Assembly: GCF_958298935.1 (NCBI RefSeq) | Contig: NC_084922.1 | Span: 46,287,958 to 46,351,957 of the forward strand | Source of the DNA: Phragmites australis | Taxonomy: Eukaryota > Streptophyta > Magnoliopsida > Poales > Poaceae | Length of the DNA: 64,000 bases | Direction: 5' to 3' | Notes under the pieces: generated by a model | The model's database searches: none | Told to the model about the DNA's origin: nothing | The model's input: only the letters and a program-made list of their open reading frames with translations | Part shown: positions 1 through 64,000 of the stretch, in pieces | Numbering within the stretch: position 1 is the stretch's first letter | How the letters are laid out: every line of letters begins with the position of its first letter | Made by a program: the position numbers and the translations under genes

Positions 1-469
1 CACCCATAAGTATATATGTGAACACCCACGAGCAAAGAATAAGGAACAAATATGTCGCTAGGGAGTACTCGTCGCTCACGGGTATACCTATTTACCCGCT
101 ACGGTGAGGAGAGGGCGGCGAGGCTTAACAAAGGTAGAGGGTAGAAGGAGGAGGTGAGAGGGTCCACACCGATAGTAGATGATTGTTGATGACTGGAGGT
201 GAAGACGGCAACGGTGGCTTAGTCATCACATGGGTGGTAAGCTCCAGCGGTAGGGAGATGACAACAACCAGTAGATAACCATTGGGCGATGGCGGACATA
301 CTCAGGCGACGGATGGGCAAAGGTGCAACAGGCGAGCGGTGGGCGAACGGGCGATGGGGCACTCGAGCGGCGGATGGTGGAGGGGCAACAGAGATCTCGG
401 GCCTGGGAGGTGGTGGTGGGTTTGGATTAGAAATTGGGGTGGCAGCAGCTAAAAGGACAATAATGTCGT
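1..469. other. Intergenic, no recognisable gene
   Basis: Purine-rich, G-rich sequence with a short open frame (289-486) that is low-complexity Gly/Arg. No domain, splice structure or repeat border is recognisable. It is probably degraded transposon or spacer DNA. Confidence 0.4.
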
Positions 470-2311
470 ATAGAGGGGGTGAATAGTGTTTTTAAAAACT
501 TCGTCCTTTTGTTCAATAATTGGACTAAACTTGCAACAGAAATAAACTAATAAATTTTTTGCAAGTGAAAAATCTAAATATAATAGGCTCAACTAGTGAA
601 GAATCACTCTAAACAAATGTTAATGTTACAACATTAGGGTGACAGATTATTCGAATCTAGCAAAATATGCAAGAAACTCTAATCGGAAGGTCCGATTCTA
701 CTGATCAGATGTTCCGACTAAAGCCAATCGGATGTTTTGTACTGTTCATCAGATATTTTGTACTGTTCATTAGCTAGATAGAATATCACAAAATTAACTC
801 AATGCACATACAAATAAGCATATAAGTAATTAAATCAATGCAATGCACAAGAGTAAATAAATACAGAGACAAATGTGTTAACGAAGTTTAGATATCCACC
901 GATATCCTATGTCTCCGTTGAGCAAGCTCGATCACACTTGAGATGTGTCTCTTTCAACCTTTTTTCTCACGAGGTTGCATAATGCACTCCTCGTCTCTAC
1001 TATGACCAACACTTCATCCACTCAGAAGATGTTGAGTTTCGCTACTACTTCCAAGCGTCCTCACAATCTTCATTTGAGGAGATCAACGGCAATCACACCA
1101 CCAAACTGTCTAAGAGACGGTGGTCTCCAAGAGTAACAAACTCCTGAACCCATGCACAATCAGCGTCTAGTGCTCAAACAAACACAACTAATATGCCAAC
1201 CATGAGCCACCAAATCACCACACCACTCACACCTCTTTCTTCCTTTATTCACTAAGCCACAAATGTCTTGGATATCGCAAAGAAATCCTAGAGTTAGAAG
1301 CAAAGCACTCAAAGGTGGAACACCAAATTCGAACACCTCTCAAGTCTTTGCAAGCACCAGAAAAATACTTTCAAACCCCTCCAAAAACTTACCCCACTCT
1401 GAAAAACTAGCCATTGAACATACTCTGCACCGATTGAAACTTCCAATCCTTCAAATCCCAACGATCATATCCGGTAAAAACAACACATCAGAACATCTGA
1501 TCCAAAACTAACTCAAACTCGAGAACCTCATGTTTCTAAAAATTGGAGCACCCGACACATCGGAACTTCTAAAATTTGCACACCTGGCCTTTTGAAAAAC
1601 AGCGACAACTTTTGAACCTGATATGTGATTTTGGTGATCTCAGACTCTATGGAAACTTACTTAGAGGGCTACATATCCCAACGAATTTAATGATCTCAAC
1701 CTCATTAGATCAAAACTAGAAACACTTTGAATACTAATTTGGGCACTTTGACCCATTGCAAAGCTTAATCCCCAAGATTAAACTAGGTACCATATCGAAC
1801 ATGTCAAACCCTACTAAGGTATGGACACAACCACTCATTGCTACTAAGACCGATAACAACAAAGGGTTAAATCTAAAACACTTTTTAGATATCTCGTACT
1901 CCTAAAATAAACTCTCAACCTAAATCCATCCCGCACTAAGAACATCTTGACGATGATGATCATTCTCGCTTCCATCTTGATCTTCACTCGATCTCCAGCA
2001 GCTTAACGAAGCTCTCTTGATAGCTTCCCACACACCAAGTATAAGAAACTTTACTCTTCACGTCATTTTCATTTAGTTCACCACCAAGACATGAATAATA
2101 ATCATCAAGCATATAAGTTGTTCACTAAGCTTGTCTTGATCTTGCTCTTCCAATTCGACATGTTGAACATCTTAATTCAATTTTTGCCTTTATATGGTAC
2201 CTAACATCAACTTACTCTCAAGCATATTGCACGTAGGTTACTCCATAAAAACTCAATTGACAATCTCATACCTTTAGTTACTTAATCTCCACAAGTGATT
2301 TAATCTTGTGA
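470..2311. repeat. LTR-like repeat sequence, Copia SIRE/Maximus-like
   Basis: The stretch opens with the GAGGGGGTGAATAG context that commonly starts LTRs of SIRE/Maximus-type grass Copia elements. It continues as AT-rich sequence with short internal near-repeats such as the CGGATGTTTTGTACTGTTCAT motif near 730-770. The small frames at 945-1136 and 1263-1511 carry no domain. I see no paired LTR, so this is a remnant or solo-LTR-like fragment. Family assignment is by general resemblance only. Confidence 0.3.
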
Positions 2312-3480
2312 GGAACGATGACGTCCTAAGAGTGGGGTGAATTAGTATACTTAGAATCTATTCGGCTCCAAAAACTACACAAGATAAACCTATATTAATT
2401 TCTATCTAAATGTGCTATAGGTTTATCTAATATGTCTACTCTACCGTTGAAAATAGATTACAACTGTCGCTGTATGGAGTATAGGGGCACCCTGGCAGAA
2501 GGGTCCCCTAAGGAATATAAGAATCAGGGATACATATATCCTAAAAACTAGCATGTCGCTCGACCAGGGTAGAAAGTGCCGTGACCAGTACGAGGCATAC
2601 GCGACCAGCCTCACTGGGACCTCGCTTGAACTCACGACAAACCCCACTGGTCGTAGGGCCGGACCTAACACAAACTGTCCAATCACACTTATTGATATCT
2701 ACTTGAGTGTTTTTTTCCTTCACTAGGCGCATTCCCCTACGAAAAAAGTCATAGACAACGCAGAAGGGTAATATCCCGTACCATGGCATTAAATGCTACA
2801 GGGTGGGGTAGTGCAGACCAGACGACGTCGTACAACAGATGGGACGGTGTCAGCGGGTCGGTCAGGCAAGTTGATAACTCCATATACAAGCGATAGGCAA
2901 AGCACTCGGACGAGACGGCGCCGCACAACGGATGGGACAGTGTCAGTAGACCGGTCAGGCAAGTTAATAACTCCACATACAAGCGGCGGGCATAGCACCC
3001 GGACGAAACGACGTGACAGCCAAAGAGCTGAGATGCACAACGAGGGGATGTATCAAACCCTCAGGGCAAGTGTGCACGCTTGGTCCTCTGTAATGATGGC
3101 TTGAGTTAAATATTAGGATGAGCAGGAGTCCTCTATTTTGACACATGTAAGTTTTCCTCCTCCCTCCTATATAAAGGGACGAAGACCCCATTTATAAAAA
3201 CAAGAAAAGGAAAGAGCCTGGCAACCAGCTAGAACCCCTTTATAATCTATTCAGATCCTCTATAAACACAATACACATGATATAGGGTTATTATGTTTCA
3301 AGAGGTCCGAACCTGTATAACTCCTCGCGTCTCCAAGTTCATCACACACAACTCATCAACTCACTGTGTTCCCGAATATGACAATGTTCACCGTTTTCGG
3401 TAAATAAGATGTTGAATACATATGCTAAATTTATAAATACGAGAATATATTATTTATTTCGATAAATATCTACTTTTAGA
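2312..3480. repeat. LTR-retrotransposon fragment with a TATA box
   Basis: It opens with a second copy of the 'gacgtcctaagag.ggggtgaatta' type LTR start (about 2320). A CTATATAAAGGG promoter-like motif lies near 3168. Downstream, a stretch around 3280-3320 resembles 5880-5940 (an 'atgacatagggctat.. aggaggtc.. aacctg' motif), so two related LTR fragments are present in the window. The internal reading frames on both strands come from the tandem repeat inside (2813-2998). No coding domain is visible. Confidence 0.35.
2813..2998. repeat. Two-copy 93-bp tandem repeat
   Basis: Two diverged copies offset by 93 bp, each containing GATGGGAC..GTGTCAG and GGTCAGGCAAGTT blocks. Because 93 is a multiple of three, reading frames on both strands show a matching 31-residue peptide repeat. 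This explains the repetitive predicted proteins here, which are not considered real. Confidence 0.75.
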
Positions 3481-4025
3481 TTTTGGCAGCAGTACCTCAC
3501 ATCACCTCTGTTGGTATAGCACTCCTACACTCCATGCCGGGCGCCGGCGTTGAGCAAGTTGTAACGGCGAAGCAAACTGACAAAGTTTGCCGAGCTTAGA
3601 ATCTTGAAAACGCCGTGTAGCTTTCGATCCATGGACTGCTCTTTTTTCGACGAATCTTCGGTCATTGTCGTCACTGTACTGCCACTAGCATCTCCCGTAT
3701 GCCGACAGGTGAAAATGACTCGATCCGATTCCGTGGATAACTTCTGAGGACAAATGGACAATCTTTTTGTCTAATCAAACGGACGGTGGATCTTGCGTCG
3801 CACCGGGCCCAATATCCCATCCGGGCAGTTTCCGACGGAAAGGTGAACCGGGCATGTTCGTTTTGACCCGGGGGGTACGTTTGCCCCGGTTGTTTATGCG
3901 ATCCGATCCCACCAGCTGCGCTACCAAACTCGTCAACCCACACGGCTAACTGGCGCGCGAACTACCTAATCAGGACTAAATTATTGCCTCCTATCCAGGC
4001 AGGGGAGGGGGTTAAAGAAATGGGG
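3481..4025. other. Intergenic GC-rich stretch without a recognised gene
   Basis: Moderately GC-rich sequence with overlapping open frames on both strands (3525-3949). None has a recognisable domain, intron structure or codon bias. It could be a decayed gene fragment or TE interior. Confidence 0.35.
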
Positions 4026-4196
4026 GTTAGCCGCGGACTGAGATCCTCTGCAGAGAGGCTACAGCCCTCTGCATTAAGTCGAACGTGCGCCGTCCGATCA
4101 AAAATGGAGAGTACAGATCTGCTGCTACAGTAATCTGCAAACAGTAAATTGCGTTCATACAGTGATTAAGTTAGAGGATCCGGGTCCGTTAGCCGC
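4026..4196. mobile_element. 153-bp MULE-type MITE with perfect 9-bp TSD
   Basis: The element spans 4035-4187. It is flanked by identical 9-bp direct repeats GTTAGCCGC (4026-4034 and 4188-4196). Its ends are inverted repeats, GGACTGAGATCCTCT on the left and the complement of GGACCCGGATCCTCT on the right (12 of 15 match). A 9-bp duplication with short TIRs and no coding capacity fits a non-autonomous Mutator-like MITE. Its TIRs do not resemble those of the larger MULEs in the window. Confidence 0.75.
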
Positions 4197-5326
4197 ACAT
4201 GACGAAACGCTAGAAACACAGCAGCACAGCTCATCGGTTAGATAGCCAATCCGTGGCGGTTGCTCCACCAAATTTTGGAAAAATGTACCAAACTGATTCG
4301 CCATCCCCTTCCGATTTAGCCTTTTTTTCTAATGATTAATTTGTCCGCTGAAATTGTGGCTTTTCGGTACTGGTAAGTTAGCTAACCACCAAGAAAAAAA
4401 TGCCTCGACCGGAAGAGAGTAGGAAAAGAGAAGCAAATGCAAATACAACAGTGGAGTTGTGTAACTACCAAACTACTCCACTAAGAAGATGCAAACCCAA
4501 GTACTAGGTATCTCTCTCTCCATCGTTGACAAGTTGCTTCTCCTCTTACCGAATCCACCACCTGTCTAAATTGCTCACCATAAGTTTTTTCTGTCTTGTC
4601 CTGTCCCTCAAACTGTTGATATTGCACTAGCGTCAGCTCTCCCACTAACGCTCATCGATGCCTCTAACCACCGCTGGTGTTTCCTGACGCCTACGAGTTC
4701 CTCCCTCAGGGGTTCAACCCATCTTAGCTCTCATAGCGGCTGCACATCCACCATCGCCACTCGCTATGTTTGTGAGTTGTCAGACTTGCTATATATTATA
4801 TTATTATTTGAGAGGAAAAATAAGTCATCACATTCGCTCTTAATATCACAAAATTACCACATTAATCAGAAAAAGAAAAAGATTTAGATCACTCATTGTT
4901 ATGAATATCTAACAATCTAGATTAAACCAAAAAGTTCATATTAAATAAGATTAATAAATAGCTAAATTCGAAAACTAAAGAGTCGATATCAAATACGATT
5001 AATAAATACCTAAATTCGAAATTAAAATCTATAGAAAACTAGCAGTTCTATTTTCATACGATTTGAAAAGCAAAATATCTAAATAAAGAGTCCAAATAAA
5101 ATAAAATAAATAATAATTATCGGGGTTGTAGTAGAAAAAATAAGGACCAATATCAAATATAGTGTTATAAAATATTATATTATTATAAAAATATAATACC
5201 TAAATAAAGAGTTCATGTAAATGTAATTAACCAATAGCCAAATTTTATAATAAAAATAATGAAAAAAATCCAAAATTCTTACTAAGATAATATATTAGGA
5301 AGCTCAATGTCATCGCATCAAGCAGC
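4197..5326. other. Intergenic, AT-rich
   Basis: There is no gene. The region at 4795-5280 is strongly AT-rich with loosely repeated motifs of the form GATTAATAAATA.CTAAATTCGAAA (two or three diverged copies near 4945-5030). Confidence 0.4.
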
Positions 5327-6451
5327 AGGGATGACAATTTAATCCAATTACCTACAGGTAAATACCCTAATATGTTCGTGTCAATATGATAGATAAGGGG
5401 GTGTCCCACCAGACGAACGCCCCGCTACCAAATGTTAGCTAATGGATGGATATATTTAAGACTACAGTCTCACCTTGCGATCAGGACAGGGCTCCGTTGA
5501 CCAGTCCTCTGGTCAATGATAAAACCCTATAATCAGTCCTTGATGGTCATAGGGAAGATACTTATCTAACTTGTCAAAATCACCTTCAATACCGTTCACT
5601 CAAGTGTTTTTCTTCCACAGTCACCTTCTTTCGGTGAGCACGGTCGTAGGCGAGTGTGACATTTTTTAGCAGATGGGACATGACTTGCAGGATGACTAGA
5701 GCAGGATGAGTGTGCCTACCCCGTCATAATGAGCTAGGGGTAGATCTGCTATCGTCAGGAATAGGTCGCCTACAAGGCTTGGCCCTGTCCATTTGTACGT
5801 TCTCCTTTTCCCCTGCTATATAAAGATAGAAGGAGAGACCGAGAGAAGGACTTTGGTAACAAGTTCATTTAGTCCATAAGAAAATGCATATGACATAGGG
5901 CTATGTCCTTTAGGAGGTCTAAACCTGGATAAATCATTGCATTCTTGCGTCGATTTGATCCAACCATAACAAACGTCGATCAACGCGCCCGTCGTCCGGT
6001 ACACCATGAATTTATTGTCAAGGATCAATCCCATGACAGTTCGCATTTGGTATCCGTGGGTACATTTATAGATGAAAAAACAATCTAGACAAATCGGGTA
6101 TTGGTATACGCATACCCATGTAACCAGACAGGTAGGCTCAACTCAATCCTCCAAATCCCCAATCCTTTCCCAGCCAGTGTAATGTCATTCCCAATTCCCC
6201 TTGTCGCTCCCTCTCCCGGGCTCACAGTACGCCTCGCCACCGCCTCCCAGTCCTAGCCCCACTGCCACTAGCTCCTCCCCGCGCTATGTCGCCCATCCAG
6301 TCATACCTGTAGGTATACCTATGGGGTGATAGGTTTGGTGACTGCTCTACGTTTGTATGGGTTCAGTAGTATACCCACAGGTGGATAAAAACTGATGGGT
6401 ATGGATATCAGTAAGCACTACTCGTACCTGCCACATCCGATTGTCATCCCT
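5327..6451. mobile_element. hAT-like non-autonomous element with nested LTR fragment
   Basis: The outer ends form a 12-bp inverted repeat: AGGGATGACAAT at 5327 and ATTGTCATCCCT ending at 6451. Sub-terminal 'tacctaca' and 'cgtacctgcc' segments resemble hAT MITE ends in grasses. No clean 8-bp TSD was found. The middle (about 5400-6055) contains a CTATATAAAG promoter and LTR-like sequence related to 3170-3340, suggesting an LTR fragment inserted into the element. There is no transposase coding. Confidence 0.45.
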
Positions 6452-7129
6452 AAGCTGGCAATATGCAAGGCACATCACACAGGTAAGACAAACCTATTTT
6501 GATTTTGTTTGGGCTACCTACAGCTAATACACAATTTTGACAGTGGACCAATATGTTTATATGATTTAGGTACAAGTTTAGAGTATAAATAATTTTCTTT
6601 TTTATTAACATAATTTTATTTATTTTTCTAATTTTATGTGTTTTTATAACTAAATGATACTAACTTTATAAACAACTAAAAAAACTAATTTTTAATCAAA
6701 GATTATCTAATAAATTATTACATGGAGGCTAGATACGCTGTTAACGTGGACCAGCTTGCAAGTTCAAAACAATCTTCATTATCTTGGTATTTGTCCAGCT
6801 AGGCTACATTTTTTTTTTCATGTTATCATCAAATTATTTTTAAATTAGTTGTTGTGTTAGAGCCCATGTAATTTAGCGATGCTACGATTAAGTTGCAAGA
6901 CTGTTTAAGTTCCAACGCTTGACAAGTTTGCTCACCTCGCTCCATCCGTGAGTCCTCTGTCCATTGCTGCCACAGAGTACACAAAGAAGCATGCGACTCG
7001 CACTCGCGCGCGTGGTCAAATACCCCCCCCCCCCCCACACACACACAACAGGGTCTAGCCAATGTAGGGAGAAATCAGGAAAAGGAAAAAAGGTTCTTTC
7101 TAACTAGCACGCCCCGCCTGGCTCCCTGC
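6452..7129. other. Upstream region of the MYB gene
   Basis: AT-rich distal part, then mixed composition approaching the MYB promoter. A poly-C tract running into a CA microsatellite lies at about 7022-7050. No other gene is seen. Confidence 0.5.
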
Positions 7130-7137
7130 CATATATA
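7130..7137 (+). promoter_or_regulatory. Probable TATA box of the MYB gene
   Basis: CATATATA lies 124-131 bp before the ATG, in an otherwise GC-rich proximal promoter. Transcription would then start near 7160-7170, giving a 5' UTR of roughly 90-100 nt rich in purines (AGGAGGAAGAGGAGG just before the ATG). This is positional inference; no transcript data were available. Confidence 0.5.
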
Positions 7138-7260
7138 CGCACGCCTGCTTAGCCAACGCTCAGACTACAGGCGAACTCAAGCAAGCTCGAGGTTTCCTCC
7201 AAGAAACACCTGCGAGCAAGAACCCAAGAGAGCAGGGCAGGATTAGGAGGAAGAGGAGGC

Positions 7261-8186
7261 ATGGGGAGGTCGCCGTGCTGCGAGAAGGCGCACACGAACA
7301 AGGGTGCGTGGACCAAGGAGGAGGACCAGCGCCTGATCGCCTACATCAAGGCGCACGGCGAAGGGTGCTGGCGCTCGCTGCCCAACGCCGCGGGCCTCCT
7401 CCGCTGCGGCAAGAGCTGCCGCCTCCGCTGGATGAACTACCTCCGCCCGGACCTGAAGCGCGGCAACTTCACCGACGACGACGACAAGCTTATCATCAAG
7501 CTCCACGCCCTGGTCGGCAACAAGTAAGCAGCATGCCGCGCCGCCTGTTCGATTGGTTCTCTTTCTCGATCCCGTTTCATCTTGCTTGCCCTCGTGAAGT
7601 TGCCGTGAAGTAGCGATTGATTGGGCTGTCGCGTCGATCGTGCAGGTGGTCGTTGATCGCGGGGCAGCTGCCCGGCCGGACGGACAACGAGATCAAGAAT
7701 TACTGGAATACGCACATCAAGCGCAAGCTCCTCAGCCGCGGCATCGACCCGCAGACGCACCGCCCGCTCAGCAGCGGCAACGCCGCCGCAGGCAGCGGGC
7801 TCACGACGTCTAGCACCGCCGGCTTCCCGTCCGAGTCCCCGGTGCCCAGGCTCGAGCGACCGGCCATCACCGTCCCGGCCAATGTGCTGTTCGCCCCGGC
7901 GGCGAGGCCGGCGCCGTCGGATGACGGCTACAGCAGCAGCGGTGGGAGCACGGACGCGCCGCGGTGCCCCGACCTGAACTTGGACCTCGAATTGTCCGTG
8001 GGCCTGCCGTGCTCGCCGCCCAAGACGCCGGCCGCCGCGTCGACACCCACGTCGCAGCAGCAGCGGACGACCATCTGCCTGTGCTATCATCTCGGCGTCC
8101 GCAGCGGCGAGACCTGCAGCTGCAAGACCGCGTCGCCTGCGGCGTTCCGGTTTCTCAGGCCACTAGAGGAGGGACAGTACATATAG
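7261..8186 (+). CDS. R2R3-MYB transcription factor, subgroup 4 repressor
   Basis: Two exons, 7261-7523 and 7646-8186, with a 122-bp GT-AG intron inside the codon for Lys88. That is a usual site for the R3 intron. The protein is 267 aa. The R2 repeat carries Trp17, Trp37 and Trp57; R3 carries Phe70, Trp89 and Trp108. The tail has the C1 motif (116-129, [10 protein letters not shown]), an EAR-type LNLDL repressor motif (198-202) followed by LSVGLP, and a C-x-C-x10-C-x-C zinc-finger-like motif (232-247). This set defines subgroup 4 (AtMYB4, ZmMYB31/42 relatives), nuclear repressors of phenylpropanoid, lignin or flavonoid genes. The family's bHLH-contact signature is altered: Lys76 replaces the acidic residue and Gln95 the final Arg. 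The ortholog is not identified. Confidence 0.93.
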
Positions 8187-10166
8187 GCGTAATTCACAGT
8201 AGTCAGGCACCCAAGAAAACCTGTAAAAATAACAAAAGAGAGATTCTAATGGAGATGACCGATGTGATCGATGAGAGTTTGATTTCTCATGTCTTCCTTT
8301 ACTCAAAATCGTTTGATTTCTTCTTCCCATTTTTCGATCTAGTGTAGTATAATCGGTGGGAGGTATCCAGTGATTTGCGCATCCGATCCGATCCGATTCG
8401 GGCGTATGTTTGCCATTGTGCCATGTGGGATATAGTGCGAGAATACATGACGTGGTGTGCTTTTGGTAGGTACACAAAAATTTATCGAATTTTATCTGGG
8501 TGCTCCGAGGAATTAAAGAAAAAATACAAGATTACATATTGTGGTAAGTTAGGCGCCGGAGAATTGGAGAAACTGACATGGCCTTGTTTCGCTGGAAAGG
8601 TTTGTTCTTTATTTAACCGTGAAAGGTCGACAGGTAAAAAGACAAGGGGAGATCAAAAACAAGATAAGCATGTCACCCGTCTGTTGCTCGGCCCAAACTA
8701 AGTTATCCTCCGAACTCGTTGTAACTTAGGTTTCATGAAATAAGAAACGCAACATACGAATATTATAGTAAGGTTACTAAAGAAAATCTTTAAGACGATA
8801 AATAGCTTTACTAAAGAAAATCTATATGACGCAGATAGCTTTATATAAGATGATTACGGCATTACCGCGAAATTCATGCAGCAACATTCACCTCCCCCAG
8901 CCCCCCAGATTCACCTTTTCTTTGAAGTCCGTTCTCAATGGTCATGTTTGCTTTTGGTGAATTAGATTGTGGAGGTTGGTGGTTTGGTGTCGAAACATCG
9001 GAAGTTTGCTTTTGGTGAAGGAGCTTTTCAAATGATTGTTATGTACAACAGTCGTACAGTAATTATTTGGAACTGTTGGCTAGACTAATATCAACGATGA
9101 ACGGCATGAAAAACACATTTCAAGCAGAAAATAGATGAATCGCCATCGGAATCTTTATCCACTTTTGAGCTTTGTCCATTACCACTTATCAAACCTGTAG
9201 TCAAACCACAAACAAGAGTTTCTTGCAGGTAAGTTCGACGTGGACGTGGATAAATTTTGCTAAGACTGAGCTCAACCAATAATACTCAGTTACTCTGCGC
9301 AGGTGCCAATGATTTTCAAATATTTTTACATTTTGGTTCGTGTCACATAACTACATAGCAAGCACTACGTCATGCTAGTATTTCAGCACCAGCACCCTGA
9401 AGCTTCATGAGACACCTGAAGTAGCCTGGAAGGTTAGCTAACGAGTCCCCATTTTATAATTCCATGGATGTGTATAAGGTCAATGTTCGTCTCATGTGGC
9501 ATCATATTTGAAACTGGAACATTTGAAGTCGAACGCTAGTTTCATTACCCCGAAATTAGAAAAGGTCAGAGGATAAATTATGACCCATGCCGTTGATATC
9601 CTGATTTGACCTGCCAGCTGTGCCATGTTGTTGCTTGCTGAACTCCCTAGCTTGCTATTGGCGAAGTACACCGAAAATTTGCCAAACTAATGTGTTTTTG
9701 GACCTACGACGTGAACTACTAGTGGAATATCACAACTTTTTTTCTAACCACGTTTTTTTTCCCTAGATTCCATCAGTAATCGAATCGACAAGAGTTGGAA
9801 TGAAATAAAAAAAGAAAGTTTCACAAGCGTTTGATTGAATGACCTAATCAGCAAAGAAATTTACAGAGAGTATAAATGCAAACGAACTGTTTCTCATTCT
9901 CCCGGTTGTATAATGCACCGAACTTCTTTTGGATGGCGCCGAATTTCCTCTCTGGGTTTCCTACCTTGCACACCAGAACACAAGTTGCCTGTCGCCAATC
10001 TATCGGGGGAAGCAACCGGTTCTCTTCCTTGGTTTTCTTTTTCCCAAGCTCATCTCCGTAGCAAATATACTTGTGGCAGCGACAGATCCCGTTTCCTCTC
10101 CACCAAACCGCTTTCCCCACTTACTCCAATTAGTATCCATCATTGCCAGTTTGTCTACCCTTATAA
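8187..10166. other. MYB 3' UTR and intergenic DNA
   Basis: The first few hundred bases are likely MYB 3' UTR (AT-rich, with several AATAA-like hexamers beyond 8720). The rest, including small overlapping open frames near 9835-10180, shows no recognisable domain or repeat border. Confidence 0.4.
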
Positions 10167-10377
10167 GTCTATTTAGTTAAAACTTGTCACGGTTCGTTCT
10201 ATTTAAAATTAGTCAGTTTTGATCAGTTTAGACATCTATTTAGTTTGTAGCTATAATTATGATAAAATTCTCTTTTAAGATTCACTTAATTGTGCCAAAG
10301 TATGATGAATATTTTGATCGACTAATCTTAGATAAGTGAAAAAAATTGTAACAAATAATGATAAAATAAACAGACCC
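10167..10377. mobile_element. Possible MITE of about 210 bp
   Basis: Short inverted ends, GTCTATTTA on the left and the complement of GGTCTGTTTA on the right, enclose AT-rich non-coding sequence. The GGGTCTGTTTA-type terminus is common among grass MITEs. No convincing TSD was found, so superfamily is unassigned. Confidence 0.35.
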
Positions 10378-11998
10378 TAATCCACCGTATTTGGACACCG
10401 CGGTTGCTTGAGCGGCTCTCACCGCCACTGGCGGAGACAAGGGGGCGGCCAGGGGCATGCCACCTGCCCCCTACACCTGATGTAATTCCATATACACACA
10501 TGTAATGAGTAGACTGGTATACTCGTCCAATCCTGGCGGGCTCCGCCATGGTCGCCGCCGCCACAATCTCGGTCGCAACAGGCAAGCCGGTGGCTTTCCG
10601 CTTGCCCGACGCCCGTCATCGCGTTCGGGAGAGCCGCATGGACACGCAAGACCGTGCCATGGCGCCCGAGGCCTGGAGGCCCCGAGGTTTCCACGCGCTT
10701 TAAGTTGCGCTCGTGACGTCCGCGGGATTGATCCGTCTACCTACCTGCCACCGAAGCTGCGCCGTGCTCCAACCACGCGTCTCTTGCTCGAACGAATCTG
10801 AATCGATTTGCGGATGCGCGGCTGCAAAATTTCACGGGCGCCAAGGATTCACCAGCACGTAGGCTGTCGAGGACTCGTATGACAGCCTCACGGCCGATAG
10901 CAAATCGCATCATCCGCGTCCTCGTTATCTCTTCCGTGAAGGGTTAAATCACAGCACCTATCCTGCAGCCGCAGAATATCAAGCCAAAAAGCGACCGATA
11001 TCTCGGCGCGACCCAGTGATCCAAGTGGCCAAGTCCCGAAGGCATCAAACTAGACGAGGCCCCACACGGGTCCGAGGTGTGCTTTTGGGCTGCGTGGCCC
11101 TTCGAACCCCCTCAAAAATTATTCAATCAGAAGGGGCCCCGCCCGGGAGGTTTTGATGAGGACAAGCGGCTCTGAAGTGGAGAGCGTTTGGGAAGGGAGA
11201 GAGGAACAAGGTGCGAGGTGGTAGTTGCTGGTTGGTGGGCGGCTGACATCACCGACGACCACCGCACCCAACCGCTCTAAACGGCGCAAGTTTTTTTTTT
11301 CCCGTGCGCCCGCACACTTTTGGCCCCGATCAACGTTATTTCCGGGTCGTGTTTGGCTTCCTAGAGTCCCCCGACGCCGCGGCGCTGTAACTGGAAAGAC
11401 GATCCTCACATGAGTTTGAGCTTGCAAATGCTGAGAAATTGTTAGGAGTATGTCGTCGTCTTGGCAGTGATATGAATTGCTAGCTTCGAAATTACGTACC
11501 ACGTCAGGAGTTATATGCACCCAAGAACTCGGGATTTTAAATGCCTGACGCGGCAAATTTATTCTTGTTCTCAGGAAAGCTGTTCCCGGAAGAAGTTGCT
11601 TCCTGAATGGCGCCAAAAATCCGCAATGGCAGAGCAACCATCGTGCACTCGGAAAGGTTGCTGTCCAATTCTTCAGTATTGCTTTCCCTGTTGCATGGAT
11701 CTCACCCTTACTCAGTGATAGCAAGATATGAAAGCATCTAGCGAGATGGATATTTCTTTTCAGATACACATTTACAGGTGGAGTAAGAAAGAAGCCTTTT
11801 CAAACGATTGCTTCTTTACAAACTGTTGGAAGTTAACATCTCATTACGATTGCTTTAATTACATGCTCCCACAGTCCCACATCCAATCATTCAGATTCAG
11901 GGACAATCTTTGTCATGGTCAATCATCAATTCAAAACAAGGCATCAGGGCTTAGAAAAAACTTCAAGTTGATTCGAATAGATTAAAGTTAACCTCTTA
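10378..11998. other. Intergenic, no recognised gene
   Basis: The GC-rich part at 10380-11110 includes a 51-codon open frame from an ATG at 10548 to 10703 with no known domain; it could be a captured exon fragment. The 216-codon minus frame at 11119-11769 lacks recognisable motifs and crosses AT-poor repeat-like DNA, so I do not call it a gene. Confidence 0.35.
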
Positions 11999-12244
11999 CT
12001 GCCTCCACTCAAAAAATAGTAGAGTATTTTTTTAACTCGGTCTTCAAAATTAAATTTTAACTAAGATTTTCTCACAAAATATATTATTTTTTTACAAAAC
12101 ATATATAGTATGCAATTATCTTAAATTATAAATCTAATTATATAATTTTTATACATTAAGTATTATTATAATTTAATTAAATATTGGTTCAAATACACTA
12201 AATTTAATTTTTTTTAAAAAAATACACTTACTATTTCTAAACGG
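11999..12244. mobile_element. Degenerate Stowaway-like MITE
   Basis: The ends are inverted. The left reads CTGCCTCCACTC then AAAAAATAGTAGAGTATTTTTT; the right is the complement of CCGTTTAGAAATAGTAAGTGTATTTTTT. This resembles the CTCCCTCCGTTTC terminus of Tc1/mariner-derived Stowaway MITEs in grasses. The interior is AT-rich and non-coding. The TA target duplication cannot be confirmed. Confidence 0.45.
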
Positions 12245-13340
12245 AAACGACTATAGTTTAATAGTCCCATCTGGCTGGTTTATTTGGCCATACACTAGTC
12301 ATACCTACCATTTTGTCCAAACAGTGTGAGCTGTGGCAGGCCATTATATAGCAGCAGCATGTCCTATTATTCTGCATCTTCAGGGCATGTGACTGCGGCC
12401 CCTGTTCAGTAGTTGCAGCATTCTTTAGCGATGGACACCAGTGAGTAATGGCTTACAGCAACGACAGAATATTTGCTAACTGTTGAAACTTGGCGCTTCT
12501 AGAATTCGGATGCATAGATTAGGTCGTGTGGTTTTTTTAAGGGCACAGTAATTAAATTAATTAATTTTTTGGAGCTTGATAGTTTATTTGTTGGAGAAGA
12601 GCGGAGCCTTCTCATTTCAGGATTGATCCTCTCGAGTTCTCAATAGAGGATGAAAATTTCATGATAAATAAGTCTTAAATAAACAATTTTATTTATTTTT
12701 TTAACTATGTTTCATTCACAATACACATCACACGCATGTACACACATGCATGTCTAAACACACGCTAAGAGAAATTAGGAGGCATGAGGTCTTCAGTGCG
12801 CGGGAACACTATAGTATCACTGAATATGCATGCGTGTGTATCTTAACTCAAACTAATCCTAAATACTACAACCTCTAGTGCCTCTAGTGAAAAACTCCGC
12901 GAGTACCCACACGAGCCACCGCTCGAACATGAGCTGGCTTGGGCGCAACGAGCACCCTTGCCAGCCGAGCGGTAGCTCGAACTCAGGTCGTGTGGTTTTA
13001 ATAAGGACAGAGACTAAATTCAGACTAATCTGCACTTTCTCTGGGTATCTCATTGGTACAATTAATTACTTGCCTTCCATTTGCATCCTCAACCTAGATA
13101 AATGGAAATTGGGGTCACTAGGATTAAACTGTTTATTATATTTCTAAAATTTAATATGTTAAATCCTTGTTATCAGTTTTAGTCTCTCCAAGTTTTTCTT
13201 TTTCGGTGAGAAAGATATACAGATAGAGTGTGGTGATGCCTTGTCTCTTTGTGGCACTCACTTCAGATCTAGGTGACATGTAGTGAGACTTTTTTTTCCT
13301 TACAGAAAAGCAAACCAGTGACCATTCTAGAACCTACAAA
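12245..13340. other. Intergenic, no recognised gene
   Basis: Mixed AT-rich sequence with purine/pyrimidine-rich stretches. Small open frames at 12859-13147 on both strands overlap each other and have no domain. Confidence 0.35.
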
Positions 13341-14253
13341 TAGGGTTGCAAATAAAGTTTGAGGCTCGCGAACCACCTCAGGCTCAAAAAAGCTCAGTTC
13401 GGCTCGGCTCGACTCGGAGACCAAATAAGTTGAGCCCGAGCTAGCTCACGAGTGGCTCGTTGGCTTGCTCATCGGCCCTGCCCATTGAAGCCCAGCTGCC
13501 CTAGCCCAGTAGCCCACACGTGTTGCCCTCCTCGTACAGCCAGAGACGCGTTGTTCCACTCCACCGTTCCAACAGACACGTAGCCACCTGCTAGAGATGT
13601 GTCGCGGTGCTGCCGCCCTCCTCGCAGAAGACTCCATGCATGACACCATTGACGTGTCACCGTCCCGGTGCCACCCGCCAACCTGCACTCATTCCGCACT
13701 CCCGTCATGCCGCCGGCGCTACTCTTTCAAAAGAGTAACAACATACCCTTTCTTTTTTTCTTATTTCCTTCGATCTCCGCGACTTTGCCCACGACCCACC
13801 GTTGTCACGGCTGAAAGGATTCCACATCCTAGCGGCGCCCTGTGGGGTGGGTGAATGGGAGTAGGCAGCCACTTGGCACCGCTTGGCTAGGCATGGACGC
13901 GCGATGCACGTTGGGAAGTAGCTGCGCCGCTGTGGCGCCCCGTTGGAGGGATCGACGCCCAGCGACGCGAGGTTGAGCCTTAGGAGTGTGTTGGATTCAG
14001 GTGAGCTAATGTTTTGGTGTAGCGGGTCAGGTGTTACCGCAAGCGGCATCCCCCACGGCGGCAAGGTAGTGGCCAGTGGTCGACGATGACAGGCTCAGGG
14101 GAAAAGGGCTCTGGAAGGGTGGGGAATACCTTAATTTCAGCTAGCTCGAGCCTTGACGGAACCGTACCGAGCCAGATTTTTAGCTTAGAAAACTGATTGA
14201 GCCGAGCCTAGCTCGGTTCGCTCACAGCCGAGCCTGGCTAGTTTCCACCCCTA
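13341..14253. mobile_element. hAT-like non-autonomous element
   Basis: The left end TAGGGTTGCAAAT and the right end TTTCCACCCCTA are imperfect inverted repeats of the TAGGGGTGGAAA type common in plant hAT elements. Both ends carry sub-terminal clusters of GCTCGGCTCG / CGAGCCGAGC motifs in inverted orientation, as is usual for hAT transposase-binding regions. The interior is GC-rich and produces open frames (13446-14064) without domains. No 8-bp TSD is recognisable, so the element is old or the borders are off by a few bases. Confidence 0.5.
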
Positions 14254-15921
14254 AAAGCAACTCTGTAGTGTCAACAGTTACGGTGCTAACTCACCAGAGA
14301 GAAAAAAAACAAAAAAAAAGCGGCTGATGACTTCGCAAATTGGAATGTCATGCGTTTATTGCTTGGTAATCTTCAGCCATCCTGGGAAGGCAATCAATGA
14401 AGTCGAGGCGCCCGTCAGCAAGTGATCAGCTCGCGGGCGGCTGCATTTTACCGGAGCTGTAAATTCCAACCTGCAGCAGTGCAGTAATTAAGTGTTGAAG
14501 AAGATCATGTCTGAGTACCAAATCCTCATCGGAGGGTGCTTCGCCATTTGCCAGTTGGCTCTTGCAGTCTTGCTACCGGTGCCCTGCTTCCTGCAAACCT
14601 CACGAGTCATGGTAAGCACAGCGTCATGACGTCGCATTGGTGAAAAGCAACATGAGCGAAAGTGTGTGATAGGTTGCGAAGAAATCGAAATGGTCAAACG
14701 CTGCTTTGAAGGCGTGGTCGTCAGATGAGGGGAGACCAGGCCACTGTCATATTGGTGGCTTCTTTTGAAGAACTACTCCTATACTGCGAAGTACCTCTGT
14801 ACTTGGTCTTGACAAAGTGCAAACAGGGGGTTTAATCCATGCCTCGGCCTTCTGTTTACACTGAATCTCGTGGAACGACTCCCGACGCCTACGACTACAC
14901 GAAATGCATTCTTCTGCTGCGTTTCTCATCTTCTTTGTCCGTCCGACTGGCTGCACGGATGGGATGTCCCGTGTCCGAGCCGTGCCATCAATCGCTCTCT
15001 AACGCTGCTGAAGTCTGAAGAAATCATTCCTAAAACAAAGAAGGGTCTGAAGAAGTCGGCAACCTGTTCATGTCTACGTCGATTTACTGGATACAGTGAG
15101 GCTTACACATTTGTTCTTAACCGGATTCGAGCCGGCCGGTCCATCCGACGAGTCTTTGCCGTCCCATGGATTCACGGTAAAGCGATAGGCCTCGCTTTCG
15201 ACCTCGCGGTTGTTCGCGCAACAGCAAACTGTAACGGCTGCTAACTCGACGCGAAAGTCATCACCCATCAGCAAATCACCGTTGAATGTCGCAGTCAGAT
15301 TTCCGTAAACCGCGTTCAGCATGGGGTTCGTTTCATTCAGCCGTGCATGGTTGGTTTGGTACTTTGATAGCATGTTCTCCTTACCTCTTCACCTGATTGT
15401 TTACGATCCTTTTCCATGCTTGTACACCAGCTCCTTTCTTGACTTCCTGGGCCTTCTGTCTCCTGTCCTGGCCGAGCGACCCCGGAAGATGCTCTGAAAA
15501 TTTGACGTGAGGTTTGGACTTTGGAGCCTAGCTTGCCTAACCATGTCGCCTGGTGACCGCGTCCTATACTCCTATGTACTAGCACTGCGACGCCTGCAGG
15601 CACTGCTCATTTGCTCGTTGCTTCTGAGCTCAGTCCAGTGCTCCTTTGGTCAAACCTCGAGTGCTTTTCTCACTTTTTCTGGCACAAAGCAAAGCTTTTG
15701 GGGCTTTGGCTCGACTCTCGTGACCTGGGGGGAGGTGGGGGGGGGGCGACTTCGCGGTAGTCGCACAACCACCTCAGTCGGCCCACAGCGGACAAGTGGA
15801 AGCACCTTTTTTTCTATGTCGGGGCCCAAGTTCTGTACTGGCCTAGGTTTGCCAAAGAAAAGCCTAATTGAAGCAACAAGGCACATAGGCCTAATTTTTC
15901 ATATGTTTTGAAAAATAGCAG
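14254..15921. other. Intergenic with unassigned open frames
   Basis: A 99-codon minus frame (15373-15074) contains a hydrophobic beta-rich stretch faintly reminiscent of LEA2/NHL-type proteins. The likeness is too weak to call. A 134-codon plus frame (15507-15911) starts with a hydrophobic N-terminus but has no known domain. No splice structure or promoter supports either one. Confidence 0.3.
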
Positions 15922-16349
15922 TAGAGGTGATCAAGTGAGTTAGGCTAAATTGGTCGGCACGAGGCACAGTCATTTCGGTTTGGCACGATAGCTATCGGGT
16001 TGGGTTGGCACCACACGATAGCATGGGCTATGCTCAGGTTAAGTTTTTCTATTTTTTATAATATCTTATATAATTTATTTAGATCTAATATCATATATGA
16101 TGCGATTGTAGTGTACTTGACTATCAAGTGGAAGGTTGTGTGTTCGATTCTAGGTGAGTGTGAGTTTTTATGATTTTTTTCTAATTTTTCATAGGCTCGA
16201 TCTTAAATGGGCAGTGCATGAGCTGGAGCTATGGCACGTGGGCAGTTTAGCTAACAAGCATAACCGTGCTATTCATAAACGGGTCATGCGACTCATGCCT
16301 AAATAGGCTCGTGTTGTGCTGGGCCGGGCCGCCTATTTGATCACCTCTA
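15922..16349. mobile_element. hAT-like MITE of 428 bp containing a tRNA-like segment
   Basis: Perfect 13-bp inverted ends: TAGAGGTGATCAA at 15922 and TTGATCACCTCTA ending at 16349. The right sub-terminal region (GGCCGGGCCGCC) is typical of hAT MITEs. No exact 8-bp TSD was found. The interior is non-coding and includes a tRNA-derived-looking segment at 16098-16156. Confidence 0.55.
16098..16156 (+). other. tRNA-like sequence (SINE-like remnant)
   Basis: The segment includes a small hairpin (ACTTG/CAAGT arms) where an anticodon arm would be. It is followed by TGTTCGATTCT at 16141-16151, which matches 9 of 11 positions of a pol III B-box. The acceptor stem and a full cloverleaf are not formed. 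It is not a functional tRNA gene; it may be a relic of a tRNA-derived SINE carried in the hAT-like element. Confidence 0.35.
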
Positions 16350-16356
16350 GCTGTTG

Positions 16357-16835
16357 GTATGTCGTCCTTCCAATGAAGGACAAATTTTTAAAAAATGAAT
16401 ATGTCATTAACAACAGGCTAATGGGCAACATGTTAAAAAGATAAACTATCGAATTCAAATTCAAAAAAGTTTTAAAAAAATAAAAATAGAACAATCACAC
16501 TATCATTTTTTTATGAAAAAAATCTAAAAAATATATGATACAGAGGATACTATAATCTAACTAACTAAAAATGTTAACTCAAATAATTACTTGTACAATG
16601 AGAAACAAAAAGACAAATTTTATTGAGACATACTCTGTACAATGAAATATGTCTTTTTTATCTCATTATATACATCATATTTTTGTCTGAATTTTTTTAA
16701 GAGCTAGATTATAGTATTCACTACTGCACCAAAAATTTTAGATTTTTTTAAAACTATTTGAATAGTATTTTAAATTTTGATAACAATAAAATGTGTCATG
16801 TTTTATTTTTAAACAACGGCCGACATGAGTCTATA
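16357..16835. repeat. AT-rich foldback/MITE-like inverted repeat
   Basis: Long imperfect inverted arms. A segment near 16505-16565 (AAAATCTAAAA.. ..TATAATCTAACT) is the reverse complement of one near 16705-16755 (AGATTATAGTATTC.. ..TTTTAGATTTT). Outer arms around 16360-16415 and 16775-16830 also pair. There are no coding motifs. Borders are approximate. Confidence 0.4.
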
Positions 16836-17157
16836 TGTGCAAATTTTCAAAACAAACATCTATTTTTTATATTTTGATTTAAGAAATATAAAAATAAAAA
16901 ATTCCCGTTGTTACCCATTTAATAAGTGATGATAATATAGATGTATAATATTTTAACGTAGTCATATATTTTTACAAATATTGAAAAATAAAAACATATA
17001 TATAAAAAAGTTCTAGTTTTCCCGGGGAGGTGGTCTGCAAACACGAGGCATGCAGATGCGTGTCATCCCGCTCGGCCCACAACTGGTGCTTAGTTCGGCC
17101 TGGTGGTACGGCCCAAAGCCGAAAGGGGAAGCGATGCGACCTGTGATAGGCACAGTC

Positions 17158-17350
17158 GAGTTTTTTTATTTTTATATTTTTTTAGTTAAAATTTAAATAA
17201 ATAGATTCTCGATGAAAAAATTTGCAAAACTAGGCGCCTGCAGCCCTCTGAGAGGGCGGCTACGGGTCCTAACCGCCCCCTGAGAGGGCAGTAGGCCTAA
17301 CCGCCCCCTCAGAGGGCGGCAAGAGTGAGAGGGCGGTTAGGGCCATTTTT
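17158..17350. repeat. Left TIR of the 17-22 kb MULE
   Basis: It reads inward through AT-rich sequence to CAAAACTAGGCGCC. It then has three clustered palindromes of the CCGCCCTCTGAGAGGGCGG type separated by GGTCCTAACC and GTAGGCCTAACC. The reverse complement is found at 22440-22684. Confidence 0.85.
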
Positions 17351-17718
17351 TCCTGTAAAATTAATTTTTTTTCCATTTTATCCTCTAAAAATATATAATT
17401 TTTGTAATTAAAGAAATAAAAAAGGAAAGGGTGTAAGGAAATTAAGAAATTAAATTTGGAGTAGGTTATGTAATAACGGGAGAAAAAAATTAGTAATTAG
17501 TAGTTGCAGCATTTTACGTGGGTATGGTGTGGGAATGAGGACAAACATAGTATTGAACACATGGTGAAAACATTACAATACACTGTAACCGCGACGACAC
17601 GATGAGGAAACAAAGGTGGTATGTACGGTTCGCACTAAGACCTACTTATTAGTGTGCCGATCCTAATCATAACATGACTTAGGAAAGGAAAAGTATGTCG
17701 GGTTACATTAGGTACTCT

Positions 17719-18330
17719 CTACTGCGTGCATCTAGGATATTTTCCCTTTCGGAGGGCATTGGGACCTGCCGCCTTAGCACGGTGGGCTCTCTCCCGCTTC
17801 CTTTTCCTTGGCCTCTCGAGCCTGAGCCACGGTACGGTCGTGCGCCGCCTTCCTCATACGCTCTTCTTCCTCCCGCTTGAGGCGAAGTTCCTCTTGCTGT
17901 TGTTCGTACTCCCGACGTGCGTAGGCTTCCCTTCTCCACCTCATGTTCATATCGACCCACAGCTTCTGTGAGTCATTTTGCTCATTGTCGAGCCACTGAA
18001 TAAAATCACAGAGTGGTGGAGGGGACTGAACAAATGGAACAAGATGAGCGGTTAGTAAAAGAGGGTGCGTAATTGGAAGAGATGAGGCGGATATCTGTTA
18101 CCGTACCGGTCGATAACCAGTTGTTGCATGGCGAGGCTTGTCATATTCGTAGTTGGCACACATGAAGTAGCGCAGTCCATAGGTGTATGAGATATCCTGC
18201 GACTCGCGGAGCTTACAAAGGTCACCACAGAAGCACATTGGTGGTTCGAGACCTTCAGGTATGGTAGCCCCCCAATGTTTCTTTGGTGGGCTCGATGGAG
18301 CTGAGGAAGATATTGCACTTGAGAGATATG
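17719..18330 (-). pseudogene. GRF-type zinc-finger / coiled-coil gene, frameshifted
   Basis: On the minus strand, exon 1 runs from about 18330 to 18107 and exon 2 from 18025 to 17719 (GT-AG intron, phase 0). Exon 1 encodes a C-x-C-G-D-x-C cluster and TYGLRYFMCANYEY; exon 2 resumes with PPPLCDFIQWLD. Together they give the Cys spacing of a GRF-type zinc finger. A charged Arg/Glu-rich coiled coil follows, then a basic tail ending KGKYPRCTQ. A one-nucleotide shift near 17820 breaks the frame between coiled coil and tail. No convincing ATG is visible upstream. It is the last gene in the element. Small GRF-finger proteins recur near grass MULEs; their role is unknown to me. Confidence 0.65.
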
Positions 18331-18774
18331 AGAAATGAGCGATGCTTCACCGTAAGGAGGTTCGGCTATTTATAGTTGGGGGAGGCAGGAGCATTGGATT
18401 CGCTCTTGAAGAAAGGAGTGAGGGCATGGGCGTAGCTGGTGGGAGGAGCATCGGATTCCATCTTGAAGAATGGGAAAGTTTTGTCATTGCCCATGGTCAG
18501 AGATTCCACGTTTATTTGGGACCCGTGTTGTCATTTACTGATTTGAAAAAGCTGGGTAGTGTTGTCACATCTTGTTTAAAGGCTGCAGCAGGAGGCATGT
18601 GTTGTCAAGTCATGGTTAAAGTTTAGTGATGTGGTCACTTCTTCATTGAACGTGTCTGGATATGGAATGCATTTACGAAATGCTAAGTCGACCATACAAA
18701 GTGAACGTGTCTTAATACATAGGAGTACATCACGAAGCGAATATGCATATATTAGTTACGTAAAATGTAAAATG

Positions 18775-20025
18775 CTACTCATGCCTCCCTCGTTGCCGTC
18801 GCCCGTGCGCCCCATCGTGGTCCCGATGTCGCTGGTTAATCCTCACGTGACCCCTGGAGTAGGTGAGGGGGTCGGGTGGGCTGACGTGTCTGGGAGGCCT
18901 AGTAGGGACCACCGGTGTCGATGGCTCGTCGTGTGTGGGCTGTGTCCGAAGCAGTGCATTAGAAACCTGGGACCGCTGAAGGACGTTGTAGTCAGGTGTG
19001 CCCCCGAAGAAGTCACGGACGATGTCGTATGCGGTGTCGGGGCCAGCCTCATCCTCCTGACTAGGGTAGGAGGACTGTGAAGGCTCGGCAGGCGTCCATG
19101 TGTACTGGCTGAAGGGGCCTGTGAACAAATAATCACGTTAGGTACGAACAATATGATTTTGAAAGTAGTAGTAAAAAGTGTATAATTATACCTGCGTGGT
19201 ACGACGGTGTAGCAGAAGAAGGCCACGCTGAAGTGCCGTAGTACGTTGCGGGGGGGGGGGGGGGTAGGGCGTGGGGCCGCCGAAGACGGACCGGTCTCGT
19301 CACCGAAGTAACCTGAGCACAGTACTAACTTATTTTGCTGAAAGTATTAGAAATTAGGAAGAAGAGTTCCCGGAGTACCTGACTGTGGACGCACAGGGAT
19401 CGATCTGCGAGGCTGCGTCGAGACTTGTGCAGACGAACCTAATGAATGTTTAATAACAATAAGTAAAGGATATTGGTCAATATTATTGAAAAGTATAATT
19501 CATACCATGTTGCTCGGACCCTCCAAGACGTGATAGAAGGGGTCGTGTGGGAGCCGACACTGAAGAACGTCGGTGCACATCTGACGGCCGAGACGACTCG
19601 GCGTGTACATCACTCGTCCTGGGAGGCGGCCCTGCTACATCTGTGGTAGATCGGCAGGAGGTGAGCTTCAAGGCGCGCGTCGTCTTGTCGAAAACACGTC
19701 TAATGAAGCTCGCAACATCCGACGCACTTAGGTGATGCCCTTGCCGGACGCGGTCTATGGCAGCAGCTGCATCCCTATTTACGTCATAAATGATATCTGT
19801 CTGCGGGTACGAACAAAAGTGAACAATTAAAGTATACGGTTATGTTCATTCAATATAGAGTACGGACTTCAAAAAGTTACTTACTGCTAAAGTGGCGTCC
19901 TCGTCCCAATGCACCGGGTATGTCTCCGTTGTCGATGCGACGTGGGCCCGAACATCCTCAGGGGTGTAGGTGACACGTATCCGCGTACGTGGTACATACC
20001 ACCGTAGGTACTCCCTGAAGTTCCC
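18775..20025 (-). pseudogene. Plant mobile domain (PMD/MAIN-like) gene, C-terminal part
   Basis: Minus-strand exons at about 20025-19885, 19800-19506, 19438-19381, one around 19315-19195, and 19118-18775 all keep GT-AG boundaries. The first has the YLRWYVPRTR..VTYTPEDV block that closes the PMD, matching YLAWYRPRTR in the PMD gene at 47488. The rest is a Ser/Pro-rich tail ending in a basic stretch at the stop (18775-18777). PMD proteins (Arabidopsis MAIN and MAIL1 are relatives) act in silencing and meristem maintenance, and the domain is also carried by transposons. The N-terminal PMD exons are missing: the reading frame is joined directly to transposase sequence near 20025. A poly-G run at about 19250-19264 lies in the Pro-rich exon. 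Confidence 0.75.
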
Positions 20026-21928
20026 CTTGGTGTCGTATAGCAGAGCCCATTTTTTCATTCGGCTCATTGCGTATCCACTGTGAAAAGCTCCTAATAGATG
20101 AGCCCGATCTCCTTACAATCTGCGGAGTATCGGTTGGGAGAGGACCGAGAGCTATTGGTTCCTCACCGTTAGGTGCAGCCTCCGCAGTTTGTTTAAGAGT
20201 CAGTTCATCAAGTCTTGCCCATAATGCGTTGAACTTACGTTGCTGGTTCTGACTGCACAACTTCTTGAAGGGCTTCATTAATTCTTTGTTTTTAAACTAT
20301 CTGTAGAAGTTCGCACCTATATGGCGCATGCACCACCTGCTTTTGAGATCTGACCACTGTACTGGTACACCCCGTCGCACGCTACTGTGTAGCATATCCA
20401 GTAAAGCCTGCAACAATCCTGCATGTCTATCATAAATGAGACACACATCTGGTCGGTCAAGAACAATTGCATGCTCCACCCGCTCTAGGAACCAATACCA
20501 GCTGTCACCGTTCTCACTCTCCACGAACGCAAACCCTAGTGGCAGGACTTGGTTGTTACCGTCGACCCCTATTGCAGACAAAATCTGCCCTTTGTACTTC
20601 CCAGTCAGGAATGTTCCATCTAGGCATATGATAGGTCGGCAATATCTAAATGCTTTGATAGTTGCACCGAATGCAAAGAAAGCACGCTGCAACACTCTTT
20701 TTCCGTTGTACTCCACATCAGTAGAGGGGTAATGCTTGATATCATAGTAACTGCCTGGATTTCTTGCACAAATTGTGGCTAATTGACGAGGTAGATTGTG
20801 ATACGAATCTTCATATGTACCGAACCTCATCTCAATAGCCTTTTGTTTCGCCCTCCATGCCTTCGCATAGTTTATTGTGTACTGGAACCTTTGCTCAATA
20901 GCACGGATTATTAATCGTGGCTCATACCTTAGGTTGTCCACAATCTCTCCGTACATAACATTTACTATGAAAGCAGAAAACAGGTTCCGGTGGGCAAACT
21001 CTATTTCCTCAATGTGACAATTATGTTCCTTAACTATTGAGCATTGCCAGTAATCTGCCCATTTCCCTTTGAATGCGTGCACCCGCCAAAGGCACTGAGG
21101 AACCAAGCACTTCACATCATACTCTTCTTTACTTGATTTAACAACCTTGAATTGCCTATGAAGAGACAACGACCAGAATTTCACTACATCAATAACTGCC
21201 TCTTTTGTAGGGTACATAGCACCCTGTGATACCTCATTCTCATGGTACTACCACGGTGTCTAGTCAGCCTCGCTAACCACCAACTTCGAAAATTCTTGAT
21301 CCCGCCACTCTGCAGGAACTGGAGCATTAGCCTCCTCATCAGACGAATCCCCATCGGTAAGGCCTTCCTCCAACTCTTCAGCCTCCAAATCCATATCTTC
21401 AATGATGCTAGGGATGTGCTCCCCTTCATCAGCTACACCCATCGGCTGCAGCTCTGGAACATCACCAACCTCCTCCCTGTACCCTACATTAGTCGCCTCT
21501 GACTCATCTTCCACTGCCTCACTTGGTCCTGCTACTGCTTCTGCAGAGTTCACCTCATTTTGATCTTTTAAGTACGTCTCAGCTAATAAAACAAGCGGCA
21601 GGCCACGTTCACAGCATATATCTACATACTGCCTCTAAGTTGATGTGTCTTCGATGGGAACAAGCTCACCAAAGTATCCCTGACTAGCACGGCTCAAAAC
21701 AGCTTTCAACTTCAGTTCATATTGCTGCGGATCCAATTGGAAAAACCGCATGAGCCATTTGCATACACCCACAATAGTCCTCTCATTAGCCTTACTAAGT
21801 CCCTTCATGACATGACGAAATCCACAGAGATCTACACCGTTGAGACCGTACCTAATTTCACCCTCACCATAATATATCTGAAAAATTAATTTATCTGTCA
21901 TCTCTGAAAACACCCGCAAATATAACAC
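20025..21928 (-). pseudogene. MURA-type MULE transposase, broken and C-truncated
   Basis: One minus frame runs from 21928 but is interrupted at 21635-21637 (TAG where Trp is likely), 21258-21260, 21249-21251 and about 20294 (TAG where Gln is likely). A one-base insertion in an A-run lies near 20052. It encodes the N-terminal domain, an acidic linker, and the DDE region with CLDGTFLTGKYKG (first Asp) and YDRHAGLLQAL (second Asp), then SRWCMRHIGANFY. The sequence stops at KWALLYDTKG, where the last exon normally begins, and continues as PMD sequence. The SWIM and zinc-knuckle end is therefore deleted. Enzymatically it is expected to be dead. Confidence 0.9.
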
Positions 21929-22439
21929 ATGTTAAGACAACAAACTATATTTCTGATTATAGGATAAAATAGTTTTTAAATGCTACCCTTTGTTCGCAAA
22001 TTATTATCTAATGTTGCCTCATACGTCCGCAGATACAAATAATATACTAAAAACTATATACTACAAGTAACATACTGAAAATAATATACTAAAATAATAT
22101 TCTATATTTAACTGCTATCGTACCATTTTCTAACTAAATTTGACAATTTTCTAAACCCTAAGTCATAAATATCTAAAATCTATGTCATATACTACTACTG
22201 AACTAATTAACAAAAATAAAAAGGAAAAAAAATTACCTGAATTTTTCTTCAAATCCACAGCCCAAATGCAGCAGGGCTTCGCCGACCTCTCTTCCTCCCC
22301 TCTCCTCTCCTCTCTACTTCCCTCTCTTCTCAAATTTCACTTTTTTCCGAATTTTATGAGTTTTTTTTCCCATTTTTGGGCTATTTATAGCCGAGAGGGC
22401 GCGGGGGGCTGGTGCGGCGCGGCGGGGTGGGCGGAGCTC

Positions 22440-22684
22440 CTTACCGCCCTCTCAGGAGGCGGTAAGGAGCTCTACCCGCCACCTCAGGGGGCGGTAAGCT
22501 CGTGGGCCGGGTGGCAAGGCCCCAACAGCCCTCTGAGGGGGCGGTTAGGCCTACCGCCCTCTCAGGGGTGGTTAGGACCCGTAACCGCCCTCTCAGAGGG
22601 TTGCGGGCGTCTAGTTTTGTAAATATTTTTGCTGGAAATCTATTTATTTAATTTTTTTAAAAAAAAATATATAAAAAAAAACTC
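22440..22684. repeat. Right TIR of the 17-22 kb MULE
   Basis: Reverse complement of the left TIR (17158-17350) with some divergence. It contains four or five CCGCCCTCTCAGGGGGCGG-type palindromic units, one or two more than the left copy. The transposase reads away from this end. Confidence 0.85.
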
Positions 22685-22693
22685 GGCACAGTC

Positions 22694-23049
22694 CGCCTGC
22701 TTGAGCCATAACTGCCTAGCTGGTCAGTAGCAGTGCGTGTTGCTCGGGCTATTGCATCGGTCCATTTTGCTTCAGGCTTTGCTGATTTTCACACGGGCCT
22801 GATTTCCAATGAGCACTGGGCCGCCACAAGGAGTGTCCCCTTCTTTCTTTGAGAAACGGAGCTCCCATATTTTAAATTTTTAACCGCAACTCCACGTCAA
22901 AAGTCGAAACCAAAAATACTTTCATGATATGATGCTCCTCGTTGCGCCAAGTGGTGGTGTGTACCGAGTGTGTGCGGCTGTATTGTACTCCTGAAAAGAG
23001 TATCTGTACACACAAGAAACCATTCGCGGCCCGCGACCACGTCCATATC
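22694..23049. other. Spacer right of the MULE
   Basis: No gene, domain or repeat border is recognised in this stretch. Confidence 0.4.
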
Positions 23050-23270
23050 TCTATATATCAAAACAACGTCGGGTTCTCTCTGCTGATTGGTCCACGTAGC
23101 TACAGTGTTCTGAGCCCTCGGATTGAAGTCCCATCGAGCCTCGACCATCCGATCCATTTCTATATATCTAAACGACGTCGGGTTCTCTCGATGTTGATTG
23201 GTCCATGCAGTTCAAGTTTCCAAGCCCTCAGATTGAAGTCCCATCGAGCATCAACCGTTTCGATCCATAT
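23050..23270. repeat. Two-copy 109-bp tandem repeat
   Basis: Two diverged copies offset by 109 bp share TATATATC.AAAC.ACGTCGGGTTCTCTC, TTGATTGGTCCA.G and ATTGAAGTCCCATCGAGC blocks. No coding potential is evident. Confidence 0.7.
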
Positions 23271-23769
23271 AGGAACTAGAGACCATCCGTCGGAGCTCGT
23301 TGACAGCGTCCAAATCCCTAGTCGCCTCCAGCACAAAACTCATTGTAGGCACCTCTGCGCATAGTAAAATTGACGTCACGCAGGACGATTTCAATTGTGC
23401 ATCCACAGATTTCGTTACATCGGAAGAACTACAGAAACTGCATCACCCACATCACACACTCAAGAACAGCATGGGCACACTGATGCATACATCCCTTCGC
23501 TTAGCTTGGTCGATTGAACCTGCAACTCACCTATGTGCCGATAGAGAAGACGAAGAGGCCACGGAGGAGGACACCGTGAAGTAGCTCGGTGTCACCTCAG
23601 ACCTAGATCCTACCATGGCCGCCGCGCTACGACCCTAGGTCCCGCCAATGAGGGAGCCGCCGCCGTGGAGGAGCCGCCCGCCACGTGGATCCAGGGGCTG
23701 CCCACTGTGGAGGAGGTGTCGGCTCGTGGCGGTGTGGATCTGCAGCACCCCAATAGCGTGGACCTCGTG
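23271..23769. other. Spacer, no recognised gene
   Basis: Short open frames (23300-23584) without domains. Confidence 0.35.
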
Positions 23770-23905
23770 CCTCGTTGCCCTTCTAGCAACAGTCAAAGCA
23801 GGGGTCGGTGCAGATCTCCTGGTTGCAGTCGTTGCCCTTCTAGCAGTTGTCGGCCTGTCGAAGCAGAGGTCGGTGCGGAACTCTTGGTTGCGGTCGTTGT
23901 CGGGC
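23770..23905. repeat. 57-bp tandem repeat, about 2.3 copies
   Basis: Repeated CGTTGCCCTTCTAGCA and GCAG.GGTCGGTGC blocks at an offset of 57 bp. The overlapping open frames on both strands at 23635-24070 result from this repeat. Confidence 0.6.
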
Positions 23906-26822
23906 AGCATGGGGCTACCGTTGATCGGGGAGACGAGAAGATCGAGAGAGAGGAGGATATCAGGTGAAGAGATAGGCACCGACATGTGTGGACTGGTGCA
24001 AGCTGAGGAGATAAGGTCCGATAGATGTAGACGGACTCAGATGGTAAACTTATTTATTTTATCTTGGTAACATTTAGAGTCGACTCATGATTCAGTGCCG
24101 ATTTATATTAAAAAGTGACAGTGAAAAATTGAGTATCCAATAGTAGGGTCTTGCTTTATGCTCGCCGAGAATAGCACAAATCAAACTCACTCGTCGAACA
24201 AGCTGAGCAAGAGACCAGTGAGATATATGGAAGAAGCAAGCACACATGCATTTTCATGTCGCCTTCGCCACTCACTCACGGCATGTGTGTAGACAAACTT
24301 TTTTACGCAACTTAGTTTGTTGGACCCGAAAGAAAGGTCGTCGTTCCCGGTCAGGCTCTTACCATGTGGCAGGCAAGGCGTGCATGCATGTTCAGTAATC
24401 AGTAGTTAGGACTCCGATCCGGTACAGAAATTAAACGAGAAGACGTTTTAATTAGGATCGATAGATGGTGGTTAATAATTAATTTTCTTGGCTTGCAAGT
24501 CGACGTCGTTTCTTCTACACATGGAGTGGTCCGTTCTAAATATATCTATGATATATAGAGGGACAAGTCTTAGAAATACTGAACGGCCTGGAGACATCAG
24601 CTATAAATTCGTTCCAACGTGATCGATCGTACGTGATTGAGCGGGAACACTGATTATACTGAACGGCCAGGATTATTGTTGTTTTCTGTTCTTTCAACCA
24701 GCTAGCGGCGACATGACGTACGCACATACACCGTACGGCCGGAGCCTGGAAGCGTTGGTATGTTTTACGTAGGCGCGGCAGCGGGAAGCCACTGCCCATG
24801 GGCCCCCCTTCCTCGGGTCCATGAACCATGGGCCGAGCCCATACCCCCTTCCCTCTCTCCTCTCTTTGAGCTCGGTCCACCGTGGACCGAAGACTCAAAC
24901 ACTCTCTCCCTATGACAAAAGGGCCCCGCTTGTCAGCCTCTATGGGGAATATTCCAGAGAATGTAATCATTTCCAAAATTCTAAAAATCGAATTAAACTC
25001 CAAAAATTCATATCCTTTTATCCGTAGCTCCAATTTACTCCATTCAAAAATTCTAAAATTGAGATCTACACAATGACATTGTGTTGATTTGTTCTCTTTC
25101 CGCATGTAGTTGCCCACACCGAGAAAGATCAAGTCATAGATTTTGAGAAACCCGAACAACCTGCAGAGAAGGCATGCCACTGCCTTGATCATATCGAACC
25201 TAGTTTTATAAAAAATGTTTTGTTTGCGAAAATTCCATGCCTAGGTACACGTAGGTAGTTATGGATTGTGGATCGCCGGTTGAATCGATAGGCCCAACCT
25301 AATTGCTGCTATTACATCATCATTTGGTTCTATTATTTTTTAATAATAAAATAATCAAATAGGGAACATCCACCAACTGGCAAAAACTTGAGAAGCTTGG
25401 CAAGGCCGCACGTTATTTCTAGCTCGATACACACCTATATGATTGTATATACCATAGGAAACTCTTTATCAGCCCGATATAAATACAAGTAGATCCACAC
25501 TTACCGTAATTAGGCAACAAGATCAACCTTAGTGTATATTGTACAATAGTTTAACTTATATAGATAATAACTAAATCATTTTCATTCAACAGTATAATAA
25601 CATAAATAAAATAATGAGATTGTACCTGCTACTTAAATGAAAATGCCATAAAATAGCCACCATGTAATCAGATAAATAGAAGAATTTACCTAATTATAAT
25701 TTAATATAGGTTTTCTCTTCGATAATCAAATAGCGGTAGACATAGGACCGTCCAATTCTTCAGAATCTAGCATCGTACAGTAGAGCTCTCCGAGTTAGTC
25801 CGCTATCAATAACCAAATGATAAGAAAGGTGAAGAAAAATCTAGAGAGCCCCAAGCAATACATACAAAGATAATGGAAATGAAGAAGAGGCCAGAAAAGA
25901 AAAAAGAGCACGGAGATTGCTTCCACTTCACGAACAAGAATCAAGTTCCATCAATCTCCTTCTCCTTTGGCATATGCAAAAGAGAAAAAAGTCACGGAAA
26001 TGCAGCTGTAACAATTGCTCAATCAGAACAATTCAACAAGGCGGACCAGGGCTACGGCGACGGATTTCGCGGGAATTGCGGCCGGTGGCTCTGTTCGATT
26101 TGGTTTAAATCGATTTTGGTAGAGATAAAGCTGGGATTCGATTAGGGAATTTGAGCCTGATTTTTTTACTATTGGTCAGGACTGATTAAGAAAAGATAGT
26201 ACATGTTTTTGGATGATGTTGACTGCCTTTTAGAATAACGCAGTAGATAATGTGTGCTTATCTTCTAAGCTGAATATGGAATTTTTGTATGCTCATCTTT
26301 GGGGATAATTTCAAAGATCAAGATATTTAGAAGACAGCTCATACGATCTCCGCTTGAGATTTTGATGAATACGACCTACATCTGCTGAAATTCAAAACCC
26401 TAACCGATAGATCCATACGGACCCTCCAGCTTCCTTGATACTATATGAATTACAGCGTGGGTCATGATTTTAAAGAACAAAATAACCAAATAGGGGTCAC
26501 ACAATAGGTAGAAAAAAAAAACAAGTGAAGCGCAACAATACTGTGCAGTGTTTCTAGTAATCTACTAAGCTATTCAAGTGTGTATTTCCTATCAAGTACT
26601 ATGATACCTCCGTATCAAATCCATTGTCCAACTCCCGTGCCTGGTAGTTCAATAAAAAGATACTAAAGACTAAATTTCGAGTGTGCATATTCTCTTCGTG
26701 CGGCATGCACGCTCGGATTAGTCGTTCATTTAGCACGGGATGTCATCGGTTGGTGTGCTGTTGCATGTATTAAGAAGAGAAAGATGAAAAAATTGCTGAT
26801 GTCATTCGCATGCAGCTCCATT
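23906..26822. other. Intergenic, no recognised gene
   Basis: The longest frame (minus, 25192-24536, 218 codons) has no domain and includes long AT-rich and repeat-like stretches (a GCGGGGCCC..TTGTCA motif of the kind common in grass TE flanks). I treat it as chance. Short plus frames at 25873-26145 are Lys/Glu-rich without homology I recognise. Confidence 0.4.
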
Positions 26823-27940
26823 TCAAAACTTTAAAAAATCATAGTTTCTAAACTGAGCATCTAAATTAAAATCCGATTGAAACATTGTTTTTCGTACTAT
26901 AAAAGCTTCAAAACTAGGCCCTAGTTGAGTATATTTCGATGACATTTTTTTTAACATCAACTTTATATTAAAAAGTGCTTCTGAGTGCATTATAATTTGC
27001 TTACATTTTTCAAAAACTTGCTCACGACTTTAAAAAACTTGCTTATGTTACTAATGGTCGATAAAGTGATTTTTTTTTCTAATATCAACTTTATATAAAA
27101 AGTGTTTCTGAGTGTATTATAATTTGCTTACGATTTTTCAAAAACCTGCTCATTATTTAACAAAAACTTGCTTATACGACTGATGGTTGATAAAGTGAGG
27201 TACTGATGTGGATGTTGTGAAGAGAATATGAACGAATATGCATTAAAACGGGGTGAATAACTGAGTTGCCTAAGTGATTTTTCTTAACGTTCTAATATAG
27301 ACAATTTTAGAAAACCACTTATGTATGTTAATTGGATTAGTCTAATAGTTTTTCAATTTTGATGTAGGCAATTTGTGTATTTCTAAAACTTTAAAAGATC
27401 ATAGTTTTCAAACCGAGCATCTAAATTAAAATCCGATTGCACCATTGTATTTCATGCGATAAAAACTTCAAAACTAGACCCCAGTTGAGTATATTTCGAA
27501 GACTTTTTTCCAGCATCAACTTCATATAAAAGTGCTTCTGAGTGCATTATAATTTGCTTACGCTTTTTCAAAAATTTGCTCACGACTTTTAAAAAACTTG
27601 CTTATGTGACTGATCGTTGATAAAATGATTTTTTTCCTAACATCAACTTCATATAAAAAAAAAGTGCTTTTGAGTGTATTATAATTTGCTTACGATTTTT
27701 TGAAAACTTGCTCATTACTTTAAAAAACTTGCTTATCCAACTGATGATTGATAAAATGGAGTACTAATGTGGATGTTGTGAAGAGAGTATGAACGGATAT
27801 ACATTGAAATAGGGTGAATAACTAAGTTGCATAAGTGAATATTTTTTAAATATTCTAATATATGCAATTTTAGAAAACCAATTAAGTATTTTAATTGGAT
27901 TAGTCTAGCAATTTTTCAATTCTGATGTAGGTAATTTGTG
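26823..27940. repeat. Two-copy 560-bp tandem repeat with internal sub-repeats
   Basis: Two copies (about 26823-27382 and 27383-27940) are offset by 560 bp. Each begins with AAAACTTTAAAA.ATCATAGTTT. Each contains two roughly 150-bp sub-repeats with CATCAACTT.ATAT..AAAGTG and GAGTG.ATTATAATTTGCTTAC. Each closes with TGTGGATGTTGTGAAGAGA.TATGAAC. So a 150-bp unit was doubled before the 560-bp unit duplicated. Non-coding. Confidence 0.8.
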
Positions 27941-29272
27941 TCTATCCAAAAAATTACGCCAAAATATAACCAAGATGGATCACATTTTGTTGATAAAAAT
28001 GTAAGACTACAACCGTGCAAACGTATCAGAGATTGGATACACGGTTCAGAAAATATAAGTATTTGTATTTAATCAAATTGTACTTTTTGTGTGTTCACAT
28101 TTGTCCTCTTTTTTTTTTTTATAGAACACATGGCTATAATTTATCTTTATACGGATCTATTTTTGCTTTTTAGATCATATGATTTTGCTTATATATTTTC
28201 ATAAATTTGCTTATATACTAGGGGTGTAAATGGAAGAATAAATAAATTTTTTATCAAGCATGCACACCCGGAATTTAGCCATGTCCTAAGAAGATAAGTA
28301 CATATTGAGGTAACGTGTGAGGACTCGTTATTATCCCCACGCTATAGTACTCTTAGGCGACTCCACAGATGATTCTAAGATCCGGTGTCAATCTCGCCGA
28401 ACCCCCACTTCTAGCAGCCTTTCAGATGCCAGAGGTGTGGGGATTTCAGTGGATCGACGCCAAATATAGTTTGTATGGTAGTTTCTAGTTTGTTTTCGGT
28501 GTAGGTTTGGAAGGTTTAGGTTGTTTCCCCAGTGGCTCCATCGGCGGTGACACCTTTCGAGCTTTTGCTTTCGCGAGCTTCCTCCGATGACGTTGCCTCC
28601 AACATTGTCCCCGGGGAGAGCTGTTGAAGGTTTGTTTGTGTTTTTGTTCGTGTTTGTGTGATATGTTTCCCGAATCTCCTCAGTTTCACCGACGATTATG
28701 GTGGTGTCATCTCCATCTCCGGTGATGTTCGAGGGAGATTGGTTATACTGTTTCTTGCGATTGGGATGAAGCTTAGTGTTTCCCCCATATTCACGTTTTG
28801 TTTCTAGACCAGCGAGTTGGTCATCAGTGTCGAGGTTCTCTCTTCCATGCTGTGCCTGACGAGACAGACACGTTCAGTGGTCCAGATGCATCATAATGTG
28901 TTCAGAGCATTGACTATTACAGTTTTTACCATTATTTGGAGCCCCTTTTCAACACAACAGTGGAGCCAGATCCAGTTCCGGTGTTCATCCTCTGCAACAG
29001 TAACCGGAGTAGTCCTCGTCTCGATGGAGAAGACCCAGAAGGACTTTGGTGTAATTTTCTTTTTTTATAAGATCTTTGTTGTAATATAGGGATGCAATGT
29101 GGTTTCCTTTTAATATAGTTTCATCCCTTCGCAAGAAAAGATAAGTACATGTCAAGCTGACAGCCCGAATTTTGTTTTCATCACCCAACAGACTATTAAT
29201 CACGAGACACTAAACGAAAGAATAAAGAAGAAACCTTGCCAGGCCAGGCCGCCCAACACAACACTAGGCCGA
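27941..29272. other. Intergenic, no recognised gene
   Basis: Low-information stretch. 28370-28900 is moderately GC-rich, with a plus frame (28817-29089) that lacks domains. Confidence 0.35.
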
Positions 29273-29440
29273 TTCGACACGCCGAAATGCGGCTCGGGTC
29301 TGGCTGCCGACCTTGCACAGATCCACATCGATCAGGACGGCAGGATCCGCTAAGCATTCGACACGCCGAAATGCGGCTCGGGTCTGGCTGCCGACCTTGC
29401 ACAGATCCACATCGATCAGGACGGCAGGATCCGCTAAGCA
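29273..29440. repeat. Perfect two-copy 84-bp tandem duplication
   Basis: Copies at 29273-29356 and 29357-29440 appear identical by eye, each running from TTCGACACGCCG to CCGCTAAGCA. 84 bp equals 28 codons, so overlapping frames (29236-29640 plus; 29585-29196 minus) show a duplicated peptide. The perfect identity implies a recent event. Confidence 0.9.
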
Positions 29441-29759
29441 ACGCAACTAGTCGCTGTTTCCAGACTGGCTTCTTCGCTACCAGCGAATCAGTGATGCGTG
29501 ATTGGCGCTCACACATACCTGTCGCCCATAAAGGAAAAAATAAACAAGAGCGTATGAAACCCAGTTGGGATGCGGTACCGATCATGTGCCGGCAGCATAG
29601 CCTTCCACGAATACACGCCGCATTGCTCGATTGGCGTTAGAACTTAGACGAACGAGTCTCCATACATTTAGGGCCCCACGTTTGCCAGACCGGAATCCAG
29701 TCAGGGCTGGCTGCATAGTGGAGGCTACATTTCAGTTTCTGCCTCCTCCATCCAATTGA
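29441..29759. other. Spacer, no recognised gene
   Basis: No repeats or domains are seen beyond the tail of the open frame generated by the 84-bp duplication. Confidence 0.35.
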
Positions 29760-30185
29760 GGTGTGTTTGGTTCATTACATAGCTATGGTATAAGCATACT
29801 AAGGAAAAGTAAGTTAAGGGAAATTATATTTATTAGAAAAAGAGTATTGTTTTGATTGTATCTGTTTAAGATAGTTTGAGTTAAAATTTTTTATTAACTA
29901 AATCTGAGACCGTATAAGCAGATATAATAGTTGAGATTGTGATTGATTGCTCGTATAAAGATGATTATGTGACACTAACAAATAGGAGCACATGTATAAG
30001 CGGATATAGAGATTGTATTTGTCGGGTCAAGTTTCGAGCTTCAGTCCTAAACTAGTATGAGGTCGTATATTTATATCTACCGAATCAGACTGTAATAATA
30101 GACGTGGATAATCAAACACGTTTCTCACTAAATTATTCACCTCCATCGAGTTAGGTTAGAAAAAATTCGGCCAACCAGACACACC
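29760..30185. mobile_element. MITE-like element, copy 1 of a local pair
   Basis: The ends GGTGTGTTTGGTT and AACCAGACACACC are inverted repeats (12 of 13). The interior resembles 31778-32262 (shared GTATAAGC.GAT..AATAG.TGAGA.TGTGATTG and ATAAAGATGATT.TG blocks). Non-coding. TSD unclear. Confidence 0.5.
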
Positions 30186-31039
30186 ATTGGTGACTTCTTG
30201 CGCGATCAAGGTAGGATGGGATCCTCTAATGCAACATGTTGGAACTCTGGTTAGAGGCGAAAATACGAGTACGGCGCAACGGAATGATAGGTTTGGTCAG
30301 GTTGGTTGGTTGCCTTGCCCCTCCCAATCCCAGCCTTGAGCGAGCTGTACATGGCCTCTGCCTAATCGCCTCCGAACAATGGCTCAATTCAACCGTTGGT
30401 TGTTGCAATCAGTCACCCCAAAGTCTTAACTCCATGCCTGGATCAATCATTGCTCCGTTTGGCTTTAGGGGTTGGGGACCTAATATAGTAGCATCCCATT
30501 GTGGACTTTTGAGGCTTGCACTTAGAAATATAAGCATGGCTCAATCGTTGGGTTGTACCATGAGGCCATTTTTTTTTATCGGTGACAATGTGTCGTGCGT
30601 CATGTGGATCAGGACTTGATTCTTCTGGTGGATGGAGCCAGTGGTGCTATGTGCTACTAAAGGATTAGTTTGCTGTGTCTCGTATTCTTACCTAACAACA
30701 GCGGACTTTTTGGTTGACGATGGTTTTCCCCTCTTGCGACGGGTTAGTGGCGGAGGTTTGTTTCCTAACGGGGTTTCTTCGATCTTGGGCTTAGAGGAAA
30801 GTTTTAGGGGTGGTAGTGGCGGACGCAGGGTCCTCCTACAGTGGAAAACGGAGGGCTATTTGTTGTATGGTGTCGGAGCGATGGCTTCACGACGTGCTAG
30901 GTTAGCGCGGTAGTGGGGACGCCGTAGAGATGGGTGGAGGCAGAGAAGCGAGTCGTGTAGAGTAGGTGTGTGACACGGAGTAGAGAAAAGAGCAAGCGAT
31001 GCGGAAGAAAGAAAAAAGGCACACCATGCAGATTGGATA
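30186..31039. other. Spacer between MITEs, unassigned open frames
   Basis: Plus frames at 30236-30619 and 30632-30913 have no recognised domain. The region could be a captured fragment, but nothing specific supports it. Confidence 0.3.
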
Positions 31040-31396
31040 GCTGAGAATAGGCCTGTTCAAACGACGGGCTAGGCTGAGTTTCGAGTCAGGCTTTGAAAAG
31101 CCCGACAGAAAACCCGCAGACCTGAGCCAGCCTGAGCCCGACATCGGGCCATGTTGCTAAACCTAAGTTCAGCTCGACATTGAATGTTTTCGTATTGAGC
31201 TCGGATTTTTTCAGATTAGGTCAGATTTTTTTGGGTTTCATGCTTGTTTTGAAGTCCGAGCCTAGCCCAACTGAAACCACGGGCCTATGTTTTGAAGCCC
31301 AAGTTTAGCCCGTGTCTTGATCAGATCGGACTTTTTCAGACCAGGCTGGATCGGATTTCTCAGACCGGGTTACCCATGAGCAGACGTAGCTGAGAA
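31040..31396. mobile_element. 341-bp hAT MITE with perfect 8-bp TSD
   Basis: The element spans 31048-31388. It is flanked by identical GCTGAGAA direct repeats (31040-31047 and 31389-31396). The ends TAGGCCTGTTCA and the complement of TACGTCTGCTCA form an imperfect TIR. The interior is rich in GGGC..GCCC motifs and non-coding. An 8-bp TSD plus this terminus identifies a hAT-superfamily non-autonomous element. Confidence 0.8.
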
Positions 31397-31777
31397 CATC
31401 CCTGAAAAGAAATGGAAAAAAAAGAAAACAGGCGTATTAAGAATAGCATCTCCTTTAGTTTGCTGGTTAGGTTTGAGTACTCGCTCCTTGCTGCACGACA
31501 ACGTCGGGCCATGCATATGCGATAGTATTTTGAGGTATGATGATGTCTAGTTGTCAGCCAGCAGATGGTTGCACAGCTGATTGTGTGTGGTGCCCCTCTA
31601 CGTATCTCAATGACACATCGATCAGACGGCAGTTCAGTTTTCGGGTTTAGAGTCGGCAGACGTTCTACCAACATTATTCCTCTTCTGTTAGCTAGGTTGT
31701 TGAACAAAAGATCAATGGCTGGTGGATGTCTCAACATTCCTATGTGATTAAACCTCTGTGTATCAGGCAGGCATGCT
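31397..31777. other. Spacer, no recognised gene
   Basis: Overlapping short frames on both strands (31360-31747) have no domains. Confidence 0.35.
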
Positions 31778-32262
31778 GGTGCGTTCAGTTTGGGTGTGAA
31801 CGTGTAATTGGTTGTCCGCGTAGTTTTTACTTATATTAATTCTATACGTAGACTGAGAGAAAATAAATTAAGTGAAATCATATTTATTAAAAATAGTATT
31901 TAATTACTTGTATTTTTCTAGACATGTCAAGTTCAGTTTTTGTTTGGTTGATCGAATATAAGATCGTATGAGCGGATGCAATAGATGAGACTGTGATTGG
32001 TTGCTAGTATAAAGATGATTTTGGGATAATAACAAGTGAGTCCATCTGTATGAACTGATGCAGCCTCCTCTGTCGAGTCAGACTGCAGAGAGAAGCTCAA
32101 ATTGACATTTTCCTTCTCGGGCCAAGTTGTGCCCTGCGCGTGTAGATTTGCATCTGACAGGTCAGGCTTAAACAATACATATGAACAACCAAACACGCTT
32201 TTCTACAAGATTATACGTATCCGCTAGGCCAGGTTGCTCTCATATGGGCAACCAATTAGACC
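31778..32262. mobile_element. MITE-like element, copy 2 of a local pair
   Basis: Diverged relative of 29760-30185, with ends GGTGCGTTCAGTT and AACCAATTAGACC. Internal blocks are shared with that copy. Non-coding. It lies just before the left LTR of the Tat element. Confidence 0.45.
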
Positions 32263-32309
32263 ATTAATGACTTTTTTAGCGGTAGTTTATGACACTTGAT
32301 AAAGAATAA

Positions 32310-32904
32310 TATCGAAAAATTGTTCCCGATAATGTGTTCGGAAATAACAGGGTTGCATTCATGGATCAAAGATCGAACATGAAGCAATACATACATGATA
32401 TATACAGATTCGAGTTTCTGGTTGGAGTAATACTCTATGCCCTCTGTGAATGATTATGTGTATTTATTCACTCGAGTACAGACAACGTGGCTAACCTATT
32501 ACAAGGTGTAGACCAGATATAATCTAACATAGAGCTAAAGTCGTCAAGTTTCTCCTGCGCTAAGATCTTGATGCCTATCTCCAATAGCCGAGAAAAAAGC
32601 CTCCCTCGGGGGGTTTAGATCCCCACCTTATATAGAGGTGATGTATTGCCTCCTATCTAGCCGTAGTCGATAGGGAGTCATTTTCCTTATCGTCCAAGTA
32701 GATAGATCTATCCTGGATACTAGTCTTCTTGAGTTGGGTAAGCAATTAAGGTCTTCCTAGTATACACTTTCTGAATTCTAGGTGTATCAAGTATCATGAA
32801 TTTGGTTTCATAATATCTGGAGTTGTTAAGTATACACACGGCATACCCCATTCGTATATAGTATACACCTTATACATATATAACTCATAGTTAGATATTT
32901 GGCA
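32310..32904 (-). repeat. 3' LTR of the Tat-type element
   Basis: 595 bp. In sense orientation it starts TGCCAAATATCTAAC at 32904. It shares with 40466-41052 the blocks ATCAAAGATCGAACATGAAGC, TATTCACTCGAGTACAGACAA, CCAATAGCCGAGA and a TATATAG.GGTGATGTA motif. Divergence and indels between the LTRs indicate an old insertion. Confidence 0.8.
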
Positions 32905-33445
32905 GTAGCCCCATAACTCTACCCAACAGGGAGGATTTCTACAAGCGTCTACTCGAGTACCGCTAAGTCCAAGCCTGGTAGAGTAAGGTAAATCGAACTC
33001 ACTGTTAAAAGAATCGAATAAGGAGATGCTCTGTTTCGAGTATCGAGTGGAAACACTTTTGAGTCGAGCACCATGCTGTTATCCGCACTCGAGACTCAAC
33101 AAGGGTAAGTAATATCGACTTCTCGACATCCGTCTCTGAGTAGAGTTAAAAACCTTTCGAAATTTGAAACAATAGGTATATGCACATTAAATGCGATCAG
33201 AGAGCGTGCAGAGATTCGTGCGACATCATCATCCCGCTTTTCATGCCGATCGAAGCGCCACAATTTTTATCCAAAGCGAAAACAATTTCCGAGTCTCATC
33301 TTGAGGCACAACCTATTTAATTGTCTAAGGGGAGAACTTCACATCATTATCTTAGCCTCGTTGCCTCGTCTACAGTCTCGCCCTTCGAATTCATCCACCA
33401 TTGTTTGCATTCTACTCAAAGACTTAATCTTTCACTTTGGATCTT

Positions 33446-34020
33446 ATGGCGAAAACTCCAGATTGGGCAACTTCGCCTTTGGGAGTGCTCGACACTATCT
33501 TTTCAACAAACTACGTCATCTAGAAGATTTCGCCTTCTTCCATTATGTCTGCACCTCATGGCGTGAAGTGCGTAGGACGATGCAATTTTCTCATTGGATC
33601 CTGAAAGAAACGTTCGTGCACAAGGATGGCTTGGTGGAGGTCCATCGCCTAGGAAGTGAAGCATTTTTCAACCTTAGTTTTCAAGGTTTAGTCAGCGATA
33701 ACCGTGAGAAGATTGGGGTCTCGAACGGGCTCTTGATCGTCATCAAGCGAGGGCATCAGATTAAAGTAGGGTAATTAACCCGGTGACCGGATGGTTCTTT
33801 AATCTTACATCTCTTTCCTATGGTGAGTTCTGGGTGAACCTGGAGGGGTTCATTGTGCGAAAGGATAGGAAATTATTCATCATTATTGTTCTGAGGATGC
33901 TGTGCTTTCATCTTCAGAAGATGAAAGGAGTGCACGTTTATCTTGGTGGTGTATTTCGGATTTTCTGGATGGGTAGCTTCGTGAGATCCATCGGGAGGTG
34001 TGGCGATATTGGATGATTCA
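33446..34020 (+). pseudogene. F-box gene fragment (possibly F-box/DUF295) inside the Tat element
   Basis: An ATG at 33446 opens MAKTPDWAT.PLGVLDTIF. After a 1-2 nt shift near 33500 the next frame reads NKLRHLEDFAFFHYVCTSWREVR, the LP..VLD.IF..L..L.D...F..VC.SWR pattern of an F-box. Downstream frames contain VNPVTG-like and WVNLEGFIVRKDRKLF segments, recalling the DUF295-type C-terminal half of grass F-box proteins. F-box proteins recruit substrates to SCF ubiquitin ligases. The strand is opposite to the retroelement. Frameshifts (near 33500 and 33770) show it is dead. Capture by the retroelement, rather than separate insertion, is inferred from its position between integrase and the 3' LTR. 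Confidence 0.6.
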
Positions 34021-36240
34021 GCTGAACATAATGCATTGATGCTGGTTTCCCTCTAGGCATTCGGTGCAGACATTTGGGAGCCACTAGAATGTGAGGTTGT
34101 TCCTTAGGCGAAAGAAAGATCAATTCTGCTAGGCATGACCTCCGAAGTTGTACCATCAATACCTGGAGTTATTAACCCTAGTCGAAATATTAGCGTCTGC
34201 TGAGTGAACTCAGCTTACCACCGGGACGATTATGACGTGCTTGAGGTTTCCTATCACAACGAGGTTTTCGGAACCATAAAATCCCTTAAAGGGAATTTCA
34301 AGTGGCATTCTTATAAATAGATATCACCGAAGCTTTCTCCTTAGTCAAGTAGTAGGCTTTTTGGTATGCTTTTGTCTGATGGTTGCAATGAAACTTTGCT
34401 GATATTTTGCCTATCTAATATGCTATTGTCACTATTTCCTTATCGATGAAATAGAGTTAACATGAGTAGATGCAATCTTGATCCATAGGTGTGTAGACCA
34501 CCTTCAAGACTTATTGATCGAATATTCATTGATATTTGAAAACTCAACTAGACGAATGATTAGAATATTGACCCTCGAGTAATCACCCGAGACAACAATA
34601 AGAATAAGGAGAAGACTTAGTGTAAAACTAGAAGCAGGAAATAATGATGACCTTTTGCATACTTTCACTGACTTGCGCGCTTGACCAGTGTACAAACATG
34701 AACTCGGCAGAGAACACACATGGGATCGACTAGAATTTCTAAACCTTTTTTAGCCGTTAGGCGTGAGATGTATGACAATCTCTTGTGTCATTATGCTTTA
34801 TTAGGTACAATTATCTGTCATCAACTCAACATATGCCTCTACTGGCTCTTATCCAAAGCAATTGATGCAAAGCCAGATGAACTTTTGCAAAAGACATATA
34901 CAAAATTTACGAAAAGTATGATATTATCATGTAGCCACTGACTCCATGGTCGATGAGAAGATTACACAATCTAAGAGTAGAAAAGAATATACATGTGTTA
35001 TTGAAAGTGTATGGTGTTGTAGCCCTCAACTATCTACTCAATGACTGGATCATGTAAAGAGTAAAGACATAGTATCGAAAGTATACGTAATAGCCCCTGA
35101 CTCTCTATTTGATGTGATAATCAAAGCAGATAGTAGAGCATATGCACCAAAATATACTTGATGTGACCCCTATCCCTTCGCTCCATGATTGATTTCGAGT
35201 AGAAAGTGAAGCATAAGCACTACCATTATACGATGTAGCTTCTAGCTCTCAGGTTCGTATGATAATAAAAAAAATAGAATGTGAAGCAAGAAACACTGAA
35301 AAAGTATGATGTAGTCCTCGACTCTCCACTTGATAGCTAGATCGAGTAGAGAGTAGAGCATAAGCATCGACTTCCGTTTCTCGACCATGAACTCGATGAC
35401 TCCAGCCCCCGAGCAGCCGGGTAGGTGAGTATTAAAAACCCATTTCCGCTTGTACTCGTTTTCACTGTAGCCTTTGATTTGACGTGCAATAATGACTGCA
35501 CACATCTCTTTGCAGAGATTGGACAAGTCACAATGTCTCAGTGGCGCCTAGACTTCCGCCAGACATGTCGCGCGGGCGCGCGGCCGAGGCGGTCTCGCTC
35601 TCACGCCCATCGATATTGGATCTTGATAGCTCCACGTATATAGTGTGACTCGTTTCCATGACTATAAATAGAGAAAAAAATGGAGGTTGTTGGTTTTTCA
35701 CCTTATCTACTTCCTTTCTCCCTACACGTCCAGTAGAACTCGTAGAGTTTGAAGCCATGGCCTCCATTCCACCGTCGTCTCCCAAGCCCGATCCAGAAAG
35801 TGAAGTGATAGGTTTTCTAACCCTAAGTCCCCTCGCCATGGTTCCTCCAGGAGTCATCATTGTTTCTTCTAATGAGGAGGAATCGATCAAAAGGCCTAAG
35901 AGGAGAAAGAACATAATATCCGTTGAAGGTCACCGACCCTTCACCCGCCACCTCTGACGTTTCCTTGACGCCGATGCTACCGAATGAGCAACATAGAAAT
36001 CAGCGACACGAGCCACGCAGGAGGGAGATGAAGATGGTGGTGATCTTGATGAAATCATCGACCAGGTCGCTAACAAGGTCTTCGATGATGGAGCCTCTGA
36101 ATCTCCAGTGGTAGAGAAAGTGCGGTCATCTTCTCCATTGACAACTGCTAGATCGCCTTCACGCCCTTCAGAGAGCCACTCGACATCGTCAGCACTGGTC
36201 AGCAGCTCTAGTAGGGTCTTCTCCTCAGCCACTCTCCCTG
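34021..36240 (+). other. 3' non-pol region of the Tat element, short antisense frames
   Basis: Mostly featureless. The plus frame from ATG 35757 (MASIPPSSPKPDPES.., 66 codons) and its continuation to about 36240 are Pro/Ser/Arg-rich. Some Tat-lineage elements such as maize Grande carry an antisense ORF in this position. This frame may be a relic of one, but no domain is recognised. Confidence 0.3.
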
Positions 36241-36699
36241 GTCCTTACACTAGCTAGCGTCCGATCCCCGACGCGATCAACTACCTTCCAAGGGAGGAGT
36301 ATAGAAGGTTCCTTGAATTGTTCAAGGGGAAGTAGGGACCTGCACTGTTTGGAAGAGCTAGGAGAATACTTTCTATCAACTTTGCACTAGCCACACAGGT
36401 TAGACGGAAAAGAAAACGTATGTAATTGAGTAGTTAATCGAATCAAATGTAATTGACTTACCTGTAATTTACCTTTTCTATGAATGAAACTTTTAGAGTT
36501 GGTTGATATTCCACGAGTGCTCGAGTATCTTACCGTTTGGAGTAGATAGCTACACTGATCCAGATCAGGTAACTTTGACCACTATATAGTGTCCTTTCTA
36601 CTTGGGTGATAACTTATAGTGTCTAGCCTATTTCTGTACCTTTCGTAGAATAAGATCCCCAGCAGTGAGTTTTTTGGGCTAAATCTTTTGACTATGATA

Positions 36700-37575
36700 C
36701 CTACGCAACGCTTGTTGATACTTAACCACTTGAATAGATGCTCCATCGCAATACTTCTCAAGTTAATTAATGTCGTCCGCTCGTAACCGCTCTTGCCCTT
36801 CCTCCAGGTAACTTACCACTCGTGGTGATCCGAACTATAACTCAGTCGGGAGTACTGCCTCTGCTCCATAAACTAAGAAGAATGGTGTTTCACCAGTGAC
36901 CCTGTTAGTCGAAGTGACTACTATTATTCATAATTATCTGATGCAAAATACTGAATTGAGTAATTATACTCCTCATGAACTTCTTAGCCACGGGTTCGAC
37001 CTCAATTCACTTAGTGAAAGTGTCAGTAGCCATGAATAAGAACTTATAAACACCTTGGGCACTTGGGAATGGTCCTAGGATATCCAAGGTCCAGATGGAG
37101 AAGGGCCAAGAAAGAGGGATTGTTTACAGAGCTTGGACAAGTCGAGTGTTTTGTCTTCCGAAAAATTAGTAGCTCTAGCACTTTTTGACTAGATCAAAAG
37201 CATACTGGTGGGAAGTCGTCCAATAGAATCCTTAGCGAAAGCTTTTTCGACCAAGGTGTGGTAAGACGCATGATTACCACACATGCCTTTGTGGATATCG
37301 AGCAATATTTTATTGTCCTCTTCCCACGTGATGCACTTAATCAAGAATCTGTTACTCTCTTTTTAATAAAGCTTGTCGTTTACCAAAGCATAGAGCCTAC
37401 AGTTATGAGCAATTTTCTCTTTAGATGCATCATCATTAGAGATGTCTCGACCTTTGAGATAAGCTTGGTACGGAGTTATCCAAGTTGGTTTGTGTTCGAG
37501 TAGTGCAGCATCCGTATTTGTGGGTTCTGCCTCACTGACTGGACTAGACTGTTGGTCGAGTTGGGCAGCATCCAT
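36700..37575 (-). pseudogene. Integrase remnant of the Tat-type element
   Basis: On the minus strand, 37575-37363 reads W-ITPYQAYLKG..., the usual pre-integrase spacer. Past a stop it continues with LLDIHKGMCGNHASYHTLVEKAF, the H-x-G-x-C-G-x-H zinc-binding (HHCC) region of Ty3/gypsy integrase. Further toward 36700 only scattered recognisable segments remain. Multiple stops; no full DDE core. Confidence 0.65.
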
Positions 37576-37642
37576 TCATCGAACTATCGGGACAACATGA
37601 TTTGAGGAATTTCTCAATGAAGACTCCTACAGGTACCAGAGC

Positions 37643-38131
37643 TTAGGAAGAAGCGAGTATAGCTAGTTCATCTGCACCGGAGTTGTCACTCCTCCTGATG
37701 TGTGTTACTTCTAACCCTTCAAATTTTTGCTCGAGCTTTCGCACCTTGTTCAGATAAGTTGCCATATTGTCTTCTGAGCACTGGTACCCCTTTTGTACTT
37801 GATATACGACTAGTTGCGAGTCCCCTTTCATGGGAAGTTGTCTGATTCCAAGTGATTCAGCTATGTGGAGCCTGTTTGCTAGTCCAATGATGGTCTTAAT
37901 GATTAATTCCAAATAATCATTGTCGGCATCAAAGGTAAGCTTCTCTGTATGAAAGTTGTCGGGCATACCAAATATAACTGGCAACTCGATCTGGCCCAGG
38001 GGCATAGTCGATGAGTTGGGAGTTATGTCATGAAAAGGCTCGACTCCCGCCTTAAGCTTCGATCTCTGGACTCCTATCTTGTCTAGGGTCTTGGCGAAGA
38101 TAAGGTTAAGCGAACTACCCCTGTTAACCAA
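37643..38131 (-). pseudogene. Protease joined to RNase H; reverse transcriptase deleted
   Basis: A 162-codon frame begins with a retropepsin segment, VNRGSSLNLIFAKTLDKIG, in which Asn-Arg replace the usual Asp-Gly of the D-G-S active site. It continues GQIELPVIFG. After about 75 residues it passes directly into RNase H sequence: LHIAESLGIRQLPMKGDSQLVV, then THIRRSDNSGADELA. In an intact element several hundred residues of reverse transcriptase lie between. The frame therefore records an internal deletion that kept the reading frame. Confidence 0.75.
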
Positions 38132-38245
38132 GGTTCAGGAAATTTTGATGTTGAGGATAGTCGGTTGGACCACGACCAGATATCGACCAGGGTGTGAAAC
38201 TGTAGCTAGCTGATCAACTTGATTGAAGGTGATCGAAACCTCCGA

Positions 38246-40176
38246 TCACTTGAGGTATCGACTAGGCCCAGCCAGAGCCAAATTGATCTCTCGTTTGACC
38301 GCCTTGTTCTGCCTCTTAGATTCATACGCGGTGGATCCTCTGAAGATGTGTGCTAGATTTTGGTCAGCCTCGTGGAATTCGAGCTCATCACCATTAACGT
38401 TTAGCTTGGCCTGTTTGTTGTTATACTCAGCAACAACGACCATGAGCTTTTCATTGACCTTCTTTTTGATGACATGGCATTCGTCGAAGTCATGTTGGCT
38501 GGTCCGATGAATAGGACATCACTTCCCTCCACCTCAACTTAGGCCTTTGTTATCCTAGTGTTGTATGATTTGCTCCTGTTGACCGCAGCTATGGTCGTAT
38601 CTAGACCCTTGCGCTTGTCGCTGGGTTTGTTCTTCTTCCCCGTGTTCTTTGAGGATTCAGGCTTGTCCTTTCCAGATTAAGGGTTCTTGGCATTAACTGG
38701 GCTTCTGCTTGCTTTGCACACTTGTCGGCCAACTTGAAGATCTCTTGACCTTATAGATCTTCTGAGTAGCCATCTTCCCGAGCAGATCCATGTCCTGGAT
38801 GCCTTGCTTGAAGGTGATGATGACTGACTCATCGGAGATGTCCAAGATCGTATTATGCCTATCATGACCAGCGAATGAAATCTCAGAGTGATTCGTCCTC
38901 ACCCTGGTGCAGCTGATGGAGATCGTTCTCCATTCCTGGACGTTCGAATGTGCCTTGGATGTTGGCTATGAATTGCGCCTTTAACTTGGACCACGATCGG
39001 ATCAAGTTAGGAGGGAATTTCAACAACCAAGACCTGGTAGGTCCATCGAGCGCGGTCAGCAGATAATTGGTCATTACCTTGTTGTCACTGTCCACTATTC
39101 GAATAACTGTGGTATAGATTTGTAATCACTCGTTGGGGTTGATCTTCCCATCATCTTTTGGATCGGACCCGCCTTAAACTTCCTGGGCCATTGTATCGAC
39201 CAAAGCTCATGTACAAAAGTTTCACAGCCTCTTTCAAAATCTTCAGAAGGAGGTTGGGGGGGGGGGACTATCACGCGTGCCTTCGAGCAGGAAAGTTACA
39301 TCGACTATCTCATCCTAGAGATCTGCGATTGTAATAACGGCGGTCGTCCTGACGGTGTTCCTCACAGCGGTTGTCTATTACTGTACGTAGATCATGCCGA
39401 TAGCGATGAATACGATTCCTCGTGTCTTATTGGTTCCTATGTCTATGGGTAGAATAATTACAGTTTAGCCCGCAAAGCGGTGCTTGGGCTTGATCACCCA
39501 AACATCCCGCCTGGAATCCCTCGACTTGGGGATGCTCACGTCTGTGGCTCCTCGAGCCGACAAATTACCGACTGGGGCGCCTAGAGTTGCTAGGATTGTT
39601 CGCTCGAGCAGCTTGGATATGGACCGCATCGAGTAGGGTCCTAACCTAATTAACCATAGGGGTTAAGGGATTAGTTGGATCTAACTCAGAAAGGGATCTT
39701 ATAATTAGATGGGCTTCCTAGATATTAGCATCTGGAGTGTTGAAATCATCACTACCCAGAATTGGTTGTGGTCGAGACGATGCTACTCCGTAGTTGCTAT
39801 TCTGAGTGAGCTCATTCCTCGATGCTTGAGCTACTAGCGGTGGAGGTGTGCTCATCGGAAGTTGTTGTTGAAGGTCAGGAGGTACCTGACCTCCGGCGGT
39901 CCATTGATGGAGAGTTATGTTAGGGACACATAAGGCTCCAGCCGCAGATGTCTCTAGTGGTATATTGTCGGCAATGCCGACACCATGAGTGGCGGTTACT
40001 GCTGCTAGATCCTCGGCAATTTCTGTGTCATTGTTTACCACGGTGTTTGGATTTACCGCCATTGGGTCAATAAGTGGGATATCGGCTCCTCTGGCCATGA
40101 ACACAAATCGATCTGTTCGGCTGCTTTGGCTAGCGATATAGTCATCATCGCCACCTTCATCGTTGTCGGTGTCCAT
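38246..40176 (-). pseudogene. Gag remnant of the Tat-type element
   Basis: Minus-strand frames 40176-39718 and 39095-38693 include DRFVFMARGADIP and LTALDGPTRSWLLKFPPNLIRSW..LKAQFIANIQGTFERPG. The latter is the conserved gag block of grass Ty3/gypsy elements (W-L..LPP..I.SW..L...F...F.G). The frames are separated by stops and shifts. A poly-G run lies at 39257-39266. Confidence 0.75.
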
Positions 40177-40465
40177 TCACTCGAGAATATTAGGCTCCTT
40201 GGGATCCCACTAGAGATGTTCCACCCCACGGTATGTGTCCAATGGCCTAGACTCGATAATACCAGCGCAGATCAGTTCACCTTGATGGTCCCAGCAGAAG
40301 ACCATAGTTCCGAATGCGATCTCCGATCCAACTAGGGGCGATTCGAGGGTGATCATTGTTGATCCAAAGTGGTCATAGAAGCCAACGTCAGAGAATCTGG
40401 TGCCGATGTGCACTCAAGATATAGTCGATTCTGAAAAGCAGAAGACCCCTATCTGGCACGCCAAC

Positions 40466-41052
40466 TGTCGAGTATTTTTTCCTGACAATGTGTCCGGAAA
40501 TAAAAGGGTTATCTTTGTGTATCAAAGATCGAACATGAAGCGAGACACACACGATGCATACAGAATTGGGCCTCTAGTTGGAGTAATACCCTACATCTAG
40601 TGTGGATAATTATGTGTATGTATTCACTCGAGTACAGACAATGTGGTTAACCTATTACAAGAAGTAGATCGGATCTAGTCTAACTTAAAGCTAAAGTCGC
40701 TGAGTTCCTCCTACTCTAAGATCTTGATGTTTGCCTCCAATAGCCGAGAGAAAAAGCCTCCCGGGAGTCTAGGTCACCGTCTTATATAGGGGTGATGTAC
40801 TGCATCATATCCAGTAGTAGTCGATATGGAGTTCTTTTCCTTATCATATAAATATATAGATCTGTCCTGGATACTAGTTTTCTCGAGTTGGGTAAACAAT
40901 CGACATCTTCCTAGTATACACCTTCTGAATTTCGGACGTGTCAGGTACCACAGATTTGGTTCCATAATATCTAAAGTTATTAAGTATGCACACGGTATAC
41001 CCTGTTCACATATAATATATTATGTATATACTATATAGTTAGATATTCGATA
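40466..41052 (-). repeat. 5' LTR of the Tat-type element
   Basis: 587 bp, direct-repeat partner of 32310-32904. In sense orientation it ends AATACTCGACA followed by GTTGGCGTGCC. The start reads TATCGAATATC, a decayed TG. Confidence 0.8.
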
Positions 41053-41066
41053 AATCATGTAGAAGA

Positions 41067-41402
41067 AGAGATAGTTAAGGGCACATGTAGTGTGTGCAAA
41101 AAAAAGATAGTAAGTAAAAAATGATCTTAATATCCGATCTTATACATTATAAGAGGAAACTTAATATCTACAGTGCTATATCCGATATTTAAGCTTGAGA
41201 TCAGATCTCAAACAATAAAATATTATTTCCAAATTAATCCTTTCCTCCTCTCTTCACCATCAGTCCAATTCCACGAACCGAAGCCCTAATTTAGAGTCTA
41301 GTCTAGTCTCAAACGTAACACAAGCATATCTTAAACTATACTAATACGTGTGGACCTATTTTAAAGCTCATTAAGACTTTTAAACACTAGTGATGCCCTA
41401 GG
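41067..41402. mobile_element. Possible small MITE
   Basis: The ends AGGGCACATGTAGTGTG and the complement of AGGGCATCACTAGTGTT match at about 13 of 17 positions, enclosing AT-rich non-coding sequence. No TSD is evident. Confidence 0.3.
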
Positions 41403-44400
41403 CGGCAAAAAATTAAGAATCCAGCGTTGATCCACCGGGTCCATAGCAAATGACAACGTAAGACTCGGCACAGCTACCGATCCTCCACCAACGTCGAGTA
41501 GATCAGCAATATCTTTGCATTGGATTCTTGTAGCAAAAACACCACCTCCTTTATTTCCCAGAGAAAAACAAAGCTACTCCGCCTAGGATCCATTCCGTGC
41601 ATGCACGTTTGACTCCTGCCAGTGCATGGATCCGTTGTGTTTGCATCTGAAACAGTACTGAAGAAATACGGTACCAAGTGGTGCTTCTCTGAATAACTAG
41701 TTGCCAATCGGTCTACAGAAGTACCTGCCGATCGGCCCTGTACAGACACCTGATCGGTGGATTTTTGTTTTCACTCAAAGTGTATTGTTGTAAGCTGAAG
41801 AAATAGACAGAGCCAACTTATCCTCTTTACACCACCAAATAAACAATTTATAAAATTAGTTAAAAAACAATTTCGAAAATGGAAATTTGATCCTTTTGTA
41901 GTTACCTAGTAGCATTGGACACAAAAAATTGATCATAAACCAAAAAAAGATGATTAACATTGGTAAGCCAAAATCCAAAAGCCGAATTTGCACCTAACAA
42001 GAATATTGTTTCACTAAGGGGAGATTCTTGTTACCACGGAAACAAAATCAACAACAACCTAGAGCAAGAGTAGGCTATTCAGGTTGGAAACAAAACTCAA
42101 GTATTAGATCAATAACAGTTAGACCTATGGAAAAAGAAAATGGCAAAGCTCAAAAATTAAGTAAAGATGTTACAAATAACTGCATACACGTAGAGTTTTT
42201 TGCCACAATAATTTTTCCATATGTATTAGCTATGGGAAAAGAAATCTAACTACAAAGAACCATTAGATAGTTGCAATCTGATTTTCAAAATCTAATGTTG
42301 CTAGAAATTGGCAACAAAGCTTCAAATCTAGGAATTGATCTTGAACCAAGGAAAGAATAAAAAACTTCAAGGAGGAGGAGCCACACCTTGACTTCTTGAG
42401 TAGGAAACAACTACAAAAGTAGTAGGCATATAATTTGGCATTCATCTTTTTGTGTTCAGAAATCCACAAATTTTATTCACCATGTCCTCTGAAGAAGCCA
42501 AATATTGGGTAGCACAAACTAAAGGAAAACAAACAAAACAAATAAGCTGGAACACTCAGCACTGGGACACTCAATAACTATCAATCCGTCCTTTAAAAGG
42601 TGCTTAGCAAAACATAAGGATTAGCTGGCTATTCTCCACCAGAACCTGCAGTGAGAAGGCGTTACATTTCTTCTCACCATAAAACAATAGTGCAGCAGGA
42701 TGACTCTAGTGGTCTACCTAACAATAACTTCAACTAAATACATTGAAAAACTACTTCACTTACCTATTGAACAACATATGACACTAACTTTAGCAGGAAA
42801 CAGTAGACTAATGTAAGACAGACCACAATTGATTTTTTTAAATATTCAACAGCAACAGTGGAAGAGTGGACAACATAGCACACTATATTTGGAAGGCAAC
42901 AGTGGAGTAATGTGAAATCAAGATGCAGTTTTGAATCAAAGCTATGCTTCCTATCTATTATATGTACAATAGACACAAGCTTTGTTTCAAAACTAGGCAA
43001 TGATCGCTGGTGAAAATTTAAAAGAAATTGATAAGCAAAATTCAGCACCAAGGCTACTACTTCTGATACAGTACTTTACAAGCACTGATCTGGAAGTGGA
43101 GGAAATTTAGTATAATACAGAGGCATATCCTAGCCTGCAATTGTACATGCATGATCAAAATGCATAGGCAGACTAAAAGTCAGAGGAAAATGTGGCAAAA
43201 TGCAATGGCATACATACTTCACTATTCAGACTTGCAACAAGTTAGTAAGTTAAGACAATGAGCAAGCTATGAAACATCTAAATTTACAAATTGGTAATGG
43301 AAGGAGATATGGACAGGGCAATGACTAAACCTGTCAGAGTAGCTTATTATTTGCTCGTTCACATGATCAGATTGATGTATGTATCAGAAGTTTTTTTTTT
43401 AACCAAGATAAAACCCACTCGCTTGATGAAGAAGAAGTGGTGGCCCTCCACCAGTAGCCACCACCACACCCTACCTCTCCATCGGACACCTTCCGCCTCC
43501 TCCGCCAGGCAACACTGCTACCTCGTCGAACTCCGCCAGCACACCCTCTCGCCGAACTCTGCCACAAAGCCCACCCCCTCCTCGGACTTCGCCACCACGC
43601 CATCTCTAGACTCGAGCATGCCGCAAATCATGGGTGGAGGACACCTTTGCAATTGCCATCACACCTATCGTTGCAACACATGAAGTCCTTCGCACTTTTC
43701 AGACCCCCCCCCCTCTTAACCCTACCTTCATGTGAGAAAGGCGCCATAGGGAGGAGGGCTTGCATGCATAATGCATGCCAGGCTTCCAACTGGGCGATAC
43801 TAGCCAGTGGCGACCTGGAGGATTGCAATGGAGAAAAGGGGGATTAGGGAGGCTACGACGAGGTCGCGAATTTGGCTAGCTATAGCACAGTGGACATGGA
43901 TTAGACTAAGAGGAGAATGTGACGATGAGTTTGGTGACATGGAAGCGGTAGAGAGCTCGTGGATTACGCTAACGACGACGAGGACCCCTGGTGGAGGAGG
44001 TGGCTGGCCTTTTCCATCGCTTCGACGCTCCACTCGTGTCCCCCGTGCTCCCCTCAATAGCCTTATTGTCAAGCCTCAATCACAGGAGAATGAAGCCTCA
44101 TATGCCATCCCCTCATGCATGGAGGGGCACGGACAACACTGGAGCAGATCTACAACATATGATCTCATCGGAGTCGGGATGGTAGTAGAGTGAAGGAAGC
44201 TAGGCAAAGGTGGTGTGGATCTCGATGAGGATGCACAGACAATAGTGCGTAGAAGGGTGAGGGGATGGCAAAGATGAGAGGAGGCAATGGAGATGGTGAC
44301 TGCTAGGGTTAGGAGCAAGGGCGCCTAGGGTTTAGGGAGAGGTAAGGGATCGAGATTAGGGTTAGGCGTGAGAGAGGATTATGTTAGAGCTAGGAGAGGC

Positions 44401-44779
44401 ATGACGTTTTATTTAGTATTAGAATCACTATGTATGTTTTAAATAAGTAGAGATACAGAGTAATATCATATTACTACACTCTTTCAAATTTCAAATAGCT
44501 TGAAATTGTTTATAAGATATTAAGAAAAAAATAGAGAAAAAATAGAGTTGCAAACTTACCGATGCGGCGGCAAAAGTGGGAGCTAATTGGTCATACTTTC
44601 TAGCTCCGTTTCGTTTTCGTTTCCCGAGTACCCCAAGTCAGCATTTGCAGCTACGAACACCTGATGCTTCGAGTTAAAAAAAATACTAGTATCATCTTAT
44701 CCAGACACCTATTTCAAAATAAAGATGTTACTAACCGCTAATTAGAGGACGCTAGCTATAAGAAAACAACCGTGGTTTA
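41403..44779. other. Intergenic, no recognised gene
   Basis: AT-rich sequence (41760-43290) with no supportable gene. It is followed by a GC-rich stretch (43440-44340) whose overlapping frames on both strands are Ser/Pro/His- or Arg-rich low complexity. Single AGGGTTTAGGG and ATTAGGGTTAG motifs near 44325-44360 are isolated telo-box-like words, not an array. Confidence 0.4.
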
Positions 44780-44789
44780 TAGAATTGTC

Positions 44790-45242
44790 GGCAAATTTGG
44801 GAATTTAGACAACATACGTGACCGTATTTGCGAAAATAGACAACATGTCGACGTATTTGCAAATCTAGCACTCGTATTCGGTATCTCAAATACCGAAATT
44901 TGAATTTCGGAAACTGAAAATCCGAAAACACCGTATTCGGCAACTGAGGTGCCGAATACGGCCCACAGTGCCGTATTCGGCACCTCAGTTGCCGAATACG
45001 CCGGTCGACCGATTTGCCACCGATTTTGCTGCGTCGCATCAATCTCTTTTACGTCACATCAATCATTTTTCCCTTCCCTCCCGTGATGCTTTCGGCCGGT
45101 GCATGCATTTGTTGTTTTGGCGCCACACGCGGAGAGATCGCTGCTCTGCTGAATAAATTGAGGTCGCAGCAGCAGCAGAGCAGAAAAGGGAGAAGAGAAG
45201 GGAGCAGAGGAACGCGAGAAGCATCAGCAGAAGAGGAGCAAC
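44790..45242 (+). repeat. Left TIR with promoter and leader exon
   Basis: The outer 220 bp (to about 45005) match the complement of 53700-53921 closely, including the blocks TTTAGACAACATACG, GACAACATGTCGACGTATTTG and GCACTCGTATTCGGTATC. The inner part is more diverged: GATGCTTTCGG, then a purine-rich segment with CAG repeats. It ends at a splice donor, CAAC|GTAAGC, at 45242/45243. This donor pairs with an acceptor TTTAGCAG at 45828, giving a 586-bp AT-rich intron before the PMD ATG. The AT-rich part carries loose repeats of TTAGAGTACTTAG (45420-45660). Confidence 0.75.
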
Positions 45243-45908
45243 GTAAGCACTTAATTAGCTTTCGTACCGGTTAGTCCTTATATTACCTATTTAATACTTA
45301 GGTTAGTAATATTATTTAGAGTAATTAGCTTATTTGGTTAGTCCGTTTTGAAGTAGATTAGTTTTTCAAGAGTAGATTGTTTAATCCGTTCAATTACATT
45401 TTTTTAATTATATTAATTTGATAAATTAGAGTACTTTGATTATATAAATTAGATTATTTAATTACGTTATTAGAGTACTTAGAGTTTAATTAGAGTACTT
45501 AGTTTATTTAATTAGAGTACTTAGATTATACAAATTAGATTATTTAATTACGTTATTAGATTACTTAGATTAATTAATTAGAGTACTTAGTTTATTTAAT
45601 TAGATTAAATGAATTAAATTATTTGATAAATTAGAGTACTTAGATTAATTAATTACGATGCTTAGTTTGATTATATGAATTTGATTAGTCTATATAATTA
45701 TATTATTTAATTAGTTTGATATCATGAATTTCTTTCAACATTGTAATTAGATTGTGTCCTTAGTATAATTATATGAATGTCCTTATCCGGTAAAATTAGA
45801 AAAAATTACGTGTACCTTTGTTTAGCAGATACAATATTATAAAGCTTGTAATATATTCTAATTTGTTGTTCACCTATTTGTTGAACCATAAAGCCTTAAA
45901 TCATTATC

Positions 45909-48501
45909 ATGGCTCATGGTGGTCTTCCCGAGCTTCTTCAGCAGCGGTACGACGAGAACCATAGGGGAAGGATGATATTCACAGGACAACAGGTACCACG
46001 TTTATATGTGCTATTTCATTGGTACGAGAATTTTGAACTAACGCTGTACATGTATTGGATAACTCATGCAGTTGGGTCCGTTACGAGCCCGGAGTGTGCA
46101 CAAGATTAAGGAGTTGGACCCTCGATTCCACGAGCCACTCGCACGGGCGGGACTACTACCTTTCGCTCTCATGATGGCCGGAGCTCCCATGGAGGTCGGT
46201 GGTAGGACACCTCTCCCGGCAATTGATGAGGCACTGCTCACAGGTCTCGTCGACCGCTGGCGTCCTGAGACACACACTTTCCACTTTCCTTTTGGTGAGA
46301 TGGCAGTAACACTGCGGGACGTGGCCATGCTGACCGGGCTGCCAATAAGGGGTGCCCCGTTAATAGTTTCGCGACCCGCAAGGGAGCAGTGGAAGGGTTA
46401 TGTTGCAGATAGGTAATTATTTGTTATGTAATGCATTTAAAATATTACAGTGCTATTAAAGCGTCATTGACCATCTGCATCTTATAGGTTTGGTGTGCAA
46501 TACGACGGGAAGGATGCTGGCCTCTCCATGTCCTGGGTTCATGGGCTGACACAATTCGGTCCATGCCCACTGGATGCGGACGAGAATACACTTATGCAAC
46601 ACTATGAGGTGTACTTATACGTCCTGCTCGGAGGCATCATGTTCTGCAACACGGCAGGCGATTATGTCGTCCCACATATTGTATGGTTAGCAGCCCACCT
46701 CGCGTCACATCCTTATGAGCCTACATCTTACAGTTGGGGATCTGCAGTGTTGGCTGCAACCTACAGAGGATTGTGTGATGCAACCCAGCGAACAAAGAGG
46801 AAGGCAACCATTACAGGGTGCTTACATCTCTTACAGTTATGGAGTTGGGAGTACCTCCCGGTTTCCAGACCTTGGGTGCTCAAGTGCTACTACCCAGTTC
46901 ACATCTCTGATGGCATTGCAGATGACATAAGGCCAACGATGGGGTATCGGTGGATTCATGCCAGGCTAAGATGGAGTCAGCAGCAAGACCATGGTAACTA
47001 CTCCAGGGTGATAAGTGACCTGGACATCCTTAGCGCTGATCTAGTGGATTGGGATCCATGGCGTATGGCACGAGTAAAAGAAATTGCAGATGGTGGACTC
47101 CTGGCATCCTCTTGTAGCCGTGACGCAGACTTATGGTTGACCACATGCTTCTTGTTGTACATGAACTGCGTGGAAGTATATTCTTCAGAACGTGTACAGA
47201 GGCAGTTCGGGTACCGACAGGTGGTGCCTGTTCCAGCACCACGAGACGCCGGACGGGTGCACGAGTAAGTGTGTTATTGTATGTTGCCTTAGTACATTGG
47301 TTATCCATGTTAACAAATTATAACTGTTTATGTCACGTACAGGTGGAGCTCAAAGGGGGGCGGAGGCACGCAGGACTGGGCATCCAAGAATGCCGAGTAC
47401 ATACGGAGGTGGACAGAATCAGCTGCGGTGGATGTCATCATTACTGCTGGACAATACAACGAGGCCACGTACTGGGACTACCTTGCTTGGTACCGTCCGC
47501 GCACGCGTGCCACCTTACTCAGCGGACCTGTACAGCCGGGCCCCAGACCCTTCCCCGAGGATCGTGCCCGCCTACTTCATGTTGTGGTAAGTGATGCGTT
47601 ACTTATATTGGTTTTCTTTGGAAAATATGTGTATTACTGACATGTCCCTCATCTTATACAGACTGAAGAGGCGTATGAGATGCATACGCAAGCGGATCAA
47701 CCTTTTGGGGAACCAAGCAGGTCATCATCGCAGAGGGATCGTAACCCTCTCCGGGAGTACATGAGGACAAGAGGATCCCGCTTCCTAAACGCTATACGTG
47801 GTCTAGGTGGGTGTGCCCCGCAATGGAGGGGGTACGACCAACATGCCATGGACCCGTCTCGTGCCTCCCACAGCAGGCGGTCATCCAGTGCTCGTGAGGA
47901 ACCCGTCCGGTCAGAATCACGACATACATCTTCAGCTTCGGCGCGTCATGTCTCATGTTCCGGTGCTGAGGCCGAGGAGTGCACGCAGCCTCCTGCGCCC
48001 GAGCAGGTTACGCTGGGTTCACTAGCACCTCCGGCTACGATGACACCTCCGGCTGCAGCATCTACTCATCAGGAGGACGTCGTTGACTACACGCAGCAGA
48101 CCCCTTGCTGGAGCGACCCTAATGCTTTTGACTGGGGTGCTGCAATGCATGCGACCGCCACCTTCACTGATCTACTCGGCGGACAGTCCTCCCATGATCT
48201 CAATGAACCTGGAAGTTCACATTGGTACCAGCATGGCGAGCCTTCGGCACACTGGACTCCATCGGAGCACGTTCTAGGGCCGTCCACACTTCCGCACGAG
48301 GATCCTTCGGCATGGTACATGCAGAGCCGAGTAAGCGGGGTGGGATACACGTTCGGTGGGGTTCCCACAGGGCAGGCAGATGATGATGAAGATGACCAAG
48401 GGCACGCAAGGCAGGGGCCTGCGCAGGCTGCTGGGATGAGAGCCACACACCCGCCAGACGCTTACACGCCTGGAGATTGTGTGAGGCATCGTCGCCGTTG
48501 A
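45909..48501 (+). CDS. Plant mobile domain (PMD, MAIN-like) protein, MULE-borne
   Basis: Five exons: 45909-45992, 46072-46412, 46488-47264, 47343-47586 and 47662-48501, all GT-AG with matching phases. They give an intact 761-aa protein. The N-terminal part carries the PMD: LDPRFHEPLARAGL, then the FHFPFGEMAVTLRDVAMLTGLPI.G block, LYVLLGGIMFCNTAGD, then the WDYLAWYRPRTR closing motif. The last exon is a Ser/Pro/Gly-rich low-complexity tail ending HRRR. PMD proteins are related to Arabidopsis MAIN and MAIL1 (transposon silencing, meristem integrity), and the domain also occurs in transposons. Here it sits between MULE TIRs and reads from the left one. Its role in transposition is unknown. The ATG is the first after the predicted leader-intron acceptor. 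Confidence 0.88.
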
Positions 48502-48767
48502 GTAGCCAGGACAATTTGTCATGACACATGTATTATTGATTTTAATGTCGAGGTCATCCCTATTATGTCTTATTCACTGTATTGTTAATTTAAGAAATTC
48601 TCAGTACAGAGGAAACAATAGTAGTTGTAAAGCATAAGTAGCATGGAACCCGGTACAGAGGTTACACATAAAGAGCGAACAACAACAAACATTATCATGT
48701 ACGATACGCCTAAAGAACATAATATCATGCCTTAAGGGAATAAAATATATAGGGTTACAATAGATGC

Positions 48768-49734
48768 TTAGGGCGAAGGAAAGTGGCGACGCAAATTAGC
48801 GTAAGAATTCCAGGTGCGATGGTCAAAGCTATAAGGGTAAGATGGTTGTCGTCTCCGAGGTGGTTCTGGGAAGTTGTAAAAATGAGTACGAGCAAATCCA
48901 TCATCATTTTCAGGGTCATCGGTGTCCTCCGGAGATGGAAGCCTCGGAGGGCGGGGTCGTTGTGGCATGAAATCGTCGTCGTCGTTATCATCTTGAGGTT
49001 TCTCCGAGGTGGTACCACGTCCTATTTCCCTATCAGTTGTATGGCATCTCGATGTTGTGCGTGAACGTCCTCTTGCAGTGTTCCTAGAACTTTCTCCTGT
49101 ATTTCTGTTCGAATGTCTAGGCATGGGGGGCATGAAATCGTCATCATCTTCGTCATCGTCATTATCTGGATGATTCGTAGAGGTCGCCTCTGTACCCCTT
49201 TGATTCGCTGACTGTCGTCTTCTTCTACGCGAACCAGGCATCACACCCCCGTCGAAGAGCATACACATCGTCAAGAAGTGTGAGATTTCTTTGTTGATCA
49301 ACTGTTCGTCTTCCGGGAAAGCCTGACGCAGAAGAGGACCGTTCGAATCAATGGAAATAAGATAAGTAGGGTGACCAAATGTTTATATGACATACCTGAA
49401 TATGGGATGCATACTGGTCTGGCGACATTACTATCGTTCTTTGCCTCCTAGAGAAACCTATCACAGAAGGATGGTCAGCCAGTTCGCGGACCCTCAGATA
49501 CATTTGACGTCGGTGATACAAGAGGGCCCTAAGGTCCTCGGTGGTTACACATTGGAGTGGCGCGGTTAACCTAGAACATATGGGTCTTGCATGCAATTTC
49601 GCCACGGCTTGGATTATGTTGTTCTCCTTTAACGGATCATCGTTTCCTTCGCGCACAACCTGTAAGGAGGCATTAAGTGCTATAGCGATCGTTGCAGGTG
49701 TCCATGGAAAGCCTGTACTAGAGGATCCCGCCAT
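48768..49734 (-). CDS. MYB/SANT-like DNA-binding protein, MULE-borne
   Basis: Two exons on minus, 49734-49396 and 49322-48768, phase-0 GT-AG intron of 73 bp, 297 aa, intact. Residues 1-145 start MAGSSSTGFPWTPATIAIAL. They contain LRALLYHRRQMYLRVRELADH, IGFSRRQ..IVMSPDQYASHI, and FPEDEQLINKEI..FLTMCMLFDG. This layout recalls MYB/SANT-like (Myb_DNA-bind_3) proteins, which occur in plants and as partners of PIF/Harbinger transposases. The tail has two acidic repeats ending DDDDFMP followed by Arg/Pro-rich blocks. An acceptor-like GATGCAG near 49770 suggests an untranslated upstream exon, possibly spliced from the right-TIR leader. Fold assignment is by motif, so moderately sure; the gene structure is well supported. 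Confidence 0.72.
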
Positions 49735-49972
49735 AGATTTCTTGCTCACTGACTACCTACGCTCTGTCTCTGCATCAAAACACGGATCCATGAATATTTA
49801 AGAAACACGAAATAAATAAATAAAATTACATTTACAATACAATGGTCACTTCTTGTCTAAAGGGGTACAGTGCAAACCACATAATGCACAATAAGTAGTA
49901 CAACTAACAGGTGAATAACATTTTACAATACAAAGTCTCTAAGATAGTTCAGTTTGACAGTGGGCTGATAGT

Positions 49973-52568
49973 TTACTGACGGGTCGGGCAAGTCCTCCTG
50001 TCATGTCCAGGTTGTTTGCAAAGTTTGCACCTGCGAAGGCCATCAACAGCATCTGCTTCATCCATGTCACCTTGCAGCCTCGTAGATCTAGGCCTTCCAG
50101 GATCTGTGCGTCGTGCTCGTGGATAAGGTACCCACTTAGGGCCCTCGATCGATTTGTAGTTGGTTCCGATGTTAAAGGACCGCATCTTTGGAAGCCATGT
50201 GCTCCTCAATGCATCGATCGTGAAGTACGGTGATACGTACTGTGATCCGTCATTGCCACCTATGTCCCTGCAAGCGGCTAAGACATGCGAGCACGGGATA
50301 TGGTGCAGTTTTGGCTTATTGCATGTGCACTTCACCTCGTTAGGTCCAAGTTGACATTGCTGCACGGTGTCCCCGGCGCTATACCCTGAAGCATACCTAC
50401 GGCGGCACATGACCTCAAAGTCATTGTTGGCCAAGTCGTAGATCCTCGACCGATGAAAGTGTGCCTTGCTCCTCCTTCTTGATATGATTTGCTCCACCTT
50501 AGGTGAAAACCGTGTGCTGCACTTCATAGCAGCATTACCACGGTCTCGAAAGTAGTCCGCCGTTCTGTAGAATGTGAGCTCAATAATGGCACACAACGGG
50601 AGGCCCCGTACTCCCTTCAGGACATTGTTGAACGCCTCCGCTATGTTCATTGTCATGATGGAGTACCTAACATGGGATACAATAATTTTAGAATGGCTAT
50701 TTGCATAAGAATCGGTACAATATGATCATTACAATTCTATGCGCTAACCTGGCACCATGAGTGTCATGGATAAGGGCCCAACGCTCCGCCGGCTTCCCCG
50801 CTATCCACTGGCTAAATGTACCACGTGAACGACTAACGATAGTTTGGCCCCCAACCATTTGCGCCCGCAGTTGATCCTCCCCTGCTTGCTGGTCTGCCAT
50901 CATCTTGCGAGTGGTCTCATTTAACTCTCTCCATATCTCGTTGAACTTCGCCTGCTGGTTCTGAAGACATAGCCCTTTGAATCTCTTTACAAGCGACTTG
51001 CTGCGGTACCTTGTGTACAGGTTCGCGCCCAAGTGTCGCATGCACCATCTTCTCTCCACATCAGGCCATGCAATAGAGCAGTTTGTGCTATCATGCAGCA
51101 CGTCCAACGCATGCAGAAGACCCTTGTTGCGGTCTGAGATGACGCAAACTCGTTCCCTATTTCCCACAACACGTGTCCTTACCAAGGTGAGGAACCACAG
51201 CCAACTATCATTGTTTTCACTCTCAACCATTGCAAAGGCGAGAGGAATGATCTGATTATTTGCATCCGCCGCCATTGCTGTCATAAGGGTACCATGGAAC
51301 TTACCGCTTAGAAATGTGGCATCCACGCATACAACCGGCCTACAATGCCTGAATGCTTCGATGCATTGTCCAAAGGACCAGAATAACCTAATGAGGTATC
51401 GGTCAGTGGTGCTATATGACCCATCATCTAGCCTGATCGGCTCATCCGCCATGGCCCACTGAGTCCCTGGATTCGTCATGGCAATCTTCTGCAGCAGTCT
51501 CAGAGCATTGTTGTATGACTCTTCGAAGCTTCCAAACAGCATCTTCAATGCCTTCTGCTTCGCTCGCCACGCGGTGTGGTAATTGATAAGCATGCCAGTC
51601 TTAGTGTGCACCTCCCCCATAATCGATTTTGGCGACAAACAAATTTCTGTGCCAATAAGCGTGATGAGGAGTTGGGCTACGAACCTCGCATCAACGGCGT
51701 GGCTCACATTCCTAATAGCCTCTTCGCTGCATGTATGTGGGGTGTGTCTACTAATCACAAAATAGTTCTCATATTTCGGCTGATGTGCTCGTACGAAGTA
51801 AGGGCAATTCGGGTGCTTCGTACACCTGACCTCATACTCCGTAGGGTTAGACCGGGCGCACTTGTGGTCCCTTCTTGTTATTACAGCATAGTTGCTAATA
51901 AAGTGGATGACCTCCCCTCTGTTACGAAACTGTTGCCCGACCTGAATATCGCTATTCTGGTATCCCCAGTTAGATAAGGTGTTATACTCAACGACGACAC
52001 ACTCCAGGAGCCCAGTACCACGAAAGTACTGGATCGCCGGGACCGGGTCATCATTGTCAGCAGCTTCTTCATCCCCGCTACCACCGTCTTCATTATCCAT
52101 GCATCCTGCATCGACCTCACCAGGGTCCACTCTACCTCCCTCTCTACTGGAACTGCCCTCCCCGACATGCCCTCCATCCTCTTCATGCATCACCTCCTGG
52201 CTTGAGCCTTCCACAGTGGTCACTGCATCACCTTGCACCAGTCATGACACTATGTTTACGTACACCGCCATATCAAAGTTCTCCTCCAATGCCTTGCGTG
52301 AGTACAAAGCCCATGCGTTGTTCCTACTCATCTCGAACAACGTATGGACAATGACCGAGCTATTTGGAACAAGCCGCGGCCGTACACCCTCTAAGACAAC
52401 AGTATGGGACTGCTGGTTCACACGCAAAAGGCGCATAATATGTGATTTCAGGCCATCTAGATCAATAGGTACCTCAACCGAACTCTCTATGTGCTGGCAG
52501 TTCTGAATTGTTACAAGTCTCCCGTGCAAAACTGTGGGACGTTCTCCATAATAAATATGAAAAATCAT
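49973..52568 (-). pseudogene. MURA-type transposase with one in-frame TGA
   Basis: Exon A runs 52568-50749 and exon B 50666-49973, with an 82-bp GT-AG intron splitting HGA-R. The frame is open apart from TGA at 52244-52242, after VNIVS; a Trp codon there (TGG to TGA) is likely. Domains in order: an N-terminal domain beginning MIFHIYYGERP; an acidic linker; a zinc-binding C-x4-C..H..C region (CTKHPNCPYF); the DDE core with CVDATFLSGKFHG (Asp) and ISDRNKGLLHAL (Asp); RRWCMRHLGAN; a SWIM finger (CTC..PCSH, in exon B); and a C-x2-C-x4-H-x4-C zinc knuckle (CKLCKQPGHDRRTC) near the end. It would cut and join element ends. Restart at Met (52190) would keep everything but the first domain. The gene is otherwise complete. 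Confidence 0.9.
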
Positions 52569-52641
52569 ACCGTATCTCCTAAATAAATATACATGTAATA
52601 AATAATAAGTACAAAAATAATACTAATTAAATAGTGCAATA

Positions 52642-52761
52642 TACAACTAATATGCATCTTTGTTGCTACTGGACACTATCTTCTACGGTTCTACCAAACC
52701 TTACAACTAATATGCATCTTTGTTGCTACTGGACACTATCTTCTACGGTTCTACCAAACCT
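52642..52761. repeat. Perfect 60-bp tandem duplication in the leader intron
   Basis: Two 60-bp copies (52642-52701 and 52702-52761), identical as read. Each runs from TACAACTAATATGCATC to CTACCAAACCT. They lie in the predicted intron between the right-TIR leader exon and the transposase ATG. Confidence 0.9.
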
Positions 52762-52797
52762 AAGTGATTAAACTAATTAATCAAGTTAATTGATTAA

Positions 52798-53317
52798 TTA
52801 TATTACTTTAATAAAACTAATTACCTAGATTAAATCACGTAAATTCATGTTACTATATTAAGTAAAGAATCTAATCACACTTACTAATAAAACTTATATA
52901 ACCCAACTAAATCATTAATTTAAATACTCTAATTTACCAAAATAATATAATTAATCAAATGTACTTGAATGAATTTAACAATATACTGACGAAATGACTA
53001 ATATACTTCTGAACGAACTAAGAAAAATCTAATTATAATTACTAATTAACTACGTAATTATATTACTTTAATAAAACTAATTACCTAGATTAAATCCCGT
53101 AAATTCATGTTACTATATTAAGTAAAGAATCTAATCACACTTACTAATAAAAATTATATAACCCAACTAAATCATTAATTTAAATACTCTAATTTACCAA
53201 AATAATATAATTAATCAAATGTACTTGAATGAATTTAACAATATACTGACGAAATGATTAATATACTTCTGAACGAACTAAAAAAAATCTAATTATAATT
53301 ACTAATTAACTACGTAA
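52798..53317. repeat. 260-bp tandem duplication in the leader intron
   Basis: Two copies (52798-53057 and 53058-53317) are offset by exactly 260 bp and differ at only a handful of positions (for example TAAATCACG versus TAAATCCCG, GACTAATA versus GATTAATA). AT-rich, non-coding. High identity implies recent duplication within the MULE. Confidence 0.92.
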
Positions 53318-53330
53318 TCTAAAAACTTAC

Positions 53331-53921
53331 CTTAAGGAAATTGAGCGCGGCTGCTGCTCGCGTTGATCCTCTCCGGCTGCCCCCTCTGCTCGAGCTACTT
53401 CTCCTAGCGTTGCTCCGTTGCTGCTCTCTTCTCTCCACTGCTGCTCTCTTTTCTTCTCCCTTCTCTCCTTTGCTGCTCTCTTCTCTTCTCCCTTCTCTCC
53501 TTTGCTGCTCTCTTCTCTTCTCCCTTCTCTCTTCTGCGAGCCAGGGCTTTTATTAAGCGCAAAAGCAGCATCCCGCTGGCACGCACACACCGAAAGCATT
53601 GACAGGACGTGGAAGTGACATGATGTACTGAATTCGGCAACTGAGGTGCCGAATACGGCACTGTGGGCTGTATTCGGCACCTCAGTTGCCGAATACAGCA
53701 GAGTACAGGGTGTATTCGGCAACTGAGGTGCCGAATACAGCCCACAGTGCCGTATTCGGTACCTCAGTTGCCGAATACGGTGTTTTCGGATTTTCAGTTT
53801 CCGAAATTCAAATTTCGGTATTTGAGATACCGAATACGAGTGCTAGATTTGCAAATACGTCGACATGTTGTCTATTTTCGCAAATACGGTCGCGTATGTT
53901 GTCTAAATTTCCAAATTTGCC
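53331..53921 (-). repeat. Right TIR with promoter and leader exon
   Basis: The outer 220 bp are the complement of the left TIR. An additional pair of GTATTCGGCA/TGCCGAATAC palindromes makes it longer. The inner part carries GATGCTGC..GCTTAATAAAAG and a GA-rich (minus-strand) leader containing three 32-bp repeats. It ends at the splice donor TTAAG|GTAAG at 53331/53330. The matching acceptor TATTTAG lies at 52579, 11 bp before the transposase ATG, giving a 752-bp intron. Confidence 0.75.
53439..53534. repeat. Three-copy 32-bp CT-rich tandem repeat
   Basis: TGCTGCTCTCTT.TCTTCTCC repeats at an offset of 32 bp (53439, 53471, 53503). On the minus strand this is a GA-rich leader sequence. The corresponding position of the left TIR (45165-45215) has one related purine-rich segment. 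Confidence 0.8.
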
Positions 53922-53950
53922 TAGAACTGTCAGCTCGTGCGATGGATAGA

Positions 53951-55953
53951 GATGCGGGAGAGACAAATACAAAAATAGACAACATACGCTAGCATATTTA
54001 CGAAAATAGACAACATATCGGCGTATTTGTAAATCTAGCATCTGTATTCGGCACTTTAAAATCCGAAAACTCAATTTCGGTACCTCAAACTCCGAAAATA
54101 CGTTGAGCCCACTAATTTCGGCAACTGAAGTACCGAATACGACACTGTTTACCGTATTCGACACCTCAAATACCAAAAACACGCTGTATTCGGCAACTGA
54201 GGTGCCGAAAGCCGTATTCGGCACCTCAGTTGCCGAATACGGCTTCTACCGTGCAGGGAGAAGCTAGCAAGCTACAGTAGAACGCAGAAATGTGTTAAAA
54301 ATTCATGTTTTTTATTTAACTCACGATTTTATTTGGGAGTATAAAAATAGTCTAAAAATTCTAAACATTTTCACGAATAAAATAGAGGTCACTAGCAATC
54401 CGTTTTAATTGGTTTGATCCAAAAAGCATGAGCCAATATTTAATTAAAATTCTCTAAATAAGCTAACTTTTATAAATTCTAGCAATTTTTAATACCTCAA
54501 ATAAATTCTCAAAAATCTAGAAAAAAATCACTAATATTCTTCTAATGTGATGTACTAATTTATAAAAATGTTTCGAACCCTATGTTATTTGGTGAAAAAA
54601 TAAGTTCCTTTATAATGATACATTTATATGCATTCTTATCATTTCATGTCATATTCTCTTTTAATTCATTTCATGTGACATTCTCTTTTTAATTCATTTC
54701 ATTTCATGTACTAATATTTTATTATTTCAAGCTCACCCAGCACATTTGACGATGAGATATGCTAATATCCTCTCTGTTTGACATCCTCATTTATATGCAT
54801 TCTTATCATTTCATGTGATATTCTCTTTTTAATTCAATTTAAATAAAAATAAATGCATACATTCTCTTTTAATTCATTTCATGTGATATTCTCTTTTATC
54901 ATTTCAAGCTCACCCAGCACATTTGACGATGAGATGTGCTAATATTCTTCTCATGTAATGCAGTCAACATGAACATATTAAGATTGATTTTCATGCACCT
55001 TTGTTGTCTGCACTAAGGAAGCAAAAAAATTCCCAACCAAACATTGTCACTCCTCGGTAGATCGAAACACCTTCGCAAGTGCGCAACATCCTCTTGCCTT
55101 GTCATGCTTTTCATCTTCTCAGCCGTATATCTTCACATCACTCCAGCCATGACAACAAGGGCGGTCATCCTCCACAAAAGAGAATATCGCATGAAATGAA
55201 TTAAAAGAGAATGTATGCGTTTATTTTTATTCAAATTGAATTAAAAGAGAATATGACATGAAATGATAAGAATGCATATAAATGGATCATTATAAAGGAA
55301 CTTATTTTTTCACTAAATAACATAGGGTTTGAAACATTTTTATAAATTAGTACATCACATTAGAAGAATATTAGTGATTTTTTCTAGATTTTTGAGAATT
55401 TATTTGAGGTATTAAAAATTGCTAGAATTTATAAAAGTTAGCTTATTTAGAGAATTTTAATTAAATATTGGCTCATGATTTTTGGATCAAACCAATTAAA
55501 ACGGATTGCTAGTGACCTCTATTTTGTTCGTGAAAATGTTTAGAATTTTTAGACTATTTTTATACTCCCAAATAAAATCGTGAGTTAAATAAAAAACATG
55601 AATTTTTAACACATTTTTGCGTTCTGCTGTAGCTTGCTAGCTTCTCGCTGCAAGGTAGAAGCCGTATTCGGCAACCGAGGTGCCGAATACGGCTTTCGGC
55701 GTCTCAGTTGCCAAATACAGCGTGTTTTCGGTATTTAAGGTGTAAAATACGGTGAACAGTATCGTATTCGGTATTTTAGTTGTCGAAATCAGTGGGCCCG
55801 ACGTATTTTCGGAGTTTGAGTACCGAAATCGAGTTTTCGGATTTTAAAGTGCCGAATACAGATGCTAGATTTACAAATACGTCGATATGTTGTTTATTTT
55901 TGCAAATACGCTAACGTATGTTGTTTATTTTTGTATTTTTGCCGATGCGGGAG
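53951..55953. mobile_element. 1.98-kb non-autonomous foldback MULE, same TIR family
   Basis: The element spans 53961-55943 with perfect 10-bp TSDs GATGCGGGAG (53951-53960 and 55944-55953). Arms of about 660 bp (53961-54620 and 55255-55943) are inverted copies. They share with the 9-kb MULE the ACAACATACG, AAATACGTCGA..TGTTGT and GCCGAATACGG palindromic blocks. The centre has a direct repeat (TTTCAAGCTCACCCAGCACA at 54726 and 54903) and about 230 bp of single-copy sequence (54960-55190). There are no genes. It starts 29 bp past the right TSD of the 9-kb element and could be mobilised by a related transposase. Confidence 0.88.
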
Positions 55954-56788
55954 GACGGAGTTTGCGATGTGACGTTCCTGCAAGCCTGGCAAAGGCTAGT
56001 GACAGTTTTAACCGTACTTAGTAATGCCAAAATCAGCCTTTTTTTTTTTTGAGGTAAATGCCAAAATCAGGCTTGCAGGGAGCACGAGATCTCGTTACAC
56101 AGGAATCATGTCCGTTAATGCCGGTTGGTTGGTGCTAAAAATATAGGGAGTTGTTAATTTTTAATTGAGTGAAAATAAAATATATTTTACTTGATAATAG
56201 TAATAATTAGATGAAGATTTAACGACTGAAAAAAACTGATTCATAAATAAATAATATTTTTTAATAATAGAAATATATATAATTTCGTGGTGTATGCCAA
56301 ACAAAAACTCCTGACTAAGTATAAATTAAAAGGATAGACGTACGATTGGATGATCGAATGGATAACATATCAAGTAAAATAAAGTTATAATTTCGATCGA
56401 TTGAAACATAGTAAATCTGAAAAATATAACGTTTTACCAAGTGTCTGATAAGAAATTCTAGCATTCGAAAGTTCTGTTTGCTGAAAAATTTTCCTCACGT
56501 TTGCAGCATTGGTGCTACTGGTATTCATTGGCCAGCCCCCGTTTATCTCATTCTAGTTCTAGCAGGACAAAAAGACGAAGCCTACAAAAGAAAAGAAAGG
56601 CTATTAACACGTCATTAATAGAGGCTAATCCGCCGCATGATGCGGGGCCCACCCCGCCGCGCCACCTATTCCGGCTCCTTCCCCCCCTGCCCTGGTTTGG
56701 TTCTCTTCCAGCCGCCGCAAGAGCGCAGCAAAGCTGGCCTCCTTCTGACAGCTCAGCTAGCCACCATCCTCTCAAGCTAGCTACCACC
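55954..56788. other. Upstream region of the patellin gene
   Basis: AT-rich sequence to about 56480, then increasingly GC-rich. A poly-T tract lies near 56040. No gene is seen. Open frames at 56501-56872 overlap the promoter and 5' UTR. Confidence 0.45.
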
Positions 56789-56797
56789 CCATATATC
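56789..56797 (+). promoter_or_regulatory. Candidate TATA box of the patellin gene
   Basis: CCATATATC lies about 105 bp upstream of the ATG. A CT microsatellite (56841-56856) follows in what would be the 5' UTR; CT-rich leaders are common in plant genes. Positional inference only. Confidence 0.4.
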
Positions 56798-56898
56798 TCT
56801 CCTCCCATCCCCCAAGCCCTAAACCCAGCGCAGCAACTAATCTCTCTCTCTCTCTCGTGTGCGCAGGCTTGAAAGCGTTTTCAAAGTGTGTCTGAGAG

Positions 56899-59278
56899 AT
56901 GGCAGAGGAGCCGCAGCCAGAGGCCGCGGCGGCGGCTGAGGTGGTCGTGACTGAGGCTGCGGCGGCGGAGGCGGAGAAGAAGGCGGAGGTGCCTGCGGCG
57001 GCGGAGGCCGAGGCGAAGAAGAGGGCTGATGAGGTGGCGGTGGCCGCCGACTGCGCGGGGGGCATTGAGGGGACCGGATCGTTCAAGGAAGAGAGCAACC
57101 TCGTGGCCGACCTGCCCGACCCGGAGAAGAAGGCGCTCGACGAGTTCAAGCAGCTGATAGCCGCCGCCCTCGCCGCCGCTGAGTTCAACCTGCCTCCACC
57201 TCCGCCGACGCCAAAGGCCAAGGAGGAGCCCAAGGCCGAGGAGACCAAGACACAGGAACCTGCCAAGGAGGAGGCCAAGATCGAGGAGCCGGCCAAGGAG
57301 GAGGCCAAGGCCGAGGAGCCAACCACGTCCGAGGCGCCGGCGGAGGAGGCAGCTGAGGAACCAAAGACCGAGGCGGCCGCGGAAGCCCCTGCCGAGGAGG
57401 CCAAGGCGGAGGCGCTGACCAAGGAGACAAAGGCTGAGGTGGCAGCCGAGGAGGCCAAACTGGCCGAGCCGGAGCCCGAGGAGAAGACCATCGTTGTCAC
57501 CGAGGAGGAGGGCGCCACCAAGACGGTGGAGGCGATCGAGGAAACCGTCATGCCCGCCGCCGCCACCTCGGAGGAGACGGCGGCTCCGGAAGCAGAGGCG
57601 CCGGCGGCCGCGCCTGAACCCGTGCTGATCTGGGGGGTGCCTCTGGTGGGCGACGACGAGCGCACGGACACAGTGCTGCTCAAGTTCCTGCGCGCCCGGG
57701 AGTTCAAGGTGAAGGAGGCTATGGCGATGCTCAAATCCGCGGTGCTCTGGCGCAAGCGCTTCGGCATCGACGCACTGCTCGACGCCGACCTCGGCCTGCC
57801 GGAGCTGGAGAATGTGGTGTTCTACCGCGGCGCCGACCGTGAGGACCACCCCGTGTGCTACAATGTCTACGGCGAGTTCCAGGACAAGGAGCTCTACGAG
57901 AAGGCCTTCGGCGACGAGGAGAAGCGGGATCGCTTCCTCAAGTGGCGCATCCAGCTGCTGGAGCGCGGCATCCTGTCGAAGCTGGACTTCGCATCCCGCG
58001 GCATCTGCTCCATGGTGCAGGTCACTGACCTCAAGAACTCGCCGCCCATGCTTGGCAAGCACCGCGTCGTCACCCGCCAGGCCGTCGCACTGCTGCAGGA
58101 CAACTACCCCGAATTCATTGCCAAGAAGGTAACGGCTCTCGGCGTCAATTGATTTGTTGATTTGGAATTTTGCAGCTGCAACCATTACAATTCAAATTCA
58201 ATATTGCTGTGGTGTATTTCGAAAATTTAGTTCGCTAACGTTGGGAGTGAATGATTGGGCCGAAGCTTATTCATTGGGTACTGTGATAAAGGCCGGACCT
58301 TTATGGTGTCATGGACTTTTTTACTCTGATCCGAGTGGTTTGAGTTGACTGCTGTCTTTTGGTGTGTGCTTTGGTAATCATAGTGCAAGTTGGGATCTTT
58401 TCCTTTGGTTAATTTTAGGTATCATGATCAGGCTCGAGCAACTAGTGAGTTGTGACATTGTTTACTGTTAACAATTTGAAGAGTGAACAATTCAATGTTG
58501 ATTACAGTTTCAGAACTTATTTCAAATGAACCATAAAATTTGGTTGAGTCGCTTGCGCAGGTGTTCATCAATGTGCCGTGGTGGTATCTCGCTGCCAACA
58601 AGATGATGAGCCCGTTCCTCACACAGCGCACCAAGAGCAAGTTTGTTTTTGCTAGCCCGGCCAAGTCAGCAGAAACCCTCTTCAGGTTTGGCTCCCAAAA
58701 CTCTTGACAGTTGCTTACTTGCTCATTGGATCATCCAGGTTTTATCTCCTAAAGTATTGTTTATCTAATCTAACAAAAATCAGATACATCGCACCTGAGC
58801 AAATCCCTGTCCAATTCGGCGGCCTCTTCAAGGAGGATGATCCTGAGTTCACCACCTCTGACGCTGTCGCCGAGCTCACAATCAAAGCCTCATCCAAAGA
58901 AACCATCGAGATTCCTGCCACCGAGGTTGTCCCTTGTGTACATTCCTAAATTACTTCCCGTGAACCTTGCAGCACTTATATTGTTGATACTAACTGTTGC
59001 TCACAAATGTGCTATCTTTGTAGAACTCCACAATTGTATGGGAACTCCGGGTGCTCGGTAGGGAGGTGAGCTATGGGGCAGAGTTCACCCCCGACGCTGA
59101 GGGCGGATACACTGTCATCGTGCAGAAAACAAGGAAGGTGCCCGCAAACGAGGAGCCGATCATGAAGGGAAGCTTCAAGGTTGGCGAGCCTGGCAAGCTT
59201 GTGCTAACTATCAACAACCCTGCGTCCAAGAAGAAGAAGCTCCTTTACAGATCGAAGGTCAAGAACACCGGCGAATGA
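56899..59278 (+). CDS. Patellin (Sec14-GOLD phosphoinositide-binding protein)
   Basis: Four exons: 56899-58128, 58561-58685, 58784-58925 and 59024-59278, all GT-AG. They give a 583-aa protein. Residues 1-235 are an acidic, low-complexity Glu/Ala/Lys/Pro region with repeats of the EEPAKEEAK kind. CRAL-TRIO N begins near 255 (LLKFLRAREFKVKEAMAMLK). The Sec14 lipid-binding domain spans about 310-465 (VCYNVYGEFQDKELYEKAF, then PWWYLAANKMMSPFLTQRTKSKFVF). The GOLD domain fills about 485-580 and ends YRSKVK.TGE. Patellins bind phosphoinositides and act at the plasma membrane and cell plate in cytokinesis, auxin transport and stress responses. The start is the first ATG in a good context (GAGATGGC). 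No defects are seen. The specific paralog is not identified. Confidence 0.95.
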
Positions 59279-59383
59279 GTGCAACAGTTGCAACCGCCTC
59301 GTTCCTACAGTTACATGATCAATAGTTCATCTCAGCATGATAGAAGAGAGAAACCTTTTGGTTTGGTTCTTTAATTTATGGGA

Positions 59384-59499
59384 GATTCTATGATTTACCA
59401 CCGAATAACTTGTCATGTTCCATATATGTAATCATTGTGTCAGTGCACAATGATATCATACTAGGGATTAAGCGATTATTCGGTGGTATATCATGAATT
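59384..59499. mobile_element. 116-bp hairpin MITE just downstream of patellin
   Basis: The left arm ATTCTATGATTTACCACCGA and the right arm (complement of ATTCATGATATACCACCGAA) form long inverted repeats around a short AT-rich centre. It lies about 105 bp past the stop codon, so it is probably in the 3' UTR or terminator region. TSD uncertain. Confidence 0.5.
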
Positions 59500-60308
59500 T
59501 ATCCTTAATTTATTGGTTTTGCTGTTTTTGGTTCACATTCTATATTTGTTTAATTAAACCAAAGTGAGCTTGTCATCTCAGCATGACGTTGTGATGAATG
59601 GTTTGTTGAGGGCAGGGGAGAAAATTGTGGGAAGAAGTGGGGAATGTCTGCTCTCCTGTAGATCTGTCTGTACATTGCATCTCTGGATTCTCATTGATAT
59701 GTAATATGCTCAATTGAGTACTTGTCATCATTACAATCCATGTTACTCTGCATATTCTTCTATGTCCTTGTCTCTGTTTATGGAATGTTTTGTGCTATCC
59801 ATGGATGTCAGGATCTCTCGACTCCCACCATTTCTCTGCCCATTTCCAGCAAGAAGGGATGTCTTCAGAACCAATTGCTGAGACAATGGCCGAGTGACGC
59901 AGACTGACAGCAACTATTTTGGTTGTGCTGTGGATTTTTCTAAGTTCATATTTATTTCAGTTTAAGATTATAATAAATAACTTGTGAGTTATTTAGTAAC
60001 CTGGATTATTGGAGTCTGAATTGTTTTTTTATATGGCCAAAGTTTGCAGTGTCCTTAACTATTTTGAGTAACTTATTTATCCTTCTGTGGCACGTTTAAC
60101 ATTCAATTGACCTTGCAAAATATTTATAAAATACAAAATTAAATAAATAAGTGTTAAAAGATAAATCATTCATACATCTTTGAATTTTTGTCCATACAAA
60201 TATGCTCTCACAAATAAATTACTCTCTCCTAACAAATAAAACATTAGCAATATTATCACAGAAGGCATTCATACCTCTATCTTGATTTCCCAATTGACTC
60301 ACACTCCC
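59500..60308. other. 3' flank of patellin, no gene
   Basis: AT-rich sequence with several possible poly(A) signals. No domain is seen in the small frames. Confidence 0.4.
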
Positions 60309-61140
60309 TTAAAATAAAGGCATCGACATGTAATTTTCATCTCGATCATACTGGTCAAACTCTTCATCACCTAAAGTACTATCTCGAATAAAGTTATAAA
60401 GAGTCATGCATACATGTATTATTTTAGTTTGCTTACGCATAGGATAGTTTGGTAAGTCCAACAAAATTCTCCGCTTCATCTTCAAAACATCAAATGAGCG
60501 CTCAATCACATTACGAAGAGATGAATGCAAGTTGTTGAATACCTCCTTCTTACAGCTAGGGCGCATGCCATTTTGAAACTCCGGTAAATGGTACTTGGTC
60601 CCTTTGTATAGAGCTAGAAAATATAGTCAGTTTGGATAGCCCGAGTCAACAAGGTAAAATTTTCTTACAAACATCAAAATACATTGGGACATATCTTCAT
60701 TATTGAATCTAGTGAGATGATAAATAGGCAAAATATTATTATACCATGTGGAGGATGTAGGAATTGAGCAACATATTTACGTAAAGTATCATTGAATACC
60801 CTTATGTCATGTACCGAACCCGGCTATCCCACAACAACGAAAGTGAACCTCATGTCAAAGTCACATATCGTCAACATATTTTGAGTAGAATATCCATGCT
60901 GACCCACATGTTGAACCACCTTTGCCGAAGGCACAACAACCAGTATATGATTGAAATGAGGCGCAAAACGAGAACCTAGCAGTCTTGGATGGATCGTTGT
61001 GAAGTTTGTATCTCTAGGTTTGACAGTATCTACTGAGAGGAGGTAGATACTTTCCAACACTTCATTGAATTTCCTACTAATTATTTCTTTTGACCTCACA
61101 AATCGGTTCTGCACTTGAGTAAATGACTGAGGAGCCCTAA
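60309..61140 (-). pseudogene. PIF/Harbinger transposase (DDE_Tnp_4) pseudogene
   Basis: Minus-strand segments in two frames. 61114-60824 reads QNRFVRS.E.ISRKFNEVL, TIHPRLLGSRFAPHFNH, then VVVPSAKVVQHVGQHGYSTQNMLTICDFDMRFTFVV. After stops, about 60660-60309 reads FYLVDSGYPN (second Asp), YKGTKYHLPEFQNGMRPS, then LRNVIERSFDVLKMKRRIL (Glu). The stretch that should hold the first catalytic Asp (normally IGAIDGTHVP after the HFN block) is missing: HFNHI runs straight into LVVVPS. Stops and at least one frameshift are also present near 60625-60820. Family: plant Harbinger transposases, which need a SANT-type partner. Inactive. Confidence 0.85.
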
Positions 61141-61306
61141 CAGTCCGGCATCAAGGTTCCCAAGCAAAGAAAAGGCATCAACTTGGTACAAGAATCGCAT
61201 CAGTGTGTGTTAAAACAAGCACATGGACGGGGCCAAGCTCACCATGTTGCCGGTCGCAGGTGCGTCAGCATCCTCATCGTTGGCCACTCCCTCAGTAACG
61301 CTAGCC

Positions 61307-61669
61307 TCAAGGCCACCAGCTGCGGAGGATGGACGGGGCGGCATGTAGGGTTGTTCCCTCGATGCACAGCCGGGGAGCTATCCACACTGGCCGGAGCGGC
61401 CATCGTTCCACGTGAGCCTCCCATGGTCGCGCTAGCAGGTCCTGCAGTGTTGTCGGGGAGGCCTCTGGTGCGACCATGGGCATCGGGGCTGTCGCGCCAG
61501 GCACGGCCCCTGCAGCAACCATGCCCGATGCGCTAGGGAGGCCACCCGCGCTAGAGATTCCATGCGCGCCGGGAAAGGAGGTGCCTCGGTGCGTGGACGC
61601 CATCTGTTCCTTAGCCAACGAGTCTTAGGCGAGGGTCTTCTTTGCATCCTCAACATCGATTGGCTCCAT
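61307..61669 (-). pseudogene. Possible first-exon remnant upstream of the Harbinger pseudogene
   Basis: The minus frame from ATG 61669 begins MEPIDVEDAKKTLA. It hits TAA, then stays open for about 100 codons (KEQMASTHRGTSFPGAHGISS...). It is Ala/Pro/Gly-rich and ends without a known domain. It lies on the same strand just upstream of the transposase remnant and could be part of the element's accessory ORF or an unrelated gene fragment. Function unknown. Confidence 0.35.
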
Positions 61670-64000
61670 CTTGACTAGACCACCGCCGCGCTAGGGAACA
61701 GAGAGAGAGAGGGGCCGAACATGAAGGAACAGAGGGGGGGGGCGAACAGGAGGGGGCTGGGGGTTCTGGTGGAGGGAGTGGTATTTAGCGGGTACTTTTC
61801 TTAAAATTTGATAGGTAGTATAGTAAAAGGTCGAATCATAAGCTAGAATAAGTTCCTTTTCACAGTTTATAGGATTGTTATAATATGGATTTTAGTTTAT
61901 AATAATATGGACAAATAATATATCTATTTATTTTCACTTTAGACAATTAAGCTAGTTTATTATAATATTGAGTGAAAATAAACAGTAGCTAACTCGCCTC
62001 ACTTCTCATTAGGGAAAGGATGACTAAAGCAAACCATGTTTCAACCTCCTTTGCATTAGACTCACGCCTACCTCGACTGCATTCCGGAAAACAAGCAGCA
62101 AAATGACAAGCCTGCAGGCCAAACAGAAAAGGGAAAAGGCATGTGCCTAGCTAGCGTTTGTGCTGCTAATGATGGCCGTAAACTAAGCGTGGGTGCAACA
62201 TCCAGAGGCGCTGCCGCTCGCTCCAAGGCTGTCATCGTGTTCCTCAAACGACAACACTGCAAAACAACCAAAGGAGAGAAGGAAAAGCGAGGCCGGAACA
62301 GCTGTTGCAAATAAAGAAAGCGAAAGAACATTGCTCCTCTGCAGCAGTTGCAGGCAAGAACTCTCTCCCGTGTCTCATGCCCTTTGAGTCTTCGACTATC
62401 CCAGCAAATGCCAGTACTACTCACGTCCAGATTGGCCATGTGCTCGGCGCTTTTAATGGCCGAATCGAGAGAGCTTTCGTTCTGTCTGTGATACCTGGGT
62501 CTGGGACTCTGGGTGGGCGCTAAGGAAACGTGAGTGGCTGACGAACGGGGGCCGCCGATGGAGAGTGCAGCTTCATCATCGAGAGTTGGCATGTGCGTAG
62601 GCCGCATTTTTCCGAGCCCTGTGTTGTTTTTTGCTCCGTCTTTGCGCAAAGGGGGGGGGGGGGGGCAGGGGAAGGGGACTAGGAGAGGGCCCGTTTCGTT
62701 GCGTTTTTAATGGTCGGAAAGACGGCCTCATGATTGGCGGCGTGTACACGCACCCTGTCATGTTTGCCTACCACTATAAACACTGAGTTGTTTCAAGCGT
62801 CACTTACTTTTTTTTAATTCTCACTTTGAATAATTTTTTTTAAAATTTAAATAATTTACTTATTTTATTATCCATCATCACCCTCTTGCATCACCATCTC
62901 TACTAATTAAAAAATTAAGTTGCAAATTAGAAGATAATTTTTTTATTTTTCGAATCACATCTAAAATCAAACTACAGTATTGCTCTAGACATTTGTTGAT
63001 GCTCTCGACATATTCGTTCGACGATGCTATTGAATTTGTACTTAATGTTACTGCATATAATATTTATATTTTAATTACAATATACGGACACTTAGCTAGT
63101 GGGTTTAATGGTTCAGTCGGGATGTTTATTCCAAATGTCAATGGATAGTATTTACCTGGGCCTCATCTTCTAGACGCTGTCTCGCCTCAACGCAGGAAGA
63201 GTTTACAAAAGCTTCTTGCCAGTGGTGGTGGAGCAGAAGCCAAAAGAGATAACCAAGGACCTGGCTAGACGGTCATGATGGAGATGAACACTCGCAGCCC
63301 TCTCCAATTCGCCCCCGTGCATCCCGGTTCCATTTGGGTCCCCGCCGAGCTAGCTGGGAACGCAGTGTTCACACATCCATACGGATTACATGTTGATGAT
63401 GAAATGCGGTGCAAGTGCACTATACGCGCATCGTTCTTGGGCGATTGGACCAGTCCGGACCGTGCTGCGGTGCAGGGATCAACCGGACGCCCGGGGTCCA
63501 GGTCCATCCGTCCAGCCGGTCCATGGCACAGTAGAATCTGGATACTCGTGCTTGGAGCTAAGTCTCGTTCGTGCACACGGTCCTCGCAACAACCCAATTG
63601 TCATCTGCCTTTGCAATTCATATGTGGTTTTGTCGATCGGGAAGTCCAATTCCGTTTGGTCCCTGTCGTCTACTTAGCATAGCACGCGTTGGCGCGACAG
63701 GGCCCGTGGTTCTTGCCACGCACTCGCGACCAACCACTTGCGAGGTAGGCAAGGTAAGGAGGCGTAGCGATCGGCATGTTTTGGGTTTGATTCATGATCG
63801 GACAACAACCAAATAGTGTCGGGGATGCGAACCCTAATAAGAGCGCGTGTGCCGTGTCCGATTCAGGGGGAGAGGGGCGAGCGGCCTGCGGGCCGAGACA
63901 AGGGGAGGGGGGAGGTCTAGGTAAAAGTGGTTCTTTTAGTTCCTCGATAATTTTTTCTTTGTAACTTGTTTTAATAACTTTTCTCTTAGTTTATCTCGAT
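61670..64000. other. Intergenic, no recognised gene
   Basis: It contains a possible MITE-like AT-rich stretch (61840-61990) and a poly-G run (62651-62665). Open frames at 62649-62068 (-) and 63275-63682 (+) lack domains. Nothing at the right edge indicates a gene continuing past the window. Confidence 0.35.

What the first reader, a model, noticed from the sequence alone, without database searches (positions are those of the whole stretch)
44780..53931. A 9-kb MULE carrying three genes: PMD protein, SANT-like protein and MURA transposase
Seen directly: inverted TIRs, a 10-bp near-perfect TSD, and three multi-exon genes with consistent splice phases. Two are fully open and one is interrupted by a single stop. 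Established: maize MuDR carries mudrA and mudrB convergently from two TIR promoters, and PMDs are known in transposons. Inferred: this is a recently mobile element whose second and third genes are accessory proteins. They could counter silencing (PMD, related to MAIN/MAIL1 silencing factors) and bind DNA (SANT-like). The pairing of a PMD gene with a SANT-like gene beside MURA is, to my knowledge, not a standard described MULE architecture.
Basis: partly seen in the sequence, partly recalled or inferred. Interest (0 to 1): 0.88.

Follow-up and report, generated by a model that had tools for sequence, protein, structure and literature searches.

The report
Reed transposon with VANC-like silencing escape
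A 9-kb plant jumping gene, likely from common reed, carries a transposase gene plus two further genes that are conserved by selection; one of these encodes a protein predicted to fold like VANC21, which some Arabidopsis jumping genes use to escape silencing, so it would likely protect this element in a similar way.

Summary
Window 44790-53921 (9,132 bp) is a Mutator-like element (MULE) with 213-bp TIRs, a 10-bp TSD (9 of 10 match) and three spliced genes: PMD (PF10536), a 297-aa middle gene, and a MURA transposase with one in-frame stop. The genome (likely Phragmites australis) holds a recent family of it. Of 14 elements with both ends in hand, 12 have perfect 9-10 bp TSDs. The middle gene has a convergent PMD within 4 kb at 48 of 73 places. 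dN/dS against a diverged copy is 0.44 (PMD), 0.37 (middle) and 0.31 (MURA).

I infer that the PMD protein is a VANC-type, sequence-specific anti-silencer. Binding and demethylation are untested.

The parts
44780..44789 (.). left target-site duplication TAGAATTGTC
   Evidence: 9 of 10 bases match the right copy
44790..45002 (+). left TIR, with three palindrome units at 44877, 44936 and 44976
   Evidence: inverted arms 94% complementary; units
45316..45655 (+). 22-bp tandem repeat array (8 core units here)
   Evidence: TRF; core count
45909..48501 (+). PMD gene: exons 45909-45992, 46072-46412, 46488-47264, 47343-47586, 47662-48501; 761 aa
   Evidence: splice model; PF10536 E 1.7e-62; fold of homologue P0010 matches VANC21
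48768..49734 (-). middle gene: exons 49734-49396 and 49322-48768; 297 aa, remote Myb/SANT-like domain in residues about 10-137
   Evidence: splice model; homologues; model; profile alignment
49973..52568 (-). MURA transposase: exons 52568-50749 and 50666-49973; one in-frame TGA at 52244-52242
   Evidence: PF10551, SWIM
52642..52761 (.). 60-bp perfect tandem duplication beside the start of MURA
52795..53318 (.). 260-bp tandem duplication between MURA and the right TIR
53633..53834 (.). five palindrome units (53633, 53673, 53715, 53755, 53814), partly inside the right TIR
53709..53921 (-). right TIR
53922..53931 (.). right target-site duplication TAGAACTGTC

Best explanation
This is a 9,132-bp Mutator-like transposon of a recently mobile family, in which two genes are conserved beside the transposase: a plant-mobile-domain (PMD) protein predicted to fold like the DNA-binding part of the anti-silencer VANC21, and a protein that is likely a Myb/SANT-type DNA binder. 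Shown: element ends, TSDs, gene structures, genome-wide pairing and order of PMD and middle gene, dN/dS below 1 for all three genes against a diverged copy, and arrays of a 21-bp palindrome (element ends) and a 22-bp repeat (between left TIR and PMD) that gene-less derivatives keep. Predicted: the PMD core shares the VANC21 fold; the model is of a homologue 39% identical to the window's protein. Inferred: the PMD protein recognises one of the arrays and removes silencing from copies of its own family, as VANC does for VANDALs; the middle protein binds the other array or the TIRs and helps the transposase or its promoters; MURA, made by copies whose frame is open, moves full and short elements.
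Against: No binding, methylation or expression data. Fold identity is 9%, and no sequence search links PMD with VANC. Foldseek TM-scores are moderate (0.42 and 0.50, rmsd 7.3). The VANC21 motif is not enriched here (0 or 1 per element). Arabidopsis PMD proteins MAIN and MAIL1 are reported to be needed for silencing, the opposite sign (PMC7156037, PMC5418596; abstracts and passages). Internal deletions keep ends in any case, so arrays kept in derivatives need not mean function. Against the closest copies 5 of 5 PMD and 5 of 6 middle-gene dN/dS intervals include 1. Middle gene: no Pfam hit; hhalign probability only 7.7% and 1.2% with the thinner profile, where an unrelated PMD control scored nearly as high though over only 13 columns (16.7 against 17.6).
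Confidence: 0.55

Rival explanations
1. The PMD protein is a captured host factor of the MAIN/MAIL1 type that acts as a decoy or competitor of the host PMD-phosphatase complex, without recognising the element's own DNA.
For: MULE PMDs are reported to lie within the host-gene clade PMD-C, and MAIN and MAIL1 work with the phosphatase PP7L (PMC5418596, PMC7156037; passages and abstracts). Several homologues listed bear names of the PP7 long form type, and one is named MAIN-LIKE 1 (P0048, 30% identical).
Against: The predicted PMD core matches the DNA-bound VANC21 chain and nothing else well. The element has family-specific repeat arrays.
Confidence: 0.2
2. Both accessory proteins are transposition helpers: they bind the TIR palindromes and assemble the transposase complex, with no role in silencing.
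For: Palindromes lie in and beside the TIRs, 8-10 per copy in the window and in L039, L042, L044, L045 and L049 (3 in the older L050). The gene-less derivatives keep them and have perfect TSDs. In maize MuDR, mudrB is described as apparently required for integration (PMC6446971, passage).
Against: The fold match is to an anti-silencing factor. The 22-bp array lies outside the TIR and expands independently of it.
Confidence: 0.15
3. PMD and the middle gene are captured passengers without function for the element.
For: MULEs often carry host gene fragments (PMC6446971, passage). Of 59 PMD places 11 had no listed middle-gene exon-2 match nearby, and a middle-gene-only element exists (L053). Most dN/dS intervals against the closest copies include 1.
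Against: dN/dS against L050 is 0.44 and 0.37 with intervals below 1; complete spliced frames persist in several copies; homologues of the middle gene occur in Eragrostis curvula.
Confidence: 0.05

Closest known systems
PMD-bearing MULEs of grasses (groups MULE-Monocots, MDR, MUDRAVI2, MUDR; PMC6446971)
   Same: MURA-type transposase with SWIM finger, long TIRs, 9-10 bp TSDs, PMD gene often antisense; 19 of the 120 homologues listed carry PMD together with PF10551.
   Different: A third conserved gene between PMD and MURA; none is named in the passages I saw. The MURA clade was not placed on a tree.
VANDAL21 (Hiun) of Arabidopsis: VANA, VANB and VANC
   Same: Three-gene MULE; the PMD homologue's predicted fold matches VANC21; variable tandem repeats in non-coding parts.
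   Different: PF10536 at sequence level, where VANC is described with DUF1985; different repeat sequences; TIRs of 213 bp against 46-174 bp in the table; middle gene not compared with VANB.
Myb/SANT-like DNA-binding family, Pfam PF12776
   Same: 120-column collinear profile alignment, phase-0 intron in the same column, helical domain with hairpin.
   Different: No hit to the Pfam model in any relative scanned.
Arabidopsis MAIN and MAIL1
   Same: PMD family (recalled and).
   Different: Host genes reported to be needed for silencing, not carried by a transposon; their structures were not compared here.

Membership tests
Mutator-like element (MULE) | long TIRs | tested here: met
   213 bp, 94% over 218-nt arms
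Mutator-like element (MULE) | 8-11 bp TSD | tested here: met
   10 bp, 9 of 10; 12 of 14 elements with perfect 9-10 bp
Mutator-like element (MULE) | MURA-type transposase | tested here: met
   PF10551 E 5e-19, SWIM above cut-off; interrupted by one stop in this copy
PMD family (PF10536) | PMD domain above Pfam cut-off | tested here: met
   212 bits against cut-off 34.9
VANC anti-silencing proteins | fold of the VANC21 DNA-binding part | tested here: met
VANC anti-silencing proteins | DUF1985 at sequence level | tested here: not met
   Pfam scan of the PMD protein lists PF10536 only; profile search of PDB does not list 9lnj
VANC anti-silencing proteins | sequence-specific binding to own repeats and loss of methylation | not testable with these tools
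   needs EMSA, ChIP and bisulfite data
Myb/SANT-like (PF12776) | Pfam model above cut-off | tested here: not met
   no PF12776 row (E up to 1 or 10)
Myb/SANT-like (PF12776) | remote profile similarity over the domain | tested here: inconclusive
   0 of 200 shuffles reach score 22.9, P 0.0045, but HH-suite probability 7.7%
Myb/SANT-like (PF12776) | solved Myb/SANT fold match | tested here: inconclusive
Maize MuDR | mudrB gene | not tested
   no mudrB sequence was fetched; no maize protein was named among the 4 and 13 middle-gene homologues

The most novel reading that the evidence does not exclude
PMD and VANC are one superfamily of sequence-specific DNA-binding anti-silencers carried by plant transposons. 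PMD-bearing MULEs of grasses, and PMD-bearing Gypsy elements, would use VANC-style recognition of their own repeats to escape silencing, and the host silencing factors MAIN and MAIL1 would be members of this transposon weapon family turned to the host's side. In this reed element the system has gained a Myb/SANT-type third partner.
Probability: 0.42. Interest if true: 0.88.

Novelty: new variant of a known kind. Interest (0 to 1): 0.72.

Why it matters
A 2021 review calls PMD a domain of unknown function (PMC8616336, passages). A VANC21-like fold would give it a concrete, testable activity: sequence-specific DNA binding. It would explain why PMDs ride in so many plant MULEs and would bear on how host PMD proteins such as MAIL1 work. 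The family here has copies with open frames, variable repeat arrays and gene-less derivatives, so targets and effects can be tested directly.

Tried and rejected
Rejected: that the three genes are chance open frames. Four of five copies checked keep GT-AG at all four PMD introns; the fifth, L050, has one altered acceptor; frames show constraint against L050. Rejected: that PMD beside MURA is new.
Full report
What is there. Window 44790-53921 is bounded by inverted repeats (arms 44785-45002 and 53709-53926, 218 nt, 94%) and a 10-bp target-site duplication that matches at 9 of 10 bases. Between the ends lie three genes. The PMD gene (plus strand, five exons, 761 aa) matches PF10536 at E 1.7e-62. 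A two-exon gene on the minus strand encodes 297 aa. A MURA transposase on the minus strand matches PF10551 at 5e-19 and a SWIM finger and carries one TGA at 52244-52242. PMD converges on the other two genes. Splice sites are predicted from sequence; no transcript was seen.

The host. The closest database protein to the middle gene is 97% identical over its whole length and is named as Phragmites australis. I take it as common reed, an inference from that label.

A recent, multi-copy family. A TIR search scored 40 of 1,631 candidates; the 40 long TIR matches (two of them the window's own) are 93-100% identical. I fetched 15 stretches of 9.9 kb and used the 30 TIR loci of about 3.2 kb that supplied. 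Of 14 elements with both ends in hand, 12 have perfect 9- or 10-bp duplications, one of them a diverged neighbour; the window has 9 of 10 and the older L050 7 of 9. Elements with an end missing or degraded were not counted. Of the seven copies whose frames were read, two have all three frames open without gaps. The window's MURA stop is a sense codon in these seven; in two more copies it fell in a gap. Three short derivatives (in L046, L047, L048; 1.7-1.9 kb) have the same ends and no gene match.

The genes travel together. Of the 12 fetched stretches of the close and 85% classes (L039-L050), eight (L039, L041-L045, L049, L050) hold at least parts of all three genes, L040 lacks MURA, and L046-L048 have none. 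Genome-wide, 72 middle-gene matches at 80% identity or more were taken from the rows printed (132 of 1,926 candidates scored): 48 have a PMD match within 4 kb, all convergent. One further such place was left out by oversight and has no PMD row printed near it, so 48 of 73. Of 59 PMD places taken (59 of 6,185 candidates scored), 48 have a middle-gene match. The 11 others include L042, which keeps exon 1 of the middle gene, and four diverged PMD relatives (61-65% over their C-terminal parts) with no listed middle gene, so the middle gene may have been gained or lost within the wider group. These counts are lower bounds, since only the best candidates were scored. MURA could not be counted genome-wide because the server did not answer.

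Constraint. Window against L050 (DNA identity: PMD 93%, middle gene 93%, MURA 94% before and 96% after the stop): dN/dS is PMD 0.44 (bootstrap 0.32-0.60), middle gene 0.37 (0.22-0.67), MURA after the stop 0.31 (0.20-0.50), before it 0.32 (0.11-0.94). Two other copies against L050 give PMD 0.44 and middle gene 0.43. The same alignments in the other two frames give 0.71-1.55, antisense 0.45-0.79. L050 carries a stop in each gene, so neutral decay after insertion is included and pushes the values up. Against the closest copies the counts are too small: 5 of 5 PMD intervals (one point estimate is 1.10) and 5 of 6 middle-gene intervals include 1; for MURA after the stop 1 of 6 does. The claim of constraint on the accessory genes thus rests on L050.

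What the middle gene is. Pfam finds nothing above threshold in the window protein or the relatives scanned. Relatives occur in Phragmites, in Eragrostis curvula and on short unnamed contigs: 4 and 13 proteins in two searches that scored only the candidates sharing most words. A model from nine sequences has a confident N-terminal domain (10-residue blocks 77-94 from residue 11 to 140), ordered helix, helix, helix, beta hairpin, helix, and a tail of low confidence. Against eight Myb/SANT-like (PF12776) proteins of the same genome, hhalign aligns 120 collinear columns, score 22.9, P 0.0045; 0 of 200 column shuffles reach it (maximum 18.9), but the HH-suite probability is only 7.7%. A thinner profile gave P 0.042; there the reversed control aligned 21 columns (score 11.8) and an unrelated PMD profile 13 columns, with a score close to the real one (16.7 against 17.6). 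In that alignment, made without intron information, the phase-0 intron of the middle gene (after ASHIQ) falls in the column where the PF12776 genes L054, L055 and L057 are interrupted, by predicted splice sites.

Candidate targets. VANC21 binds a nine-base motif that has multiplied as tandem repeats in the non-coding parts of its own element (PMC5735166, abstract and passages). This element has two kinds of array. One is a 21-bp palindrome, TTCGGCA-N7-TGCCGAA with variants: five units at each end in L039, L044 and L045, the inner four spaced 40 or 42 bp; eight in all in the window; three in L050. Twenty simple shuffles of the window gave none. The other is a 22-bp repeat between the left TIR and the PMD gene, with 8 core units in the window and in L042, 9 in L050, 24-29 in L039, L044, L045 and L049, and 19-23 in the gene-less derivatives. 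A 17-mer of the repeat occurs 242 times in the genome against 0 for the same word read backwards; 79 of the first 100 places printed lie within 9 kb of a gene or TIR match that I listed, 21 do not. The VANC21 motif itself is not enriched (0 or 1 per element).

How it most likely works. Shown: a mobile MULE family with three conserved genes and family-specific repeat arrays. Inferred: the PMD protein is a VANC-type factor that recognises one of the arrays and strips silencing from copies of its own family, so that the genes at both ends are expressed; the middle protein, likely DNA-binding, recognises the palindromes or the other array; MURA moves full and short copies. Against this stands that Arabidopsis MAIN and MAIL1, also PMD proteins, are reported to be needed for silencing; the model would need a change of role between transposon and host. 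The main rivals are a decoy for the host PMD complex and a pure transposition helper.

What is known and what is not. MULE, PMD and their pairing are known. A third Myb/SANT-like gene in a PMD MULE was not seen in the listings; only one search used the word SANT, and the library is limited to open-licence papers. The VANC-PMD fold link, if confirmed, is the part that would surprise specialists.

Noticed in passing
window 53976-55943: A diverged short MULE of about 2 kb lies some 50 bp right of the element: inverted ends 70-80% like this family's TIR, with four palindrome units and no match to the three proteins. L046 also holds two neighbouring elements with perfect TSDs.
   Followed up: partly
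window 21889-20051 (minus strand): A second MURA-like transposase, 33% identical to this element's, E 4e-90.
   Followed up: no
L053:4134-6347: A ~2.2-kb element with the middle gene alone (58% identical, with stops) between 118-nt inverted arms that carry two palindrome units with another spacer.
   Followed up: partly
G000:C4:49849007, C17:6166268, C14:20395293, C22:6487258: Four diverged PMD genes (72-76% over the PMD core) with no middle-gene match listed nearby; two have no stop in the matched parts. They may be sister elements from before the middle gene was gained.
   Followed up: no
L051:4283-7093: A decayed copy with PMD and middle gene on the same strand, unlike the convergent order elsewhere.
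   Followed up: no
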